Source: Bryum argenteum
Taxonomy: Eukaryota; Streptophyta; Bryopsida; Bryales; Bryaceae
Direction: 5' to 3'
NCBI GenBank assembly: GCA_037043015.1
Contig: CM073322.1
Span: 27,432,364-27,496,363 of the forward strand
DNA: 64,000 nucleotides
In this document: one piece after another, positions 1 to 64,000 of the stretch
Layout: the number at the start of each line of letters is the position of its first letter
Position numbering within the stretch: position 1 is the stretch's first letter
Notes under the pieces: model-generated
What the model was told of the DNA's origin: nothing
Databases searched by the model: none
What the model saw: only the letters and a program-made list of their open reading frames with translations
Translations under genes and position numbers: made by a program

Positions 1-32
1 TTCGGTAAGACTGACTGTCTTTGCAATTTTAG

Positions 33-267
33 GATCGCAGGTCTGAAAGAGCGATTGACTCGCAACGCTCATCTCTACAAGAGCCCTCCATCAAAATTCA
101 CCCTACCATCGTACGCTGAGAGACTTGCTCAAGAGTTTGTTCAAGCTCCATCTCCCATTCTCTCTGACACTCCACGTCGACGTTATAGCAATAGTGTGCT
201 TAAGTTTATAGACTTTGAGGCTGATGAGTCTGATCAGCACTTTAATGGTTCTACACCTTCTGCCTAG
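33..267 (+). CDS. 3' terminal exon of an unidentified gene
   Basis: An open frame runs from a pyrimidine-rich AG acceptor at 31-32 to a TAG at 265-267 and encodes about 77 residues beginning IAGLKERLTRNAHLYKSP. The upstream exons lie outside the window. The peptide is basic and Ser/Pro-rich in the middle (SPPSKF, SPILSDTPRRR) and acidic near the end (FEADESD), which fits a disordered C-terminal tail of a larger intracellular protein. I do not recognise the family. An AT-rich stretch that could serve as 3' UTR follows. The acceptor and the clean frame are visible; that this is a real last exon is inferred. Confidence 0.45.
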
Positions 268-640
268 AGTGTGATTTGTTTTCTGATAGATAGTGGATAT
301 GGTACTAGAGTATTCGTTTACCTTGATCTATTACTGATATAGCATGTATTTGTGTTTTTCAATATATATGGTTTTATATATCTATTTATTGTGATTATCG
401 TTTATAGCCTAAGCTACACTAAGTGTTTCAAGTATTACTCTAAGTATCTCAATACAATGTAATCTAAAGCCATGCCTGCCTGTAATGAAGACGTCAGCCC
501 TAATTTTGATGTAATTTCTTAAACTCCAATTTCAATGCACCGGTGTATGTAAATGTTTAAGTTCTAAACTCGATGCAGACTAAAAGTTTGAGAAAGTCTT
601 TTTTTATTTCCATTGGAGTGATTGAATTTTGCCAATGTTG
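268..640. other. AT-rich 3' flank, no gene seen
   Basis: This is AT-rich sequence after the stop codon of the left-edge exon, probably 3' UTR and intergenic DNA. No open frame of note is present. Confidence 0.4.
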
Positions 641-644
641 GTAG

Positions 645-775
645 GGGCTATAGTCCAGTATTTGTATAGCTCAGGATAGCTGCTTTAAAACGCAGTGCAA
701 CGCTCAAACGAGGCCGAGGAGAATCGAACTCGGACCACTACAATGCCACGTGAATGTCTTTCCGTACACCTTACA
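645..775 (-). repeat. tRNA-like repeat (second SINE-like family)
   Basis: Read on the minus strand, this segment contains GAGTTCGATTCTC, which matches a polymerase III B box, followed by CTCGTTTGAGC. The same arrangement, a B-box-like GGTTCAATTCC followed by CTCGTTTGAGC, occurs on the minus strand at about 52285-52325. No full tRNA cloverleaf can be built and an A box at normal spacing is not clear, so this is a diverged tRNA-derived repeat rather than a tRNA gene. Boundaries are approximate. Confidence 0.35.
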
Positions 776-1169
776 AGGAGACACAAAAAGTCGACCTGTA
801 GTGATAATTTTCAGATAATATATGCCGAAGCATTTAAATGTAATTCAGACAAGTGCAATAAGCTATTGATGACGTCAGCCCTAATTAGTCTCTGAAGCTT
901 ACTGTCGATAAATTAAACTTATTGATTACCTAAATGGGTCATCCCAAATTTCGGTTTATATTTTGGATATGATTTGAATTGTATTGGTTACACATGATGA
1001 TGCTAGCCCATAATTTAATTAACTTTTATTTAAACTTGCAAGTGTGGATAATTTATGAAATATTGTATGACCTATGTCAACGGTTTTGGGTACTTTTATA
1101 CCTAAAAATGACCATTTCAATAATTCAGAACCACCCATTCCATGGTAATAGGGTCATTAACTTCAATTT
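776..1169. other. AT-rich intergenic DNA
   Basis: No gene or repeat was recognised. The stretch ends in a T tract of about 18 bases (about 1169-1186) that abuts the copia-derived sequence. Confidence 0.4.
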
Positions 1170-1207
1170 TTTTTTTTTTTTTTCTTACCGCTCACCGCTC
1201 ACCGCTC

Positions 1208-2313
1208 AACGCTCACACCGGTGGTTTCCCCTCTCTTGAACTTGGGGATGTGGAGGACCTCCTTCATGTTGATCTTGTGCTTGACTCCCATCACCATCAC
1301 CTCCTCAACATGGTGCCAACTCCAACCGCATGCACAATGCTATCATCTCCCAAGTGCACATTTCGTGGTGGTGATATTACTTCATATGTTTGGAACGATG
1401 CCCTATGGGGTGACATGTGCTTGATTGCTCCCGAATCCATGATCCACTTGGCCATGGTCTTGTCATCTCCATCATTGATTGCAAAGACATGCTCCACTTC
1501 CATCTCCTCTTTGCTTGCAACAACGGTGCTTAAAAACGCATAATCCGCCTCATTGTCGTTGTTGCTTGCAACATTGGCACTCTCCTTCTCCTTCTTGTTG
1601 TTTCGAAAGCAATACCTTGCAATGTGGCCTGGTTTGCCACAATTGTAGCACATTCTTGGGCCATTTTGCATCCTCCCTTTGTTTTGGGCCGCCACCAACG
1701 CTACGACACCACTTGGAGCACCCTTCTCCTTCCTCTTAGACACTTCATGCATCAACCTTGACACAACAAACTCCATCTTAAGATCAGCAAGTTTTAAGGT
1801 CTCCAATGTCGTGATCAAACTCTCAAATGAAGGTGGCAAACTATCAAGCAATGTCATGACAATGTCATCCTCCCTCATGGGCACATCCAAGCATGCGAGT
1901 TGATCCGCAAGTGTCTTGATGTTGTTGATGTGTTCCAACAAGTCCGCCCCTTCCTCCATCTTGATTGTGAAGAACTTGCGCCTCAAATAGAGTATGTTGG
2001 ACAAGCTTCTTGTCTCATGGATGTTACAAAGCACGCTCCATGCTTCCGCCGGACCCTTGCAACTCTTGATGTGCGCAAGTTGCGCATCCACCAAGTTGAG
2101 CCCAATCATGGACATCGCCTTGCGCACCCTCTTTTGGTAGTCCTTCTTGTCCTTCTCACTTGCTTCAGATGGTGGAGCCTCCTCCGTGCCTTCAACAATC
2201 TCCCACAAGTCCATGGAAGAAAGTGCCAAGTTCATCTTGAACTTCCACAAGTTGAAGTTGGTGCCATTGAACCTTTCAAGCACTCTAACACTCTCACCTT
2301 CCAAAGAAGCCAT
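1208..2313 (-). pseudogene. Ty1/copia retrotransposon gag-protease remnant
   Basis: A 338-residue open frame starts at the ATG at 2313. Residues 1-200 have the UBN2 gag arrangement of plant copia elements (FNGTNFNLWKFKM near the start, then a helical region around MTLLDSLPPSFESL). A CCHC zinc knuckle, CYNCGKPGHIARYC, lies near residue 222. The beginning of the aspartic protease follows near residue 291 as WIMDSGAIKHM, with the DSG active site intact but Ile where Thr is usual. The frame stops at 1297, and the expected continuation (KEVLHIPKFK) appears in another frame down to about 1208, so at least one frameshift is present. Integrase, reverse transcriptase and RNase H are missing. On the coding strand the remnant ends next to an A tract (1186-1169). 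In a live element gag packages the RNA; this copy cannot move by itself. Confidence 0.9.
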
Positions 2314-3630
2314 GGCAAAGCTCCAATGTTGCCCCTACAACATTCAAACAAGCAAGATACACTCGCTTCTACTTAAATTTGATCTTCTTCAAGCTATTTG
2401 ACCTCCAAATAGAAAATCTAGATCTCTTATATACACACAGGGTGTGGTTGCACTTCAAGGCACTCAAATCAACCCTCAATGCATGCAAATGAGCACTTGT
2501 GCACTCTTTATACTAGATCAACTCTCAAACTATGTCAACAAAGCTTGTAGATCGACAAATCACTCAAATCTAAGCTTAGGAGTCTCAAAACACCTACTTT
2601 TGCACCTCAAATGCTAAAATCAGCCCTATGTGGCTATTCGGCCCTCTCAACTCTAAGTGCACTCAAGTAAATATTACAACACACACTCCTAAGCTCAAAA
2701 CACTTCAAACAATGGATTTGAGAGCCCTTAATGCAAAGAAGCACCTTCAATGTGCAAGGAGGACTCAAACAACAAGCATACAATCTTACAAGTGTTTGAG
2801 TCACCTCCAACACCTCCAAATTGCTTCTATTGCCTCCAATGCTCCAAACCTCCTTCAAAATGGTTGCAAACACCTTCAAATGACTCCAAGTGCACCTCCA
2901 AATCTCCAAGAGACTCCAAGTAGTGCAAATGAGCCCTACATGTGTATACAACACCTCTTGACCTCTCCAAGCCTCCAAAAGTACTCAAACTCAACCTCAC
3001 TACAAGAGTAGTGGGCCCATAACCTATTGATATTCAATAGAGGGAGAGAGAGAATACAACACACTCAAAGCTTACAAGTAGTAGAGCAAAGAATGCTTGA
3101 ATGAGATACTCACTCATTCCAAGCACTTACTTATATATCCAAGTGAAGGCACTAGGTGCTACAACAAAGATAAGGTTTGAGTGATCAAGATCACTCTACA
3201 AAAAGATAGACCACTAGAGGACCTTCTCTCTCTACATACGATAAGGCTCTAATGGTCCATCCTTCTCTACACACGATAAGGCTCTTGTGGACAAGCCCTC
3301 TCCATATACGATAAGACTCTATCCATCCAACACTCTCCATATACGATAAGACTCTATTCATCCAACCCTCTCCACATACTCTAATCAACTCTAGTTACCC
3401 TTAGTAACTACAAGCAATCTAATCTTCAACACTCTGGGCTCTGGATTCTCTGTGCCATCCATGGCCTTTTTGGTACACCCTACGCCGGAGCGGCAGGGGG
3501 GCCCTTATCCCCTGCTGGGGCTGCTGGGGTGCAGGTTGCAAGGGGTGCCTTGCATCCAGCAGGCCCCCTCCCTGCCCGGCTAGAGCCCCTACCCATAAGT
3601 CGGACAATTTTTTATTTATTTATTTATCTT
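2314..3630 (-). repeat. Sequence upstream of the copia gag, possibly leader or LTR
   Basis: This stretch lies upstream of the gag start on the minus strand and is rich in CTCCAA and CTCAAA words. It holds the tandem repeat at about 3222-3378 and a GC-rich block (about 3480-3600). It is where a 5' leader and LTR would lie, but I found neither a clear TG...CA LTR boundary nor a primer-binding site. The open frames here are low-complexity and not convincing proteins. Confidence 0.35.
3222..3378. repeat. Minisatellite, units of about 40 bp
   Basis: Four imperfect units contain the core TACGATAAGACTCT or its variant ACACGATAAGGCTC, preceded by CTCTCCATA or a similar word. The short open frame on the minus strand here only reflects the repeat. 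Confidence 0.75.
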
Positions 3631-3941
3631 TATTTTTTTATTTTTTTTCTCTTCTCTTTTCTGTGATATAAATAATCTTCAAATTCTCAAATTTATTTAG
3701 GGGCTGGTTGCCCCCCTTTTCGTCGCAGCCCCTGCTCGACCGGCCTGCTGACGCGAGGTCACACCCGGCCAGCAGGGGTCGGAGCCCACCAGCCTATGCT
3801 GACTAGATTGGCTGGGCTGCAAATCTTGCTGTGGCCAGGCCATCAGGCAATTGCAATCTGTTACTCCAATGCCAAGTCTCTTAGGTTTTGATAGTTTTGT
3901 GAAATGTGATACACTCTGATGAAATTGTTGTATACCACTCC
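3631..3941. other. Low-complexity AT block and GC-rich block
   Basis: A T/A-rich low-complexity run is followed by a GC-rich patch (about 3705-3840) containing repeated CAGCAGGGG and GCAGCCCCTG words. It is compositionally like the block at 3480-3600. No gene is seen. Confidence 0.35.
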
Positions 3942-3945
3942 TTAA

Positions 3946-4909
3946 CCTTTAAACGCCCACGATGTCGAAAAACGACATTTTGGATGTACATCAGAAACTT
4001 TGAAGAGCCATATCTTCTTCATCTGAGGTCCGTTTTGGATGAAATCACTTGGATTAGGTTCCAAATCAAGTCTAGTTTGTGTTGTAAAATTTTTAAGCCC
4101 ATACAATAAAGTATGAATTAATGGAATGCACTTTAGTGAAGACAACTCTTGTTTTGGGGTTTCCAAGCATGGGCCATGTATTACCATTGCAAGCCAATTA
4201 TGTGAAATTAAAAATAGTTTTTCATGATTTTTTTGTTTCATGGTCATGATCTTAAGGTGATTCTTAACAACTTTGTAGTGAGAAGTTTTTTGATCCAAAT
4301 GATTTTGCTATTGGATTTGCAATGATGCTTTGTCAACAGAAAAAGTGAGAAAATGGATGATATTTGAGGAGCTATATCTCCCTCATCCTCCGTTGAATTT
4401 CAACTTAATTTTTTGGGATGGCCTCCAATTAGAGTCTAGTCTAAGTGGTAGAAACCTTAACAAGATCGAAGATGTTTTGAAGATAAGGCAAGAAATTGAA
4501 TGCAAAGGGTCTAGTTTTGGACTATTTTTCCTTTGTAAAATGTTCGGTAGTTTTTTCCATTGCATGACTTTTATTTGAGCCAAGAAATTTTTTTGATGAA
4601 TTTTTGTTGGGTAAAGGACTTATTGAGATGAAGGTGAACATCTTTCTAGTTGGTGATTTTTTCATTGCAATAGGTATATTGGTAGCATTTCCACCTCAAA
4701 GTGAAAATGATGAAATTTTGCAGTTTGTTTTTGATATTAATATGTTATGATCTCCTGATCTATAAGGCCTCATGATTCAAATTTTGGTCCACATGATCTT
4801 CGATAAGTCTATTACAAGTTTGTACGGTTGAGATCTTAATAGCTTCTCTTTATGATGATATCTATGGAAATGTGCTTTTCTGCTAAAAATAGGCTCGGGC
4901 GTTTAGGGG
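3946..4909. mobile_element. TTAA-flanked, piggyBac-like non-autonomous element (copy 1)
   Basis: The ends are CCTTTAAACGCCC on the left and GGGCGTTTAGGGG on the right, which are inverted copies of each other, and each is bordered by TTAA (3942-3945 and 4910-4913). A TTAA duplication with ends beginning CC(C) is the hallmark of piggyBac transposons. No transposase frame is present in this 964 bp copy. Its interior is AT-rich and shares words with other copies here, for example ATCTATAAGGCCTCATGA, found inverted near 6720. Confidence 0.7.
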
Positions 4910-4913
4910 TTAA

Positions 4914-5727
4914 GCAAGCTAGTGCTCTGTTTGACGATGTATTCGATTGATACTTCATTGTTTACTTTGTCGTATACGATTGATACTTATTTTGTTAACA
5001 AATAGTAAACAATTGTTGTATCCATAAACAAGCTAGAAATTACACTTTACTTTGCTTGTAGATTTCAATGACCTTGTCTTTATGCAATATACTATAGTAA
5101 GTTGAGTTTTATCCTTTGATACTCTATGTTTCAGTATCTACTACTTAAGGTAGATAGTTTGTTTTTGTTTTTGTTTTAGACATGACGTTATGATTTAGGG
5201 GGCCGCCGGTCGGTGAGGGCACATGAGATGTTGTTGAAAGGAGATTTCTTTGTAGAATTGTGGAAAGTGATCGGATTGCAATTCAGACCGAAGGATCTCA
5301 AGATTTTGAATTTCCAAGTATTTATGGTCTAGAATATTGAACTATCAAGAATACTGAAATTTTTAACTTTTACAAATTTGAAACCTTAAAGCCCCAATTT
5401 ACTATCTCTATGCACTACCGAGGGTGTGAATAGATTCTTTTACTTTTATAATACTTTCGACCACAAGACCATATAACTAAGCATACTTGTCATTATCTGG
5501 AGTAATTATTCCAAAAATTCCTCGTTGGATACTTATCACTTGGGAAATCATAACATCCAAAGTTTGTGAAAAGGTTTTTTCAGGGTAACGATAAAAAGGC
5601 CAATTATTGAACTTTCACAAATATTCAAAAAAAAAAAATGGTAAATTATTTCTTTGAAGATTGTCGTTTCAATTTGTAGACACTGCCTTGTAAAATTGGT
5701 GATAGTTTCAACTTGGGAATTTGAGTA
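4914..5727. other. AT-rich DNA with degraded TTAA-family sequence
   Basis: No gene was found. The segment around 5385-5460 (TCTATGCACTACCGAGGG and following) resembles the subterminal region of other TTAA-family copies (near 37290 and 6150), so it is probably a decayed copy without recognisable ends. Confidence 0.35.
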
Positions 5728-5943
5728 CACTAAATAGGTAGATTATTGTTAGATACACTAATTTATATAAACATGTTATAAGTTTTTACTGTTTGTCAAT
5801 ATTTTTACCCTCAACATCCGTCAAGATGGGGATCCTTCCACAATATTGGAATCAATACTCTTGGTAATTTTTTTTACCAGAAGTAAAAACTTACAGCATT
5901 TTCAAATCTTATAAAAATCTAACACTAATCTACCTATTCAGTG
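5728..5943. mobile_element. 216-bp TA-flanked MITE, copy 1
   Basis: Ends are CACTAAATAGGTAGATTA-like on the left and its inverted complement ending in CTACCTATTCAGTG on the right, with TA at both borders. It is the same length as, and nearly identical to, the copy at 55678-55893. Internal inverted words AAGTTTTTACT and AGTAAAAACTT give further fold-back. There is no coding capacity. The TA target and short inverted ends fit a Tc1/mariner-type MITE; CACTA elements also begin CACTA but make 3-bp duplications, which are not seen here. Confidence 0.8.
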
Positions 5944-6088
5944 TAGTGATTTGGTTATTGAACATATGAGCCATATGACGGAGTCCACAAATCACAAATA
6001 AAGCTATCATCGACTTCAAATTTTGATTGCACATGTTCATTAAGTCAATCGGGATTTAAATTTTTTTATGATTTTGAATGCATCTTAA

Positions 6089-6526
6089 CTCTTAAACTTT
6101 ATTGGTGTTTTTTTGGAAGCTTAAGACTTTACAACTTTGAATAATTATCTCCATGCACTCCTAGGGTGTGAACCAAATTTGTTTCCTTTTTTTAAACTTT
6201 CAATTGTAGGATCTTCTACCTAAGACTATTTTCAATTACTGTTACAAAAATTGATTGTTGTATATTTACCACACAACATCCAGTGTTTGTCTCCCAAGGT
6301 TTTTTAGGCACTGCGAAGGTTGTTTTTGAAAATTTTGGAGGTTGCCCTCATAAAATTGGTAAACATTTTGACTTGAGATACCGTGGAATTTGAGTGGTGA
6401 TTTAGTAATGAACATAAGAAAAAGTTTTAAAAAATTACATTTTAAAGCTTCTCCATCTCAGCTCACAACCCAAGGATTGTCCAAAATTGCAATGAAGCCA
6501 TTTCACCTTTCTTAGGCTTTTAGGGG
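6089..6526. mobile_element. Diverged TTAA-family element
   Basis: The left border is TTAA followed by CTCTTAAACTTTATTGG; the right border is GGCTTTTAGGGG followed by CTAA, a one-base change from TTAA. The interior near 6150-6200 (CTCCATGCACTCCTAGGG, then a CTTTCAATTGTAGGATCTT block) matches the subterminal region of other copies. It is shorter and more decayed than copies 1 to 4. Confidence 0.5.
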
Positions 6527-6530
6527 CTAA

Positions 6531-7601
6531 CTTGCAAAAATATGATAATATATGCAAAGATATATGTTATTTTAGACAGTCCTTGGGTTACTTTAACCCA
6601 TAAATGTCCTTGCTATTTTTTCAGTCAATTTACATAAATTTTGAAAGTTCCATAAAGAAAATTGAAAGTAAGGTATTCAAACCTCAACTGTACAATCACA
6701 TGGGTTTATTTAAGAGTCATGAGGCCTTATAGATTGCGATGTCATAGTATATTTGTACTAAAAAATGATTGTGAAATTTTCAGCATTTTTACTTTGAAGT
6801 GGAAATACTATTGACAAACAAATTGCAATCAAAATTTTCACAAACAAGAAAGTTGTTCACCTTCATCTCAAAATACTCTAGAAACTTTAAAAAAACACCA
6901 AAAAAATCTTGGCTCAAATAATATGCTTGCAATTGTATAAATTACCTCATATTTTATAAAGGAAGAATAGTCTTGATCAAAACCTCTTGCACTAAATTCC
7001 ATTCCGTGTCTTCAAAACATATTGGATATCATTAAGATTTCTATAGCATGAACTAAACTTGAATTGGATTCCAACCCAAAATTAAATTTGAAATTCAACG
7101 GCGTATGTAGGAAATACAACTGCTCAAAGACCATGCATTTTTGGGTCCACTTTTTAGACCTAGTGATGCTTAGGAGTTAAGGGGACATAACTTCTTCATG
7201 CACTGCCCATGTTTGACAAAATACTTGGGGTATGATATTGAATTAAATATAGCTTTTGTAGCAAAGATCCCAAATTTTGAAACACATTTATAAGATTAAA
7301 AATATGGTGCATAATGTTTAAGTGACTAATTGTAATTGACTAAAAAGATGTAAATTGGAAATCACTTGAAATTAACCCCCTAAAGATTCTTTAGAGCCGA
7401 AATGGGTTTTTGTTGTGTCGCACAACCTAGATGAGGGGTCTACCTTTGATATTATAGACCATGAATTAGTGTGAGAGTTCCCTGTGCTACAAGGTGTGTG
7501 TGCAAATTCAAATGCGCAAAGTCAATTTCCAAGTTTTGAATTTTTGTACACAATTTCTTTTTCAAGCCCAAATAGGGCAGCAACAAAAAAAAAATCTAGT
7601 G

Positions 7602-7635
<34 letters not shown>

Positions 7636-8238
7636 AGAAATGTGTTTATAGATATATTACTACCCAACTTTTCAACATCTCCAAGTTGTAAATACCATTG
7701 CTTTTACAAGGGAAACCCTCAAAATTTTCAAAAAAAATCTCCACAATGCTCAAAAAAACTTAGGAGACAAACTTGGGATGTTATGATTTCTCAAATGGTA
7801 AACATCCAACAATCAAAATTTGAAACAATAATAAAAAATAGTCCTTATTACAAGATATTACAATGGGGAGTTCAAGAAAAGAAAATAAACATTGGTTCTC
7901 ACTCCAAGAGTGCATAGAGGTAGCAAATTGCATTTTTGAGGTTCTAAGCTCCCGAAACACACAAGGAGCTTCAGAGGTTCATATCTTTATCTAGTCATGT
8001 TTCTACAGTAACAAAAGAACATGAACTCATCCCATTGAAATGCCTCATATTCACAATCCTAGAACATTCATAATCTAATTGCAATAAATTCTGCATACAA
8101 ATCCAAAATACACATTCTTTGATGCATCAAAACCTTCTTACACCTGCAACCAAGATTATTGAAAACTGAATTAAATAAGTAAAAGAAAAATAGGCACAAT
8201 ACAAAAGTCACCAATCCACCCATCTCAACTTGTTGAAT
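6531..8238. other. AT-rich DNA with solitary TTAA-family ends
   Basis: No gene is supported. A right-type end (GCTTAGGAG then TTAA, 7168-7180) and a left-type end (TTAA at 7372-7375 then CCCCCTAAAG) are visible. A T tract of about 25 bases lies at 7604-7628. The rest looks like decayed transposon sequence. Confidence 0.4.
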
Positions 8239-8252
8239 TTGTCCTTTGTCTA
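8239..8252. repeat. Target-site duplication of SINE copy A (left)
   Basis: TTGTCCTTTGTCTA is repeated exactly at 8612-8625, on the other side of the SINE. Confidence 0.9.
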
Positions 8253-8611
8253 GATAGATAGATAGAAACTCCGGTCCCTTTCTAAGGGGCCAGCGTGAAT
8301 GAAGTGTTCGTTCGTAATGCTAATATCCCGATGGCCACCGGACAAGGGGAAATTAGAACAATACTACTTCCCCCTCTCGAGGGTGGACACTATAACTACG
8401 CTAGTTTCTAGCCTAGTTACTAGTGCCTTGAAAATACTTGACATAGTATCCCCCAAAGGACTTTGAGGTACCCATACAACAAGGTCCAAAGACCCCCCAC
8501 AATAGTTGGGTGGACTATAGTGGTGAGCACCACGCGGGCATGGGGAATAGAACCCACGACCTCCTCGTTGGGGGCCTAAGCCCTAACCATCAAGCCAAGG
8601 CTTGTGGTACC
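8253..8611 (-). mobile_element. tRNA-derived SINE with GATA tail, copy A (full length)
   Basis: Read on the minus strand, the 359 bp unit starts with a tRNA-like head containing an A-box-like TGGCTTGATGG and a B-box-like GGTTCTATTCC. A unique body follows, and the unit ends in a TATC/GATA tetranucleotide tail at 8253-8264. A perfect 14-bp target-site duplication flanks it. These features (pol III promoter, simple-repeat 3' end, variable-length duplication) define a SINE mobilised by the reverse transcriptase of a LINE. The body recurs at 57568-57841 and 60929-61165, and in older form at 8626-9270. I do not recognise the family. Confidence 0.85.
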
Positions 8612-8625
8612 TTGTCCTTTGTCTA
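8612..8625. repeat. Target-site duplication of SINE copy A (right)
   Basis: This is an exact copy of 8239-8252. It marks the 5' boundary of the SINE, which lies on the minus strand. Confidence 0.9.
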
Positions 8626-9270
8626 CAATGTGTCTTTGGGGCTAATATCCCGCATTGAGGGGTTTGTGGGTTCTATACTCCATGCTGGTGTGGTGCTCAC
8701 CACCATAGTCCACCCAACTATGGTGGGGTCCTCGGACCTTTTTGTACGGGTACCTCAAAGCCATTTTGGGAATACTACGTCAAGTATCTCAAGAGCATCC
8801 GCACCCCTACTCGCCCAGGGTCTGACGCACGCAATAAGTGGATGAAAAATGCTCAGGGCTCTTCAAAAATGCCTCTTGACTCTCTACTTTGGCGCGTCAA
8901 GAAATGGCCCTCCAAATCTAAGTTTAGTTGACTAAATCTGACATTCTACTTGCTATTGGTGCATTGACTATTTCACATGCACTTTTGGTGCTTGAGGAGC
9001 CTTTAACGGTGGGGGAGTGTGATTTCAAGGGCTCTTCAAATATAGATGAGCATTTTTAGCGAGTCACCTTCAGCGAGTAGGGGTGGAGATGCTCTAAAGG
9101 CATGCGTAACTAACTGGAAACTAGCGTAGTTATAGTGTCCACCCTCGAAAGGGGGAAGTAGTATTGTCCCAATTTCCCCTTTTACAGTGGACATCGTGTT
9201 ACTAGCAGTAGGAACAGACACTTCATTCATGCCGGCCACTTAGAAAGGGACCAGAGTTTCTTTCAATCTG
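8626..9270 (+). mobile_element. Older SINE copy B, split by a MITE
   Basis: The plus strand carries the same family in the opposite direction to copy A. It has a B-box-like GGTTCTATACTCC near 8668, the body up to about 8792, then the MITE at 8793-9094, then the 3' body from 9095 to about 9270, including TATAGTGTCCACCCTCGAAA. The tail is a decayed TTTCTTTCAATCTG rather than clean GATA. Greater divergence and the nested insertion show it is older than copy A, which inserted at or near its 5' end. Confidence 0.75.
8793..9094. mobile_element. Harbinger-like MITE nested in SINE copy B
   Basis: Inverted ends GAGCATCCGCACCCCTACTC and GAGTAGGGGTGGAGATGCTC match at 20 of 22 positions over the full end. 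The flanks are CAA on the left and TAA on the right, consistent with a 3-bp TAA-type target that has since changed. The 302 bp unit has no coding capacity. The intact SINE copies give the sequence of the empty site. Confidence 0.75.
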
Positions 9271-10936
9271 TTTGCTACTGAACGAAGCCTGTTGTTTCAC
9301 ATTGCTTGCTGTCGTTCGATATTCATCCAACTTTCCTCAGGTATTCTCATCAATGATATAATAAAAAAGATTACGAATCAGTGTTTCAAGTTGACGGCAT
9401 GTTGAAGATAGCAATAATCCGACATAAAAGCAACGGTATCTCCCACAAGATTCAGATACTTCACTTTCGTGAGTCAAAGTACAACCTGATTCTGGGTGCT
9501 ACAAAAAGAAAAAATTGAATAACTACTGCACAGTAACCGTTCCGATTAACACTCAACAGAACTCGTGTGCAACTTTTAATTGCTTCTTTTTGAATGATGT
9601 CGAAACACATTCATCATCTGCGTGATTGAGCATTTGTGTCACCCTCGTGAACAACACGTCTCATCAAAGCAGCAGCCTGGCCTCCGGAACTCACGGGAGC
9701 TTACGCATCATATAAAACTTTCCGTCACCACCCGAGATTAGCAACACCATAGCCGCCTGCCGCATGGGTAACTCATGCCATGCCGGGATTCCTTCACTAA
9801 CATTGCGACATTACATTCTATCCTTCGACCCACCGAAACGTTCACTAGAATCGGCTACCGGCTCGTTTCTCAACCCTAAGCTAGCTGAGCACTACACTGG
9901 GTTCGTTTCCAAGGGCGTTCGGTTCGGTGGCGTGTGAAGTTTGAGTTAGTTGGGCGGGGGTTATTCGCGCATGTGGAAGGACAGGTGGTGGTGGAGTCGG
10001 CAATGTCGTGCTGCTGGGGTGGTTGTTGGTTGGATGGGCGCCTACGAAGGTGGTGAAGCTGGAGCTGGAGGACCGTGATCTGCAGGCGGTACGTCTCCGG
10101 GATCTGGGGAGCTTCGTGAGGTTCTGCAGTCGGTTTTTTTTCCTGGTAAGTACGTTTGTGTTTACAACGTCGAGCGCGGTGTCGGTTTGGTTTCGTTCGC
10201 ATTTTTTTTCGCATCTGGTGGTAGAGGATGGCATTTGGAAAGGCTGGAGGCGGCGGCAAACCCGCCGGCACTGCTACCCGCGCTGCTGCACCTGCGCCGT
10301 TGCTACCCTAACAAGCACCATCTCCTCCGTGGCTCAAAGCCAAACCCTAGCCAAGGCGAAAGCCAACCCATACAGAGGCTGAAAGGCAATAGCAACGAGC
10401 AGAAGGCAGAGTTCGTGTTCGTCGCTTCCATTTATCATCGCAAAGGCACGGATTGCTGAATTATCCGGGCCAGGCAAAGGCACACTCCGAATCTTGTGCC
10501 GCCGCCTCCGCTCGTTGATGCGTCCTGCCTGCGCGCTGGCTGCCCTGGCGCTCCGCTTGTTTTCTGGCCACTGTCTGTCCCCCTCCTGCCTCGTGGCGCC
10601 TCCCTCCCTCCCTCTCTACCTCCCTCCTTCCCTTCCATTGCTTTGCTGTTCGCTGCCTCCCGCAGTCCCGCTCGCTCCTCTCTCATCCCTTCGCTGCACA
10701 AATTGCTCCCTGACGCGTTGCTGGTGTGTATTTGCCTCCAGTTGACGTGGGTTCTCACCTTCGTAGGTTCTCTCTCCTCTGCATTCTCCTCTGCTCCGGC
10801 GTAAGGCTCGGGCAAGTCAATTCGTTTTTAGGGTTTAGAGCGTGTCGAGCTCCGGAAGCTACCTCGTGGTTGAAATTGCGGATTTGCAATCAACAGGGAT
10901 TTGCACTGGTGTGCAGAAATTTGAAGAAAGGGCGCC
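9271..10936. other. Upstream region of RPC6
   Basis: This is intergenic DNA that becomes GC-richer after about 9640 and probably holds the promoter and 5' UTR of RPC6. A TATAAAA-like box occurs near 9712. Telomere-box words occur at about 10342-10349 (AAACCCTA) and 10828-10841. A CT-rich stretch (10580-10640) is typical of plant leaders. Open frames on both strands at 9876-10815 are low-complexity (Pro/Ser/Arg-rich) and overlap one another, so I do not call them genes. Confidence 0.4.
10828..10841 (+). promoter_or_regulatory. Telomere-box motif upstream of RPC6
   Basis: TTTTTAGGGTTTAG lies about 100 bp before the RPC6 start codon. The telo-box (AAACCCTAA on the other strand) is common near the start of plant genes for transcription and translation machinery. 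Its presence is seen; its function here is inferred. Confidence 0.5.
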
Positions 10937-13274
10937 ATGGCGGCCAAGCCCGGACTGGGTGAAACCATCAACAAGATGATAGACCTCTGTCGTGCGCATC
11001 CTGATGTACCGCCCCACTGAACCCCCCTTTCTTTATGGATTGTAATTTGGCGAAATTGTCGAGGTGGGTTGATGAATCGAAGGAACTCGTGTCTGAATTG
11101 AGTGTTGGTGGGGGGGAGAATTGCAGGGATTGCCTCAGAAAGTACTGGATGAAGAAATTACTGATTTGGAGTTGATGAGTCAAGCCATCAACTGGTTGCT
11201 GTCGAAGGTATTTTGCGTTCTGCATTAATGTCTATTGCAGCTTCGGCTGATTGCAGCTATTGTATCTAAGCTCAACAAGTTTTTAAACTCTGGATTGAAC
11301 TGCAATGTGGTGCAGCAAAAGTTGATGGTATTTACCCAGGGGGACAACATTGTGTACAAGGAGCAAAGTGCTGAAGCGGCTGTGAAGTAAGTCTTCGTCG
11401 TTTGTGTCTGCAGTAGATTGATTGGAGCTTCCATGATTTTCCAGCAGGTGGTTGAAGTGGTTTAGGGTTTAGGGTTTACGGGTTAAGGTACCGCCAGGCT
11501 GAGTTGCATAATTGTGCAGATTCAAAGGCCTAACTTCAGAAGACATGCTTGTGTACCAATCGATTGAAGCAGCTGCAAATCAAGGTAACTGGTTCTACAT
11601 CATTCTTAAGATGATGATCGAGTTGCGTTACAATGGAGAAGGAAGTACGTTGGCCTGTTGCGTAAGAGATTGCTAATCCCTGTTCCTATTCTTGCCAGGC
11701 ATATGGACTGCAGATTTGAAAAGAAGAACGAACTTGCAGCAGCCGCAGGTGAACAAGGCCTTGAAGAATCTGGAGGGTCGAAGCTTGGTTAAAGCAGTGA
11801 AGACCGTAACGGTATGATTTTATTCTCCATCTTGCAGCGAATGCATCAACCTTCAGAACAAGATATGTAATTTTGAAGCATTGATCATATTGTGTGGAAT
11901 ATACTTTAGGTAGAACCGGAATTTTATGTCCCTGAAATTATCTAGGAACCATGCATTTGTTGGTAAAAGCAGCTGAGCAAAATGCCTGGGGATGACCTAC
12001 TTAAAAGTGCTAAATTATACACTTCATCCAGTACCGGCCTTTTGGATTTGCCGGGGATAACAATTAGTGGGCAGTTCACCAGTGCATCGTCCTATTAGAT
12101 AGCATACTGTCTCGCTAACACTTCCTTTAAAAGCTGTACGTAAGAATCTATAAGGTCGTGTTGGTGTTGGTGTTATCTCTCCTACGAGCTCCTGTATCAT
12201 TCGGCTGGCGTACTTCCTACTTATTGAAAGCATGGATGTTGCTGCAGAATAAGAATCGCAAGGTGTACATGCTTTTTGAGTTGACTCCATCGCGGGAGGT
12301 GACTGGTGGTGCTTGGTACACGGAGCAAGACTACGATTCAGAATTTGTGGACGTTGTGAAGCAACAATGCTTGCAGTTCATTACGAGGCAGGTGAGATAC
12401 CATCACATCTCAAGCCTCGCAGCCTTCACTTTACTTTTCAGTTCTTTCCGAGTCTGCATCGGTGAAAATGATCACCCTTGCGAACTTGAATCACAAGTGA
12501 AGATGTTATCTCTCGATTTCCCTTCGGCATCAGTGGAGACAACTTTGTTACAGACATGAAATTTATGATTCTCTGCTGGCTCAACAGTAGTTATCTCATC
12601 AGGTGGAATTCTCATTGCAGGGTCGAAATGTGTGTGCATGTAGGGTTTAGCCGATCTGGAGGCCATTTCAGAGGCAATTAAAAAGTCCGGTATCACACAA
12701 GTTGAGCTGGGGTTAGAAGAGTTCAAACAGGTGACATCTAGTCTACATCTGCTCTCAAGAATCTCTCGTCTTTGCCGATGGTTATCAATTCTACAAGGCC
12801 TGTTTTTTGATTCTTTTGATAAGTTGAAACGAGGAGTCCGTATCTGCTCGATTATTTAGTCTGCCTGTTCTCTATTGTTGTAGATCATGGACACGCTTGT
12901 ATTGGATGGCGACGTCGAGGAGACAATGGGTGGCGGAATGTATTCCTCTGTAAGCATTCTTCCTATCAGGCAATTCAATTAACGAGCTTTGAATCAAACG
13001 CTTATTAACATGGTTAACGGGGTGCAGGACACTGTATGTTACAGAGTTGCCAAATCGCGTATTCCAGAGACATCGGCACTTACAAATATTCCGTGCGGCA
13101 TCTGTCCTGTAAGTCTGTCACTTTGTTCGGAGCACTATCTTGAAAACTTCTCATAGTTCCACAATCTTAAAGGTGCTTGTTTGTTCGATGTCGCAGGTTT
13201 TACACGAGTGTTCACCAGATGGTCTCGTATCACCGCAAACATGTGTCTACTTCAATGACTGGCTTTCCTTCTGA
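10937..13274 (+). CDS. RPC6: RNA polymerase III subunit RPC6 (RPC34/C34)
   Basis: Ten exons join in frame to give 284 residues: 10937-11005, 11127-11207, 11316-11386, 11520-11584, 11699-11811, 12248-12391, 12644-12730, 12884-12949, 13028-13108 and 13197-13274. All introns are GT-AG. The protein has the winged-helix core of the C34 family (VYQSIEAAANQGIWTADL, then RRTNLQQPQVNKALKNLEGR) and the segment KNRKVYMLFELTPSREVTGG. Near the C-terminus is the conserved cysteine set in CGICPVLHEC...C (C-x2-C-x5-C-x10-C), which binds an iron-sulfur cluster in characterised homologues. C34 forms the RPC3/RPC6/RPC7 heterotrimer that opens promoters and contacts TFIIIB in the nucleus. Length fits the plant family. 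The start is in good context (GCCATGG). Start of exon 3 and exact UTRs are the least certain parts. Confidence 0.95.
11460..11478 (+). repeat. Short telomere-type repeat in RPC6 intron 3
   Basis: TTTAGGG occurs in about two and a half tandem copies, followed by TTTACGGG. It lies in the third intron of RPC6 and may be a cis-element or a relic of end repair. Confidence 0.6.
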
Positions 13275-16200
13275 GGATTTACATTTATCAACAGCCAAGA
13301 TGTATCTTCGATGAAGCGTTGATGGTTTGTAAGTGTAGATTAATGGAGTTACTTCCTGACCCGTAAAACTTGAGCAGTTACCAACTTATCGAGTTTAGCA
13401 TGAGTTGTGTATTTTAGAATACTATTATTTGGCAGCAATCCTGCAACGAGGCACATGTAATGCCTAGGCGATTTGCTGACAACCCTGATTCATGAATGCT
13501 TCTATTTCAGTGCTTGATTCATCAAGCTCCTTCCTAACAATATGAGTGTACCCTTGGATACTGAAGCATTCAACAAATGTAGTGAGTGTCCGAGGGATTC
13601 ACAGATGTTGGTTACAAGACTCAACTCAAATTCCCAAGTATGAATCTCATCAAATGGGAAGTTTAATACAACCTTATTTTTGTTGATGGTAATAAGGGTT
13701 AGAATTGTTATTTTTTAGCCACACTGAATGAGGGTTGCTGCAGATGGTTGGTACATGGGGAGCATGTTAGAAGTTTCTGACTCCTTTCGTTTAGGTAAAG
13801 TAACAGTTTCAATGTCATAATTTTGTTTATTTTACTTTAGTCTTTCTGTGTGAATGGAGTTCCTAATGGAGGCTGATGGGTAGGTTCTCCACACACAATT
13901 CCTATTTGTTGTGGATGAGTGCCACATTGCCCATCTGCCTTGACTCTATCAACTGGTGTCAGCCTCTTGGGCATTGTGAAAGTACTAAGCTGGCGCTAGC
14001 CATGACTTAGTCTACAATCGTGATGCTTGCATGTGCTACCATGTGTACTTGAATAATCGAATATATCTCAACGAATCTTTATGGAGATCATGTTTGCTCG
14101 TCCGTTGTGTTTTGGAGAAAGTTTCTCAGACATGCGATGGTGAAAATAGTAGAGAATTTGGTTTGTCTGGTCAAGTCTGGACTGTTTTATGAGAGATATG
14201 AGAATTCTGGACTATTTTTTGAGAAACTCGAGACGTAGTCTTTATAGCTTGTTTTGATTGTTATGAGTGGAGATTGATTGAATATCTACTACTTAGTTCA
14301 AAGGTTTGAGTAATGTAATAAGCTGAAAAATGTATATGGATGATGTGATAGTGATGCTTAGGATATATTGTAGATTGGTGTTTGTGATAGATGGTTTGTT
14401 TTTTTTTGCATCTTGTATACAACACGAAACACTAAACTATGATTTTATTAAGTGGTTGCAATGAGAAACGAAAAACTAAACTTTGACATTTCTCATTGCA
14501 ACCACTTGATATAATCAAACATAGTTCTTGATTCTATCATATATTTTCGTTTGCAGTCTAATCTAAAGTGCTGTTTCTTTTAAAGTTCAAAATGCATGTT
14601 TCATAATTATATACATGAAGAACTTCATAAGAGCCTATGTCTTATTTGAATTTAGCCAACACTAGGAGCCAACTTGGCACAAGTCTTTAAGGATGTGAGG
14701 TTCGTGAACACACCCACCCAAAAATACTCTACTTGATTTACAGGGCAACCATTCTCAAATTTTATAGTCATATATTTAGAACCATTGGTATCAACAACAA
14801 GCTAGCATATGAGGATTACAAGGTTGAACATGATGATGTTGCACTCATGTTTTCCGGGACGAGACTATTCTTCAAGAGCTTTGACTCATACTATTTTTCA
14901 TGGTTTTTTACAAAGACATCATGTATATTGTATCGTACCTACTTCCATGAAGACAATTTTTAGAATCTCCTCACACAAAGAAAGTCCTTGTCCTATGAGA
15001 TCATAATAAGTTTTACAATATTTTTATAAGGTCCTAAAGGACGGAGGCGGAGCCACATACCTCCCCAAAGTTCCTCCACTTTTCGCAACAAAAGCCCAAG
15101 GATAGAGCCCACAGTGACTGCCCAATAGCTTCCCTACAATTGTCATCCACTGACTGGTAGGATGGTCAAGGAGCAATCCCATGTGCCAAACACGAGGACC
15201 CCTTCGAATCCGAGTTGGAATGGACAAAGCGCCTACGTGGAGGACATTTGTCGCTGTGCTCAGGAAGCAGTCCTGTACTGAACGGCATGGCTCAACCAAA
15301 CACCATCGTCGAATTCCTCACTCTCCCCATCGAGCTCACTCTTGTTGTCGAAAAGGAGATTCTCCATCAGCCGAGCCGGTGATACCGAAACGATCGTGTA
15401 TAAATGAGGATACTCAATTTGATTCACGTCTTGCTGCTAGTTCCTCTAATAGGTCAGTGATCGATCTCACTCACTCTTGCCGTCTCGAGTTGTCCATGGA
15501 TCAATCAAAGTGTCAATTGCATCAGTTGCCCTTGCTGTTTGAATCGAAGCTAGGTTGCTTAATTAATTGGAGAAGATTAAAATTAGCCCTGTGAATTTGA
15601 TGGGTAGCTAGACATGGATCAAGTCTAAGTGATTCAGCACGTCAAAGCCGGAACACGTGATTTCAGAGTAGTCTACGGATCGAACTTGTACCAAGGGATG
15701 GAAAGACTCACGTAAGTGGGTGAGGGCAAGCACGAATTTTGTTTGAAGTAGAATTCGCGGGACCGTCTTATTCATACCATTTAGATTGAGATACGATTAA
15801 TTCCAGCGTTTATTTTCAAGCCTGCGACGTGCTCGACTTCTAAATTGTCGAAACAAGGTCTGGCGATGGTAGCTAGCTAGATTGCTGACGTTTCGTTCCA
15901 ATAGTTTCGCTCAGCTTGCCTAACTGATAAAGTTTAACCTGGAGTGATCGTGTGCCATTAAAGCTCAGAGCGAGTTCTATAGGTGGTCATTATATGCAGC
16001 GACTGGTTCGTGAAGGATAGATAGACTATTGGGTTCCGTAAGTGGTTAGGCAACTGCAGAAAGCTAGTAAGGGATTTTTGAAGCAGAATTCGCGAGGTCT
16101 GATTCGTACTTCTCAGAGGTATGTCTGATTCCAGCGTTTACGTTCAAACTCGAAGCAAGTTCTGGAGATAAGTAGATTCGCTGAACCGATTGATCGAGTG

Positions 16201-16300
16201 TCACTGAAGCACAGAAACATTGAATGATCACTGAATCGAGTGATTCTTGAGGGATATATATCGCGCGATGGTGAAGTATGGTGCGATGAATGTATTGCAG
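13275..16300. other. Intergenic DNA between RPC6 and the X8 gene
   Basis: No supported protein gene is present. It contains the RPC6 3' flank, a fold-back at 14436-14526 and, at about 15000-16300, less AT-rich sequence that probably includes the promoter and missing first exon of the X8 gene. Open frames of up to 137 codons at 15024-15594 show no recognisable domain. Confidence 0.4.
14436..14526. repeat. Hairpin with arms of about 33-38 bp
   Basis: The left arm (14436-14468) ends AAGTGGTTGCAATGAGAAA and the right arm (14489-14526) starts TTTCTCATTGCAACCACTT, 19 perfectly complementary bases, with further pairing down to AACTATG/CATAGTT. The loop is about 20 bases. It could be a small fold-back element or a small-RNA precursor; sequence alone does not decide. 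Confidence 0.6.
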
Positions 16301-19300
16301 GGGTGGCGAGTGCAGGAGTGGAAGGGGCGTGGACGACGACAGGGCGGCCGCAGGGGAGGAGGCTGGCGGAGCTGTGGTGCATAGCGAAACCCAATTTGGC
16401 GGACACGGCGTACCAAGGGGTGTTGGACTGGGTGTGTGGGCCGCTATCAGGCCAGGGACAGGTGAACTGCTCGCCCATCCAAGACGGCCAGAGCTGCTAC
16501 TTGCCCAACACTTTCCAATCCCACGCGAGCTGGGCCATGAACGCCTACTACCAGAAACAAGGACAAGCGTCCCAATCGTGTGACTTCCAAGGCACTGCCG
16601 TCCTCTCCACCACCAACCCCAGTATGCTCCCCTTCACTCCTTTCTCTCTCTCACACAATCTGCGTTGCCCTCCTTGACCTTGAGTCTTTCGAAGAATCTC
16701 TTTCCCATCCTTTCTGTGCTTATGATATGCTTGAAACGATGGTCTTTCTCCATTCACCACATGATACTTGCTCTAGCTCTACAGTGATCTCCACACGGCC
16801 ATGTCTGAAATCCGTGGATTTTTTTTTTCTTCTTCTTCTTCTTTTTTCAATTTGATTTTGAGAAATTTTTCAGTAGGATCTTGTTAACAACTGTCTGATT
16901 AGTTCACCCGTTCATTTTTATCATGCTTACTTCACCACTTCATTGTGTGGATGTTGAGATATATTGAGTCAAAGTTTCAGTATGTGTGAAAACATCGTGT
17001 CAAAACGACCACTTTATGGTAGTTTGGAGCATTAGGGAAAAGAAGCTTTGGTAACTGAACAAGTCTATCTATTACACAATGGGTGTTGATTTGAACAACC
17101 TCTTCCGTTTGCCAATTTCATAAGTTGTGTAAAGTGATAAATGGTTTCCCCTTCACTACAGTACATACGATATGGTTGAATAGATAATTTTGTCTCCATT
17201 CACAAATCTTTCTTTTGAGGTAGGTAGGAGGGTCAATAACGGAATGCCGAGAAATGGAACAATCTATACATGATTTGATTAAGAGGAAGATTATTGCATA
17301 TTCCAATGTACCTAAGAGTTAAGTTTTAGTTAAAAATCCATGGTGTTCGGTTTGAGGTGCACATGTACTAAGCTTCTAATTACATGATGCTTTGTGCCAC
17401 TTATCAAAGAATTCTAATGTTTGAGGTACATCCTTCTTGGTACTTTGTCAATCTATGAGAATTATTTCGATTGCTACACGGTTTTGTTATTAAATAGTCT
17501 TTAATAGTTTGGTTATAAAATTTGACATTTGATACTCTCTCCTCTTTAATGTCTGTTAGTAGTTAGCGATTCCTTCCAACCACCTCCTTTGCTATTCGTC
17601 ACTTTTTGAGATGTAGTATTGAGGGTGTAAGGCTTTTACCCTTTGTTGAATGACCTATCAACATAAATATGTCATACGTAATAGAACATAAACCAAACAC
17701 GAAGAAATTGACACTTTATTCTTTAATGTTCTTTAGCCTTGAGAACTTGAGAGCCTTAAGAACTTGGCCTTGTGTTTAATGAACTCTCTCAAATTCCTAA
17801 ATGAGAATAGATATAGAAAAATGGAATAATAGGGAAGGAATCATTTTTAAAAATGTTCGTATGATATGTTACTCAAATACCGACTCTTATAGAGGGAGAA
17901 GAGGGAATCCCTATGAATTATATCCAATGTTTGTATTAAATTTTTGTATTTCATCAAAATCAGTGGAGGCATTTCATAAAATATGTTCATAGAAGTAGGT
18001 ATATGTAACATATAAGTGTTATAGGTTATATTGGTTAAGAAAATTCTTACATAAAGTAGTAAAATTTTGAGATGAGTGAGCTTATGTATGTCATGTACAC
18101 TATTATTGAATAGGCAACATATATTGATCCAACATTCAATCTTAATGTAATTTATCTAGAATGAATGTAATATATGTATAGAGTGCATATAAGGTGGGAA
18201 TATCCAATAGCTAAATTCATGAAACCAATACATGAACATTGCTTAGCTATATTTATTTGCTCACATTGCCCTTAGTTTTTAGTATATATAAGTAAGTGCT
18301 TCATTGTATCCGCCAACTTAACAGATTTAAAATATGCATGCAAACTAGACTTATGATAATTCATAAATTTCATTATACTTGTAAGATTAAATAACATTCA
18401 ATAACTTGATTACATCTCAAGTATAGGAGAATGTATGTGGTTGAGGTTTTTTGAAGAAACTCTACTAAGTTCTGCTGAGACGATAAGGTTCCTATCATCA
18501 TGGATTACTTTTGAATGCATGAGAGCAATAAAAATATAATTGAAAATGCGTCAAGTCCTTGGCAGTTTAAACCCAATTTCAGCCACTAAGTTAGACATAC
18601 ACGACAAAGTCATAACGGTGCCATCAAGAGGGAACTAAGTTTGTGGGATGTGGGACGGAAAGGATACTTTCGGGAGCTTTAGCTTGCTATACACATACCT
18701 TAGTTGGGCTTAGCCTCATTTTAGGTAGGCTAGCTTTAGCATGCTGCCACACTCAACAAAAACTACTTTCGGCTCTCTCTCTCCTCCCACTATTGAAATT
18801 TGGCATTAAAATTTATTTTCTTTAAAAGTTTTTTCTTGACTTTACAAATAACTCTAATATTTGAACCAAACATATACATGAACGAAAGTATGCTTATGCT
18901 ATTATGAAGCTTTACAAGGCCACTAAAGTCGTCTTTCTAGTATATCTCCTTCCAAGATAATAGATAAGGAAAACTCAACACCTCACCAAGTAGTTCGCTA
19001 CTTCGGTTCACGATTATATTTCTCTTAATTGATTATACAAAAAATAAAAATAGATGAGGAAAACACAACTACATAAATGTGCCTCGGCGAAATTGAAAGC
19101 TCAAAGGACGGATTGGTTAAAAGCAAAAAAAAGCTCAAGGGACTGCATGAGGTCATGATCATCGAAAGCACTGATTCCGGCTACAGAATCATGAATCTCC
19201 GAATATAGGAGATTGTTACAAAACATTCGAAAAAAGGAATCGGACACGAAAGCGTGTGTTTCCTGTAAGTGATCCAGACGGCTGAGTATCACTCTCATTT

Positions 19301-19507
19301 AGCATATACTCATTTGGTTTTCTGAATGCAGGCACAACGACCTGTTCATATGCGGCGCCGAATGGGTAAGAGCTGCCAATCTAACCTTCTTAATTTAATT
19401 TAATTTCTCTTCTCTCTTCAAGTTGCTAATTTCTACCTGACATTCTGAAGGAATGTGGCTGCATTCTTTTGTTATCTTGCTTTGATCATGTGTCCAGTGT
19501 CAAGTGA
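16301..19507 (+). CDS. X8 (CBM43) domain protein, 5' part not found
   Basis: A complete X8 domain is encoded in the exon ending at 16621: WCIAKPNLADTAYQGVLDWV, then CSPIQDGQSCYLPNTFQSHA, then YYQKQGQASQSCDFQGTAVL. It has the expected six cysteines and the Trp-Cys start. A candidate AG acceptor precedes the exon at about 16300, so a first exon encoding a signal peptide is probably upstream but was not located. After a donor at 16622 the best continuation is a 34-base exon at 19332-19365, which adds the last cysteine (TTTCSYAAPNG), and a short exon 19498-19507 ending in TGA. X8 domains bind beta-1,3-glucan (callose) in plant walls and plasmodesmata. No C-terminal hydrophobic GPI signal is seen in this model. 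The domain is certain; the 2.7 kb intron and 3' exons are inferred. Confidence 0.8.
16622..19331 (+). other. Proposed long intron of the X8 gene
   Basis: The 2.7 kb is AT-rich with no gene or clear transposon ends inside. It starts GTATG and ends TGCAG. A pyrimidine block lies at 16810-16850. If the intron is wrong, the X8 gene may end soon after 16621 and this is intergenic DNA. Confidence 0.45.
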
Positions 19508-20764
19508 GGCTAATTTTATTAGAGATTTCGAGATGATTCTTGTGGCAATCTTTAGCTTACGAGAAACTGTACGTGGTTGTGGAATTGGGCAGAACAAGCT
19601 CATCGAGTAATGGAACAAACGGAGTTGCGGGGAAGTACTTGGCATATTCCAAACCTCTCTCGTATGGTTCTGCTCTTGTATACGCCATAGTTTGCTACTT
19701 GTGGACATAATTCAGTACCATTCGAAGTACCGGAGTTTCCATTACGAGCTCTTGAAACTGCTGATATGATCGGCATTACTACCCCAGTCTGTGCTCATTT
19801 GGCACTTTTGTATATTCTGAGTGTTACGAGATCATGGGATTTTGATCCCAAGGCTTTTACATGTAAAATCATACGAGTATATAAATGTACATGTAAATTG
19901 GCAATATTTTGGCCTCGTCTGGTTTGGAGTATGTTCCATCGGTCTGCGAGAACAGTTTGTTGCAACAAGGTACGATGGAAGATTCTCTTTAATTTGGGAT
20001 TCGTGATTGTATCGTTCTCAATTGATTGCACCATTGATTGTATCAAAAAGCAGAACTGGAAATTGTGGCGGTTGAAAGTTGTGGTGTTTGAAGATTGTGG
20101 GGTATGAAAAATGGTGGTGTTTGAGAAATTGTTGTTCGGAGATAAGAAGCATGACATCTTCGGCTTCTATTAAGGACAAAAGTCTAATATCTGGTATTGT
20201 GATATTTCGAAGCAAGATTTAAAAGGTTTCAAGATAAGCTCAAACTAGCCTATGTGGTATAATGACTTTACAAATGGTATCTAAGGTCTCTAAGGTCTCT
20301 AGAGAAAGTAGAGATTTATTCAAATCCAATCAAGTTGTTGAAGCATGATGATCAATTTCGAACCAAGTGCATTTTACTTATGAAGGTGTGCCTTTGGGGA
20401 ATTTAAATAAGGTATCTGGGAGGATGGTAACCATTTACAAATATCCAATTGAGTGAAAGGTTTTTAAATACACACATTGTGTGAGCCGCTTAAACGGCTC
20501 AATAGCCTTTAATTGCTAAATCGTGCGTATTTAGAGTGTACATGAAAATAATTGAGATAACTACCTAATTTCTAGCCTAATGAGGCCGAATCGTTGCAAT
20601 ATAATACCTCATCTAATTTTTAGAGTGCTCAAAGCTCTTATTTATGTTTATATAGTCTATTTTGTAAGTGCAGCCACTCTAATTCCTTGCTGCAGTATTT
20701 ATTAGATAGGTTACGTTTAAGTTTCCCTATCCACACTATTTCTACAGACCTCACTAACTGTGCG
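19508..20764. other. 3' flank of the X8 gene and intergenic DNA
   Basis: No gene is supported. Overlapping antisense open frames at 19766-20215 follow a GTTGTGGTGTTTG-type low-complexity segment (20065-20140) and are not convincing. Confidence 0.35.
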
Positions 20765-20945
20765 CAGCCCATACTAATTCCCTCTTGGCCACACTAATTC
20801 TTGCCCATACTAATTCCCTCTTGGCCACACTAGTTCTTGGCCACACTAATCCCTGGCCACACTATTCAACCTCCGACCACACTATACGGGCCGGTTACAC
20901 TATTTAACATCCGCCCACACTATACGGGCCGGCGACCGCACTAAT
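20765..20945. repeat. Irregular tandem repeat of CACACTA units
   Basis: About nine imperfect units of 15-30 bp share GGCCACACTAATTC or CCACACTATACGGGCC. The last units become GC-rich. Confidence 0.65.
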
Positions 20946-21720
20946 TTCCATGATTCTTCTTCTGTAATAATTCTGCCGGCCGCCTCACTGATTGAGGTGA
21001 CCGGGTCTCTAAATTTGAAGATATAAGGAAGAAAACCCTCCCTTCTTAGCATGTTAGTTTCAATTGTAGTTTCAATTTAGTTTCCATGTAGTTCTCTGCT
21101 CTCGATGATGCGTAGAAGTTCAAGGAGCTTTGCGGGCGACCTTGTCGACGGTGTCTTCTTGTCACCGGATCGCGCATCACATTCTCGGCTCCTCCGGCGC
21201 GCGTACTTTCGCAAGCGGATGAACGCGAATGATGGCGGTTCATTCTCGATGTGTGACAAATTAGTCTTTGCAAGGTTGGTGCAATCACGCAGTGCATTTG
21301 CGTTTGCCGGTTACGATGGAAGGGACGGTACCGGAGAAAAAAGAGCGATCGCTTCGAGTCGTGTGTTTTGCGTATTTCAATCTCTCATGCTCGTGCGGCT
21401 GCAGTCGCTCTCTCGTTGTGGTTCTTATATCCGGAGTCCCGCTATCCCGCCTCTACCGTCTTTTCGGCTACTCATCGCTCTCGATTCTTCTTGGAGGTGC
21501 AATTGCGCGACACGATCTGACAATGACTCGTGGATCGACGTTGTTCGATGGCGGTCTTTGGCGTGTATGTGGTCGGTCGGATTGAAGAAGAAGAGAAGTC
21601 GTTGTTGAGTGCGCGGGGTTTTGTGAGACGATCCTGAGAAGAGTGATGGTGCGACGACGGACAAGGTGTAGGAAGTCGTGACATCTCGAGCTCGCCGGTG
21701 TTGTTCTTGTTGGACCAGGA
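20946..21720 (+). other. GC-rich island with a 167-codon open frame of unknown nature
   Basis: The block is clearly richer in GC than both flanks. A plus-strand frame at 21105-21608 encodes an Arg/Ser-rich sequence (starting MMRRSSRSFAGDLVDG) with no domain I recognise. Overlapping frames on the other strand are equally long, which argues against coding. It could be the edge of a retrotransposon, a promoter island or a young gene; none of these is shown. Confidence 0.25.
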
Positions 21721-21928
21721 TCCGGAAGCCTAAGCTCGTGAAGAAGGTTGGTCTTGAAGGCGAAATTTAATTTTTACTTGTTCATTGTGTAGATGTAGGA
21801 AAATTAGTAAGGTGAGGCAAAAAATGATCAAAATCGGAGTTAAAATGAGGAAGTTATGAAGGTTTTTAGTTAGGAAGTTTTTTTCTAAACTCTGCTCAAA
21901 TCTTTTTTCAAAAGCAGTCATCCAATTG

Positions 21929-22073
21929 TTTTTCATCCAAAGAATTTTTTTTCATCCGAAGCGTTGTTTTCATCCGTAAGCGTTGTTTTCACCCAAAGAA
22001 TACTTTTCATCCACAAGCGTTGTTTTCACCCAAAGAAGATCAAGTTTTCATCCAAAGAATATTGTTTTCATCC
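21929..22073. repeat. Tandem repeat of TTTTCATCCAAAGAAT units
   Basis: About seven imperfect units of 19-25 bp built on TTTTCAYCCRAAG run in tandem (GTTTTCATCCGTAAGC, GTTTTCACCCAAAGAA and so on). Confidence 0.75.
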
Positions 22074-22401
22074 TCCAACATTATTTTCGTCGATCTTTTC
22101 AACTCGTTGTGTTGTTATTAATTCCTCGAAAGACGGTGGGAGGATTTTTTTAGCTCACACATTGAAAGGTAGTTTGTGCGTTGAAGTCACTCAAAACACA
22201 ACATGGTCATGTTTTTCATAATTTATACCTTGAAATCATTCAAAAATATAACGATAGTAATGTTTTTTCACAACAAGTGGTAATGTTATGTCCTTCCTAT
22301 GTTACACTCATACATTTACAAATGACTATTCAACACTAAATTCATATTTTGGTGTTGAATAATCTCACAAAAAGGCATGCCCACCTCTATTGAGTCCTTA
22401 A

Positions 22402-23305
22402 CCCCTAAATTTCCTTGTTGTTTTGAGAGCAAGAAGTCTCAAATCTGCCTTTTTCAAATCCTATGCACTCCTGGCCATGTGAATAAAATCTTTTATCTAT
22501 TTTTTGAACTTTCAACCGTAGAATCTTGTACTTTACTTGTTTTTGAGCTACTTCTAAATTTTTCAACCGTTGAATTTTCTACATTTGTGAGTTCGTAATG
22601 TTCAAAGTTGATGCAAAAGTTTTTTGGCCATTGCTTAAGACACATAGTGTAAATGGTGCCAAGGGCAAGTTGAAGTTCGTTACCCCAAAGATTTTGGACA
22701 TATTTTTTTCCATATAGGTAATCTAGTTGTATACGCTCATGAAAATTTTTAGAGGCTCACTCCGCTATTTTGACCTTCGTGCAAATTGTTCACTGGAATA
22801 AGGTCTAAAAACAATGATATAGAAAAACATGCACCATATATTTATTGAAATTTTTGAACAGTGAGTAGGTGCCTTTACGAGTTTGTGAATCTACAGAATA
22901 AAAAATTTGGAAAAAATCCTAAATTCCAGATTTTGTCTATCTTAAAAAGAAAAATTGTAAAACTATGAGAAATCATTAAGATTGTTTTTGTAAATTTTTG
23001 AGGCTACCCTTCTAAAATTGGTAAGATCTTCAACTTGGATCACTTTAGATCTTGAGTAGTGGTTTGATTATGGTTATATTTTCAAAAAAACTCTAAATTT
23101 AAACTGCCCGTTTTGGACTTGAAACCTAAAATTTATAGATGAAGATTTGAAATTGGAATTTGGCTATGCAAATTATACCAGAGAAATTTTGTATTATAAG
23201 GAGCATCATGTAAAAATATTTTGCAAAAACAATGATTTAACCCTTCTTAAATGGGCTGCCTAAAATCTCAAAAAACCCATTTTGGGTTTTGAGGATACTT
23301 AGAGG
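22402..23305. mobile_element. TTAA-flanked element, copy 2 (lacks the nad2 insert)
   Basis: The borders are TTAA at 22398-22401 followed by CCCCTAAATTTCC, and GGATACTTAGAGG followed by TTAA at 23306-23309. The left 200 bp match the element at 34405 (CTTGTTGTTTTG, then a TTTCAACCGTAGAATCTT block). The right part aligns with it around CTGCCCG...CTAAAATTT and GGGCTGCC...AAATC. At the point where the other copy carries nad2 DNA, this one simply reads GGAGCATCATGTAAAAAT (about 23201-23218). There is no transposase. Confidence 0.7.
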
Positions 23306-23309
23306 TTAA

Positions 23310-25020
23310 CTTTGAGCCATCATTTCTCATGCTCTAATAGGGTTATTGAAGTGCTTGAAGGCGTGTTCACGTCCTCATATATTATAAAATAGCCTTATGT
23401 TCAAGTTGGATACAATCAGCAAAAGCCACTTTTACTCATATGTAGAATTCTCGTCAAAAAAGGGGTAATTCCAATTACTTGACTGGAATATTGGTTGTTA
23501 GTATTTTCGAACATTATTATTATTTTGTTGATGATTGTAACTACCTTGAGATTTTTATTAGCTTACCTACTTCAATGAATGATTTAACATGTAGAAAACT
23601 ATGGCTATATGGTGATAAATCAAATGACTTCAGATGCAATGATGTGCAATAAGAAGGAGAATTGTATAAGCTTCTATAAGAACCAAATAAACAACTACTA
23701 TGAATCCAAACCTTTTTGTTTTCAAGTTCTATATGATCTCTTAAAGACATGTTCAAATTTTTGTTATCAAACTCTTATCTACACAACTATATGTAGCACA
23801 TGTTATCAAGCTCCTATTCACGCAACTATATCTTGTACAAGTTGATGTCCTAATGTAACTAACCAACGTATGAATTAATCTCTACCGACTGATTGTAGAA
23901 AAAAAGCATCTCATGCATGCAAGATAACAGACTGACACGGACATGATCCCTATCCAAATAGAAATATACACGAGCACACCATAAAAAGGTATTGTTGCTT
24001 CATAGGCAGAAAAAAAAAACAAACTACTTTAGGAATATCTTGAAAAGTAATGCTTAGTAACAAATGCATGTCAAGCAAGACATGATCCACATGACTCACT
24101 CTCCGGATTAGGTTAGGTGGCGGGATCAACCATACAAGAAACTTCTACTTTTGTACGACCACGTTCTCTACGTCCATGATTGTTTTGAGTAGCCAATCCT
24201 TTAGTTGTTTTCTAGTTTGTAGATGATTTAGCATTCCGAGATTTTCGTTAGCTCACATTGCTTTTTGAAATATTCCTTGACTATCACTTCGCCACTACTT
24301 TTGGCTTGTTCCAAGAGTCAAGCATGTGTATGTCTATTGCTTCATAGGGTTTCACTTGGGTGGGGTGTATGATCTGGAGGCCAGGACTTGCAGCCGCTTT
24401 CTAGAATCTGGCCGCATCGCTAAAGATATTCACGATCTTGGGCGTAGTCATCGATCATGCAGTAAAGCACAGATTTGTGGGGCGCCTCACTCCTTCCCCA
24501 ATTTCGATGTTTCTGTTTGTTTTCAGAGCCATTGGGTACTCGCTTACAAGTCTAGATAGATAGAGCTACCGTTATGCTCGCAGATTCAGCTGGATACTAC
24601 CACTTTACCGATAACCAACTCATGATGATGATGATGAGAAGTGATTGTACTCAAAATAGACTATAATTTGTCATTTAACTTGAAAAGTCATGGTTTGACA
24701 TGGTTTCATGTTGAAGGATGACGATGACGACGCTGTGTGAAATTCTTCAGCAGGTGCCTCTTGTCAATCTGAAAGAAAATCTTGTTTCAAACAAAACAAC
24801 AAAAGAAGAAACTGAAAGAAAAATGGTATCCGCTTCTGCTAACTTACCGAAAATCCTTCAATCAATGAATTACCATATCTGGTTCTCTGATGGACTGGAA
24901 AACTCTCATATTGAAGCTCGTTCAATCTTGTTGAGGATTTGGTAGGGTATAAGGTAAACCTTCTTGAAACTAGTGCAGCACTGAAAATGGCCCCTAGAGG
25001 ATGAACTTTGCATGAGATAT
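23310..25020. other. AT-rich intergenic DNA
   Basis: No gene is supported. Small open frames of 60-78 codons show no recognisable domain. Confidence 0.4.
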
Positions 25021-25083
25021 ATGCAAAGTTCGAGGTACATGAGGTACATGCAAAGTTTGAGGTACATGCAAAGTTTGAGGTAC
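25021..25083. repeat. 18-bp tandem repeat
   Basis: Three units of ATGCAAAGTTTGAGGTAC (the first with C for T) occur, with a 9-bp half unit after the first. The antisense peptide of repeated MYLKLC is a by-product. Confidence 0.8.
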
Positions 25084-26173
25084 ATAAAGGACATGATACA
25101 TTTGAAAGTTGATTCTTAATGTACTTAAAGGGAATATGCTAAACAACGTCGTTTTAGGAATACCTACATGTCCATATCCGAAATAATATATATAACAAAG
25201 ACTTGCATTCCTCTACTTTGGTTAAACACGTAGTATTTTCTTTGACTTTGGTTCATTTCAAGATAAGTTATAAGTATACCTAAACATGTATATCTTAAGT
25301 TATTCATGAGACTTTAATTAAGTATAGTATTTTATAGGCAATTATTGTTATAACATTCTTGTGAAGCAATGCACAGATCAAAAGTATACAATTGAAAGTT
25401 TACAACTTATTTTGTGTTGACAATCGCTATGCTAATCTTTCATGCACTTTTAAACACTCACTTTTCCCAAAGTACATTCTAGCTCTGCTTACCCATACTC
25501 TAGCTTGGATAAGTTGAGGGTACCTCTTTTTGGTTCCCGTGTTTATATAATTTGTAGCATGTCCTCCGTTCCCTCGTTCTATTGTTCTCAGTTCCCTGTC
25601 TTCTACTATTTTCTTACTACGGTTCTAGTTCTCATTCTCCATTTTTTTCTTACTAGTTCTCTACCTCCGAATTCTCGTTCATGGTTCACATCTTTTGTTC
25701 CGAGTTTGCCATCCCCCAACTTCCCTTATTGGTTTCCATCATTCATTCCAGTTCCTATCATTTATACCTGGTTCTCATTATTTGTTCCTAGTTTCCAACT
25801 TTCCATCCTTCGCTCTCAGTTCCTATTTTTTGTTCCCCGTTCCTAGATTCTCTCCAATGTTCCCTTCATCCTCCCTTCACTTCTTCTTTGCTCCCATTTT
25901 CATATTTCATATTCCTTGTCCCTTTGCCTCCCATTTTCATATTTTATAGTCCTTGTGTCTACATGACCAAATGATGATGACCATGACCATGCATCGCCAA
26001 GAAGGAAAAGTTATTTTTCGAATATCAATCTAAGAATGTAAACTTTGTCTCATGATTAGATTTTTTTCTTCTCAACAAGTATAAACAAGTGACTTAGTAG
26101 TGAAATAAGCTAAGTAGTCCCTAGTTTGGACCCCAGACCCCAGAGTCGGTCGTTTCGTGCCCTGTTTTTAGTT
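25084..26173. other. AT-rich DNA and a pyrimidine-rich tract
   Basis: From about 25555 to 25950 the plus strand is almost free of long purine runs and is built of GTTCCTA, TTCTC and TTCCATC words, giving Phe/Ser/Pro-rich frames that are not proteins. No gene is seen. Confidence 0.4.
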
Positions 26174-26675
26174 ATCCGCTAAGTAGAAGGGGCTGGAGTC
26201 TAGGAACACGTAATTCATTATAATGGTATTATTCAGTGATTTTGAGAAATGTGGGTTTAGGTGGAGACGAGCTAAATGTACCCACACAGTACATTTGGCT
26301 CAACTCAAGCTCAATTTGATAATCTGAATATTCCCATTATAACGAATTACGTGTTTAGGGACCAAAATCACCAAATGCACCAAACTGGGGACCAGATGTA
26401 AACCAGGGACCAAATCACTCGGTCTTCCGTGCATGGACCAAATCACTCCGTCTTCCGCGCATGGACCAAATCACTCCGTCTTCCGCGCATCATGTTGCGG
26501 ATTGGGCACCAAGTTGAGTTGGGGACCAAACTCTGAAAAACATCAAAATCAAGCATTTTTGAGTTTAGTCCACAGTTCGATCTTAGAGTAAAAATCTGAT
26601 GCCCACTTCGACGTTTGGTGCCCAGTCCGACCAAAACACGGTGTTTTGGTCCCTAGTCCGTCATACTTAGCGGAT
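26174..26675. repeat. Fold-back repeat with 12-bp perfect ends
   Basis: ATCCGCTAAGTA at 26174-26185 is exactly inverted at 26664-26675. A second inverted pair lies inside (ACACGTAATTCATTATAATG at 26206-26225 and its near-perfect complement at 26335-26354). A 28-bp unit is repeated three times at 26407-26490. Many GGACCAAA/TTTGGTCC words occur throughout. No target duplication is evident, so the transposon class is not assigned. Confidence 0.6.
26407..26490. repeat. Three tandem 28-bp units
   Basis: Units start GGACCAAATCACTC and end TTCCGYGCAT, in exact head-to-tail register. The second and third are identical. Confidence 0.9.
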
Positions 26676-26679
26676 TCCT

Positions 26680-29600
26680 CTAATAAGTGGGAACACCTCA
26701 AGCTTTAATTTGAAGTACTAGAACCGTGGAAATGAAGAATTTCAGCTTCCCTCTTGGCTGAGCACGAGAAGGAAGGAACACGTCAGCAGTAGGGGGAGTA
26801 GACCTCGGAGAAGGATCAGCATGGGGTACTCCGGGTTTGAAGGGGGCGGGACTGGATGTGGCTGGGGCCGCATTCACACAGCACCTAGAATGACTAAATA
26901 GTGCAGGCAATAAATAGTGAGGCCAGAGAGTGAGCTGCACAACTACTTAAGAGCCGGTTCCCATTCGGCGATTCACATTCCGAGCAATCCCCGAACGTCC
27001 GGTGCGAAAGCATCATTCTCATTACTGCATGTTGCCTGCCGATGCTTGCCCGAGGCAAGGCAGGGATTGGTGGAGCAAGCCGGAGTCACTTCCATCATCA
27101 CCAGTTCGCAGCGACAGGTGAGTGGGCGCGGGGATTCTTGCAGCCCGCGCGCGCCGTCGAGCCGGCTGACAGTGACCCTTCGGGCGGGTTGGGAGGTTGG
27201 GGTTTTTGATTTTGTTGGGCGCGGTGGAAGTGACAGAAGAGAGTGAGCACAGTTGAGTATGTACATGAGAAGAACAGTACTTGTTCATGTGTGCTCACCC
27301 TCTTCCTGTCGCCACCACCGCTGGCTGGCTATCCCTTTGGTGTGGGCGCCGTGTGCAGGCCAGGTTGCGTGAGGTGAGCGGCGTGGTGCGCATGTGCGGG
27401 CGATCTACCAGAATCTACGTCATTTACGCCGCGCCGGCAGGTGCGCATGTGCAACGGTTCGCATGCCTGCTGCGAAAACTGACAGCAGACTGGAGTTCTT
27501 CGGCGTGCGCTCTGTCTCGTTGCTTAACTTACTCCTCGTCTGACGTCACGTTCCTGACGATGTCAAGATCGTGGGAGAATGTTCCCTTTCGAGCATTCGT
27601 TTCGGTTAGCGAAGACGCGTGTACGAGTTGAGAAGAAGAATCGCATTTCTTCAACCAAGATAAGGCGCACATGCCGATATCGGCTCCGGTTTGTAACAAA
27701 GAATGTTCAAATTAATGACAAGTTTCCGTACTCGGGGGAGATAATCATTACACACAAGAAGTCGGCAGGTTTTTAGTGGGCCAGCCGTTGTGTTGTCCGA
27801 GAGAACTGGTTTAGAAATTGGAAACTGCATTTCCACAGATTAGTGCTTTATCAGCTGATAAGTGAAAAGAACATGATGCAACTTAACATCATGTTTCTGC
27901 AGGCAGCATTTCCCAGCCTGCTATTGTTTCACTTCCTGACTTGTAGACTGTGTTTGTCTAATCATGTGCATTGGTCGCTGGCATGGAATTCTCTGCTTGT
28001 GTTTTAAAGGTTCGGCCTACATCTCCGTCTCGTTGTGTCGATCGAAAGTTGTAGAGATACAAACTCTCGCAGGTTCTTCAATCTAGTGCTTTTCGGTTCC
28101 ATGAGACGCATTAGAAGTAGTAGCTCTGGAATTCTGATGCTGTGTTCCGGAGGAGAGCATGTCTAAGGCTAGCGAGGTTGAGTAACCTGCTGCTTAAGCT
28201 GCTTCACGAGAACTCGAGAAGCGTTTGGAAATGTCGTCTACTTCCATGTAATCTAGCTGTGAATGCGATTTTGATGTTATTTATTATGACTATTCTCATT
28301 GAAGAAGGAATCAATCTCATTGAGTGATGTTACTTACCCCTTCTGCTTGGTGTTATCATGAAGGCGTGGAGTCTGTTCTTTAGAACAATGATGAAGACCG
28401 ATCAGTCCTTACCACGCAGGATCATATTTGAGTCCTGACTGTGGAGTCCTCCACTCTGTGCAGCATCCAGCAGCAAAAAGCAGCATCCAAAATTACAGAC
28501 AGTAGTCTGAGGTGAGTGCGGAGTACTTGTAACTGCTTTCCAGTTCAGGCACGAGGGAGGACCTCTCCAGTCTTACACCAAGTATGTGGAATGTTCACCG
28601 GTAAGCCGGTCGATAGTCGTGTCCGTTGGACCGTGAAACAGTGCACAGGTTAATCCTCTTGAGCATTCTTCTAGTCTAAAAGGTAGTAGTACTCAGTGGT
28701 AAGTGCTTGTTTGTGCAATGTTGCATGTGAGGCGTATCATTAGTCTATTTTCGACGATGATATTACTGTCGGAGATTGCTTATGTGAATGTTTACCGCAG
28801 TTTCATACTATACGGATTTGAGTTTCAATGTTATATTTCCCTTGTACTCGACCACATCTCGTACAATCGAATGCCGAGTACAAAGGAGAGAGACATTCAA
28901 ATCATCGTCGACAGACTAGAGAGCTTCAAGTGTTCAGCTTGGGAACTGAAAGTCTGTATTTCAGAAAACTTGAGACTCAGTTGCTCGCAAAGATATTGTG
29001 AGGACTGGCAAGTCGTCGCAAGTACCATTGGATTTGTGTGTCACTGTTCCTGTCACTACACTATTGCGAGAAGGATCTTCGAAGGCAGCACTGTCTTGAG
29101 AAGCAAGACCATGACCTTGCATGGTAAACTATTCAAGCTCACATTGTCGTGACTTTGGACATATTTGTTGGTAGTAGGTTCGCTGGAGATGCATCTTCTA
29201 GACCTGACTGGTGTCTCTTACTAGGTGTTGGATCAAATCGCATGCTTAACTTGAGTGCGCGTATGTAACGCTTCATCGCATAATTCAAAGCTGTCGAGTT
29301 CTGTAGTATATGGATCACCTTGATGGAAATGCTGAAACTGGCTATTGAAAAGCTCGATAGTTGATTCAGAATTAGTATTATCTGATTGCCTTGGATGTAA
29401 TTTAGATACTGTTGCTTTCAGACCGTCCACTGTTTATGTAGCGAAGGTAATATCGGTTTTGAACATTGTGCTTCAAATGCACCCCTAATTTAGATTCCTC
29501 TTTCTATGATAGATGGGACCTACATGGTCCGAGAGTACATGTGCATGTCCAGAGTATATAGGCTTACTATTGCCATGCATGCGACAACATAGCATGTGTA

Positions 29601-32600
29601 GTCATCGAAGTATGGGTATACCTTGCTGCAATAGGTGGCCATTCCCAATACATAGCTCGAGGTTGTCTAGAGGTTGTCAACACAGTTACCATCGGTTCCT
29701 TGGGCTCAGGGGACTCATACTATTTGTCTGTTTCTCTTACAAGTGGTACTGTGTTCTCATGCATTTAAGTCACATGACTGTTAAGCTTTGGAAGAATGAC
29801 CATTCAGACCTTTCAGTTATGATCATTCTTCCAAAGCTTTATAGATGTTGGATATTGAATTATTGATATTTTACCATGTAGTGGACTTCTGAAAAGTCCT
29901 CTTGATTTCGTCTGTCTCATGCATCAATAAGTAAGCTATGTATGGATGTGTGTAGTGTGTTTTTTTGGATCTTGTAATGTTTACCTAGTCAACAAATCAG
30001 GGATGTATCGCTGTGTGTTTGTAGTATACTCTTGTGTCTTGTTATGCCTATCTTTTCTAGGCAACTGGCATATCATTGATGCAAAGCTGTATGTTCGTAG
30101 TGTGTTCTCGTCGGTAGTCTACAAAACTTTTGTTTCAGAAATCTATCCGACAAAGCTTTTATAAAGCTTTGGAAAAATTATCATTGCTAGCTACGCATCA
30201 TGGACTCTGCATGTGTTGCTCAATTCAGCGATCATGGATGAATCCAGGACTGTGTAGACTCTGATTACTGTCTTCAATATTATCAAGTGCCATGTTCTGA
30301 TTTTGTCAGTTTCTTCTTCAGTAGAACATGATCATTCTTCAGGACTTAACCTGTGCAGTAATCGGCGGGAGCTCAAGAGCAGTGTTGGCTAAAGGATACG
30401 CGAGCCAGTACACCCTTTGTTGCAACCATTGATGAACGAGGTCTGCTTACTTCGTAGTCCTGACTTACTCATGGCCCTTTTCGTCATCAGTCACGTGGGA
30501 AATCAGCGAGCGATTCTTTTGAAGAGGACTACTTCAGCAAGCGAAGCTTTTTTGTAGCTTGCGAAATGAGCTCATGCATTTGATGAGCACCGAGTAATGT
30601 TGTCCAAGGTATTCCAGGTGAGTTGATAGAATGCATGAGGCACATTTATGATAGTACGATTTAAAAGTTCGCAAATTATCCATTACTCAAGTTTGGTGAT
30701 GTTTGTGTTGAATCTTACAGAGGTATTTCTTACAGATCACCTCTCATTCGAGCATATTAGCGATAAATAAAGATCATTCTGGTATCAATCAATATGATTT
30801 ATGGGCTACTGCGCTGTTTGTTCGAGAGAAGTTCCGAATTTAGGTGTTGCCTCCAGGCTCGATGGCATAATGATGTAATCGTGGTGCATTTGCCAAATGG
30901 AGAATTGACGGATTAGAAGCGCAACATGATCCAATACTGGTGTAACTGAGACTGCAGGATCTGTTCTATGTACCTGTTGAGGCAGTTGTTGTGTTGAATT
31001 CCAAACTCGTCATTGGTGAATGATCACCCATATTTGGGCTGTGCCAAATTTTCTCATTTTGGGAAGTTTATACGTCTGTACCGCTTCAATTCTCAGTATA
31101 ACTATCAGTGTACATCATAAATCCGCGAGTTCATTTAAGCACGTGCAGTAGGTAAGTTTGATTCTGCCCTCACTAGTCTATTAGTCAACCTGACGCAGAA
31201 TGCTGCCAACTCTGAAGCTTTAGTTTGATGGATTGAAGGGGTCATATTCCTCTTCAAGCTGTGATTTTACTGGTTTTTCTCTTTACATGAAGATCATCAT
31301 TCGTGAGAATAAAAGTCGTTATGAATTTTATCTCACTTTCTGGATAGTACACACAGAGCTACTTGCACTTGCTCCAGGCAGATTGGCTGCTATCATGGTA
31401 CAGATGTCTTTTTCAATTGATAGTACATCAATTGTTTGAACAAAAAAATAAAACTTAAGAAGTCGTTACCAATGATTGTTGAACAGCTGTTGTGCAGAAG
31501 AGTTCACTATTTTTGTTGGAAAAAGCGGGTGCCATAGCTGGGTAGAAATGGAGATTTTAGCGCAGTGAACTTCAATTTCAAGATCTTCACCGATGGTGGT
31601 CCCAGATCATCATTGCATGGTATTCTCGGTTCTTGCAGTCGTTGCAAACCCAATCAAGAGGGATGATAAGTACGTCATCCTAAGAACGTGCTCACCCAAA
31701 AGATATCAGCTCTTGAAAAATTGGCCGAGTGACTGCGTTTCCGGGTAGACAGGTCACATTTCCAAACTCGTGTTGATGAAGTCCATACATCAAGAACCCA
31801 GACGTAGATGCTCGTCGATCATTTCCATCTCATCATTGTCATTCCTTCACCTGGAAAAAGAAAATTATCCTTGACATATGTCAACTTATTTTACGTGTCG
31901 TTTACATGTTTTGTTCTTCACTGAGATAAGTAGGGTGTTTGCGACCCCTCTGCTACATCACTATTCTGAAATCGAACTACAGAGCTTGTAGATTTGGTTG
32001 AATCAGGAACTGATCATAGGCTGATTGACAAACAGTTACTTTATTCCTGGCATCAGTACAAGCTTGTTCTGATGGCTTATAATTTTTTTCCTCGATCACC
32101 CTTATCAAAAAGACATATTCTCGTATGTTGCACGATGGCCATGATGTTTGCACTGGCGTAAGTTGAAATTGTCTGCTGGTGACGTGTAGTTGTAGATGTA
32201 TTATATTCTTGCATGCCGATATGGCTGGGCACAAGGATCGATCAACGTCTTTTACATTCCGGGTGAGTTATAAGCTAATATAAAGTGTTTATCAGACATG
32301 ATTTTGCCAGGTCAAAGTTTGTTACATCAGGCCGTCCCACTTCCGCAGTGTTTTTTTCAAGTTGCCAGGTCAAGGTCAATGACTCAAAGCTAGTCAGCCA
32401 TATTCTTTCGGCATGAGGGAGGCCCCTCTTGAACTTGTAATCGGACCAACGCAAACAGCATTACGATATTTTGACTGTACGTGTACAGTGTTCTCTCCCT
32501 TCGATCTGATTCCATCTTGTAATGATTTGTTCATTGATACTTATTCCACTCAACGCATTGTAGTTTCTGATCTATCACAATTTAATAATTCGAGTGTTTG

Positions 32601-34400
32601 AACCAATTGAAAGCTTGAGGAAGACCGTTATCAGCATTCTGAGGATAAAACTGGTACCACCTACAGCTACATCGTCTTATAGATTGTTCAAATTGGAGAG
32701 TGTAGTAAGACTGATCGTACTATGCTATTGTCAACATTTATGCAGTGGCAGCAACGACTTGTGGCGGCTCTTCCAACAACGATTATATAGAAACTGGTCC
32801 GAACTGTGTGCCTTGCACGAAACTTGAACCGCTCATACAACGCTTTGGGATAGATTCTACGTGTGACAATTAAAACCTCAGCTGTTACCAAGGAAGATCT
32901 CATCCAAAGGTTTGAATCCTGAATACTTCACTGGAGTTCTTCTCTGAAATTGTACGTGCAGAAAGTGGTACATGACACGTAAGGGAACTCTGAGCTTGTT
33001 GGACTGTTCTCTTCCAGACCATCGTTATTTCTTTAGGCCTGGCGTTTCAGTCAATTGTCTAACTAAAGAGTAAGTTGCCGGCAAGGAGCTGGAGTTGAGG
33101 TAATGGCATGTGCTGTCTGCTTTACATCACAAGTTGCGACGTGGGAAAGTTGACTTCGCCAGACTCTGACTAATTTGCAGCGATCTCCATATGCATGAAA
33201 TAAACGTTCATCACTTTATTAGATCACTGTTCGTCTTTGATGACGATGGCACAATTCCCAATTACTGGTGGGCCCTTGTAGGAGAGACATTCTTCCATAA
33301 TGATTAATATTTCGTCCAATTTGTACAGGTCCTGCTAGATAGCCTTTAACAGGTGTCTCAGAAGCTAGTGCATAGATTAGCTTGCACAGTATTGAATACT
33401 CATCAAATTGGTAGATTTCTCAAAGTTCCGTGTCGAACTAGCATGCTACGTTCTATACCTGTTGTAGAGATCAAACTATTCTTGCATTTAGGTCGTGCAT
33501 ATCAACCCCTCCAATTGGAAAACTCCCTAACTTCTTGAATATTGTGTTCTGCCGCCTTTGCGTAAAAAATGAATAAAATTAGCTTTCGCTTCTGTCTTCT
33601 AGTTTACTTCGTAATGCGTAAATATCGACTGCGGTTACGCTATAATTGCATGATACCGATTGATTGTGAACGTTGTCAATGCTTCACAGGTGGGTGGGGA
33701 TCCGAAATCACGGAACTGATGGAGCCAGGAATAAAACAACATTCTCTCTGGAATATTGAGGGTGAGTTGAAAAATCAACAAAGAAGAAAACAACATTCCC
33801 TAGCTCTAGGCTGTTGGCAGATTTTATGAGAGTCTAAACTGTATGTAAGGTTCAAAAAGAATATTGCGTGAGATCTGACAGAAGCTCCCCCTGCAGCATT
33901 GAAGGTTGGGAATGACAACCATTCTCTGATCGGATATTCTTCAGGGGACCAAACTCTGAGGTTGTGCCGGGAACAGGTGAATCTGTGCAGTTTTGCACAC
34001 AGATACTGTCCTGTCACTGTTGCGTACTTCACCTTTGCCTACTTCTGCTACACTTTAGTGCCCTCCAGATGATTTATAAATTCAGCAGTGACTGCATTTT
34101 TCCTTTTAAAACTTCGAACATAGCCTATGCACTCAAAAGCAGGATTGTCTTGTGTGACACTTCGAACGTCGTACAAACACACAAACATGACAGTGAGACA
34201 TACATCCACCCTCGGAGGAGCCAGACAACATCAAAGAGGCAAATGTTCCCCTTTTTACTATGCATCAGACTAGTATGGTCAGACATATCCGTGGAACTTG
34301 ACGTCAAGCGGACATGTCCAACATGACAATTTAGACAGACATTACGGAAAGTGTGTCATGTAGGACAACCTTGCTCAGAAATGATTCGATTTCAAAATTG
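26680..34400. other. Large non-repetitive region without a recognised gene
   Basis: This stretch is less AT-rich than its flanks and lacks the transposon ends that fill the rest of the window. The longest frame (28703-29152, 149 codons, plus) has no recognisable domain. Good donor motifs recur on the plus strand: CAGGTGAGTG near 27115, GTAAGTGC near 28700, CAGGTGAGTT near 30616, GGGTGAGTT near 32260 and again near 33760. A compact hairpin lies at 29781-29841. A spliced non-coding transcript or a fast-evolving gene is possible; an ordinary spacer cannot be excluded. Confidence 0.3.
29781..29841. repeat. Compact hairpin, 21-bp stem and 19-base loop
   Basis: AAGCTTTGGAAGAATGA on the left arm pairs with TCATTCTTCCAAAGCTTT on the right; 19 of 21 stem positions match. 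Related words recur near 30160 (AAAGCTTTGGAAAAAT). The stem length equals a small RNA, but the fold does not clearly extend beyond it as plant miRNA precursors usually do. Confidence 0.6.
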
Positions 34401-34404
34401 TTAA

Positions 34405-35637
34405 CCCCTAAACGACCATGTTGTTTTGTGAGCTCCAAACTCCGAAGTTGCAACTCTATACCACCTTGTAAACTTTGGAGTGTGAGAATATTTTTTACAC
34501 TTTTTTGAAACTTTCAACCGTATGATCTTGAAGATAACTATTATTAGAGGTAGTGGCTGAAATTTCAACCGTTGGATCGTAGCCATTTGTAAGATCGTAA
34601 CATTCAAAGTTGATGAAATTCTTTTTTCAGCAAGCATAGTCGACTTTGTGCAAAGGAAAACGTGATGCTTATTACCTTAAACATCTAGCTCATATTTTTT
34701 TCCATGTATATAACTAAGTTGCGCATGCCCATGCAAAATTTTAGACACTCATTTTGCTTTTTGAACCTTCATGCAATTAATTTACTTGAAGAAGGTAGAA
34801 ATCAAGGATTTGGTAAAACATGCACCACGTTTATTGTATATGGTTGAGGGGAAAAATGACCGGTGAGAATATCCCTTCTTGAGTTTTTGACTTTCAAGAA
34901 CAAAAAATCCCAAAAATTCCAAAATCTCAAATTTTAGCAAATTTTGAAAGAAAAAATTGAAATATCAAAAGAAACTTTGAATCTAGCTCTTGTAATTTTT
35001 GAAGGGTGCCCTTGTAGGATTGGTAAAAGTTTCAACGTGGGTCACTTGGAAACCTAAGTACAAAATCAATCAAGAAAAGATTTCAAAAAATAAAAAAATA
35101 AAAAAAAAGTAAAAATTAAAAGTTTTTTTCTGCCCGCCCTAAGGCTGAAAACTAAAATTTGCGTTTAAGAAATCCATAGGTGGAGTTTGACTTTGCAAAT
35201 TTTCCCACACACACCTAGTAGTATAGGGAACATCCAGTAATTCAGAGTCTCGCTTTGATGCTGCAGTCACATAAAAACATAAACTTTGAAGCTCAATAGC
35301 TAAATACATGGCAATTAGATCGTAAGCCGAAATCATGAAGAGCATACTGCAAGTAGAAAGTAGAATTAAGACAATAGATTCAAAAGCATTCAAACTCTCT
35401 TCTTTGAAATAACCCAGACACATAACTATAGTACTAGCCGTACTTATTAATAGAAAGAATTGGCAAACATATGTAAAATTGTCTATTATTAAATTATTAT
35501 AGAATAAATTGGCAACAGTTAGAGGTGTGCTAGAAGCGACCGATAAAAATCTTAGGCAAAAATATTACTTTTAACATCTTAACTTAGGCTGCCCGAAATC
35601 GCAAATCTCTTAATCGAAGGCCTTGGTAGTTTAGGGG
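34405..35637. mobile_element. TTAA-flanked element, copy 3, carrying mitochondrial nad2 DNA
   Basis: TTAA at 34401-34404 and 35638-35641 flanks ends CCCCTAAACGACCATG and, read inward from the right, CCCCTAAACTACCAAG. The left 200 bp carry the family's subterminal blocks (TTTTGTGAGCTCCAAACTC, then CTTTCAACCGTATGATCTT). No transposase is present. About 310 bp near the right end (35239-35550) are not family sequence but mitochondrial nad2, and family-like sequence resumes up to the right end. It is the longest copy here (1233 bp) because of that insert. Confidence 0.75.
35239..35550 (-). pseudogene. nad2: Mitochondrial nad2 fragment (NUMT) inside a TTAA element
   Basis: Read on the minus strand, one open frame without stops encodes about 103 residues of NADH dehydrogenase subunit 2, including STPLTVANLFYNNLIIDNFT, ESIVLILLSTCSMLFMISAY and DLIAMYLAIELQSLCFY, up to ASKRDSE. 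This is an internal part of the roughly 490-residue subunit and covers parts of the early membrane helices. Both ends are cut: similarity stops after SE (next residues LLDVP) and begins near VASS. Subunit 2 belongs to the membrane arm of respiratory complex I, and the fragment cannot function here. The unbroken frame indicates fairly recent transfer. The residues (CLGYFKEESLNAFES) look more like bryophyte than seed-plant nad2, by memory of the family. Confidence 0.9.
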
Positions 35638-35641
35638 TTAA

Positions 35642-37235
35642 GTGCGTCGCAACCACAATAAAGACTACTATTATATCTTCAATATAAATTGTACACATTC
35701 AACAATGAAAAGATTTTAAAAGATTACAAATACTTCATACACTATCCACAAAAAAGTGTCACCATTCTTTGCTTTAATTTGAATATTCATTCTAGCATGC
35801 AAATTGGTACTATTCCGGCTCATTTCAAGCAATGACTTATCAATCTACAGCAACTGCTATGCAATATCTTTTTAAAAATTGCTCTACACAGAGATACATA
35901 TCATGCACCAAGAATGAGATTTAGTATTAAAGAACAAACTTGTAGGCTCATTCAAAACCCCCTCCAAATTGTAGTATGAAGTGAAAGAGAGAAAAATCAT
36001 GCATAATTAATGAGATATAGTATCCAAAGAACAAACTTGTAAGCTCATTATTAATTTTCATGCTAGAATGAACAGTCATTGAAGCAAAGAATGGTGATAC
36101 TTGTTTGTGGATAGTGTATGAAGTATTTGTAATTTTTTATAGTCTTTCTATTGATGATTGTGTATAATTGTATTTGAATTATAGAAGTCTTAATTGTGGT
36201 TGCAACGCACTTTGAGGTTTTGAAATCGGATCATTTTAAGTGCACAGGCAATATTCAAAGTTGAGAGGGACATTGGCCCCACTGTTGAATTCGTAAATCA
36301 TCTAAAGGGTATTGTACATCTCATAACCCTAATCTATTGGGTGATGAATTTGACATCCTCAAATGCATTCTTATGTATACTCGATCTAAAGTATGGACAC
36401 CTATTTTCGAGCATTTAAGCAATTCACTATACTTGGAGTAGTGGAATGAGTGGCTTCCTATTCTTCATTGATTAGAAAATAGAAAAGACAAAGTTATCCT
36501 ATTTTAGCAATATTTATAAGCACTTACGATAATGAATCCAAATTTAACAAGTGACGAATATAGGTAAAGCTATAATTGGACACCCTACTGTGTGTATGCA
36601 TGAGGTACATTAAGAGTGATTGTAGGGTGCTCAAAGTTTCATTAAAGCAAGAATCTGACATGCTCGCTTTTAGGGGATTGGTCGGTTTTAGGTGCTCACG
36701 CCTTAGCCTTGACTGCATGCTTGGGCCTATTTCTCGCAAGGTAGTTATGAAATTTTTTAGTACGAGATAAATGTGAGTTTTCTAACTCTTAGTTTTTAAA
36801 TTATAACATTTTTTTTTAACCAATCAATGTATTAATCAATTTATTGAGAAAAAATACACATCTAACCTAAATAGCAAAGCTTCTTGGCAAGATAGATTTA
36901 TGACATTTGAGTTATGACAATTTTGTTGCATTTTGAGCCAAAATGGATCACCAACATACATGAGTTCATTGATTGTTTCAAGAAATTTGAAAAATGGATA
37001 AATAAGTTCAAAAAATCTAAAAATCTTAGAGAGAGGTTAGAAACGATTATTGAGGTTTCGGATGAGAGAATCTTCACATAGATTTGATTTAAGGTAGAAT
37101 AACTTTTTTTGGGCATTCATCATACTTATGTGTGATTATTGTTTTCAATGGAAAAGACAAAGTCTAATATTTTGTGTTGTTTTCAAGAACTTATAGATAT
37201 TAAAGATAGAGGTAATGGGATGTGACTAGTATAGC
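35642..37235. other. AT-rich intergenic DNA with an imperfect inverted pair
   Basis: No gene is seen. Segments near 35735-35780 (CATACACTATCCACAAAAAA and following) and 36100-36135 (GTTTGTGGATAGTGTATGAA) are inverted copies, as are the flanking CATTCTTTGCTTTAAT and GAAGCAAAGAATGGTG. This suggests an old fold-back element of about 0.5 kb (about 35660-36200). Confidence 0.4.
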
Positions 37236-37535
37236 TTAACCCCTAAAACTCCTTGTGTGAATTTGGAGCTTGAAACATTAACCTCCAATTTTCTACCTCT
37301 ATGCACTCTTGGGAGTGTAAATCAATTTTCTTGCTTTCTTAAAACTTCCAAGCATAAGATTTTACAGTCTCGCTTATAGGTGGTTCTATCTTAACCCCTA
37401 AAGAACTAAGGCCTTGAAGTTAAACTTGAGAAAAGCTCTATGGGAGCCTTTGGTCTTTTAGGGTTTAAGGTATGCACACAACCTCTACACATGTAATGTC
37501 ATACTATCTCACACTTAACCCATAAAGCAGAAAGG
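37236..37535. mobile_element. Cluster of TTAA-family ends
   Basis: Left-type ends follow TTAA at 37236-37239 (CCCCTAAAACTCCTTG) and 37391-37394 (CCCCTAAAGAACTAAGG), with a third, less exact one near 37516 (TTAACCCATAAAG). A right-type CTTTTAGGGTTTAA lies at 37455-37468. The subterminal block TCTATGCACTCTTGGGAG is present. Nested or shuffled copies are likely; I cannot pair the ends with confidence. Confidence 0.5.
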
Positions 37536-39317
37536 CCACAAAATTGCCCTCTCCCAATGCACGGTGCAAATTTTTAGAATTACTTTTGAGAACGTAACCA
37601 TATGAGCTAAAAATTGACTCGTACATGCACATTCATACCAAGTCTTGGATTCAAAATCCTTACCATTTGTGAGAGCATAATGTTTAAAGTAGAAAGGAAG
37701 GTTATTTTTTCTTGTTGAAGAATAGAAAAGTAGAGATTTGTAAACCAAAATAACCATTTCAAGAGATTAGGAGTTATGGCTCTCTAAGAGGATTTTCTTT
37801 GGTGAGTTATGTACATGTATACATACTTTTTACACTAATAGGACATATAAAGCCTAGGTAAAAATAAAAAAATAAAATAAAAAAACAAACTCCAATCATG
37901 ACATGAAAGTATCTCAAATTCGATCACAAACGCAAAGTGTTGACAAGAATTGATCGGTTGGGAAAATGAAACGTTTGAAAAATTTGAAAAAATCTTTTTC
38001 ACTTATGAGATTATAATGATCAAAGTGGGGTAAACACATACTCCAAAAAACCCTCAAAGACTAGTTTATATTTTATGAGAATTTAGGAATTAATAGGTGA
38101 TGTTTACTTTTTCTCTTAAATTTACCAACAACTTTTTGGATGACATTTTAGATGAAAGTTTTTTTGATTGGAAGCAGTTTGGTATCAATTTTCCAATGGT
38201 GTATCTATATAGACAAAACCAATATAATACATGGTTCTTGGAAATTTTGGAACTAAACTTCCTTCAAATTCCAATTCAACAACTTTTTCTGAAAAGAAAC
38301 ATTGAATAAAGAACATATAGTTATCCAAAATGACTAAATTCAACATTGGGAATGTTAAAGGGTTAGATATTGCCACACCACCAAAAAAAATCATAATTTA
38401 TTTCAAACAAAATAATCACAAGATTTACATTTTTATAGAGATAACTTATGACTAACTTGTCTTGTAACAACAATTAAACAACGAAAAAAGTTGTAATCTA
38501 CACCACTATTACACACATATATTTCTATTAGAGTTACTAGTAACCTCTTCAAATGATGAATTTTTAAAATAATGGTGCAGAAAGACAATTTGAGTTATTG
38601 GGGCTCATGGAGAACGTGAGAGACTCCACCTTGAAGAGAAAAAGAGGGAGATGATTTGCATCGGTTCAAGCATAATCAATGCCCTTTGACCTTGAAGGGA
38701 CCTTGCCCCTGTTTTGTGTTTGTGAGACAATGCCCTAAAATTTTATTTCTTCTATGATTCGAGCTCAATCAAACTTATCGTTTGAATAAATTGGAATTAT
38801 GATACTTATGTACTTGCACTTGGCTTTGACAATTTTTTAATCATGATGATAGGAAGTTACAACCAAGCTCTAGCAAGCAGATAGTTAATGACATACTATT
38901 CAACATTGTGTTTCTTATGTATTAGGTTTATAGGAGTTTTCTTGTTTTGAGGTGTATTTTTTTGCAATATTTCTAAGTTGTGAAGCGAAATATATCAAGA
39001 ATCATTTGAAGGCAACTTACAAAAAGAATGTGGCCTTGCTTCCAATTATCAAGGCCTGCGATATGTGGAGGTTGTTGTGTTTTGGTGGTATCTCAAAGCT
39101 CTATGGAAGAAGTGAAAGTTTTCACAAAATTCAAATCTCAAAAGAGAGGAAATATGCTCGATTACTTTATAGTGTAGATTTGAGATTTCATACTTCGAGA
39201 TAATGAGATGAAACATCAAAATGATATATTTAGAATGGAATTTATGTGTTCAATCAAAATTTAAAGTATAGACATTTTTACACAAGTTAGCTAAATTGTA
39301 AGGAAGGCTACACAATA
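37536..39317. other. AT-rich intergenic DNA upstream of TOM40
   Basis: No gene or clear repeat is seen. The last few hundred bases presumably include the TOM40 promoter. No telo-box was noticed. Confidence 0.4.
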
Positions 39318-42300
39318 ATGGGGGCTGCTCTAAGCTATTGCACACCTTCACAAAGTCTTGAGGGATTAGTTTGCGATGGAAAAAGTACTGGCTATACCCC
39401 ATTGCCATGTCCCGTGAAGTATGAAGACATTACTCGTGAAGCATATAGTAAGTCCTCTTGACACAAACACAAAACAATAATCCAAATATTACTTGGTAGA
39501 CATACCATAATTGAGAAGTATATCATATACAAATTATTGTCTTTATTTTTGACACTTGAGCTAAAATTGAAGCAAATCATCTCATAATAACTCATTTTTG
39601 ACGATAACAGTGTCATTAAAGCCGGAGTATTTTGAGGGCTTACGCTTTGATGTGAGTAAAGCATTGAACAAGAAGTTCGCATTAAGTAACAGGTATAGTT
39701 GTGACATCTATAAAGATTTCTTCAACCCACCCTATTTTGAGATTACTTCTAAATTTTCCACAAATAATAGTCACCTCACACTACTAATGTTCAATCTCTT
39801 GTGTACAATTCTAATGTTGTATCGTGTTTTACTAACAAATTTACCAAAATTGGTGTGTAGTTTGTTCATGGGCTCAATAGACATGCCTGGTGGAGTTACC
39901 GATCATGTTGTTAAACAAGCATCTGCTCATTTTGAGCTTGGTGCTAATCTTATTGATGAAAAGGTACATTATTTTGTTTCCAAGATATAAGTAGAGATCT
40001 TTTTAAATCATGGCAAAAAAATTAAGAAATTTTATTAAGATCTTGAAATCTACTATAAGTCTATAACTATGTTGTATACAAAATCATAATCTTGAAAGGT
40101 CCAACTTACAGGGTAAGATGGATATAGTCTTGATGATGGGGCGTATTCTATCAGAAGGGCGTTTGTCGGCTCGAGTGAAATATGATGTCAATAGTCGATT
40201 TTCAATCAAAGCAAATGCTCAGGTATTAAAACGTACGTGTATATCATTTATTGGTAAAAATAGTGCTAATAAACTATCGAAGGCAAAGAAATTCTAAGTG
40301 TTGTGTGAATCATGTTCAATAACAAGGTTTGACAAAAGAGATGAGTTTTTTACACACCTTACCATGGAGCTGTTCATATGGAATTTTGACAATGTTTATA
40401 TATGCTTCATGCACTCATCAAGCATTCAAGATATATGGTGTTCATTTCTTTGTTTGTAAGATGTTACTTTTGTTCTACAAATAGTACTTCATTTATAGTT
40501 TCAAAGTAATACTTATTTTACTCCGGTGTAAAATAGGACTAAGCATGAAGTTTCATCATCTTTTTTTATGTTTTTCATTGCAATTCTTATGTATTCTATC
40601 AGAATTTTACTTGGAATATACATTTTAAATGTGCTCTAATAATTCCATAACGCAATTCTCCCTTACATTTGTAATTTATCCAAAACATTGCAGCTTACAA
40701 ACGAGCCCCATTTCACTGTAGGCATGTTCAACTTTGACTATAAGGTTTTGACCCTATCTCAATGATTTACATACTATATGCTTTAAATGTGTTATTTCGA
40801 CAATCAATAAATAATAAAAGTGCAAATTTAAGTTGTATACTACTAAGTAATAAGTTATTAGTAACATAGTGTATCTAACTACATTTGGTACAAAAAAAAC
40901 TCAAATTCCTAAATAGTATCGTTGCATTTATTATTTATCAATGTCTAAATGAATGTTTTTCTATTCTAGGGAAACGACTACCAAGCCCAATTGACAATGG
41001 GAAATAATGCTTACTATGGTGTAAACTATATGCAGGTAAAATCTTTGAAATATTTACAAAGTAGCAAATTAGTAATGTTAAATATTTGGTTACCAAATTC
41101 TAAACATTTGATGCTAATACTTTCTTGTATACAATGTTTTATACATGTGGTATGACAAAAGGTATTGTTGCAATATCAGAACTAACTTCATATGTTACAA
41201 AATATTAGTTCTTTGTGGTTTAAGTTTCTAAGAGCTTGACTATTATTATTTGATGGTAGAGCAGAGTGTGACAAATACATTGTCATTTGGAGGAGAAGGG
41301 ATTTGGCTTGGACACGAGCGAAAATCAGGCATGAGCCTTGCAGGGCGCTATAAAACCGATACTGTGGTAAGACAAATATCTACTATGCACACAAATAGCT
41401 CTATCTTCCTTTTTTCCTCAAATAGCTTCATCATATTCCTATTATGTTTTTTTGAAGTCTTACCTATTGTATTCTAAGTTTATATATGAGTTTAAGTGAA
41501 ATCTATCAAATATATCACTACATCTTTTCCCCAATAAATTGTTTTTTATTCGTCATTGTCTACAATGCCTTCTAACCTCACAAGCATAGCTAGAACTTAG
41601 AACTATGACTCAATAATCTCCTCTCACATAATCATTATGGAATGCAGGTAGCTACAGGACTCATGAAATCTGAGGGTCTTATAAAATGCACTTATATTCA
41701 AAAATTGTCTCCCAAGGTTATAATAAAAATAATCTTGACCTTTTGAATTTCATAAAGTTATAAGAATATTGTTTTGAATTATATATCATAATGACATACA
41801 TGGACAAAAGAGCGGGATTACTAGATACATTGGTCTTTGAACTTTCATTTGCAAGCATGCAAATAAACATCTTAGAAAATCATCTTCACAATTGTTGTAC
41901 ATACAAGTTCTTATGAGATACTAGTTACTCACTTAAAATTTCACTTTACAACTTCAAAAGCTCACATAGTTTATCATTTCAGGTATCGGTCGCTTCAGAT
42001 TTTATTTACAATTGGGATAGTAGGGAAGCAATCACGAGTATTGCTTACGACTATCTCATTGGTCAACAAGTGAGATTTGAATACAATTTTAGGATTTGGC
42101 TTGTAAAGATCTTATTATTATCATCAACATTCATGAAGCATATTCCTTAATTTGACATTCAACCATGGTAGAGTGTGTAAAAACTGATATACATGTGTTT
42201 ATGATATACATTTAGAAAATTGGTTTTTAACAAATACAACTTTAAGAAATCACTTTCAAAATGTTTGCTTTTGTATATAATTTTGCCGTGTTGATTATAC

Positions 42301-42794
42301 ATGTTAGTTTTTTATATTGATTTAAGTCTTAAAAGCATTTTGTTATCTAGATCTAATTGGTACCATGTCTGAACATTAAATTGACAACACCGCACTTATA
42401 ATTTTCTTTTTCTTTACAGTGTCGACTGAGGGGCAAGGTAAATACCAATGTATGCACGGCAGCATACTTGGAGGAAAGATTTTCAGGTGGCCTTACGATT
42501 TTGCTCTCTTCAGAGGTTAGTTGATAACCATTGATTAAAGATATTCATCTAGACTTCAATTTTAGTACAAAGATACTCTGTTGATTTATCATCAACTTAT
42601 GATATCATTACATCTTGAAACTCCCTTGTATACCAATTGATATATGTATTCCAATAAAGTCTTTTCCACTGAAACTATACTCGCTAATAACCCCATAAAA
42701 TTTCTACTAACATAAGTACCACACATGATGATTGCAGCTTGATCATAGAAGGAAGGATTACAAATTTGGGTTTGGTTTGACTATAGGAGATTGA
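39318..42794 (+). CDS. TOM40: Mitochondrial import receptor TOM40
   Basis: Eleven exons join in frame to 317 residues: 39318-39447, 39611-39692, 39861-39963, 40112-40222, 40694-40744, 40970-41035, 41265-41366, 41648-41716, 41983-42069, 42420-42515 and 42738-42794. All introns are GT-AG. The product matches the eukaryotic porin Tom40: an early PCPVKYEDITREA segment, SLKPEYFEGLRFDVSKALN, HFELGANLIDEK, ILSEGRLSARVKYDVN, SFGGEGIWLGHERKSGMSLA and a C-terminal strand ending KFGFGLTIGD. It forms the 19-strand beta-barrel pore of the TOM complex in the mitochondrial outer membrane, through which precursor proteins enter. Length is usual for plants. The final strand is intact, so the copy is probably functional. 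Confidence 0.95.
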
Positions 42795-45362
42795 TCAATC
42801 TTTATGATGGCATGACATCTGATCTGTAAGCTTGAAGATGGTTTTACTACAACTTAATCTTACATATTGACGGCAAAATCATGGCTATGATTTCTTATCA
42901 TGCTTCATCACTTAATCATCAAGTAAAGTGATCATTAAGCTCACTTAATGAAGGTTAAAGAATACATGTCAATTTTTGGTCGAGGTTACTGAAGGAATAT
43001 GTAAGTGAAGGTTTCTATATTGAAGTGGTTGTAATGTATATTACAACATAAGTCTTCCATGGCTTCAATACCTTCAAAACTATTTAATACAAGCTTAGTC
43101 TTGGGGTTTGTTATTGTTCTTATCACACACGCAAATGACATCTTACTAATTACATATGTGGTACGGTTATTCATTCCAAGCAATGATATTGGCATAATGT
43201 TCCTGTACGAAGTTCACTTAGTTGATCACCCACCTTTCACTAATTATAGAAGTGGTCTTAAGATGACCTTAGATCTATTATTGGTGAAAATAGAATTGTT
43301 GTAAGGAACATTGCAGAAGGTGATAATTTTAAGCTATACCGTTTGTTCAAGTATCACACTCTAATTTTTCTATTCATCATAAAACCATTAGTCACTTTAT
43401 CTTTTTTTTATTTATTGATCACACTATGAAAGTCTTTTGATTTGAAATTGGCTTTTCGAAATACCTGCCTAGTTTTGGCATTGTAATATGCTAACAAATC
43501 CTTTAGTGCTTAGTTGTAGTCGCTCACCTATACATGAATTCCTATATCACATCTTCATCACAGAAGTTTTGATTGATGACATTTTTTATGTTTTCTTTGT
43601 GAGATATTACTTTTGCGATGTAACAAATTTTGTAGTTAGAAAGTTGTTATGATGTATTCGCTATCAAATTTATGTGTTATTTTATCAACCTAAGATGGAG
43701 TAACAATCTCAACATTGGTGTTATGATCTCCGGGCATAAACTTCCAAGGATGGGTCAAATCAGCATTCTATTCATGGAGTCCTCAATATGGTCTTGGAGT
43801 GCTTCCTTTTATGTTGTAATTGTGATGGTTTTAGCAAATAAATTTCTTTCCTCTTTCATGAGGTATAAGTCTATCATACCCTCATAAAAGCCAAATTTTC
43901 TTTTCTAAATGTCAATGTACTCGTATCAAGAAACATAAAAATAGCACTTAGTGGAACTTTTTGTACATATTTTTATGAAACTTCTTAGCAATTTGACTTA
44001 GTAGTATGATTCGAAATTTTGTTAGAATGACAATGTTCCAAGCGCCATTATGGCACACCAAAGCTTGTAATTGTATACCTACATGATGGTGAACTTCATA
44101 AAATCACTCAATTAATGAGATTATTCTACAACATCCCTCTGCTCTAAAATATTACCTCTAAATTCCATAATATCATCATGTTTCAAGTCAACCAAGTTGA
44201 ATGTTTTGGAGATCTATTTTTACCCAATATTGCCATTTTGACATAACCTTTTATTATTGGAAGGTGATTTCCTTTTGAAATTGAAATTGCAAGCTTACGT
44301 TGCAGCCAACCTTTTGGTTCCACCTACTTCGTCTTTATTAAGGAGAATGATGGTATTTTCATCTTCTATATTGGACCACAAGTTCTATAAAGTTGTACAT
44401 GTGTAATGGGATAAATATTCTAGAAATATTTTAGAATTATAAAGACATTATCATTCTTAGTTTCTAGAACATGATAAAGATAAGGAATGAAATGAATGAA
44501 GTTGAAAAAATAAGCTTTTGATATAATATAACAAATGGTCCAAGAAGTCATAACATTCTCGTACATCACGAGTTGTATTTATAATATGTATTAAAATAAT
44601 TTGACTAGATTGACATTGTTATTTATATGGGTTTTTAACCTCACATTTAAGTTTTTAAAAAAAATCTATATTTTGACTATATTTTGAATTTTTTTGTAAA
44701 ATTACAATTTTGATTTCAAAACAAGCGTGAAGTTGTCTCTAGCACATATGGAGACATTCAAGCAATAAATCGTATTAAGAACATTAATACTATGTAATAT
44801 CAATAATATCACTCATCATTTGAAGTCAGAAAAAGACTTGGTCCACAAGTTAAAGCCACTTGCTTTAAAATTAGGGAAAATTACAAAAGTGGCCCTCAAT
44901 GATTGCATATTTACTAAAATGGCCCTCACCTTTCTAAAATTACCAAAATGGCCCTCATTCTTCATGAAGCTCATTCAATATTTTCTCTTCGCACCTACAT
45001 CTTCAAGAATTTATATTTACATTTGCAAGCACGACATCAAGATAAGCATCTTCTAATTCAATATTGTTGCTTTGTAATAGATCCTTTAAAATGTGCTATC
45101 CACGCACTACATCAAAATCACCTCTCTTAAGAGTGGCTAAGCACATGTGTCACTCTCTCAAGAGTGACTAAGCACATGTTTTGTAGATGTTTTCTTTCCA
45201 ACTCTTCAATGCTTACGTTACACAAACGAACTCCCATTTTTTCCAAGCAATCCAATCTTCAGATCTCTTATCTTGATGTCAGTGCTTGCGAATGCGAATG
45301 TGGGTTTTTGAAGATTTGGTGAGTTCGGCACATGTGTGTGAAATGCCTACGACCGTACAACA
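42795..45362. other. AT-rich intergenic DNA downstream of TOM40
   Basis: No gene is supported. At 44885-44960 a word AAAATGGCCCTCA occurs three times in imperfect tandem. At about 45127-45180 AAGAGTG(G/A)CTAAGCACATGT is repeated twice. Confidence 0.4.
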
Positions 45363-46473
45363 TTAAAGACAAAGTTTCAGATTATCCCCCGAATCAACTG
45401 ATTGGGAGGTCTCGTAGAGATCTGAATTAAAACAGCTCCTATTGAAACCCCCCTCAATAATGTCAATGACGTATTCATCGTTGTCAGATGCATTTGTCTC
45501 ATGACGGTACTCCGTGACATTCGTCCAAGCACAAAACTTTGACTGCGGTGTGTCTTGAACATCACGAAGAATGTCTTCAGGTTGCTTCCGGAACCATTTT
45601 TTCTTATTCACAACTACAACGTCAATGGTACTACCGTTTGTGGTACCATTTGGAAGTCTTCTGCTAGTTTGGAAGATTTCTCCAAACATTCAGACGTAGC
45701 AAATGTTTTGCAATCAATTGACGTTGTAGTGCCTTTCTAGGGTTTGAATTTACAAGGGGGTTTTCGAGTGCAACTCACTTTTGCTTGGCAGGAGATGCCT
45801 TCGTTGGGCTTCCCGAAGTTGCAGCAGTGACCTTACGGACTGTCAGTTTCTTTTGAAACGTAGGGAGGAGGTCCGCTCTTATCGTTTTAACAGCGCCGGA
45901 GTAGTCTTTTGGCTCTTACTTGCAATGCCTCCTGCACGAGCAATTTGACAGTGTAACAGAGTGTAACACAGTATTTAGAGAGGATAATCGGTGTGACAGT
46001 TTTCGCAGTAAGTGCAGAGAGTGTTGTGAGAGTGCAATAAGTGGTGTGACAATGAGTGAGAGCTCGTCACAAAAGTCTCACCTAGAAAATCTCAACAGTG
46101 TGAGCGCACCCTCCCTTACATCCTCACGGCGCTTGTGATCTTCTTTGGTTTCACGGTAAACACATTGCTATCCCTCACTCTCGCTCTGAATTTTCGTGAT
46201 GAAGTCTTGTATCCTAGTAGCAAGCACATAACATTGCTGAATCTCGTAATCCTTACCATGTTTTTCTCAATGTGCTTTGAAATCGAGCTGCCACTCTATG
46301 TTACGCATCTCAAATGGTTCCACGAGCAAATGTTGGACCAATCCTTCTATGTCTACTAAAATCTGAGCCTTGACATTGTCTAACTTGCCACCTCCACGGC
46401 ACTCAACGGATTCCACATGTCGAGCAAATCCGGGAATATAGGCGGCCATGTTTATTGAATCACCTAATAACAA
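45363..46473 (-). pseudogene. Unidentified minus-strand coding remnants
   Basis: Two open frames lie in the same direction. One (46473-46267, starting MLLGDSINMAAYIPG) stops after 68 codons. The other (45689-45363, 108 codons, containing KKKWFRKQPEDILRDVQD) is acidic towards its end. Sequence between them has coding-like patches (ADLLPTFQKKLTVRKV near 45880) interrupted by stops. Splicing or decay could explain the breaks. I recognise no family. Confidence 0.3.
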
Positions 46474-48105
46474 GAGTCTCTAATGCAACACATATCATTA
46501 AATGGCGCGGTTAGCAACTGTCAAGGAACAAATAAAATAGTATTGGACCACAAGGACTGGTACCGATCTCTAAACAAACCTAGAATGCATTTGTGAATAA
46601 GATTGAGATGAGTATTGCGGCGTTTTTATGTGTCAATAAGTGCATGTTTCTCGAGATATGAGGGGGGCGAACGTCAAAGACTCCTTGCGTCCCCTCATTG
46701 ATTTGTTAGCAAATGGGATGTGGACCTTCGAAAGTAGGAGGAAGTGGTGATTCAACAAAGAAGACTATGGCGAGGAAGGCAGCGCCACGCCGTTTTATAA
46801 CACCAAATGGAGATGGCAAGGGTGGGGATGGGGTGGCCTACGATAAATGTGCCACTGTCGCCATGTAGAGGCTGTGATAGACGCTGGAGCTATGGTAGTC
46901 ATGAACGGATTCTCCAGGAGAGTAAATTGGGGCAAGGTAATTCGAGCTACGCGGACGTGCGCAACCACACGACTCTGATAGCGAGGTTCCACTACAAGGG
47001 ATTTAGCCATCTCTTGTTCTATCTTGTGACCACATTGTCATTGAACTTAGCACCTTTCAAGCTCACACCTTTTTGCATTGGGATTAGTCCTATATTCTAG
47101 TGGTCATTTGCTATATTCGTCCCTCCCATTCATGCTCTGCAAATGGAAAGATTTTGGCACATATCTTTGCCATAGTAGAACAAGAATAGGAGGTTATATA
47201 TGGAGAAAACCCTGATTGGGACATTCTCTTACAAAAAGAAGTCATTTCTATATTTCGGGCTGAGTTATAGGTTCTAATATTCTAATCTCTTTCCAGAAAC
47301 CATGAAGACTAGAAACTTCCAACATAGTTTACAAGAACCTTTGCAAGATCCTTCTAACACATGACCTTAAAGGAGAAGCTCTACAGTCACCTCCAAGGAA
47401 CATATCTGAAATTTTTGAACAAATTTGACCATATCTGAAATTCTTGAACAAATATTTTTTGAGTTCAATTCTAGAAAACCCAATTAAAAGATTTAGTTTA
47501 TAACTATCTAATTAGTCTCTCTACGGCACAGATCTTGAGCATAGTTTATAGAGAAACAGCATATACTTTTGTCGATTGTGGTCGACTTCCATTTTAAGGG
47601 AAGTAGAGGGCCCCACAATAGGACAAATTGTGGATAGGCCCAAACATGCTAATATTCCACACCTTGAAACCTCCACATTAGGAGCACCAAAACCAAACAT
47701 TCCATCACACAAAAATTCCAAAATCTCAACACATATGAACTTTTCTACACTATCACCATTGATTGTAACACAATATCAAGTAGTTTAATATGAATTTCCT
47801 ATACGAAGCTCTACAATAACAATAAACAATTTCACAATTCATAAATGATCACAAAACAACAAAACTACAAAACAGAGACAATTGCAACGTACAACTGTAT
47901 CCGTTCAAAGTGTTCTCCATCAATCTGGCCTCGCTGAATGAACGTCAGAATTGATACTGGAAATTCAATAATTGACAGCAAACAAACGCACCTTTTAGTA
48001 TCTCAAATTCCAATGAAGTGACGATTGTTTTCGGTGAAAAGATGAACCTTCTACTCTACAAAAGCTGTAAACCAAGTGTTCAATGTGAAGTACATCCCCT
48101 TGCTG
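46474..48105. other. Intergenic DNA downstream of eIF3k
   Basis: No supported gene is present. Overlapping opposite frames at 46795-47100 have no domain. The part nearest 48105 would hold the eIF3k 3' UTR. Confidence 0.35.
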
Positions 48106-50021
48106 TTATACCAACGAAGGGAGGATCTTTGCAACATGTTCCAAAGGAATGCTGTCGGCAGCGTTCCGTCTCAATATTGGTTGATTGTCCTCATTCAATG
48201 GCAATACCACCAACTGCAATTAAAGATATCAGGTTAGGAAATGATGACAAAGTACTAAATATCCAATCGATGTCCTAAACTCAGTAAACAAGGCTCTATC
48301 ACTTTCAAGGTCGAGAGCGAGTAATGATATCATCAGCAGAAAAAGTAACATTAAAGACAAGATGGCTTGTATCGAATCCTTCATATGTGAGGTAATGTCT
48401 CAAGTGCGTACAGAAGGTTATAACAATATGATGGAAAGCACGTGAGTGTCTCAGGTACACTACCTTTCCACCGTTTTCAAGAGTCCAACCGTTGTTGTTT
48501 ACTTGATGCTCCAAAAACTTATCCAACGACAATCCTTCCACATTGATCGCCTGCACAGTTCATAGCAATTTTGTGAGAACGAGAATCTACAACGAAGGTT
48601 TTGATTTCCCTGCATTCGATGCAACAAAGTTCGACACGTACCTCTGCCAGAATTGCTCGAGGCAGACGCTGATAAGTGATTGAAAGCACATGGATAGCGT
48701 ATCCCTGTATAGCTTGCTCAAATCCTGTACAAAATCACGAAAAAGAACAAGCTAAATGGCAGATCTCATGCTCCATAATTTTTCAAAAATTATGATCAGC
48801 CACATGTGGTACACTGAGAAATCTAGACCGAGCTTTCTGTATCAATAAGTAAGGTGTTAAACCAAAGCAGAAACCATTGTAACTTACCAGGAATGGCCCC
48901 AAGAATATCCCTATTTCTGTTTGCCTCATCCCAAAACTCCCGGAATCGAGAAGTCTGCGTGAATAGATCACAAACGCGCCATTAGATCGTGATGATCTTT
49001 TGAGCACTATCAGCAAATCTTTATGAAAGTAGAACTAGACGTACGATTGAAAGATAGCACACCAACCCTAACACAACATTCGTACCTCTAGAAAGTGTGC
49101 TAGAGTAGCAAGAGTTAAAAAGGTTTCCTCCATTTGCTGAGAATCTTCGGTCAAGAAATACCAATAGAGAACGAGCGCTAGAACGACAAAAGGTAATCTG
49201 ATCACCAAAAACTAATGCCAATCGGTACTGCTTCTAAATCAAGAACGATTTTAATTCATGTAGAAAGGATACGAGTCTCTCTGGAATCAAGAACATGCAG
49301 AGGTTGAAGTCTGTGGCAGGTAGTGCCATCAATGCCTGCATAGATGATACATCAATGTCAGATACAAGCTGCGAGAAATGACCAATTCCTAAACTCCCAC
49401 CCTCTCAGAAAATAACTAGCTGCTCCAGCACCTCTGCAGAAGGAATGAATACATGTTACTCACCTTCGCAAGAACCTTGATGATGATGTGAACATTCATA
49501 CGAGCTGGTTGAAACTGCAAAATTCTCCGTACAGATTCAATCACAATGGCTAAACTGAATTCAGCAGTCCAAACAGTGTACAAATTCATCGTAAAAGGCA
49601 CTGATTGTCTAAGATTTCTACCTTAGTCAACTTTCACAAAAAGAAGCTTGCGATGATTATCAAAAGACTAGTGAATCGTCTAAGGAACTCATCTTCTAGA
49701 ATTGCTATCCAACTAAACAATGAATGGGCCCGAGAAAGACCTGGTAGAGGCGAAGAAGGCACAGGTTGCAATCCAGACTATAGGATTGCGTCGCAACCTG
49801 CAATCAGGCAAGAAGGTTAAGAAAGTTGCTGAAAATTAGGGTTAAGAATGTGGGGTCCGAGCCATGAAGCTAGAAGGGAGAGAGAGCGAGAGAGGAAAGA
49901 GGGGAGATACCTGTTCTTCGACATAGCTCTCCAAGTCCGGGAGAATGTCGGGATTGTAAGGGTTGAGAGCAACCAGCTGCTCGATGGTGAAAATCTGCGG
50001 TGGGGACGGAGCTCCTGGCAT
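48106..50021 (-). CDS. eIF3k: Translation initiation factor 3 subunit k (eIF3k)
   Basis: Nine minus-strand exons join in frame to 225 residues, the usual plant length: 50021-49911, 49797-49741, 49514-49464, 49335-49273, 49136-49086, 48954-48888, 48724-48642, 48550-48464 and 48213-48106. The protein begins MPGAPSPPQIFTIEQLVALN and continues through YSLDCNLCLLRLYQ, ALPATDFNLCMFLIPE, FREFWDEANRNRDIL and AINVEGLSLDKFLEHQV. It ends with the conserved IPLEHVAKILPSLV. The first part is the HAM (HEAT-like) region and the second the winged-helix (PCI-type) region. eIF3k is a non-core subunit of the eIF3 complex that binds the 40S ribosome. A telo-box and a GGGGAA repeat lie upstream, as often seen for translation genes. 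Confidence 0.95.
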
Positions 50022-50133
50022 GCTTGCCTTGCTTGAAGCTCCAACAATTCACAGGCTGCGAAATGAAATGGCCCACCCTAGAATGATTGAATGATTCGGA
50101 GCAAGCTGGAGATGGGTTCCGGAACCAGGAGTG

Positions 50134-50143
50134 AAACCCTAAA
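50134..50143 (-). promoter_or_regulatory. Telomere-box motif upstream of eIF3k
   Basis: AAACCCTAAA lies about 115 bp upstream of the eIF3k start codon, in the probable leader or proximal promoter. Such motifs are common near translation-related plant genes. Its role here is inferred. Confidence 0.55.
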
Positions 50144-50150
50144 ACGTTGG

Positions 50151-50180
50151 AAGGGGAAGGGGAAGGGGAAGGGGAAGGGA
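50151..50180. repeat. GGGGAA hexanucleotide repeat
   Basis: About five units of AAGGGG run in tandem. On the eIF3k sense strand this is a CCCCTT pyrimidine tract, probably in the leader. Confidence 0.85.
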
Positions 50181-50238
50181 TGATGTTAGGGTGCCACTGT
50201 GCTAACGGGTATGCTAAGGCATCTTATTTAGCGGCCCC

Positions 50239-51656
50239 GGTATAACTGGATGCCCGCGGTGCTTCTACATTACTATTTCATGTGAAAGGCTACAGTAACA
50301 AATAAAATTGAGTACTTTGTTCAAGAAACCAGCTTCGGCAAGCCATTACAAACAATGTAGTGACTCTTATTCAAAACTAAAAAGTATATTCAAAAGCAAA
50401 TAGAGTCTCGTACATGTGTATAAAATTATACGACAAATTTGAAAAGTAACCATCATTTACAATTCATAATCAACAAGTATATGTGAGTACTAACACCATA
50501 TTCATTATACTGGGAAATCTGCATGATTTGAGAAAATAAATTTTAGCACGACTCGAGCTAAACTGTTTTCAAATTGGGAGGTTGGAAATCTCCAAAATAT
50601 CGAACATGGTGTATACTCAGTTTCATTCAATCTACTTCTTTGAATTGCAATAATATGTCCTCATAGCTTCTAGCTGCCAAACTATAGCAATTCATTGTGA
50701 CATGCTCTCATACAATGCCATGCAATCCTCCTCATTAAACTTAGAAGAAACAGCACATATACGCTCCTACAATTATTGGATTCCTCTTTAGGTGTAGAAA
50801 ACTCGTTCATGGGTTTGAGATTACATATTACAAAAGTGATTAAGCAAACTATAAATACAAGAAGTCTTTGTAAATAATATGTGTGAAAGGAAAGCTCCAA
50901 AAAGCAATGTCCAATCGCAATATTTCCACCATGAACATATTGTGATTTGGGGTTGTATGACAGTTTTTAGACTTGGAGCTTAGTACAAAATTGAAGGTAT
51001 GATGGATTTAATTTGGAAATCTTCATGTAGTCAAAAATCGGTATTACAATTTGATCCGATGAATGTGTTGTTTCAAGTGGATAATGATCCAAAATATTCA
51101 AGTAAGATGGTGTAAGATTGCCTTATACTACAACCATTTCAAATTCTCCAATGGCCTTGTGAATCACGAGATTTGAATCCCTTGGACCATTTTTAGGCTC
51201 TTTTAAAGCAACACATGAACAAATTTTCTACACCTTCGAGAGGAATCCAAGAATTGTAGTAGCCTATATATGTTGTTTCCTCTAAGATTAGTAAGGAGGA
51301 TTGCATGGCATGTCATGAGAGCATGCCACATAGAGTTGCTGCAGATGGAGGCTGTTGGACAAATAATTGAAGTTCAAAGAAGTAGATTGGACAAAACTGA
51401 GTTTATACTTACATATACTTGTTAATTATGAAATCTAAATGTTGATCTACCTTTTAATTCGTTGTATAATTGTATACACATGTACAAGACTCTATTTGCT
51501 TTTGAATTTACTTTTTAGCTTCAAAGAAAGTCACTACATTGTATGTATCGGCTTGCCAAAGCTTGAACAAAGTACTCGGTTTCGTTTGTCACTGTATAGA
51601 GTCAGCATTCTTCGAAACTACTACTCTCATCAAAAAACTGGAGATGTTATACCCTC
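50239..51656. mobile_element. Tc1/mariner-derived fold-back element
   Basis: The two sides are long inverted copies of each other. Words such as CTACTTCTTTGAA (50633) and TTCAAAGAAGTAG (51373), CAATGTAGTGACT (50358) and AGTCACTACATTG (51529), and AAGCAAATAGAGTC (50395) and GACTCTATTTGCTTTT (51488) pair. The left arm is about 570 bp and the right arm about 440 bp; the left contains an extra insert of about 110 bp (about 50490-50610) with its own inverted ends ACACCAT and ATGGTGT. The outer ends share GGTATAAC near TA. The centre holds a transposase remnant. An inverted duplication of the transposase 3' part seems to have replaced its 5' part. Confidence 0.75.
50942..51260 (+). pseudogene. Tc1/mariner transposase remnant
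   Basis: One reading frame, broken by three or more stops, shows the characteristic middle and end of a Tc1/mariner DDE transposase. VIWGCMTVFRLGA is followed by FQVDNDPKYSSKMV with the second catalytic Asp, then LQWPCESRDLNPLDHF, the family's WPxQSPDLNPIE-type block that precedes the third catalytic residue. The N-terminal DNA-binding domain and first Asp are absent. The stops and missing N-terminus make it non-functional. Confidence 0.85.
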
Positions 51657-52240
51657 ATGAATGCGGGCACATGTAATGATAAACCACCAAAAAACACAGT
51701 CCCACCATGGCTATTACCATGCACATGTGTACAACAAAGATGCCAATGTAATGCACGACTAAAACCGGACCTACTATGCGTACAAAGATTACCCTACTAA
51801 TCAAACCCCCCTACATCTCCCAACATCAGTTTAAAGGTGCAATTTATAGACTTTGCATATTGTAATGACAGATTCTCACCAGATACCATTAGGAGAAAGA
51901 TGCAAAAATACCAACCTCTCATCAACAATATTATCAACAAATGATGGATAGTTGAACCACTAATAGCAATAACATCACATGCCAGAGCATCCACATACAT
52001 CCCTTCTATGAAATCCTAAAGACCAAACTCGAAATACCAAAGAAACTTATAAAAAATACATTTAGAGAAATGAACACAACTATGCTATGTTTATAATATT
52101 ACACAAGAGAAAAATAGAAAGTGGAGAACCACTACCAACAGACATACAACCACCATAAACAAAAAATATATATATATATATATAAATATATATTAGAATA
52201 GTATCCTTTTCACAACATAGGGGGTCCAAGCTGTTGGAAT
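51657..52240. other. AT-rich spacer
   Basis: No gene is seen. A TA dinucleotide repeat lies at about 52168-52184. Confidence 0.4.
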
Positions 52241-52335
52241 TTCCTGCCCACTAGCTCTATAGCGCCAAATGATTATAACGATGCTCAAACGAGTTCAACG
52301 GGAATTGAACCCCGACCACCGCTACTACACATCCA
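52241..52335 (-). repeat. tRNA-like repeat, second copy
   Basis: On the minus strand GGTTCAATTCCC, a B-box-like word, is followed by CTCGTTTGAGC, as at 645-775. The limits are approximate and an A box is not clear. Confidence 0.35.
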
Positions 52336-52429
52336 TGTCTCTTCCAAACAATGTGGTATGTCAACAATGTGACGATCAACAAAACCAAACCTCTACTTTT
52401 ATGCAAATATGATAAATCCCAAACAACCA

Positions 52430-52579
52430 TAGCTCACTAGTTCTAGGTCTTTTCTTCATGTAGTGTCCACCCTGAGAGGGGTTAGTAGTCCTATACTACC
52501 GTTATTATGTCCTGTGGGCATATCATCAAGGGTAGGTTGAACGGACACTTTATCCATGCTAACCCTTACGGGCATGCAC
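52430..52579 (+). repeat. Diverged relative of the SINE 3' body
   Basis: TAGTGTCCACCCTGAGAGGGG at 52460, the GTCCTGTGGGCAT segment and GGACACTTTATCCATGCTAA follow the order of the GATA-tailed SINE body, but with many changes. The tRNA head is not joined to it and a MITE starts right after it. Confidence 0.5.
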
Positions 52580-52582
52580 TAA

Positions 52583-53140
52583 GGGCCGCTTCACACTATG
52601 GCCGTCCAAGTCGAGAGGCTGTGGGATTGAGAGTCCAAACTTTGTTGAGAGTCCAAAGAAATTTACTGAAAATAGCCAACAAAATATTGTAATTGGGGCC
52701 TTTGGTGGGGCATAGTGTAAAGCCTCCGAAAGCCAAGCCCAAAGTCGAAAGCTTTGGCCACAAATTCCCTAGCCTCTCAACTTGGACAGTCGTAGTGTGA
52801 AGCCTCCAAACGCCAAGCCCAAAGTCCAAACCCATATCACTTTATTCCTTGTCCAAGGCATCCTTTTGATCTAACGGCCAAGATCTTGTCGATTTTTGAA
52901 TTTTTTATGAAAAAATGTGACAACCTCTCGACCATAGTTTGGGTCTTGCAAAATGCAAGACCCAAAAAAATGCCAAGAGGCCATCACCTTGGTCAAAAAG
53001 CGTTGCCACATAAGCCATTTGGAGAGCAACGGCCGGTGGACTTTTGCTTCTAGTGTGAAGGCTCGAAACTATGGTTTCCTGCAATTTCATTGGTTGAAAT
53101 GGACAGCCTCTCAACCTGCTGCCATAGTGTGAAGCGGCCC
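52583..53140. mobile_element. Harbinger-like MITE with perfect TAA duplication
   Basis: The 558 bp unit starts GGGCCGCTTCACACTATGGC and ends with its exact inverted complement GCCATAGTGTGAAGCGGCCC. TAA lies on both sides (52580-52582 and 53141-53143). Ends beginning GGG with a TAA duplication are typical of PIF/Harbinger. Inside, a word AAGCCTCCRAAMGCCAAGCC is repeated about 96 bp apart, and GAGAGGCT/AGCCTCTC words recur in both orientations. There is no transposase. Confidence 0.9.
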
Positions 53141-53143
53141 TAA

Positions 53144-53863
53144 TTTTCCAAAATTTTGTCACTTTTTATTATTTTCCCAGTTTTTTCATTATAATCTTAA
53201 TATTATTTTAAAGAATATACACAAATCAAGGTTTTCCTATACTGCAAGAGCATAAGTAGTGGAGTACGGTATTTTCAATTGAATAATTACTTTGCAATCG
53301 TTTGGACTACGAGCATAAATTAGCTTTCTTCATTTTCCTAATTTCGAGCACCTGGAGGAAATTTTGAGTTTTGAGTTGGACTCTAAACTAATATTTTAGA
53401 TTCTCAAGAACAAATATTGGGAAAGAATGAAAAAATGTAACTAAAACCATGTAGTTATGAAAATAATTGAAGGTAGAAGAGTTCAAAAAGAGAGTTCTGC
53501 AACTGTAAGTGTTCCTAAAGTGGTGCCCTAAAGTGACACCCTATAATGTTTGCAAAGGTTAAGTTACTCAAGCTCCACTTAAAGACCACCTCCATTTGTG
53601 TCATATCCATTACACAGAGATGCATTATCACTGACATACATTAACAACCTAAATTTTGTGTAATTCAGATCAGTCAGAAATGCGTGCTGCAATGCCTTGA
53701 AAAAGCACAAGTTTGTATCAAAAGATACAAGTCAATCATTATTACATCTCCGAACAGTACGGCTACTTTAGGAATCCACCCAGAGCTGTACAAAATGAAT
53801 ATCATAGAAAGTATACTCTAATCTTTGAAAGGAAAAACTAAATCCGTTGTGCCTGGGATGTGG
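53144..53863. other. AT-rich spacer downstream of the CASP-like gene
   Basis: No gene is seen. The part next to 53863 would be the 3' UTR of the CASP-like gene. Confidence 0.4.
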
Positions 53864-54996
53864 TCAACCTCTCAACCTGTAGACACGGAGGTAAGCCATG
53901 GCGGCCGACAGCGCTATGCACACAAATGCGATGAAACTCATGGCAACAGAAGCGTGATTTTTATCACAAAGCGTTTTGAAGGAATCACACGACCAATTCT
54001 GTGATCCGTTGGTGACCAACGTGGCAATCGCCGCTCCCGCTCCACATCCACACAGTAGGAGGTATGTCAGGATCTGAAACTCCCACATGCCCACATGTCA
54101 TACATCGATCGATCACTCGTGCTAAAACGAAGGCAGTGTTGTGAATAGAGCTTTTCCATGTACGAATAGTCTGATTTAATTCGCATGTCGATCGAAGAGC
54201 TTCGTGTGTCCCTTGTGAGAGTTCGGGCAGGACATGATCATGCTTGCCTTCGAATAACGTATTTGCAACGAACAAGATCTTCTATGCACATCTCAAGAAA
54301 CGGGCACTCACCTGGTCGCAAATGTAAGTAGCTGTAGCAGATGGCGATAGAGGTCCTTGCAACACAGGCTTTCCCGTGCACCCGCTCATGATGGATAGGA
54401 TCAGTTGCACGATGGAGTAGACACAGACAATTATGTCGATCGCCAGAAGGTACCTGAAACCCACGATAACAGTTTAACATTCTGAGCACTATCTTCCGAA
54501 GCAGTAGCTGAGTCAGCCGTGACTAAGGTTATCTTTTGAGAACAGTGCACATACACAACAAGAAGAGCACAAGCTTAAGCAACGACTGAACGTCGGAACA
54601 TCTTTTTGTCTTCAACATCGCGCATCATATCATCGATGTCTTAATGATGAATTGAGGAACAAGTAGTTAAAATGCTTACACGATGTTTGAGTTGCCGAGG
54701 GCATTCCACGAGTTAACGCAAGTTGTGTCTGTGCCGTCATTGCAATACACCCACACAGACCCATTGTTGGAAGCGATGACAGCAACAGCTATCAAGGTGA
54801 AGAGAATGGTGCAACAGCGCAATGTTATGGAGGTGATGGTCCACGAGGCGCCTTCCTTGGAACGTCCCATGGACACCGTGGGGTTGTACAGCCCGGGTGC
54901 AGGTACTCCAGTCGCCGTACCTGAACCTTTCTCACCGTGATGGAAATCACGCCCATTGTCGTATATACCACTCTGCCATGCTCCTGCGTCCGTCAT
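53864..54996 (-). CDS. CASP-like (MARVEL-type) membrane protein
   Basis: Three minus-strand exons (54996-54680, 54453-54312, 54073-53864) join in frame to 222 residues. Four membrane helices are visible: LRCCTILFTLIAVAVIAS, YLLAIDIIVCVYSIVQLILS, ILTYLLLCGCGAGAAIATLV and ASVAMSFIAFVCIALSAAMA. The Arg of helix 1 (LRCC) and the Asp just before helix 3 (ICDQ) are the two charged residues conserved in the CASP/CASPL family. Cysteines CDSFKTLC lie in the second outer loop. A hydrophilic N-terminus of about 50 residues faces the cytosol. CASPs form scaffolds at Casparian-strip membrane domains; CASP-like proteins outside seed plants lack a settled role. I cannot assign a subfamily. Confidence 0.92.
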
Positions 54997-55675
54997 CGCT
55001 ACCTGCTAGCTCTCGATCGAACTCTAATGGTACTCTTCTCTCCGACGTTCAAGTTCTGGATCACTGCAAGGTAGCTAGAGTGCAAGAATGCTGTACACTC
55101 TGTTGAGAGTTCGCCTATTTGAACCACAAACAGGAACGCTGTGGTCAACTGAAACACGATCCCCGCTGCATGCGTCACTCGATCGTTTGTAAATCGCCGG
55201 AAATTAGTGTCCTACCGATGCGACCCAGAACGCAAATGGGTCAGCCAGTTCCTTTTATTGTAGAAATGTATTTGTTAACAATCAAATATATATTGCTGCA
55301 ATCGTCGGTAAGTCCAAGTTGAGCTATTTGGGGAATACAAAATTAATCGGTAAGGCGAGTGGGGGCAATTGGCGCGCCTCGCTTATGCATTAAAACGAAC
55401 CAAATGGTCCGGGCTTCGAAGATCTGCGCCGTTGGCTGCTCTGGAGAGCTTTCCGCCGTCCGATCGTTTCATTTACAGTAACTCTGCAATCAATAATGCA
55501 AGTGATTCGGAGGTTTAATTGGGACCTCCTCTTACTGCTGCCCAGTTTCTTGAATTGCCGCTACCATCCCAGTTTCGCTCATGGTCTTGCAAGAGGCTCA
55601 TTATCTTTTCATGGATCTGGCAGAGTGTTTTTAGGATGTCCTTACTTCCTGCTCAGATTCGAGCTCAGTTACAAC
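54997..55675. other. Upstream region of the CASP-like gene
   Basis: This holds the likely promoter and leader. No further gene is supported; the short frames here lack domains. Confidence 0.35.
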
Positions 55676-55677
55676 TA

Positions 55678-55893
55678 CACTAAATAGGTAGATTAGTGTT
55701 AGATACACTAATTTATATAAACATGTTATAAGTTTTTACTGTTGGTCAATATTTTTACCCTCAACATCCGTCAAGATGGGGATCCTTCCACAGTATTGGA
55801 TTCAATACTCTTGGTAATTTTATTTACGAGAAATAAAAACTTACAGCATTTTCAAATCTTATAAGAATCTAACACTAATCTACCTATTCAGTG
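55678..55893. mobile_element. 216-bp TA-flanked MITE, copy 2
   Basis: It starts CACTAAATAGGTAGATTAG and ends CTAATCTACCTATTCAGTG, with TA on both sides (55676-55677 and 55894-55895). Length and sequence are almost identical to 5728-5943, which implies recent activity of the family. Confidence 0.85.
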
Positions 55894-55895
55894 TA

Positions 55896-57556
55896 GTACA
55901 CTTCACTTCTCCGCTGCTGCCCCACTTCTCAGATTCTGTTTATTGTTATTTTGGGCTGCTTGGTAGCATCCCCAAGGACGTTTAAGCCCCAAGGACGTTT
56001 AACGGTTAATGGTCACTCAAGCCCATCCATGGGGTGTTTTTATATCAAGAGTGATCAAATCATTTCAAAAATGGAGTTTTTGGTGTTTTGGTCACTCTTT
56101 GTATTGTAAAGTGGATTTAGACGGGAACAAGTTTGAGTTAATTTTTTATTAAAAATCCTCATCATTCTCTCTTTTGCCCTCCCCTTTTTCCTCGTTTCTT
56201 TTTGATAATTGAGTTCTAGCCAATCAATGATTTCTGAGCCTCATGGTCTTCTTTATTGTAATTGAGTCAAGGTATTTGCTTTGACTCAACTATAATCAAG
56301 GAGATAATGAAAACATTATCTACTACGCAAAATTCACCATACTTTGGGGACCTCAAAGTTAGTGGTCATTCTTCTTTTTCCAAGGTAGTGTGAAGTCAAA
56401 TGGGACCAAGAGCACTTTACTCTTCAATCACAAATTTCAGAAGTTTGTGGTTAATCTTCATAGTTTATAGTGTACAGCGACCCTAAGTGAGGTTGATAAT
56501 TAAAACACTTACTTTTATTTTATTTTTTCATAGAAAAATGTTGGAGAAATTGAATTTGGATAATATTTATAAAGTTATATCTTCCATAAATAGCTTCAAA
56601 TTTATGCATGAATTTGTGGCAAGGAATTAAAGAGAAATTCTATATACATTCACATCCATGATATCAAAACAAATGTTAACACAATTTATGTAGTTATGTA
56701 TATGTCATACTATTGCAATAACATGGATTTTTATGGTAGTATGCACAAAGATACACTAGCACGTCCTCATGCATTGCCATGCTTATACAAAAAAAAATCA
56801 AGTACTTGTGGAGCCATAAATACTTCAAAATTCAATATCTTAGAATTGAAAAGCTTAATTTGCTACGTGATAATTTTTTACAACTCTACAAAAAAATGCG
56901 CTTCCAACGACACTTCATGGCTGCACCCCGATCCAACAAGTAGTGCAAGAGGTCATAATGCTACGCCCAAAACAAAACAAATCACCTACCTTAAATAATA
57001 GACTTGTGTGCACTCGCGTTGTTGCCACGCCTACCTACAACCTCAATTCCGTTAAAATGTCACTATGCCATGTGCCAATTTGTCACACCAAATCTTACAT
57101 ATGTGCTCACATGGAATGGTGTATTCTGTAATATCGCAATTTTTTTTGATAACATCACTCCTTTATATACAATGTCACTCATTTTCCATAATGTCACCTT
57201 GAAATTCTTTTATATCACATGGTTTTTGGACTACAGTTCAGAAAGTTGAAGTGTGCCATTTTAGCGGAATAATGCCATTTTAACGGAATTGGGGATCTAC
57301 ACATTTTGACCATGCCCTTCTTGTTTTTTGCTAGATGTATGATTAGGTCAACTTTGTAATTTTTTGTGATTTTGAGGCAATAATTACATGAAAATTAAAT
57401 ATGTCAAAAACAATCGACTGGTTTCACAATTTGATCCTTTTCCACAATTTTAAAAAAAGACTCGCTTTTAACAACACCTCATGCGGCTTCATAAGACCGG
57501 TAGTTCCCGAGATCATGATATCACGTCCAAAACAAAGCAAAACAAACTAGAGAAAG
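55896..57556. other. AT-rich intergenic DNA
   Basis: No supported gene is present. CCCCAAGGACGTTTAA occurs twice in tandem near 55970-56000. Confidence 0.4.
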
Positions 57557-57567
57557 TACTTGCTTAA
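57557..57567. repeat. Target-site duplication of SINE copy C (left)
   Basis: TACTTGCTTAA is repeated exactly at 57842-57852. Confidence 0.85.
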
Positions 57568-57841
57568 GATAGATAGATAGAAACTCCGGTCCTTTCTAAT
57601 GGGCCCGCGTGAATGAAGTGTCCGTTCGTAATGCTAATATCCCGATGGCCACTGGACAAGGGGAAACTAGAACAATACTACTTCCCCCTCTCGAGGGTGG
57701 ACACTATAACTACGCTAGTTTCTAGCCTAGTTACTAGTGCCTTGAAGATACTTGACATAGTATCCCCCCAAAGGGCTTTGAGGTATCCATACAACAAGGT
57801 CCAAGGACCTCCCACAATAGTTGGGTGGACTATAGTGGTGA
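57568..57841 (-). mobile_element. GATA-tailed SINE, copy C (5'-truncated)
   Basis: The unit matches the 3' 270 bp of copy A, begins with GATAGATAGATAG (the 3' tail, as it lies on the minus strand) and stops within the body before the tRNA head. A perfect 11-bp duplication borders it. 5' truncation with a target duplication is the usual result of incomplete target-primed reverse transcription. Confidence 0.88.
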
Positions 57842-57852
57842 TACTTGCTTAA
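57842..57852. repeat. Target-site duplication of SINE copy C (right)
   Basis: This is an exact copy of 57557-57567. Confidence 0.85.
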
Positions 57853-59308
57853 CCAATAAACTTGTATGCTATTGCGGCCTTGTCACACCCACTTACATAC
57901 TTTGACCATTCCCCTCTTGTTTTTGTGCTAAATCTATGATTAGGCCATTTTTGTAATTCCTCCGTGATTTAGAAGCCATAGATATTTCAAAATAGAATAT
58001 CTTGCAATATGCAATCCATGCAATAGGTATTCAATATAAAACTTCGTAATAGTAGGTTATGTAATGCCTTCGAGTGTACCGAAGGCGCATGAGCAATGTA
58101 GAAATTGATCTTACTATCACATTCTTTTTATGAAATTGATATACGATAACACGAAAATACATAAACTAGAGTTATCATGTTTTTACTAAAATTGCCGACT
58201 CAAGTACAAGAAGATAAAATGGATACTTTCTTTTCTTCTATGAACAACTCCAGTCCTTGTAGTTTACATTTCTTGAGTGAATAGAAGAATCTACTCCAGC
58301 CGCTCCTGCACGGGAGGCAGGGGGAGGCAGTTTCCCCATATTGCTCCCTCTCCAAATCGATATGGATCGGGCTTAATCCGACGGTTATGGAGTTGAGAGT
58401 AGCGGACGGCTGAGATGTGCCGAGCCCGACCACTCACTATGTGGAATGTAGCGACCAAGGTTGGCACGTGAAAGTTAGGATGCTAGCTTCTAGATGGAAA
58501 ACATGGCCGCTAATACGAAAGGTGATGCATGTACCTAAGCAGAAGCTCTATAGTAACACTTAAGTCGACCATATTTGAAATCTGATAATAGAACTTTGTG
58601 AATTCAATTTTGGAATATCCAACCATGATATCTTCTTTAGAACTTGTCTAACTAGTCTAGAACCTATCAATTATTTATCAAATGTCACCACATGGATCTT
58701 AAGATATATTAAGTCGAAGTTTAAGTTTGCAAAAACACCGCATTTGTTTAACCCTAGAACGCCAAAGTGTACACAGAGTGTCCAATTAATATGCTTGAGA
58801 TCTTATACTCGACGATAGACAACGTATTTTCATCCAAAACCATCCTGCCAACTTTCTCATCATCCACACTGATGGGCTCAGATGTTTGAGGGTTGAAGCC
58901 AACTGACCCAATTTGAGCTTCTCTCCTTAAGAACATGCCAAGCTTTGCTCGCCAAGCAGGCGTAGGAAAGCCTATATGGCGTGCAGAAGGCGGCAATGGG
59001 GCCCGACAAGTGAGCCGACCGAGCTAGCGGGGGCCGGTGAGAAGAGCCACAGAAGTCTTCAAAGGGTCGCCACAAGCCACATGCCGCCACGAGGCACTCT
59101 TGCATTGGCTAGTGGAAATGTCAAATGTGAGAAAGGATTGTAAAACTTGAAATTATGACGAGCTATAATCCAAGAAAACGTCGGCCTTCTTGGCTGGGTT
59201 ACAGGTTTGTTCAATTGGCTGGATTCTCCATACGGCAATAGCGACTCCAGCCTCCGGGCTAAGAGGAGGGGAGGGTTGGGCATGCTCTTACGGGCTAGCT
59301 CTAACTAA
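57853..59308. other. Intergenic DNA
   Basis: No supported gene is present. A solitary left-type TTAA-family end occurs at 58748 (TTAA then CCCTAGAACGCC). The GC-richer part after about 58880 has overlapping frames without domains. Confidence 0.35.
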
Positions 59309-60100
59309 GAGCCTGTCCCCATGCTTGAACCGACCCGTATTTATTTGAAGGTGAGGGTGGCTTGCATGTAATTTGGAGACACTCGACCCGTATTAATAAA
59401 AGCGGTTCGTTTTTTTAAATGACGGGTCTACCAAGAAGGCTTGGCAAGCCCTCTTAATAAGGGCGCAGTCACATGTGAGACCCGACCCCGTAAAATGGAT
59501 CGGGTCTCAGAAAAGTAAGCCACTCACATGCTCCCCAACCCAACATTATAATTACGGGCTCCCGTATTATAATTCGGGCTTGCCAAGGGAAGGTGGCAAG
59601 CCCTTGAAATTAATATAGAACCCGTATTATAAAGTTAGTGTGTTCTTTTGTCATATTCCCTGAAAAAATGACAAAATGAGGCTAACTGTCAATGAATATG
59701 ACAAAAGAACACACTCAACTTGCTATTTCAATGAATCATGAATGAACATGGGAAGTGACCCGTAATGTTCACCCTGAAAAGTGACCCTTCAAAAAATATG
59801 GGTAGCTACAGTGAAATTATGGGGTCGGGTCTCACATGTGAGTGCGCCCTAATACGGGTGACCCTCATTTCTTATCTTGAATTATTCTTCCCTCAATTTA
59901 GGATGCTTTTTGGAATTCCTTTGTTTGAGGAGCTTGCATTAGTTGTTTTCTGTCATTTATTTAAATCGAATGGAGGATTATCGCGGCACGGTCCTCACAT
60001 GAGGACAACCCATCATTTCTCCTCCCTAATTTTAAATGAAGGTTTGCTACAGGACGAACCTTGAAATATGACGGGTTGGTTCAAGCATGGAGACTCGCCC
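59309..60100. mobile_element. Harbinger-like element with a nested MITE
   Basis: Inverted ends GAGCCTGTCCCCATGCTTGA and, read inward from the right, GGGCGAGTCTCCATGCTTGA continue into AACCRACCCGT, with TAA on both sides (59306-59308 and 60101-60103). The unit contains the separate MITE at 59461-59849. A duplicated flank of about 38 bp (GGGCTAGCTC...TACTAAG type, 59272-59308 and 60116-60155) surrounds it. No transposase is seen. Confidence 0.75.
59461..59849. mobile_element. Nested Harbinger-like MITE
   Basis: The left end GGGCGCAGTCACATGTGAGA and the inverted right end GGGCGCACTCACATGTGAGA continue into CCCGACCCC with only one mismatch in 29 positions. TAA lies on both sides (59458-59460 and 59850-59852). 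The 389 bp unit is non-coding. Confidence 0.88.
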
Positions 60101-60206
60101 TAAGTACTTCTTGGGGAGGGCTGGACATGCTTTTACGGGCTAGCTCCTACTAAGTACTTCTTTGATTTTAGCATGGTACGGTGGATGGAGTCAACTTGGT
60201 CCTTCA

Positions 60207-60248
<42 letters not shown>

Positions 60249-60928
60249 GAACACACGAATTGCTTTGTCCTTCAAGTTTGAAAATATATGCATCGGCGCT
60301 TGAGGACGCTCGGCGTAACAAGCAACTTGCAGCTCCGACTGTAGTTTGCATCATGAGGCATTTTTGCGCATTCATACAGTACCGAAAAGAGACAGTTTTA
60401 TTTTCTATTTCTTTTGAACCAAACGATGTATCAATCATTGGAAGAACACAACAAGAACCAGAGGAGACTTCCCTTGAAGAAGAACACTTTTTGTTTTTTT
60501 CCCGAGTAGATTATGAACACTTTTTGTTTTTATCCCGAGTAGATTATGAACACTTTTTGTTTTTTCAGAGTACTTTAGGTGAGAGATTGACAATGTGAGT
60601 AAAAGTTAATTTCTAAAAGTAGCACTAACATGTGAAGCCACTATACTAAGGGAGTAAGCTGCTTCCGAAAAAGGGATTTTCACTGTACCACATGTGCACA
60701 TCAACATTCATGCTTGGAATGCATGTTTCACATGTTAACTCTGTGTTTGTGGTCATGAAAACTGGATGACAGTGCTCCCTCTGTCTAGTTCGAGGCTCTG
60801 TGCAACCCTCAAATTGTTAGGTAACTTCAATCACCTGAAATAGTGATCTCACTGAAAGCAATGATCACTTCTTCTTTACATTAAATTTAAGTTTTCTCTG
60901 AAGTTACTTGAAATTGATCTAAAAACCA
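60101..60928. other. Spacer with T tract and 33-bp tandem repeat
   Basis: A T tract of about 38 bases lies at 60209-60247. At 60482-60567 a 33-bp unit starting GAACACTTTTTGTTTTT and ending CCCGAGTAGATTAT occurs two and a half times. A plus-strand frame crosses both, but its poly-Phe segment shows it is not a normal gene. Confidence 0.5.
60917..60928. repeat. Target-site duplication of SINE copy D (left)
   Basis: ATCTAAAAACCA is repeated exactly at 61166-61177. Confidence 0.88.
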
Positions 60929-61165
60929 TAGATAGATAGATAGAAACTCCAGTCCATTCTAAGGGGCCGGCGTGAATGAAGTGTCCGTTTGTAATGCTGA
61001 TATCCCGATAGCCACTAGACAAGGGGAAATTAGAACAATACTACTTCCCCCTATGGAGGGTGGACACTATAACTACGCTAGTTTCTAGCCTAGTTACTAG
61101 TGCCTTTAAGATACTTGACATAGTATCCCCCCAAATAACTTTGAGGTACCCATACAACAAGGTCC
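60929..61165 (-). mobile_element. GATA-tailed SINE, copy D (5'-truncated)
   Basis: The unit carries the same 3' body as copies A and C, with the tail TAGATAGATAGATAG at its left, and it is cut off even earlier in the body (at GGTCC). A perfect 12-bp duplication flanks it. Confidence 0.88.
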
Positions 61166-61177
61166 ATCTAAAAACCA
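61166..61177. repeat. Target-site duplication of SINE copy D (right)
   Basis: This is an exact copy of 60917-60928. Confidence 0.88.
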
Positions 61178-62027
61178 CACGGTATAACAAGTTGATTACC
61201 GTACCACCCACTCCTAGGTTTTACCACTACTAGGTTTTACCACTACAAACTACGGCAGAAGCGTAGTTTATTGATCTGTGAGGTTACGTTTTTTCTGCCT
61301 CGAAATAGTTGTTATTGGTACAGTTAGATGTAATTAAAATCTTAGTTACATTGGGGTGTAGATTCTACTTTGTCGTGCGTTAATGTTGGGTACTCCAAGT
61401 TCCCTGCACATAGCGTTCCCAAATGGCCAGAAAGTTCCTTGGGGCCCACAAGGTGATTAATTCGACCTGCTATATCATTGTCGGTTGGGGCCGGTGTTGT
61501 TTTACTTGGTGCTGTACAGTAACGTAAATCCTCACTTTCCCGAATGTTTCTTTATGTTTACTAATTCTAATTATGGTCAATACTTAATATACACATTACT
61601 TTTAACCATTTGCTCGAAAAAGTGATTTTCACAATTTACCCACTAAATTTACTCATGTAATTTAATTTTAACCTACAGTAATTGTAGAAAGAGGCCATGT
61701 GGTGTTTTTCAAGTGGATGTCATTCTACTAATTATAGAATTATCGGAGAATTATGTATGGCACGTGAGGGACTTTCATTGAACACCATGTAACATGGTCG
61801 AGCTATTGTAAGTATGCCACGTGGAGTGTATTCTTTTGTTTATTGCACGCATTAGAGCAAATATTATGCTTGCTGTTATTAGATTTTGCCGATGTTGGGT
61901 GCCTACCACAATTATTGTGGGATGTGGTTCATACCTACTGGAATGCCGATGAGACGTGCCAGAGTCCAAAATCCCAAAGAAAATGTAGTGACATTCCCCA
62001 AGAGAGGTGCATGCAGATGAATAAACT
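61178..62027. other. Intergenic DNA
   Basis: No supported gene is present. CTAGGTTTTACCACTA is repeated in tandem near 61210-61245. Confidence 0.35.
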
Positions 62028-62031
62028 TTAA

Positions 62032-62393
62032 CCCTTAAATGCCCTTCGGGTCTGAAATGGGCAGCCCAAAATTGGATCACAGCATCTTTTGGACTTGGGC
62101 ATCATGAATAGTGCACTTTTTGAACTTGAGCAATGTGAATGAGCCAATCAATGATGAGCTTGCAACCTCCTACAAGGTTATGTACCACCCCAACCTACCT
62201 ATCATAATCCTTTCAAAGCACAAAATCACTCATACAAATTGTGATTTGAATTGTCAAATTTCACTTTTTCAATGCATCAGAAGAGGGTGACCAGTTTGAC
62301 ATCAAAATATAAGTGAAAAGTTGAGTACAATGAGAGTTACAGGGAAGATTCTGTTGGAATCAAGCCCCTCGGGCTTGCTTGGGCGTTTAAGGG
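62032..62393. mobile_element. TTAA-flanked element, copy 4 (short)
   Basis: Ends CCCTTAAATGCCC and GGGCGTTTAAGGG are inverted with one mismatch, and TTAA borders both (62028-62031 and 62394-62397). At 362 bp it is the shortest clear copy. CCCTTCGGGT near the left end and CCCCTCGGGCTTGC near the right give a second inverted word. There is no coding capacity. Confidence 0.72.
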
Positions 62394-62460
62394 TTAAAAA
62401 AGAATAAGAACCTACCTTTTGTGAGCTAACAAATGACATCGTATACTATTGTCGACACTA

Positions 62461-62677
62461 CACTAAATTTGATAATTAGTGTTAGATACACTAATTTACA
62501 TAAACATGTTATAAGTTTTTACTGTTGTTCAATAATTTTACCCACTATATTGGTCAAGATGGGGGTCCTTATATAGTATCAGAATCAATGCTCTTGGTAA
62601 ATTTTTTTAAACAAAAGTAAAAACTTATAGCAGTTTCAAATCTTATAATAATCTAACACTAATTATCAAATTTAGTG
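62461..62677. mobile_element. 217-bp TA-flanked MITE, variant copy 3
   Basis: The ends CACTAAATTTGATAATTAG and CTAATTATCAAATTTAGTG are perfectly inverted, with TA on both sides. The interior follows copies 1 and 2, but the ends differ after the first eight bases, so this is a subfamily. Confidence 0.82.
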
Positions 62678-63058
62678 TAGTTAGAAGCAACGCTTTGGGA
62701 CAAGAGACGCGCTTCACCTGACAGATTTTGATGTTTTCTTTAATCATTTCAAAGACACAGTGAGAAAGAACTTTGTTTAAGGAGATAAACACATGGTTTT
62801 AACCCAGGGTTCTGCATCATCGTATACAAAACTTCAAACAGTCAGTTCTTATATACAATCATAGAGGTTAATGGACTCACAAACAAATCAGTTTTAAAGT
62901 TCAGTTCAACTGACTTCAATACTTTCTCATGCATATTCACAATGCTATAAACATGATTGAAAAAGAGCATAAGTTCTTGAAAATAGAGCATACTAGTACA
63001 TATGAAAGGCATTCGTAAAGAGCGTGGTTTACTATACAAGTTGAAACACATACGGTTG

Positions 63059-64000
63059 TCATTCAGTATGATCGCTGGTTGTTGCATCCGAGGAATGTGC
63101 GTCATCCTCTTCGATGTATTCATCCTCTTTGTCCTCCAAATGCGGGTTGTTGCCCTCCGGTTCCCCATCGCTACGGTCACTGTCCCCTTCACTCGATTCG
63201 GCAGACCCACTAGAGGTTGAATCCGCAGTTTCTTTGTAACTCACTTCCTCGTCTTCTTCGTCTGACAACATTCTTGCGCTGTCCTCGTCACTTTCGGAGG
63301 ATCCTTCGTCTTCTAGCCGCTTCTGTTTACTCCTCCCCTGTGCTATCGTACTTGACAATGCATCATATGTCTCTCGCACCTTTATCTGGTACCTCTTTCT
63401 TACAATCTCAAACAACCTTCCGCATTCCTTCCCGTTTACCAAGCAAGACCTCGTCCTCTGATAGGCGCCTCTGAAACGCTTCTTCCTTTCAACACAAAGC
63501 ACCTCCAAGTCAAAGAAAGTTAATATCCATCATCTTTACAACTAAAACTGTAATGGAATCTAAAATAATTAACAAATGAGTATACAAGAGCGCTATGAGT
63601 TCTAATCCATGAAAACTAAGTAATAGTTGCAACTAATTATTAGTGCAACATATTTAACACCAAAAGAAAGGTAGAAATACATTTCAAGCACTCAAGGTCC
63701 GTGACAACAGATGTGTCACGAATTACAAACTAGTAAATATAAAAATCGGCAAAACGATGACAATGGGCAGTGAAAATTAAATCAAGAAAAAGAAACTTAC
63801 AAATTTCTTGATTAAGCCTTCCACTCCCATAGCCCCCAACCTGTGTGTGTACTCGATCCTCTTCGTTCTTGCTTTTGCAGTTATTTTGCATTTGTTTGAT
63901 TTCGCCTGGTAGGTTGGGTTAGATAGTGAAGCCCATATATTATTCCACAACTTCACCGTCAATCCATAAGCTATGGGTGTAAATTGCTTACACCCATTCT
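63059..64000 (-). CDS. Acidic protein, weakly like a plant transposase domain (partial)
   Basis: Two minus-strand exons are visible. One runs in from the window edge to a GTAAG donor at 63800 (coding WNNIWASLSNPTYQAKSNKC, then RTKRIEYTHRLGAMGVEG). The other begins after an acceptor near 63502 and stops at 63059; it has ERKKRFRGAYQRTR, then a long Ser/Asp/Glu-rich tail (SSESDEDSARMLSDEEDEE). The order of a basic Asn/Lys block, a THxxG block and an RLFEIVRKRYQI block recalls the plant En/Spm-type Transposase_24 domain, but the match is loose and from memory. The N-terminus is outside the window. It could be a domesticated or decaying transposase or an unrelated host protein. Confidence 0.45.

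Follow-up and report, generated by a model that had tools for sequence, protein, structure and literature searches.

How does a fragment of a mitochondrial gene come to lie inside a nuclear DNA transposon, and did the transposon carry it there? The question is raised by a locus in Bryum argenteum, within a stretch of 64,000 nucleotides that was analysed as a whole (the window, C2:27432364-27496363, in a genome of 258.8 Mb in 25 contigs). Positions 34405-35637 are a copy of a TTAA-bordered DNA transposon inside which lie 303 bp of mitochondrial nad2. The first-pass annotation, made from the window alone, had seen a TTAA element with matching inverted ends holding nad2, and both the 303-bp insert and the intact site in all 39 of the other copies that were fetched bear this out.

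The host element and its family

The features of the locus are as follows.

34401-34404, no strand: TTAA, left copy of a 4-bp target-site duplication (TTAA flanks both ends in 32 of 40 copies)
34405-34418, plus strand: left inverted end CCCCTAAACGACCA, pairing with the right end (CCCCTAAACTACCA when complemented)
34405-35240, plus strand: left part of the element, 836 bp, about 92-94% identical to 39 other scored places
35241-35543, minus strand (antisense): nad2 fragment, 303 bp, within one exon, 101 stop-free codons
35544-35637, plus strand: right part of the element, 94 bp, ending TGGTAGTTTAGGGG, placed by alignment with family copies
35638-35641, no strand: TTAA, right copy of the target-site duplication, pairing with the left TTAA
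22398-23309, plus strand: diverged relative of the element, no nad2, 65% identity over 917 aligned columns

The genome was searched with 34405-35637, and 40 of 4400 first-look candidates were scored. Besides the window copy these comprise 39 places that match over query positions 1-836, some of them from base 2 or 3. All 39 were fetched and mapped, and for seven a full-length alignment with the window was made. Flanking sequences were read for all 40 copies (i.e. the 39 and the window copy). Outside the CCCC...GGGG ends they are TTAA/TTAA in 32 copies, CTAG/CTAG in L023 and TTAT/TTAT in L047, while in the remaining six one side is altered or mis-anchored. From the CTAG and TTAT pairs the duplication is seen to be 4 bp long. 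L023 and L047 are rare instances of other target sites of this family.

One family copy (L030, C9:3962600-3964300) has a second TTAA element of about 240 bp nested inside it, so that the same site can be read before and after insertion; CTTAACTTAGG has become CTTAA-CCCCTAAAGG...CCTTTAGGGG-TTAACTTAGG. In this true transposon event the TTAA is duplicated and the inserted sequence has CCCCTAAA ends. The nad2 insert has neither.

The motif GTTTAGGGGTTAA occurs exactly at 3904 sites in the genome, against 28 for the reversed control motif; it is common to related families, so that 3904 is not the copy number of the window element family. A longer left-end motif has 279 exact matches and its control none. 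Elsewhere in the window further TTAACCC.../...GGGTTAA pairs, or element-type matches of 61-67%, are found at 37391-37468, 62028-62397, 7477-7977 and 5420-6435, the first of these being a possible miniature element of 78 bp. On the minus strand at 1297-2313 there is a frame of 338 amino acids that by eye has the look of a Ty1-copia gag.

The empty site and the junctions

The relatives match query positions 1-836 and then resume from 1140, leaving 837-1139 as extra sequence in the window copy, and the stretch around CAGTAAAAATC is uninterrupted in 39 of 39 other fetched copies. The insert is thus 35241-35543, 303 bp. Family sequence is present to the right of nad2 (the 94 bp at 35544-35637), and no longer mitochondrial match runs through the end of the element. 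The first-pass annotation had taken the empty site from the related copy at 22402-23305, with the join at about 23201-23218. That copy is real but distant, the equivalent of the nad2 join lies near 23213 as had been guessed, and the match to the right of the join is weak taken alone (E 0.026). The site is far better defined by the close copies.

At the empty site the letters are CCAGTAA-AAATC, and at the filled site CCAGTAA-TTCAG...CCGA-TAAAAATC; the mtDNA-like sequence at the two junctions reads GAAAATTCAG and CCAATAAGATAG. Element and mtDNA-like sequence therefore overlap by AA (2 bp) on the left and TAA (3 bp) on the right, and because these letters are shared the ends of the insert are ambiguous by 2 and 3 bp respectively. 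No bases of the target element were lost, and the insert junctions have no transposon signature, with no TTAA at the insert ends. The overlaps are compatible with non-homologous end-joining, but also occur by chance, the probability of such an overlap being about 0.18 (2 bp) and about 0.06 (3 bp) per junction, which is not rare. Alternatively, the TAA at the right junction may represent a short duplication of the target. A route to NUMTs in which organelle DNA serves as filler in break repair, with microhomology of 1-7 bp, is described in PMC7037861.

The insert and the other nad2 copies

Read on the minus strand, the insert matches plant complex I Nad2 in a search of the PDB (lowest E 9.3e-39, covering residues 5-101 of 101). 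A Pfam search with the 101-residue translation, a short piece, returned no family. The exon is the one that we take to be nad2 exon 2. The insert also matches two other places in the genome at 98% over 301 bp, and together with the empty site in the 39 other copies this excludes a chance resemblance. The Nad2 match, and the 98% identity to longer stretches that contain group II intron domains next to the exon, show the insert to be of mitochondrial type; the location is nuclear, in a dispersed transposon copy on a contig of 34.6 Mb.

The reading frame of the insert is unbroken over its 101 codons, as had been noted. This carries no weight because a stop-free frame persists in 75% of 20,000 simulations in which six random changes were made to the stretch. 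Selection for the open frame was considered and found to be unsupported, given this figure and the four of seven changes that alter the protein.

The nad2 search gave eight matches in the genome, all eight candidates being scored. Near-full copies at 98% lie at C4:5328203 and C2:28487173, the latter about 1 Mb from the window on the same contig; the remaining five are shorter, at 72-90%. There is no mitochondrial contig among the eight matches. Between the two long copies identity is 99.6% across at least 6.9 kb, as far as the fetched sequence reaches, and complete within the 303 bp. A scan of the C4 copy for RNA families and tRNAs found group II intron domains, one of which adjoins the nad2 exon, as well as three tRNAs; tRNA-Arg(ACG) and tRNA-Gly(GCC), which are among them, point to a bryophyte. 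The two long copies (in L049, C4:5323500-5333400, and L050, C2:28482500-28492400) may be recent separate transfers, or one transfer that was duplicated.

In both long copies the sequence common to the nad2 copies continues beyond both of the window junctions, so the piece in the window is a sub-fragment. Because the ends of the matches to the window nearly coincide, a self-contained mobile nad2 unit was considered; it was rejected since the shared sequence continues past these ends in L010, L011 and the older copies and is cut off in the window copy alone.

The immediate source of the filler could have been one of the nuclear nad2 copies (e.g. C2:28487173) and not mtDNA itself. The two nuclear copies at 98%, being identical within the 303 bp, are inseparable from mtDNA as a source, but no private change common to the insert and either of them was found, and we regard this origin as highly improbable. 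Note that it can overlap the explanation that we prefer, altering only where the filler was copied from.

Does any other element carry nad2? The first-pass annotation had proposed a search for further TTAA elements containing nad2, and none was found; only one of the eight nad2 matches, that in the window, is borne by an element. No match to the element family at E<=1e-5 was present in the 5-9.9 kb fetched around each of the seven other nad2 loci. The statement that the chimaera is single rests on the nad2 search, the element-family search having scored 40 of 4400 candidates.

The ages of the insert and of its host

Relative to the C4 copy the insert has seven changes in 303 positions, all of them private to the insert (2.3%, interval 0.9-4.8%), the two nuclear copies standing in for the mitochondrial sequence in this comparison. 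At the changed sites the other covering nad2 copies agree with the long copies; for one site the two long copies alone give coverage. One of the changes, next to the right junction, may have arisen in the joining itself. An assembly artefact, with reads of mitochondrial origin wrongly joined into the element, is barely credible in the face of these data, since a contaminant would give neither seven changes relative to the covering nad2 copies nor an exact empty site on removal of the insert.

Of 924 sites compared, the window element departs from the majority of its family at 37, including 17 that are private to it, and its terminal branch is 4.4% in a tree of 39 tips from which L030 was left out because of its nested insertion. 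The values of 2.3% and 4.4% are not significantly different (two-sided p 0.09) and their intervals overlap. The divergences fit a history in which the copy was already resident when the insert arrived, and lend no support to an older capture.

These data bear on whether the element took up nad2 elsewhere, and then moved with its load to the present TTAA site by cut-and-paste. Both element ends and both TTAA sequences are intact around the insert, so the loaded copy is mobile in principle. A single cut-and-paste move leaves one copy only, and because piggyBac excision is scarless such a move is invisible in one genome; the overlapping divergence intervals also allow it. Yet no second loaded copy was found (among eight of eight nad2 candidates and 40 scored element copies), the insert is nominally younger than the terminal branch of its host, and the scheme requires one event more than insertion into a resident copy. 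A loaded move is therefore very unlikely in our judgement, and we are equally doubtful of what it would entail, namely that a piggyBac element of a land plant gained a mitochondrial fragment and transposed with it at least once, organelle DNA being moved by a TTAA transposon.

Relationship of the host element to piggyBac

The inverted ends of the family begin with CCC (CCCCTAAAC...), and motifs given for piggyBac ends in PMC10813416 are CCCTC, CCCTT, CCCAT and CACTA. The TTAA duplication typical of piggyBac is seen directly, in the 32 of 40 copies and in the nested before-and-after site. Kolobok elements also duplicate TTAA, with termini described in PMC9587614 as 5'-RR...YY-3'; the termini here are CC...GG, and Kolobok was rejected as the host superfamily.

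A search of the genome with the transposase profile PF13843 found at least 116 places (116 of 775 candidates were scored), all above the family cut-off, and many in stop-free frames of more than 500 codons. The same profile gave no match in 14 control genomes. Eighteen of the loci were examined (L056-L073, in which two pairs are the same place). Four of the 18 (L066, L067, L068 and L071) match the window family at 68-69% over some 395-600 columns, the alignment starting immediately behind a TTAA and at base 1 of the family. In L060 there is another match to the family, an inner one, and in the other 13 there are either none or short ones of at most 67 columns.

The stretches L066 with L074, and L067 with L075, share a 5.7-kb unit at 98% identity that is bounded by TTAA-CCCCTAAAGG and CCTTTAGGGG-TTAA. 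On comparison of the family copy L002 with this unit the left end aligns over 1-566 at 69% and the right end over 724-927 at 63%, stopping exactly at the TTAA, whereas nothing aligns when L002 is reversed as a control. There are two short further matches of L002 outside the unit. The unit contains a frame of 824 amino acids that matches PF13843 with E 1e-75, piggyBat with E 3.2e-28 and another transposase in the PDB with E 3.8e-25. It represents a related autonomous element with a predicted transposase of the piggyBac type, and the family in the window may be mobilised by this protein. On these grounds we have filed the host as a non-autonomous relative of piggyBac. We note that two 4.9-kb piggyBac stretches are 99.8% alike; the piggyBac population of this genome is very large, and in part apparently recent.

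MITE-like elements of the piggyBac superfamily share with the window family a TTAA duplication, short CCC inverted ends and end homology to transposase units of the same genome. The family departs from the typical ones in its length (about 927 bp), its land-plant host and its great number.

Discussion

We conclude, with a probability of roughly 0.88, that the locus is an ordinary NUMT that became joined by break repair into a resident non-autonomous piggyBac-like element. The piggyBac-like copy would first have integrated at a TTAA site. A break within the copy would have followed, to be healed with 303 bp of mtDNA as filler, probably by end-joining where 2-3 bp are shared. The element would probably have come first and nad2 second. 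The first-pass annotation had read the locus as capture by the element. The parts that it described are real, but uptake and spread by the element are not borne out, since there is a single chimaera, the junctions resemble end-joining and divergence in the insert does not exceed that of its host. Its remark that a TTAA element holding organelle DNA would be unusual pointed to something genuine, the element being a piggyBac relative.

The literature gives this element some context. In the main text of a review of land-plant transposons (PMC9033089) the piggyBac superfamily goes unmentioned, and passages in PMC10794571 and PMC10813416 name piggyBac for plants in general terms. Matches to the term in a moss genome paper (PMC10619864) do not concern the transposon, the passage being about 'piggybacking' of gene expression. 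Among the titles and abstracts retrieved on TTAA and piggyBac elements of plants and mosses, and on organelle DNA within transposons, none described the present case.

A NUMT within a transposon copy is a known kind of event, and the present one shows mitochondrial filler DNA cleanly, the empty site being defined to the base by 39 sister copies. The host element is of more interest, as part of a very large piggyBac population in the nucleus of a land plant with stop-free transposase frames and thousands of ends, and this population deserves a study of its own.

In Pack-MULEs and gene-capturing Helitrons the intact ends of an element enclose part of a foreign gene, and in this the window element resembles them. 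It differs in that no second loaded copy was found, in joins that are like those of break repair, in the mitochondrial source and in being of the TTAA type. The closer likeness is to plant NUMTs as described in PMC7037861, where short mtDNA lies in a chromosome with microhomology at the joins and no loss of target, and decays with no sign of selection. Nothing essential separates the insert from these; its particular feature is that the target is a piggyBac-type copy, which gives a very good empty site.
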